Assembly (NCBI GenBank): GCA_002298885.1
Contig: DBMK01000098.1
Coordinates: 1 to 6,394 of the forward strand
Direction of reading: 5' to 3'
Origin: Anaerolineaceae bacterium UBA700
GTDB lineage: Bacteria > Chloroflexota > Anaerolineae > Anaerolineales > Anaerolineaceae
DNA: 6,394 nt
Shown: one piece after another, positions 1-6,394 of the stretch
How the letters are laid out: the number at the start of each line of letters is the position of its first letter
How positions within the stretch are numbered: the stretch's first letter is position 1
Notes under the pieces: generated by a model
Seen by the model: the letters and a program-made list of their open reading frames with translations, nothing else
Databases searched by the model: none
What the model was told of the DNA's origin: nothing
Translations under genes and position numbers: made by a program

Positions 1-23
1 TTTTGCCCACTTCGTGGGCAAAA
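1..23. repeat. Perfect short hairpin with U-side first
   Basis: Bases 1-10 (TTTTGCCCAC) are exactly complementary to bases 14-23 (GTGGGCAAAA), leaving a TTC loop. The T-run comes before the GC stem and the A-run after it, on both strands, which is the reverse of a canonical intrinsic terminator. It may still help end an upstream transcript lying outside the window, or act as an RNA 3'-end stabiliser. The left flank is cut by the window edge. Confidence 0.6.
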
Positions 24-50
24 AACCGCATTGTTATTGGATAGATTGGA

Positions 51-56
51 TAAAAT
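51..56 (+). promoter_or_regulatory. Candidate -10 box for a leaderless transcript
   Basis: TAAAAT at 51-56 matches the bacterial -10 consensus in five of six positions. Initiation seven bases downstream would fall on the A of the ATG at 63, giving an mRNA without a leader. This agrees with the absence of any Shine-Dalgarno sequence before that ATG. The only TTG-type -35 candidate, TTGTTA at 31-36, is just 14 bp away, which is too short for a standard spacer. The assignment therefore rests on the -10 box and its position. Confidence 0.4.
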
Positions 57-62
57 AGTGCT

Positions 63-284
63 ATGACCGACGAACCGGTAGATCCATTAGAGCGCTTCTG
101 GGATGCGGTGCTGTCACGCCAACCGCGACGCATCCGGGCGGCGGTGCGCACACTGGATCCTGCAGCCCGCACTGCCCTCATCGCCCACCTGCAGCGCATG
201 TCCAGCGAAGACGGCTGGCACCCCGAGCAGCGCGCCTCGGCAGAGGCGGCGCTGCGAATAATTTTGGAGAAGGAAAAAGAGTAA
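63..284 (+). CDS. Small hypothetical protein, 73 aa
   Basis: I do not recognise this protein. It is a soluble, charged, probably all-helical polypeptide with no signal peptide, membrane segment or cysteine. It has an acidic N-terminus (TDEPVDPLERFWDAV), an arginine-rich middle (RQPRRIRAAVRTLDPAARTA), and a C-terminal helix ending in a lysine/glutamate tail. Several features favour a real gene: GC-rich codons with a third-position GC bias, abrupt loss of that bias after the stop, and a -10 box placed so that transcription would begin on the ATG. No ribosome binding site precedes it. It lies 120 bp before the membrane glycosyltransferase gene on the same strand, with a repeat tract between them, so co-transcription is possible but not shown. 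The protein could be a small regulatory or adaptor protein; nothing in the sequence decides this. Confidence 0.6.
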   Translation: MTDEPVDPLERFWDAVLSRQPRRIRAAVRTLDPAARTALIAHLQRMSSEDGWHPEQRASAEAALRIILEKEKE

Positions 285-295
285 TAAAGCATTTT

Positions 296-400
296 CGGTT
301 TTCAATTTTCCATTTTCGATTTCCATTCACTACTCTCTATTCTCTAATCTCGATTCTCTATTCTCGATTTCACGTTTCACGCTTCACGTTTCACGCCCTC
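296..400. repeat. Degenerate 7-bp tandem repeat tract
   Basis: The 105 bases divide without a gap into 15 heptamers. Their unit drifts gradually along the tract, for example CAATTTT at 303, TATTCTC at 338 and at 359, and CGTTTCA at 373 and at 387. The last four bases of the unit go in blocks from TTTT through TCTC to TTCA. The plus strand is almost all pyrimidine plus A, with very few G. The tract fills the gap between two genes and ends five bases before the ATG at 405. I see no stem-loop or promoter in it. It looks like a repeat grown by local duplication with unit-by-unit divergence. Confidence 0.8.
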
Positions 401-404
401 CTTC

Positions 405-1604
405 ATGACTAAACTGCGCTCCTCCACTCTCCTCCCCCTCCTCCTCTTCCTCCTCGCCTGGGTCCTGCTGGCGCTCGGCATCCACAGCGTGATGCAGGGC
501 AACACGATGGGCTCGGATTTCTACCTGTTCTATCACGCCGGGCAGAATGCCTTTTTCGACCGGGTCAACCCGTACAGTGACGAGCAGGCGCGCCTGAACC
601 AGTTGGCCATCTTTAAACACCTGGCCGCGCCGGGGGAGGACGAGCTGGGCTTCGCCTACCCGCCCTACGCGCTGCTGCCGGTGTGGCCCACCCTGGGGCT
701 GGATTTCGCCTGGGCCCAGGCCGTGTGGGCTGCGTTTCTGCTGCTGGGCCTGGTCACCACGCTCGCCCTGGCCTTCCCCGGCGCGCCGGCCTGGATCGGT
801 GCCTCGACGATCTTCCTCTATCCCTTCACCTTTGGGCTGATCCTGGGGAATTTCGCCATCCTGATCGGGGCCATCCTGCTGCTGACCTACAGCCGCCTCA
901 CCCGCACCGCCGAATCCAGCCGGCCGGCGCAGGCGGCGTTGGGCGTGCTGCTGGCCTGGGCTACGGTCAAGCCGCAATTCGCCTGGCTGTTCGTGCTCTT
1001 CTTTCTGTTGGCCGGGCTGCGCCGGCGCTGGTGGACCTTTCTGGTGGCCTTCGCCGGCGGACTGGCATTTTTTGCCGCCGTTTCCTTCGCCATCGTGCCC
1101 GGCTGGCCGGGGCTGTGGCTGGACCGCCTTTCGAAATATGCCGTCTACACCCAGGCCTGGCCGACCGCCGCCATCATCCTCCGGGATTTCCTGCCCCTCG
1201 ACCTCCTCACACCGCTGACCCTGGTGTTGGGGGCAGCCTTGTTGGCCGCCAGCGCCTGGCTGTTCCTGCGCTGGTGGAGGGGACACCTCGACCCGCTGCT
1301 TCTGCTGGCCTGGTGCGGTCTGGTCGTGTACGCTCTGCACCCGTGGGGCAAATCCTACGAGCAGATCGACTACCTGCTGCCTATTGTTGTTTGGGCTTGC
1401 CAGCTCCAAAAGGTCCGCTCGCCCGCCCGCCTGTTCTTCTGGCTGGGCAGCCTGGTCCTCTCCTGGGCCGCCTTTTATGTTTCCAGCCAGCCCGGCGCCC
1501 CGCCCGGCTCCTCCGAATGGCCCTTGCTCTTCAACGCCGTCTGGGTGGCGTGGATGTTCCTCCGCCAGCGCCGGCCCGCTGCGCAAGCCGCCGCGGCGAT
1601 TTAA
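405..1604 (+). CDS. GT87-like (DUF2029) membrane glycosyltransferase
   Basis: This is a polytopic inner-membrane protein of 399 aa, close to the usual length of GT87-family GT-C glycosyltransferases. Those enzymes (PimE is the best known) move a sugar from a polyprenyl-phosphate donor onto a glycan or lipid on the outer face of the membrane. Helix 1 spans about residues 9-29. The first outer loop carries the family pattern: Asp38 in GSDFY is the candidate catalytic base, followed by NPYS at 55-58. Next come FAYPP at 83-87, LGN at 147-149 where many relatives have GQ, and VKPQ at 188-191 before a further helix and an Arg/Trp-rich turn (206-210). A late loop has HPWGKSYEQID at 312-322. The ATG at 405 precedes helix 1, and the next Met (residue 30) would remove it. 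There is no Shine-Dalgarno; the upstream DNA is the heptamer tract. Donor and acceptor cannot be read from the sequence. Confidence 0.75.
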   Translation: MTKLRSSTLLPLLLFLLAWVLLALGIHSVMQGNTMGSDFYLFYHAGQNAFFDRVNPYSDEQARLNQLAIFKHLAAPGEDELGFAYPPYALLPVWPTLGLDFAWAQAVWAAFLLLGLVTTLALAFPGAPAWIGASTIFLYPFTFGLILGNFAILIGAILLLTYSRLTRTAESSRPAQAALGVLLAWATVKPQFAWLFVLFFLLAGLRRRWWTFLVAFAGGLAFFAAVSFAIVPGWPGLWLDRLSKYAVYTQAWPTAAIILRDFLPLDLLTPLTLVLGAALLAASAWLFLRWWRGHLDPLLLLAWCGLVVYALHPWGKSYEQIDYLLPIVVWACQLQKVRSPARLFFWLGSLVLSWAAFYVSSQPGAPPGSSEWPLLFNAVWVAWMFLRQRRPAAQAAAAI

Positions 1605-1611
1605 AGAATGG

Positions 1612-1660
1612 GTGTTATTTGATGAATGCGGCGCTTCGCACCGCATTCATCAAATAACAC
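1612..1660. terminator. 20-bp perfect hairpin between convergent genes
   Basis: Bases 1612-1631 pair perfectly with 1641-1660. The 9-base loop (1632-1640) can add two more G-C pairs around TTC after one mismatch. The hairpin starts 8 bp after the glycosyltransferase stop and ends 37 bp from the stop of the minus-strand membrane gene, the expected place for a shared bidirectional terminator. Neither side has a proper U-run: the plus transcript continues AUAGAUAAAAUU and the minus transcript CAUUCUUUAAA. It may therefore act as a 3'-end barrier or a Rho-assisted stop, or be a palindromic repeat element. Confidence 0.55.
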
Positions 1661-1669
1661 ATAGATAAA

Positions 1670-1698
1670 ATTCGTGACAATTCGTGTAATTAGCGGAT
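1670..1698. repeat. Dispersed direct repeat, copy 1
   Basis: ATTCGT, four variable bases (GACA), then ATTCGTGTAATTAGCGGAT, followed shortly by a T-run. The same arrangement recurs at 3521-3549. The copy ends on the first base of the reverse-strand stop codon of the membrane gene, so the edge of the repeat contributes to that stop. The unit contains its own short 10-bp-spaced duplication of ATTCGT. Confidence 0.75.
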
Positions 1699-3173
1699 CA
1701 GCTTTTTCTCATCTTAAACACGAGGAAAACCAGCACCCCCAAACTGATCCCTGCTCCGCCGATTATTGCCGCAACATACGCCGGGTCCGGGTGGTTGGCC
1801 GGGACTAACGGCGCCAGCGGCGCGCCGGGAGCAAAATAGGCGCCGAGCTGGTCGACCTTCCACAGCAGGCGGTGCTGCTCCAGGTCGTGCGCCAACAGCA
1901 GGAATCCCGCTAGAACGGCAGCCTGTGCGGCGCGCCCAAGCGCGCCACGCTCCAGCGAGCGGTCCAGCCAGCGCTGCAGCCCAATTGCCGCCAGCACGCT
2001 CAGGAAGGCCAGCACCAGGCCCAGGAAGCGTGAGGAGACGCGCTCCCCGGTGAGCATGGGAACGTGCAGGGCGAAGACAAGCTGGTAAAAGCGGCCGATG
2101 CTCAGTAGGGCCACCACGCCCAGGGAACCGAACAAGGCCAGACGGCGCTGGGCGCCTTTTTCCCAGGCCAGCCAGGCATAAATTCCAAATGTTAGTATGA
2201 AGGCCAACCCGGCCACGCCGATGTAGTGATCGAACTCTGGCCAGATCACCTGCGGAGTGAGAATCGAAATCGGTTGGTTGACGGCCTGTGGCCCCTTGAG
2301 GCTCACCAGCCCTTCCAGCAGGTCGCCCAGGCTGGCAAAACCGGAATGGAAAGAGTCCTGCAGGCTGCCGGCTTCCAGTGCGGACGGGACAATACGGAAG
2401 GCGCACAAGCCCAGGCCGAAAATGAGGGCCAGGTAGACCTGGCGGAAGTGTGCCCAGTAAAAAACTCCCAGGCAGGCCAGCAGCAGGATGACCCACACCA
2501 CCAGGTGGAACGAGCCCTGCAGGAAGGCCAGAGCCATCCAGACAGCCACCCAGCCGATCCAGCGCCAGCCGGCCGGCTCCTCGAAAAGGCGCAGCACCAG
2601 CAGCGCCAGGTAGGGCAGCAGGAAATATCCGCCCCACGAAAAATGGCCCAGCGAATAATGGTCGACGATGTGCCCGTTGAAGTTGAACAGGCAGTACATC
2701 ACGCCGAATGCCGCCAGCGAAAGGCGGTAGCGCCTGCGCAGCAGCAGCAGGCCAACGAACCCCAGGCTGTAAAGGAACAGCACGTCCGCCAATACGAAGG
2801 ACCCGGGTTCCATAACCCCCAGCAGGAGCACCTGCGGTGAGAGCACCACGTCCGGGATCGCCAGGAAGCGGTCGGTGATGTTCTTCAGGCCGGTCGCCTG
2901 GTCCACCTGCAGCGGCAGCACGCCCTGCCGGATGGCGCTCTGGGTGAAACCCAGCCGCGGCCCGGTGATCTCGTACCAGTCGAGCTGGTCAAAAGGGATG
3001 CGCCCCCAATTCAAAAAATCTCCCCATTGGAAGATGCCGCTGGCGAAAAGAACACATAACAGCAGCAGTTCCGCCAGCCGCCCGAGCCTGGCGGTGGGCT
3101 GGCGGAACAGCGCCGCCCAAATCTCCCCCGCGCTGCGCTGGAGGCGGGCTGAAATTGTGTTGATGTTGTCCAC
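1698..3173 (-). CDS. Polytopic membrane protein, YfhO/GT-C-like
   Basis: This 491-aa protein has many hydrophobic segments, roughly ten or more, including about 33-50, 126-145, 151-166 and 182-195 and a last one near 467-486. It ends in a basic KMRKS tail. After helix 1 an outer loop holds two acidic residues (Asp62, Asp65, in PFDQLDWYE), then QGVLPL at 83-88. The order resembles the first loop of YfhO-type and other GT-C glycosyltransferases, where an acidic residue and a G-x-LPLW-like stretch are common. A His-rich patch follows (GHIVDHYSLGHFSW, 167-180). It is much shorter than typical YfhO proteins (800 aa or more), so the family call is tentative; function may be lipid-linked sugar transfer. 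The start is a GTG at 3173-3171 without a Shine-Dalgarno sequence; an extended -10 box lies nine bases upstream. The gene converges with the GT87-like gene and is flanked by two copies of a direct repeat. Confidence 0.7.
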   Translation of the reverse strand: MDNINTISARLQRSAGEIWAALFRQPTARLGRLAELLLLCVLFASGIFQWGDFLNWGRIPFDQLDWYEITGPRLGFTQSAIRQGVLPLQVDQATGLKNITDRFLAIPDVVLSPQVLLLGVMEPGSFVLADVLFLYSLGFVGLLLLRRRYRLSLAAFGVMYCLFNFNGHIVDHYSLGHFSWGGYFLLPYLALLVLRLFEEPAGWRWIGWVAVWMALAFLQGSFHLVVWVILLLACLGVFYWAHFRQVYLALIFGLGLCAFRIVPSALEAGSLQDSFHSGFASLGDLLEGLVSLKGPQAVNQPISILTPQVIWPEFDHYIGVAGLAFILTFGIYAWLAWEKGAQRRLALFGSLGVVALLSIGRFYQLVFALHVPMLTGERVSSRFLGLVLAFLSVLAAIGLQRWLDRSLERGALGRAAQAAVLAGFLLLAHDLEQHRLLWKVDQLGAYFAPGAPLAPLVPANHPDPAYVAAIIGGAGISLGVLVFLVFKMRKS

Positions 3174-3182
3174 GGTGGGTTA

Positions 3183-3191
3183 ATTTTAGCA
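3183..3191 (-). promoter_or_regulatory. Extended -10 promoter of the membrane gene
   Basis: On the minus strand the sequence reads TGCTAAAAT, a full TGn extension plus a five-of-six -10 box. It lies nine bases before the GTG start at 3173. Initiation about seven bases downstream (near 3176) would leave only about three bases of leader, in keeping with the missing Shine-Dalgarno sequence. No -35 match is present at 17 bp, which is normal for an extended -10 promoter. Confidence 0.45.
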
Positions 3192-3214
3192 TGGGGTTTC
3201 AGAATAATATTCTA

Positions 3215-3473
3215 GTTACGACTTATAAGCTTTTATAAATTAATCGGGTAATTCAAAAAACGGATGCCAAAACCTACCTCACCCCCCAGCCCCCTCTCCA
3301 TGAAATGGAGAGGGGGAGAAACCGATTTTCCCACCAGGGGAGCACGTCTCACAGCTACTTTCACTGCGCGCTCCCCTCTCCATTCCATGGAGAGTGGCCG
3401 GGGGTGAGGTCAGGTTTTGAATCCCAATTTTCAAGGTTACCCGATTTACTTGGAAAAATTCATAAGTCATTAC
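3215..3473. mobile_element. MITE-like element with long imperfect inverted repeats
   Basis: The two halves are reverse complements around position 3344. The outermost 34 bases (3215-3248 against 3440-3473) align without gaps at 25 of 34. A perfect 10-bp block AATCGGGTAA (3242-3251) answers TTACCCGATT (3437-3446). Further in, CAAAACCT, then ACCTCACCCCC and CTCTCCATG, occur in both arms with small indels. Each arm also holds its own hairpin: a 12-bp stem at 3290-3301/3305-3316 with loop GAA, and an 8-bp stem at 3376-3383/3387-3394 with loop TCC. About 50 unpaired bases (3319-3370) lie between the arms. There is no transposase, and no target-site duplication is obvious, so mobility is inferred. 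A non-mobile clover-like palindromic repeat is the alternative. Confidence 0.6.
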
Positions 3474-3520
3474 TACGTTTCCAGATTCATAATTCATGGA
3501 TATATTCTTTCTTAATGACC

Positions 3521-3549
3521 ATTCGTCCCCATTCGTGTAATTAGCGGAT
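3521..3549. repeat. Dispersed direct repeat, copy 2
   Basis: ATTCGT, CCCC, then ATTCGTGTAATTAGCGGAT, followed by a run of six T. It matches copy 1 (1670-1698) at 26 of 29 bases; all differences fall in the four-base linker, and the last 19 bases are identical. The two copies lie in the same orientation 1,851 bp apart and bracket the minus-strand membrane gene plus the inverted-repeat element. The end of this copy overlaps the -35 box of the kinase promoter. Confidence 0.75.
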
Positions 3550-3578
3550 TGATTTTTTCCTTACCAACCGTCTATAAT
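3549..3578 (+). promoter_or_regulatory. Sigma-70-type promoter of the kinase operon
   Basis: A perfect TATAAT at 3573-3578 stands 18 bp after TTGATT at 3549-3554, which matches the -35 consensus in four of six positions. Initiation would fall near A3585, giving a leader of about 45 nt before the ATG at 3630. This rules out the in-frame ATG at 3549 as the start, because it would lie upstream of the transcript. Confidence 0.65.
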
Positions 3579-3615
3579 CGTTATATACTTGAAACCACCC
3601 CACATTACCATCTCC

Positions 3616-3620
3616 GGAGG
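3616..3620 (+). promoter_or_regulatory. Ribosome binding site of the sugar kinase
   Basis: GGAGG at 3616-3620, nine bases before the ATG at 3630. It decides the start of the kinase gene against the longer in-frame reading from 3549. Confidence 0.75.
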
Positions 3621-3629
3621 CTTCATTTC

Positions 3630-5087
3630 ATGGCGAACGAGCGCAACCTACCCAAGGAAATCCTGCAGTTCGAATGGTTGCTTAAGAAACCCAACAGCGA
3701 CCTGACCGGGCTGGCCGGCTACTTCAACACCGGCGAGATCATCGTCACCCGCGTCCCGGCCCGCCTGGACGTGATGGGCGGCATTTCGGATTATTCCGGG
3801 GCCAACGTGTGCGAGGGCGTCCTCGGCGGAGGGATGGTCATTGCACTCCAGCCGCGCACCGACCGCACCCTGCGCATCCGCACCATGCAGGCCAAGCAGA
3901 TCGGGCTGCCGGTGGAGACGCGCATCCCGCTGGACTATTTCGAAAGCGGCAACGGGTTTGTCTCCTATGAGCAGGTGCAGGCTCTGTGCAAGAGCAACCC
4001 GCTCTCCTCCTGGGCGGCCTACATCGGCGGCAGCATCTTCACCCTGCTCAAAGAGCAATCCATCCATCTGCCGTTCGGATTCAGCCTGTTCCTGCTCAGC
4101 GGGGTGCCCATGAACGTGGGCATCGGCAGCTCGGCCGCCACCGAAATCGCCGCCCTGTACTGCCTGCAGAATTACCTCCAGATGGATATCTCCGAGACCC
4201 AGCTCGCCAAGCTGGGGCAGTTGGCCGAAAACCTGGTCGTCGGCGCGCCCTGCGGCATCATGGACCAGATCACGGTCACCAGCGGGCGCCAGGGCAAGCT
4301 GACCCACATCCTGTGCCGCCCGGGCAGCATCATGCGCGAGATCGAGATCCCGCCCGAGACAGCCTTCGTGGGCATCAATTCGATGGTCAAGCACTCGGTG
4401 GGAGGTGCCGCCTACAGCGACGTGCGCGTCGGGGCCTTCATGGGCAAGCGTATCATCAACCATGTCCGTGAGCAGCGCGGCGAAAAGCCCTTGCAGTACC
4501 TGACCGAGCTGACGCCCGATTTGTTCGAAAAGAACTACCGCGAATGCCTGCCCCAGACGATGATCGGATCGGATTTTCTGACCAAATACCAGTCCCACGA
4601 CGACCCGATCACCCGCATCCAGCCCGACGCCACCTACCGCGTTCAGGGCCCCTCCGCCCACCCGGTCTACGAGAACGACCGCGTGCTCAAGTTCATGGAT
4701 CACCTGAGCGCGGCTACCGAGAAGGGTAAGAATGAGGCTGAGCTGGTCAGTGCCGGCGAATGCATGGTCGCCTCGCACGAGAGCTACCGCGATAACTGCC
4801 ACCTGTCTGTCCCCGAGGTCGATTTCATCGTGGACGCGGTGCGTTCGCGCGGACCGGCCCGCGGCCTGTACGGCGCCAAGATCACCGGCGGCGGCTCGGG
4901 CGGGACGGTGGCCGTCTTCGGGCGCCAGGAGGCCCTCACCACCGAAATACCGGCCATCGCCCGCGAATACAAGCGCCTGACCGGCCTGGAAGCGGACATC
5001 TTCGAGGGCTCCTCCCAGGGAGCGATCGAGTTCGGCTCGTATCGCTATACGTTTGGCCCGATGGGCTGGATCCGCTCGATATGCTGA
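3630..5087 (+). CDS. GHMP sugar kinase, L-arabinokinase-like
   Basis: A cytoplasmic kinase of 485 aa that should phosphorylate a free sugar at C1 with ATP. All three GHMP motifs are present. Motif 1 is PARLDVMGGISDYSG at 43-57, where galactokinases have GRVNLIGEHTDYNGG. Motif 2 is GIGSSAA at 164-170, the phosphate-binding loop. Motif 3 is GAKITGGGSGG at 415-425. Asp212 in CGIMDQ is the expected catalytic base. Other stretches (HSVGGAAYSDVRVGAFMG at 255-272, SHDDPIT at 322-328, HPVYEN at 344-349, FEGSSQGA at 458-465) agree with my memory of the kinase half of plant L-arabinokinase (ARA1), rather than with GalK. The plant protein's N-terminal glycosyltransferase-like half is absent. The start at 3630 follows GGAGG; the 3' end overlaps the next gene by 7 bp, so the two are probably coupled in translation. 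L-arabinose is the best substrate guess; galactose or another sugar is possible. Confidence 0.85.
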   Translation: MANERNLPKEILQFEWLLKKPNSDLTGLAGYFNTGEIIVTRVPARLDVMGGISDYSGANVCEGVLGGGMVIALQPRTDRTLRIRTMQAKQIGLPVETRIPLDYFESGNGFVSYEQVQALCKSNPLSSWAAYIGGSIFTLLKEQSIHLPFGFSLFLLSGVPMNVGIGSSAATEIAALYCLQNYLQMDISETQLAKLGQLAENLVVGAPCGIMDQITVTSGRQGKLTHILCRPGSIMREIEIPPETAFVGINSMVKHSVGGAAYSDVRVGAFMGKRIINHVREQRGEKPLQYLTELTPDLFEKNYRECLPQTMIGSDFLTKYQSHDDPITRIQPDATYRVQGPSAHPVYENDRVLKFMDHLSAATEKGKNEAELVSAGECMVASHESYRDNCHLSVPEVDFIVDAVRSRGPARGLYGAKITGGGSGGTVAVFGRQEALTTEIPAIAREYKRLTGLEADIFEGSSQGAIEFGSYRYTFGPMGWIRSIC

Positions 5088-5968
5088 TCCGCAAAGCCGT
5101 CGTGCCCATCGCCGGCCTGGGGACGCGCCTCTTCCCAGCGTCGCTGGCCTGCAAAAAAGAATTGTTCCCGGTAGTCGGCCCAGACGGGGTGGCGCGGGCG
5201 CTGCTGCATTACCAGCTCATCGACCTGATGCAGGCCGGCATCCGCCAGGTGTGCATTGTGGTGCAGCCCGGCGAGGAGAAACTGGTGGTGGATTACTTCA
5301 GCGGCCCCGGCCCGGACTACCTGGCGCACCTGGAGAAATACCCGCATCTGCTCCAGGAGGCTGCTGCCATGCGTGCAGCCCTGGACTGCATCTCGTTCGC
5401 CGTGCAGGCCAGCCAGGAGGGCTACGGCCACGCAGTTTACCAGAGCAAAGCCTTCGCCGCCGGTGAGCCGGTGCTGCTGTGCCTGGGCGACCACCTCTTT
5501 CGGGGCCAGGGGAAGTCCTGCCACGCCCGGCTGATCGATGCCTATGCGCAGTGCGGCGGGCGCAGCGTCTCCGCCGTCAACCGCATCGGCCCCGAAGAGC
5601 TGTTCGGCTACGGCACCATCGGCGGCAGGCGCCTGGCGGCCGCGCCGGAGCTGATCGAGGTGCAGGGCATCGTCGAAAAGCCCTCCGTCGAGCTGGCCCG
5701 CCGCGACCTGCGCGTCGACGGCCTGGGAGGCGATGAATTCCTGGGCTGGTTCGGCATGCACGCCCTCTCGCCCGGCATTTATGACATATTGGAAGAAATG
5801 ATCGCCCACGACGAGCGGCAGAAGGGCGAGTTCCAGCTCACCTACGCCCAGGAGCTGCTGCGCCAGCGCGAGGGCTACTTTGCCCTGGAGATGGTCGAGG
5901 GCCGGCGCTTCGACTTCGGCATGCCGCGTGAATTTGCGCGCAGCATTGCGGAATTCGCCGCCGGGTAA
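5081..5968 (+). CDS. GalU-like sugar-1-phosphate nucleotidyltransferase
   Basis: This 295-aa cytoplasmic enzyme has the length and fold markers of bacterial UTP-glucose-1-phosphate uridylyltransferase. It would join a sugar-1-phosphate to a nucleotide, probably UTP, releasing pyrophosphate. The nucleotide-binding signature is AGLGTR at 11-16 with Lys26-Glu27 and Pro30. EGYGHAVY at 113-120 corresponds to the GLGHAV of GalU, and Asp137 in LGDH is a metal ligand candidate. FGYGTI is at 175-180, VEKP at 198-201, and Asp278 in FDFGMP is the second metal ligand candidate. Departures from GalU include Leu22 where GalU has the Lys of ATKA, Lys25 in place of Pro before the conserved Lys, and GDH instead of a DD pair. 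The ATG at 5081 lies inside the end of the kinase gene (ATGCTGA), so translation is probably coupled. The pairing suggests it takes the kinase's product; plain UDP-glucose synthesis is the alternative. Confidence 0.8.
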   Translation: MLIRKAVVPIAGLGTRLFPASLACKKELFPVVGPDGVARALLHYQLIDLMQAGIRQVCIVVQPGEEKLVVDYFSGPGPDYLAHLEKYPHLLQEAAAMRAALDCISFAVQASQEGYGHAVYQSKAFAAGEPVLLCLGDHLFRGQGKSCHARLIDAYAQCGGRSVSAVNRIGPEELFGYGTIGGRRLAAAPELIEVQGIVEKPSVELARRDLRVDGLGGDEFLGWFGMHALSPGIYDILEEMIAHDERQKGEFQLTYAQELLRQREGYFALEMVEGRRFDFGMPREFARSIAEFAAG

Positions 5969-5984
5969 GAGCCGGGAAACCAGC

Positions 5985-6257
5985 TTAATGCTGTGTTTCG
6001 GGCTGTCCTTCGACCACTTTGAAGATGCAGTCGCCTTTGTACACCGGTTCCATCACTCGCAGCGCAATTTCTGTGCCCGCGCCGGCGGCGAAAATCCGGC
6101 GGTGTTCGATCTCCATCGAGCTGACCTGCTGGGTAAATTCGGTATTGCGCCCAACCACGTGAATGGTATCCCCCGGCTTCAATTCGCATTTCAGGCTCAC
6201 CACGGCCACGCTGATGCGGTTGAAATAGTGCGTAATCCTGCCGGCCAGAATTTCCAT
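5985..6257 (-). CDS. EF-Tu domain-2-like small protein, 90 aa
   Basis: The protein is a single beta-barrel like domain 2 of translation elongation factors, with no GTPase domain. Visible markers are GRITHYF at 6-12, an alternating hydrophobic strand VAVVSL at 17-22, LKPGDTIHV at 26-34, FTQQVSSMEIEH at 41-52, GTEIALRV at 60-67 and KGDCIFKV near the end. These match the pattern of short stand-alone proteins annotated as translation elongation factor-like, whose role is unknown as far as I know. I chose the ATG at 6257 because GGGAGGG (6264-6270 on the minus strand) lies six bases upstream; the longer reading from 6359 adds 34 residues that do not look like the domain. It converges with the nucleotidyltransferase gene, with 16 bp between the stops and no visible terminator. 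Confidence 0.75.
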   Translation of the reverse strand: MEILAGRITHYFNRISVAVVSLKCELKPGDTIHVVGRNTEFTQQVSSMEIEHRRIFAAGAGTEIALRVMEPVYKGDCIFKVVEGQPETQH

Positions 6258-6263
6258 AGGGCA

Positions 6264-6270
6264 CCCTCCC
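6264..6270 (-). promoter_or_regulatory. Ribosome binding site of the EF-Tu-like gene
   Basis: On the minus strand, GGGAGGG with a 6-base gap to the ATG at 6257. It sets the start and excludes the longer in-frame reading. Confidence 0.65.
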
Positions 6271-6326
6271 TTCCTGGTTCTATCTGCGCTCCGCACTAGA
6301 AAACACTCAACCAATATCAGAAGCAC

Positions 6327-6359
6327 ATTATCATTATCGCGCTTTCCGGGGGGCTTCAA
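6327..6359 (-). promoter_or_regulatory. Weak promoter candidate for the EF-Tu-like gene
   Basis: The minus strand has TTGAAG (6354-6359, four of six) followed by two overlapping-style copies of GATAAT (6333-6338 and 6327-6332, five of six each). The spacers are 15 and 21 bp, neither ideal, so the -10 copies are more believable than the pair. The leader would be about 60-70 nt. The rest of 6271-6394 shows nothing else I can name. Confidence 0.3.
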
Positions 6360-6394
6360 TCACTGTCCGTCACAGGGCAATCGCATTCTACCTG

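What the first reader, a model, noticed from the sequence alone, without database searches (positions are those of the whole stretch)
3630..5968. Coupled bacterial arabinokinase-like kinase and nucleotidyltransferase: a possible plant-type sugar salvage operon
The kinase carries ARLDVMGGISDYSG, HSVGGAAYSDVRVGAFMG and FEGSSQGA, features I associate with the kinase half of plant L-arabinokinase and not with GalK. The next gene overlaps it by 7 bp and encodes a sugar-1-phosphate nucleotidyltransferase. In plants, arabinokinase and UDP-sugar pyrophosphorylase perform these two steps to recover free arabinose as UDP-arabinose. Most bacteria instead catabolise arabinose through isomerase and ribulokinase, so a two-gene activation route here would be notable. 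Motif presence is seen; substrate and pathway are inferred.
Basis: partly seen in the sequence, partly recalled or inferred. Interest (0 to 1): 0.7.

Follow-up and report, generated by a model that had tools for sequence, protein, structure and literature searches.

The report
Bacterial arabinokinase-like kinase plus uridylyltransferase pair
Two overlapping bacterial genes look like a small pathway that turns a free sugar, probably L-arabinose or galactose, into an activated UDP-sugar, much as plants do but with a different second enzyme; which sugar it uses is not known.

Summary
Window 3630-5087 encodes a 485-aa GHMP kinase; 5081-5968 encodes a 295-aa GalU-like nucleotidyltransferase; they overlap by 7 bp. 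All three quoted motifs are present.

The kinase is not a galactokinase: it scores far below GalK cut-offs, carries Gly-Ile where 7 of 7 host GalK carry Glu-His, and separates from GalK in the tree (100/99). It is 35-38% identical to six plant L-arabinokinases, but lies in a bacterial sister clade and lacks their N-terminal domain.

The coupling is real: the transferase follows the kinase in 40 of 45 close loci from several phyla, and four of the five other genomes hold it elsewhere. It has the GalU fold but forms its own subfamily; relatives are fused to other GHMP kinases.

"UDP-sugar salvage module" is well supported. "Arabinose" is only partly supported: the active site favours it, but context points at least as much to galactose (galE in one operon, galT fused or linked to ARA1-type kinases). 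L-arabinose isomerase co-occurs in 18 of 30 genomes, so the pair does not generally replace catabolism. New variant of a known kind.

The parts
3616..3620 (+). Shine-Dalgarno-like GGAGG before the kinase ATG
   Evidence: read directly in the sequence
3630..5087 (+). arabinokinase-like GHMP sugar kinase, 485 aa
   Evidence: Pfam GHMP N and C; best PDB sequence match 9ulx 'AbGHMP', E 4e-100; trees
3759..3800 (+). substrate loop ARLDVMGGISDYSG; Gly51-Ile52 stand where GalK has Glu-His; Arg45 and Asp54 are kept
   Evidence: alignment columns
4263..4265 (+). codon of Asp212 of the MDQ motif, the counterpart of the GalK catalytic Asp (role recalled)
   Evidence: Asp in 76 of 76 aligned rows
5081..5087 (+). 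7-bp overlap of the kinase stop and the transferase start, suggesting translational coupling (inference)
5081..5968 (+). GalU-like sugar-1-phosphate nucleotidyltransferase, 295 aa, of a distinct subfamily

Best explanation
The two genes form a UDP-sugar salvage module. The kinase uses ATP to phosphorylate the anomeric carbon of a free sugar of galactose-like shape, most likely L-arabinopyranose (galactose without its C6 group), giving sugar-1-phosphate. The overlapping GalU-like enzyme couples that to UTP, giving UDP-sugar and pyrophosphate. It probably has broad specificity and also makes UDP-glucose or UDP-galactose in many hosts. Shown here: family, coupling, conserved catalytic residues, changed loop at the C6 pocket. 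Inferred: the reaction of each enzyme, UTP as donor, and L-arabinose as first substrate. My odds: pair is a UDP-sugar salvage module about 0.75; L-arabinose as main substrate about 0.4.
For: (1) The kinase is 35-38% identical to six plant proteins (the five others named or clustered as L-arabinokinase or similar by a source, the sixth an unnamed Arabidopsis product), against 23-27% to 7 GalK of host genomes. (2) The GalK Glu-His pair is Gly-Ile in 30 of 30 rows of the window group and in 22 of 23 ARA1-type rows (Gly-Phe in one); in the third clade (13 rows) it is Gly-Asn in 11 and Gly-Ile in 2; Arg45, Asp54, Asp212 and Tyr262 are kept in 76 of 76 rows. By recall, that Glu contacts the C6 hydroxyl of galactose. 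(3) The tree separates the arabinokinase-like group from GalK with 100/99 support. (4) The transferase lies within 1.2 kb downstream of the kinase, same strand, in 40 of 45 loci with a kinase at 49% identity or more, from Chloroflexota, Verrucomicrobiota, Planctomycetota, Lentisphaerota, Kiritimatiellota, Acidobacteriota and a Fibrobacterota-labelled bin; one search returned the best 80 of 139 loci. Four of the five other genomes hold it elsewhere. (5) The transferase has the GalU fold. Its relatives in Poribacteria, KSB1 and Calditrichota include C-terminal halves of GHMP kinase-transferase fusions. (6) In 27 of 30 kinase-bearing genomes it is the best GalU-family match.
Against: No experiment and no substrate-bound model: the kinase model is poor (mean pLDDT 60.8). 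Context clues that exist point to galactose: a true galE overlapping the pair in L009, galT fused or adjacent to ARA1-type relatives, a GH53 galactanase two genes upstream in L027. AraA is present in 18 of 30 genomes. The plant UDP-arabinopyranose mutase family is in only 1 of 30. The kinase is outside the plant-type clade. The loop change is shared with GalT-fused relatives, so it does not by itself exclude galactose. Two genomes with a related kinase (of L033 and L061) hold no transferase above 37% identity.
Confidence: 0.6

Rival explanations
1. It is a GalT-free galactose route: the kinase is a second-type galactokinase and the transferase makes UDP-galactose directly from galactose-1-phosphate, with GalE finishing the job.
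For: galE (422 bits, over cut-off) overlaps the pair in L009. GalT is fused to ARA1-type kinases (9 of the 120 proteins listed; one named from a Gemmataceae MAG) and linked to one in L062. GH53 lies near the kinase of L027. 14 of the 17 genomes with a true GalK have no GalT match at E 1e-10.
Against: 17 of 30 genomes already have a true GalK over cut-off. The C6-contact Glu is replaced by Gly in 53 of 53 window-group and ARA1-type rows. GalT over cut-off is as rare in 188 members of one class (28) as in the kinase-bearing set (6 of 30), Fisher p 0.43, so its absence is not specific; at least three genomes are in both sets. The GalT clue comes from the sister clade.
Confidence: 0.3
2. The substrate is another pyranose (a 6-deoxy sugar, a uronic acid or xylose) and the pair makes that UDP-sugar, possibly for cell-envelope glycans.
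For: In 12 of the 80 loci, mostly Verrucomicrobia subdivision 3, the pair lies between a glyS and an infC gene, a housekeeping place. No arabinose gene is among the recurrent neighbour clusters that I annotated; clusters 5, 8, 9, 11, 13 and 18-21 were not annotated. A bacterial-type transferase is also found with a glucuronokinase in zebrafish (PMC3938481, passages).
Against: Most of the listed plant relatives with a descriptive name are called L-arabinokinase or ARA1. Asp54, the counterpart of the GalK residue that by recall binds C3/C4 hydroxyls, is kept.
Confidence: 0.2
3. The transferase is simply the host's UDP-glucose pyrophosphorylase, and its linkage to the kinase reflects shared regulation, not a two-step path.
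For: 16 of 30 genomes show neither a strong UDPGP match (380 bits or more) nor a canonical GalU, so this enzyme may be their UDP-glucose source.
Against: Conserved order with overlapping or close genes across phyla, co-occurrence when unlinked, fusions of related transferases to other GHMP kinases. 13 of 30 genomes have a separate strong UDPGP.
Confidence: 0.15

Closest known systems
Plant L-arabinokinase ARA1 with UDP-sugar pyrophosphorylase USP (L-arabinose salvage)
   Same: Homologous kinase domain with the same GGIxDYSG loop; an anomeric kinase followed by a uridylyltransferase is the same logic.
   Different: Kinase in a sister clade without the plant N-terminal domain; the transferase is GalU-like (PF00483), not USP (PF01704 family, recalled); encoded as two overlapping bacterial genes.
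AbGHMP (PDB 9ulx, 9uly)
   Same: Best solved-structure match by sequence, about 42% identical, E 4e-100.
   Different: Groups with plant-type enzymes and not with the window clade; I found no paper on its function.
GalT-kinase fusions (P0244, from a Gemmataceae MAG, and others)
   Same: Arabinokinase-like kinase joined to an enzyme that makes a UDP-sugar from a sugar-1-phosphate.
   Different: GalT (UDP-glucose as donor, recalled) instead of a pyrophosphorylase; ARA1-type subclade.
Zebrafish glucuronokinase/putative UDP-GlcA pyrophosphorylase (PMC3938481)
   Same: GHMP sugar-1-kinase plus short bacterial-type nucleotidyltransferase.
   Different: One fused animal protein with the transferase first; kinase specific for glucuronate; transferase activity extremely low in their assays.
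Fucokinase/GDP-fucose pyrophosphorylase FKP (PMC12732313)
   Same: Kinase plus pyrophosphorylase sugar salvage.
   Different: Fused; acts on L-fucose and D-arabinose and makes GDP-fucose; different transferase family (recalled).
Bacterial GalU
   Different: Below the GalU cut-off; own subfamily, with about five inserted residues (PDG region) against the two canonical GalU aligned.

Membership tests
Plant-type L-arabinokinase (ARA1) | GHMP kinase N and C domains | tested here: met
   Pfam PF00288 and PF08544 over cut-off
Plant-type L-arabinokinase (ARA1) | GGI-DYSG loop in place of the GalK GEH-DY loop | tested here: met
   Gly51-Ile52 as in five of six plant rows, Gly-Phe in the sixth
Plant-type L-arabinokinase (ARA1) | groups with plant ARA1 apart from GalK | tested here: met
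   100/99 branch between GalK and the arabinokinase-like group; with a distant HddA-like outgroup the backbone is unresolved, but GalK stays one group without the window, 99/100
Plant-type L-arabinokinase (ARA1) | lies inside the clade of plant ARA1 and AbGHMP | tested here: not met
   the ARA1-type rows (with L062) form their own group (100/97), and the window clade with Poribacteria and Calditrichota another (99/96)
Plant-type L-arabinokinase (ARA1) | long N-terminal glycosyltransferase-like domain | tested here: not met
   485 aa, kinase only; the Arabidopsis protein has a weak Glyco_trans_1_3 match at its N-terminus, 21.7 bits, below the 25-bit cut-off
Plant-type L-arabinokinase (ARA1) | phosphorylates L-arabinose at C1 | not testable with these tools
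   needs an assay
Galactokinase (GalK) | score over a GalK equivalog cut-off | tested here: not met
   five GalK models, 104-149 bits against cut-offs of 227-509
Galactokinase (GalK) | Glu-His in the GEHTDY loop | tested here: not met
   Gly-Ile
UTP-glucose-1-phosphate uridylyltransferase (GalU) | GalU fold | tested here: met
UTP-glucose-1-phosphate uridylyltransferase (GalU) | score over the GalU cut-off | tested here: not met
   118.4 bits against 326.8
Plant UDP-sugar pyrophosphorylase (USP) | UDPGP domain PF01704 | tested here: not met
   only PF00483 found at E up to 0.01

The most novel reading that the evidence does not exclude
Bacteria of several phyla salvage free L-arabinose to UDP-L-arabinose with a homologue of the plant arabinokinase and a GalU-derived broad UDP-sugar pyrophosphorylase that is also the cell's UDP-glucose source: the plant salvage layout, built with a different second enzyme.
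Probability: 0.3. Interest if true: 0.7.

Novelty: new variant of a known kind. Interest (0 to 1): 0.5.

Why it matters
If the substrate is L-arabinose, UDP-arabinose salvage is not a plant speciality, and the plant enzyme has a deep bacterial sister family. If it is galactose, many uncultured bacteria run a GalT-free galactose route. Either way a widespread pair, whose kinase the JGI names label galactokinase or L-arabinokinase, becomes directly testable and could serve one-pot UDP-sugar synthesis, where PMC5974040 says that available kinases limit the scope (passages).

Tried and rejected

Rows dropped or chosen: for I gave 30 of the 45 close loci, all 30 with the transferase downstream; the five loci without it were searched separately, with seven more distant ones. 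The tree holds a hand-picked sample: 16 of the 45 close loci, 5 of the 120 listed kinase homologues, 21 of the 120 long proteins, and 7 GalK, among others. In one search I dropped 14 rows (long branches and near-duplicates) and 7 of 12 HddA-type loci in which my ORF filter found no frame. The GalK count of 17 includes G140, whose match is in two pieces.

Full report
What is there. Window 3630-5087 encodes a 485-residue GHMP kinase with a GGAGG site just before its ATG. 5081-5968 encodes a 295-residue nucleotidyltransferase that overlaps it by 7 bp. Domain searches find GHMP_kinases_N and _C, and NTP_transferase. The host is probably a member of Anaerolineae: the close relatives that bear an organism name are mostly Anaerolineae, Anaerolineaceae or Chloroflexota MAG proteins at 70-79% identity, with one at 79% labelled Nitrosospira. 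No genome is held for the window.

The kinase is not GalK. Against five curated galactokinase models it reaches 104-149 bits, with cut-offs of 227-509. Its best solved relative by sequence is 9ulx, called AbGHMP, at E 4e-100; a galactokinase comes next at 2e-20. No paper in the library holds the name AbGHMP or the entry codes. With a query that lets long proteins in (the kinase of L037), plant proteins named L-arabinokinase or ARA1 are found at 36-39% identity, and one unnamed product from Arabidopsis. The Arabidopsis protein against the window itself gives 35% over 478 aligned positions, 265 bits.

Active site. In the GalK loop GEHTDY the Glu and His are invariant in the 7 GalK of the host genomes. 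They are Gly and Ile in 30 of 30 rows of the window group, Gly with Ile (22) or Phe (1) in 23 ARA1-type rows, and Gly with Asn (11) or Ile (2) in the third set of 13 rows. Arg45, Asp54, Asp212 and Tyr262 are kept in 76 of 76 rows. From recall of GalK structures, the Glu contacts the C6 hydroxyl and the kept residues serve catalysis and the C3/C4 side. The change thus suits a galactose-shaped sugar without C6, which L-arabinopyranose is. This is an inference, and relatives fused to GalT share the loop.

Tree. With 76 chosen rows, the arabinokinase-like group is separated from GalK by a 100/99 branch. Inside it, the window clade (with Calditrichota, KSB1 and Poribacteria rows; 99/96) is sister to the rest (81/72): the ARA1-type group (plant ARA1, AbGHMP, GalT fusions; 100/97), a 'GGNDDYTGG' clade and one Chloroflexi row. 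With a distant HddA-type outgroup the backbone is unresolved, but GalK remains one group that excludes the window. So the kinase is arabinokinase-like but not a plant-type ARA1.

Coupling. One search returned the best 80 of 139 genome loci. Among the 45 with a kinase at 49% identity or more, the transferase lies within 1.2 kb downstream on the same strand in 40. Of the other five, the genomes of L015, L018, L031 and L042 hold it elsewhere (63, 60, 55 in part, and 70%), and that of L033 has only a 37% partial match. The loci come from Chloroflexota, Verrucomicrobiota, Planctomycetota, Lentisphaerota, Kiritimatiellota, Acidobacteriota and a bin labelled Fibrobacterota. Metagenome clusters are consistent with this: 13 kinase clusters besides the window's own have the same longest-contig length as a transferase cluster.

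Which sugar. For arabinose: relatives and active site, above. For galactose: galE (422 bits, over cut-off) overlaps the pair in L009; a GH53 galactanase lies two genes upstream in L027; galT is fused to ARA1-type kinases (9 of the 120 proteins listed) and lies in a galT-IMPase-kinase row in L062. Against either as a simple story: true GalK is present in 17 of 30 genomes, AraA in 18, GalT in 6, the plant UDP-arabinopyranose mutase family in 1. GalT over cut-off is about equally rare among 188 members of one class (28).

Literature. The plant route L-arabinose, L-arabinose-1-phosphate, UDP-L-arabinose by ARA1 and the broad USP is described in PMC12281597 (abstract and passages) and PMC5897480 (passages). 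Kinase plus promiscuous pyrophosphorylase is a known salvage layout (PMC5974040, passages). The zebrafish glucuronokinase/putative pyrophosphorylase joins a GHMP kinase to a short bacterial-type transferase, whose activity was extremely low in their assays (PMC3938481, passages). FKP is the fucose version (PMC12732313, passages).

Verdict. A real, widespread two-gene pair that most likely is a UDP-sugar salvage module: a new variant of a known kind. The arabinose assignment is plausible (about 0.4) but not established; galactose is the main rival (about 0.3).

Noticed in passing
window 405-1604 (+): Protein of glycosyltransferase family 87 (PF09594, 46.6 bits), upstream of the pair.
   Followed up: no
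window 1698-3173 (-): 491-aa protein, hydrophobic to the eye, without any Pfam or NCBIfam match at E up to 0.01.
   Followed up: no
window 1612-1660: 23-bp inverted repeat, 96% complementary, with a 3-base loop just after the GT87 gene.
   Followed up: no
window 1670-1708 and 3521-3559: 39-bp direct repeat (82%) holding ATTCGTGTAATTAGCGGAT.
   Followed up: no
window 3213-3475: Nested imperfect inverted repeats (CCCCTCTCCATGAAATGGAGAGGGG type) in the gap before the kinase, like a small mobile or palindromic repeat.
   Followed up: no
window 5985-6257 (-): 90-aa reading frame with a sub-threshold match to the peptidase U32 C-terminal domain (18.9 bits, cut-off 28.2).
   Followed up: no
L062:7425-11386: Gemmatimonadetes row galT, inositol-monophosphatase-like gene, ARA1-type kinase; the same partners occur as fusions (GalT: P0241, P0242, P0244 and others; IMPase: P0296, P0349, P0360).
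   Followed up: partly
L145, L146, L147, L148, L149 and L104: Proteins of 641-679 aa; L145 and L146 were shown by Pfam to join an N-terminal GHMP kinase to a C-terminal GalU-like transferase, and the others align with their transferase half; substrate unknown.
   Followed up: partly
L063 to L080: A third arabinokinase-like clade with MGGNDDYTGG; 11 of these 18 loci carry an RmlD-like reductase gene two places upstream and 11 a DegT-type aminotransferase gene, just upstream in the 10 that could be ordered (families from one representative each).
   Followed up: partly
L151:2165-4178: A GalU-like gene directly followed by an HddA-like GHMP kinase, another kinase-transferase pairing.
   Followed up: partly
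L006, L008, L012, L013, L016, L020, L024, L026, L029, L030, L039: In these 11 loci the pair sits between glyS plus a DUF2127 gene and infC, a housekeeping neighbourhood (families from one representative each).
   Followed up: partly
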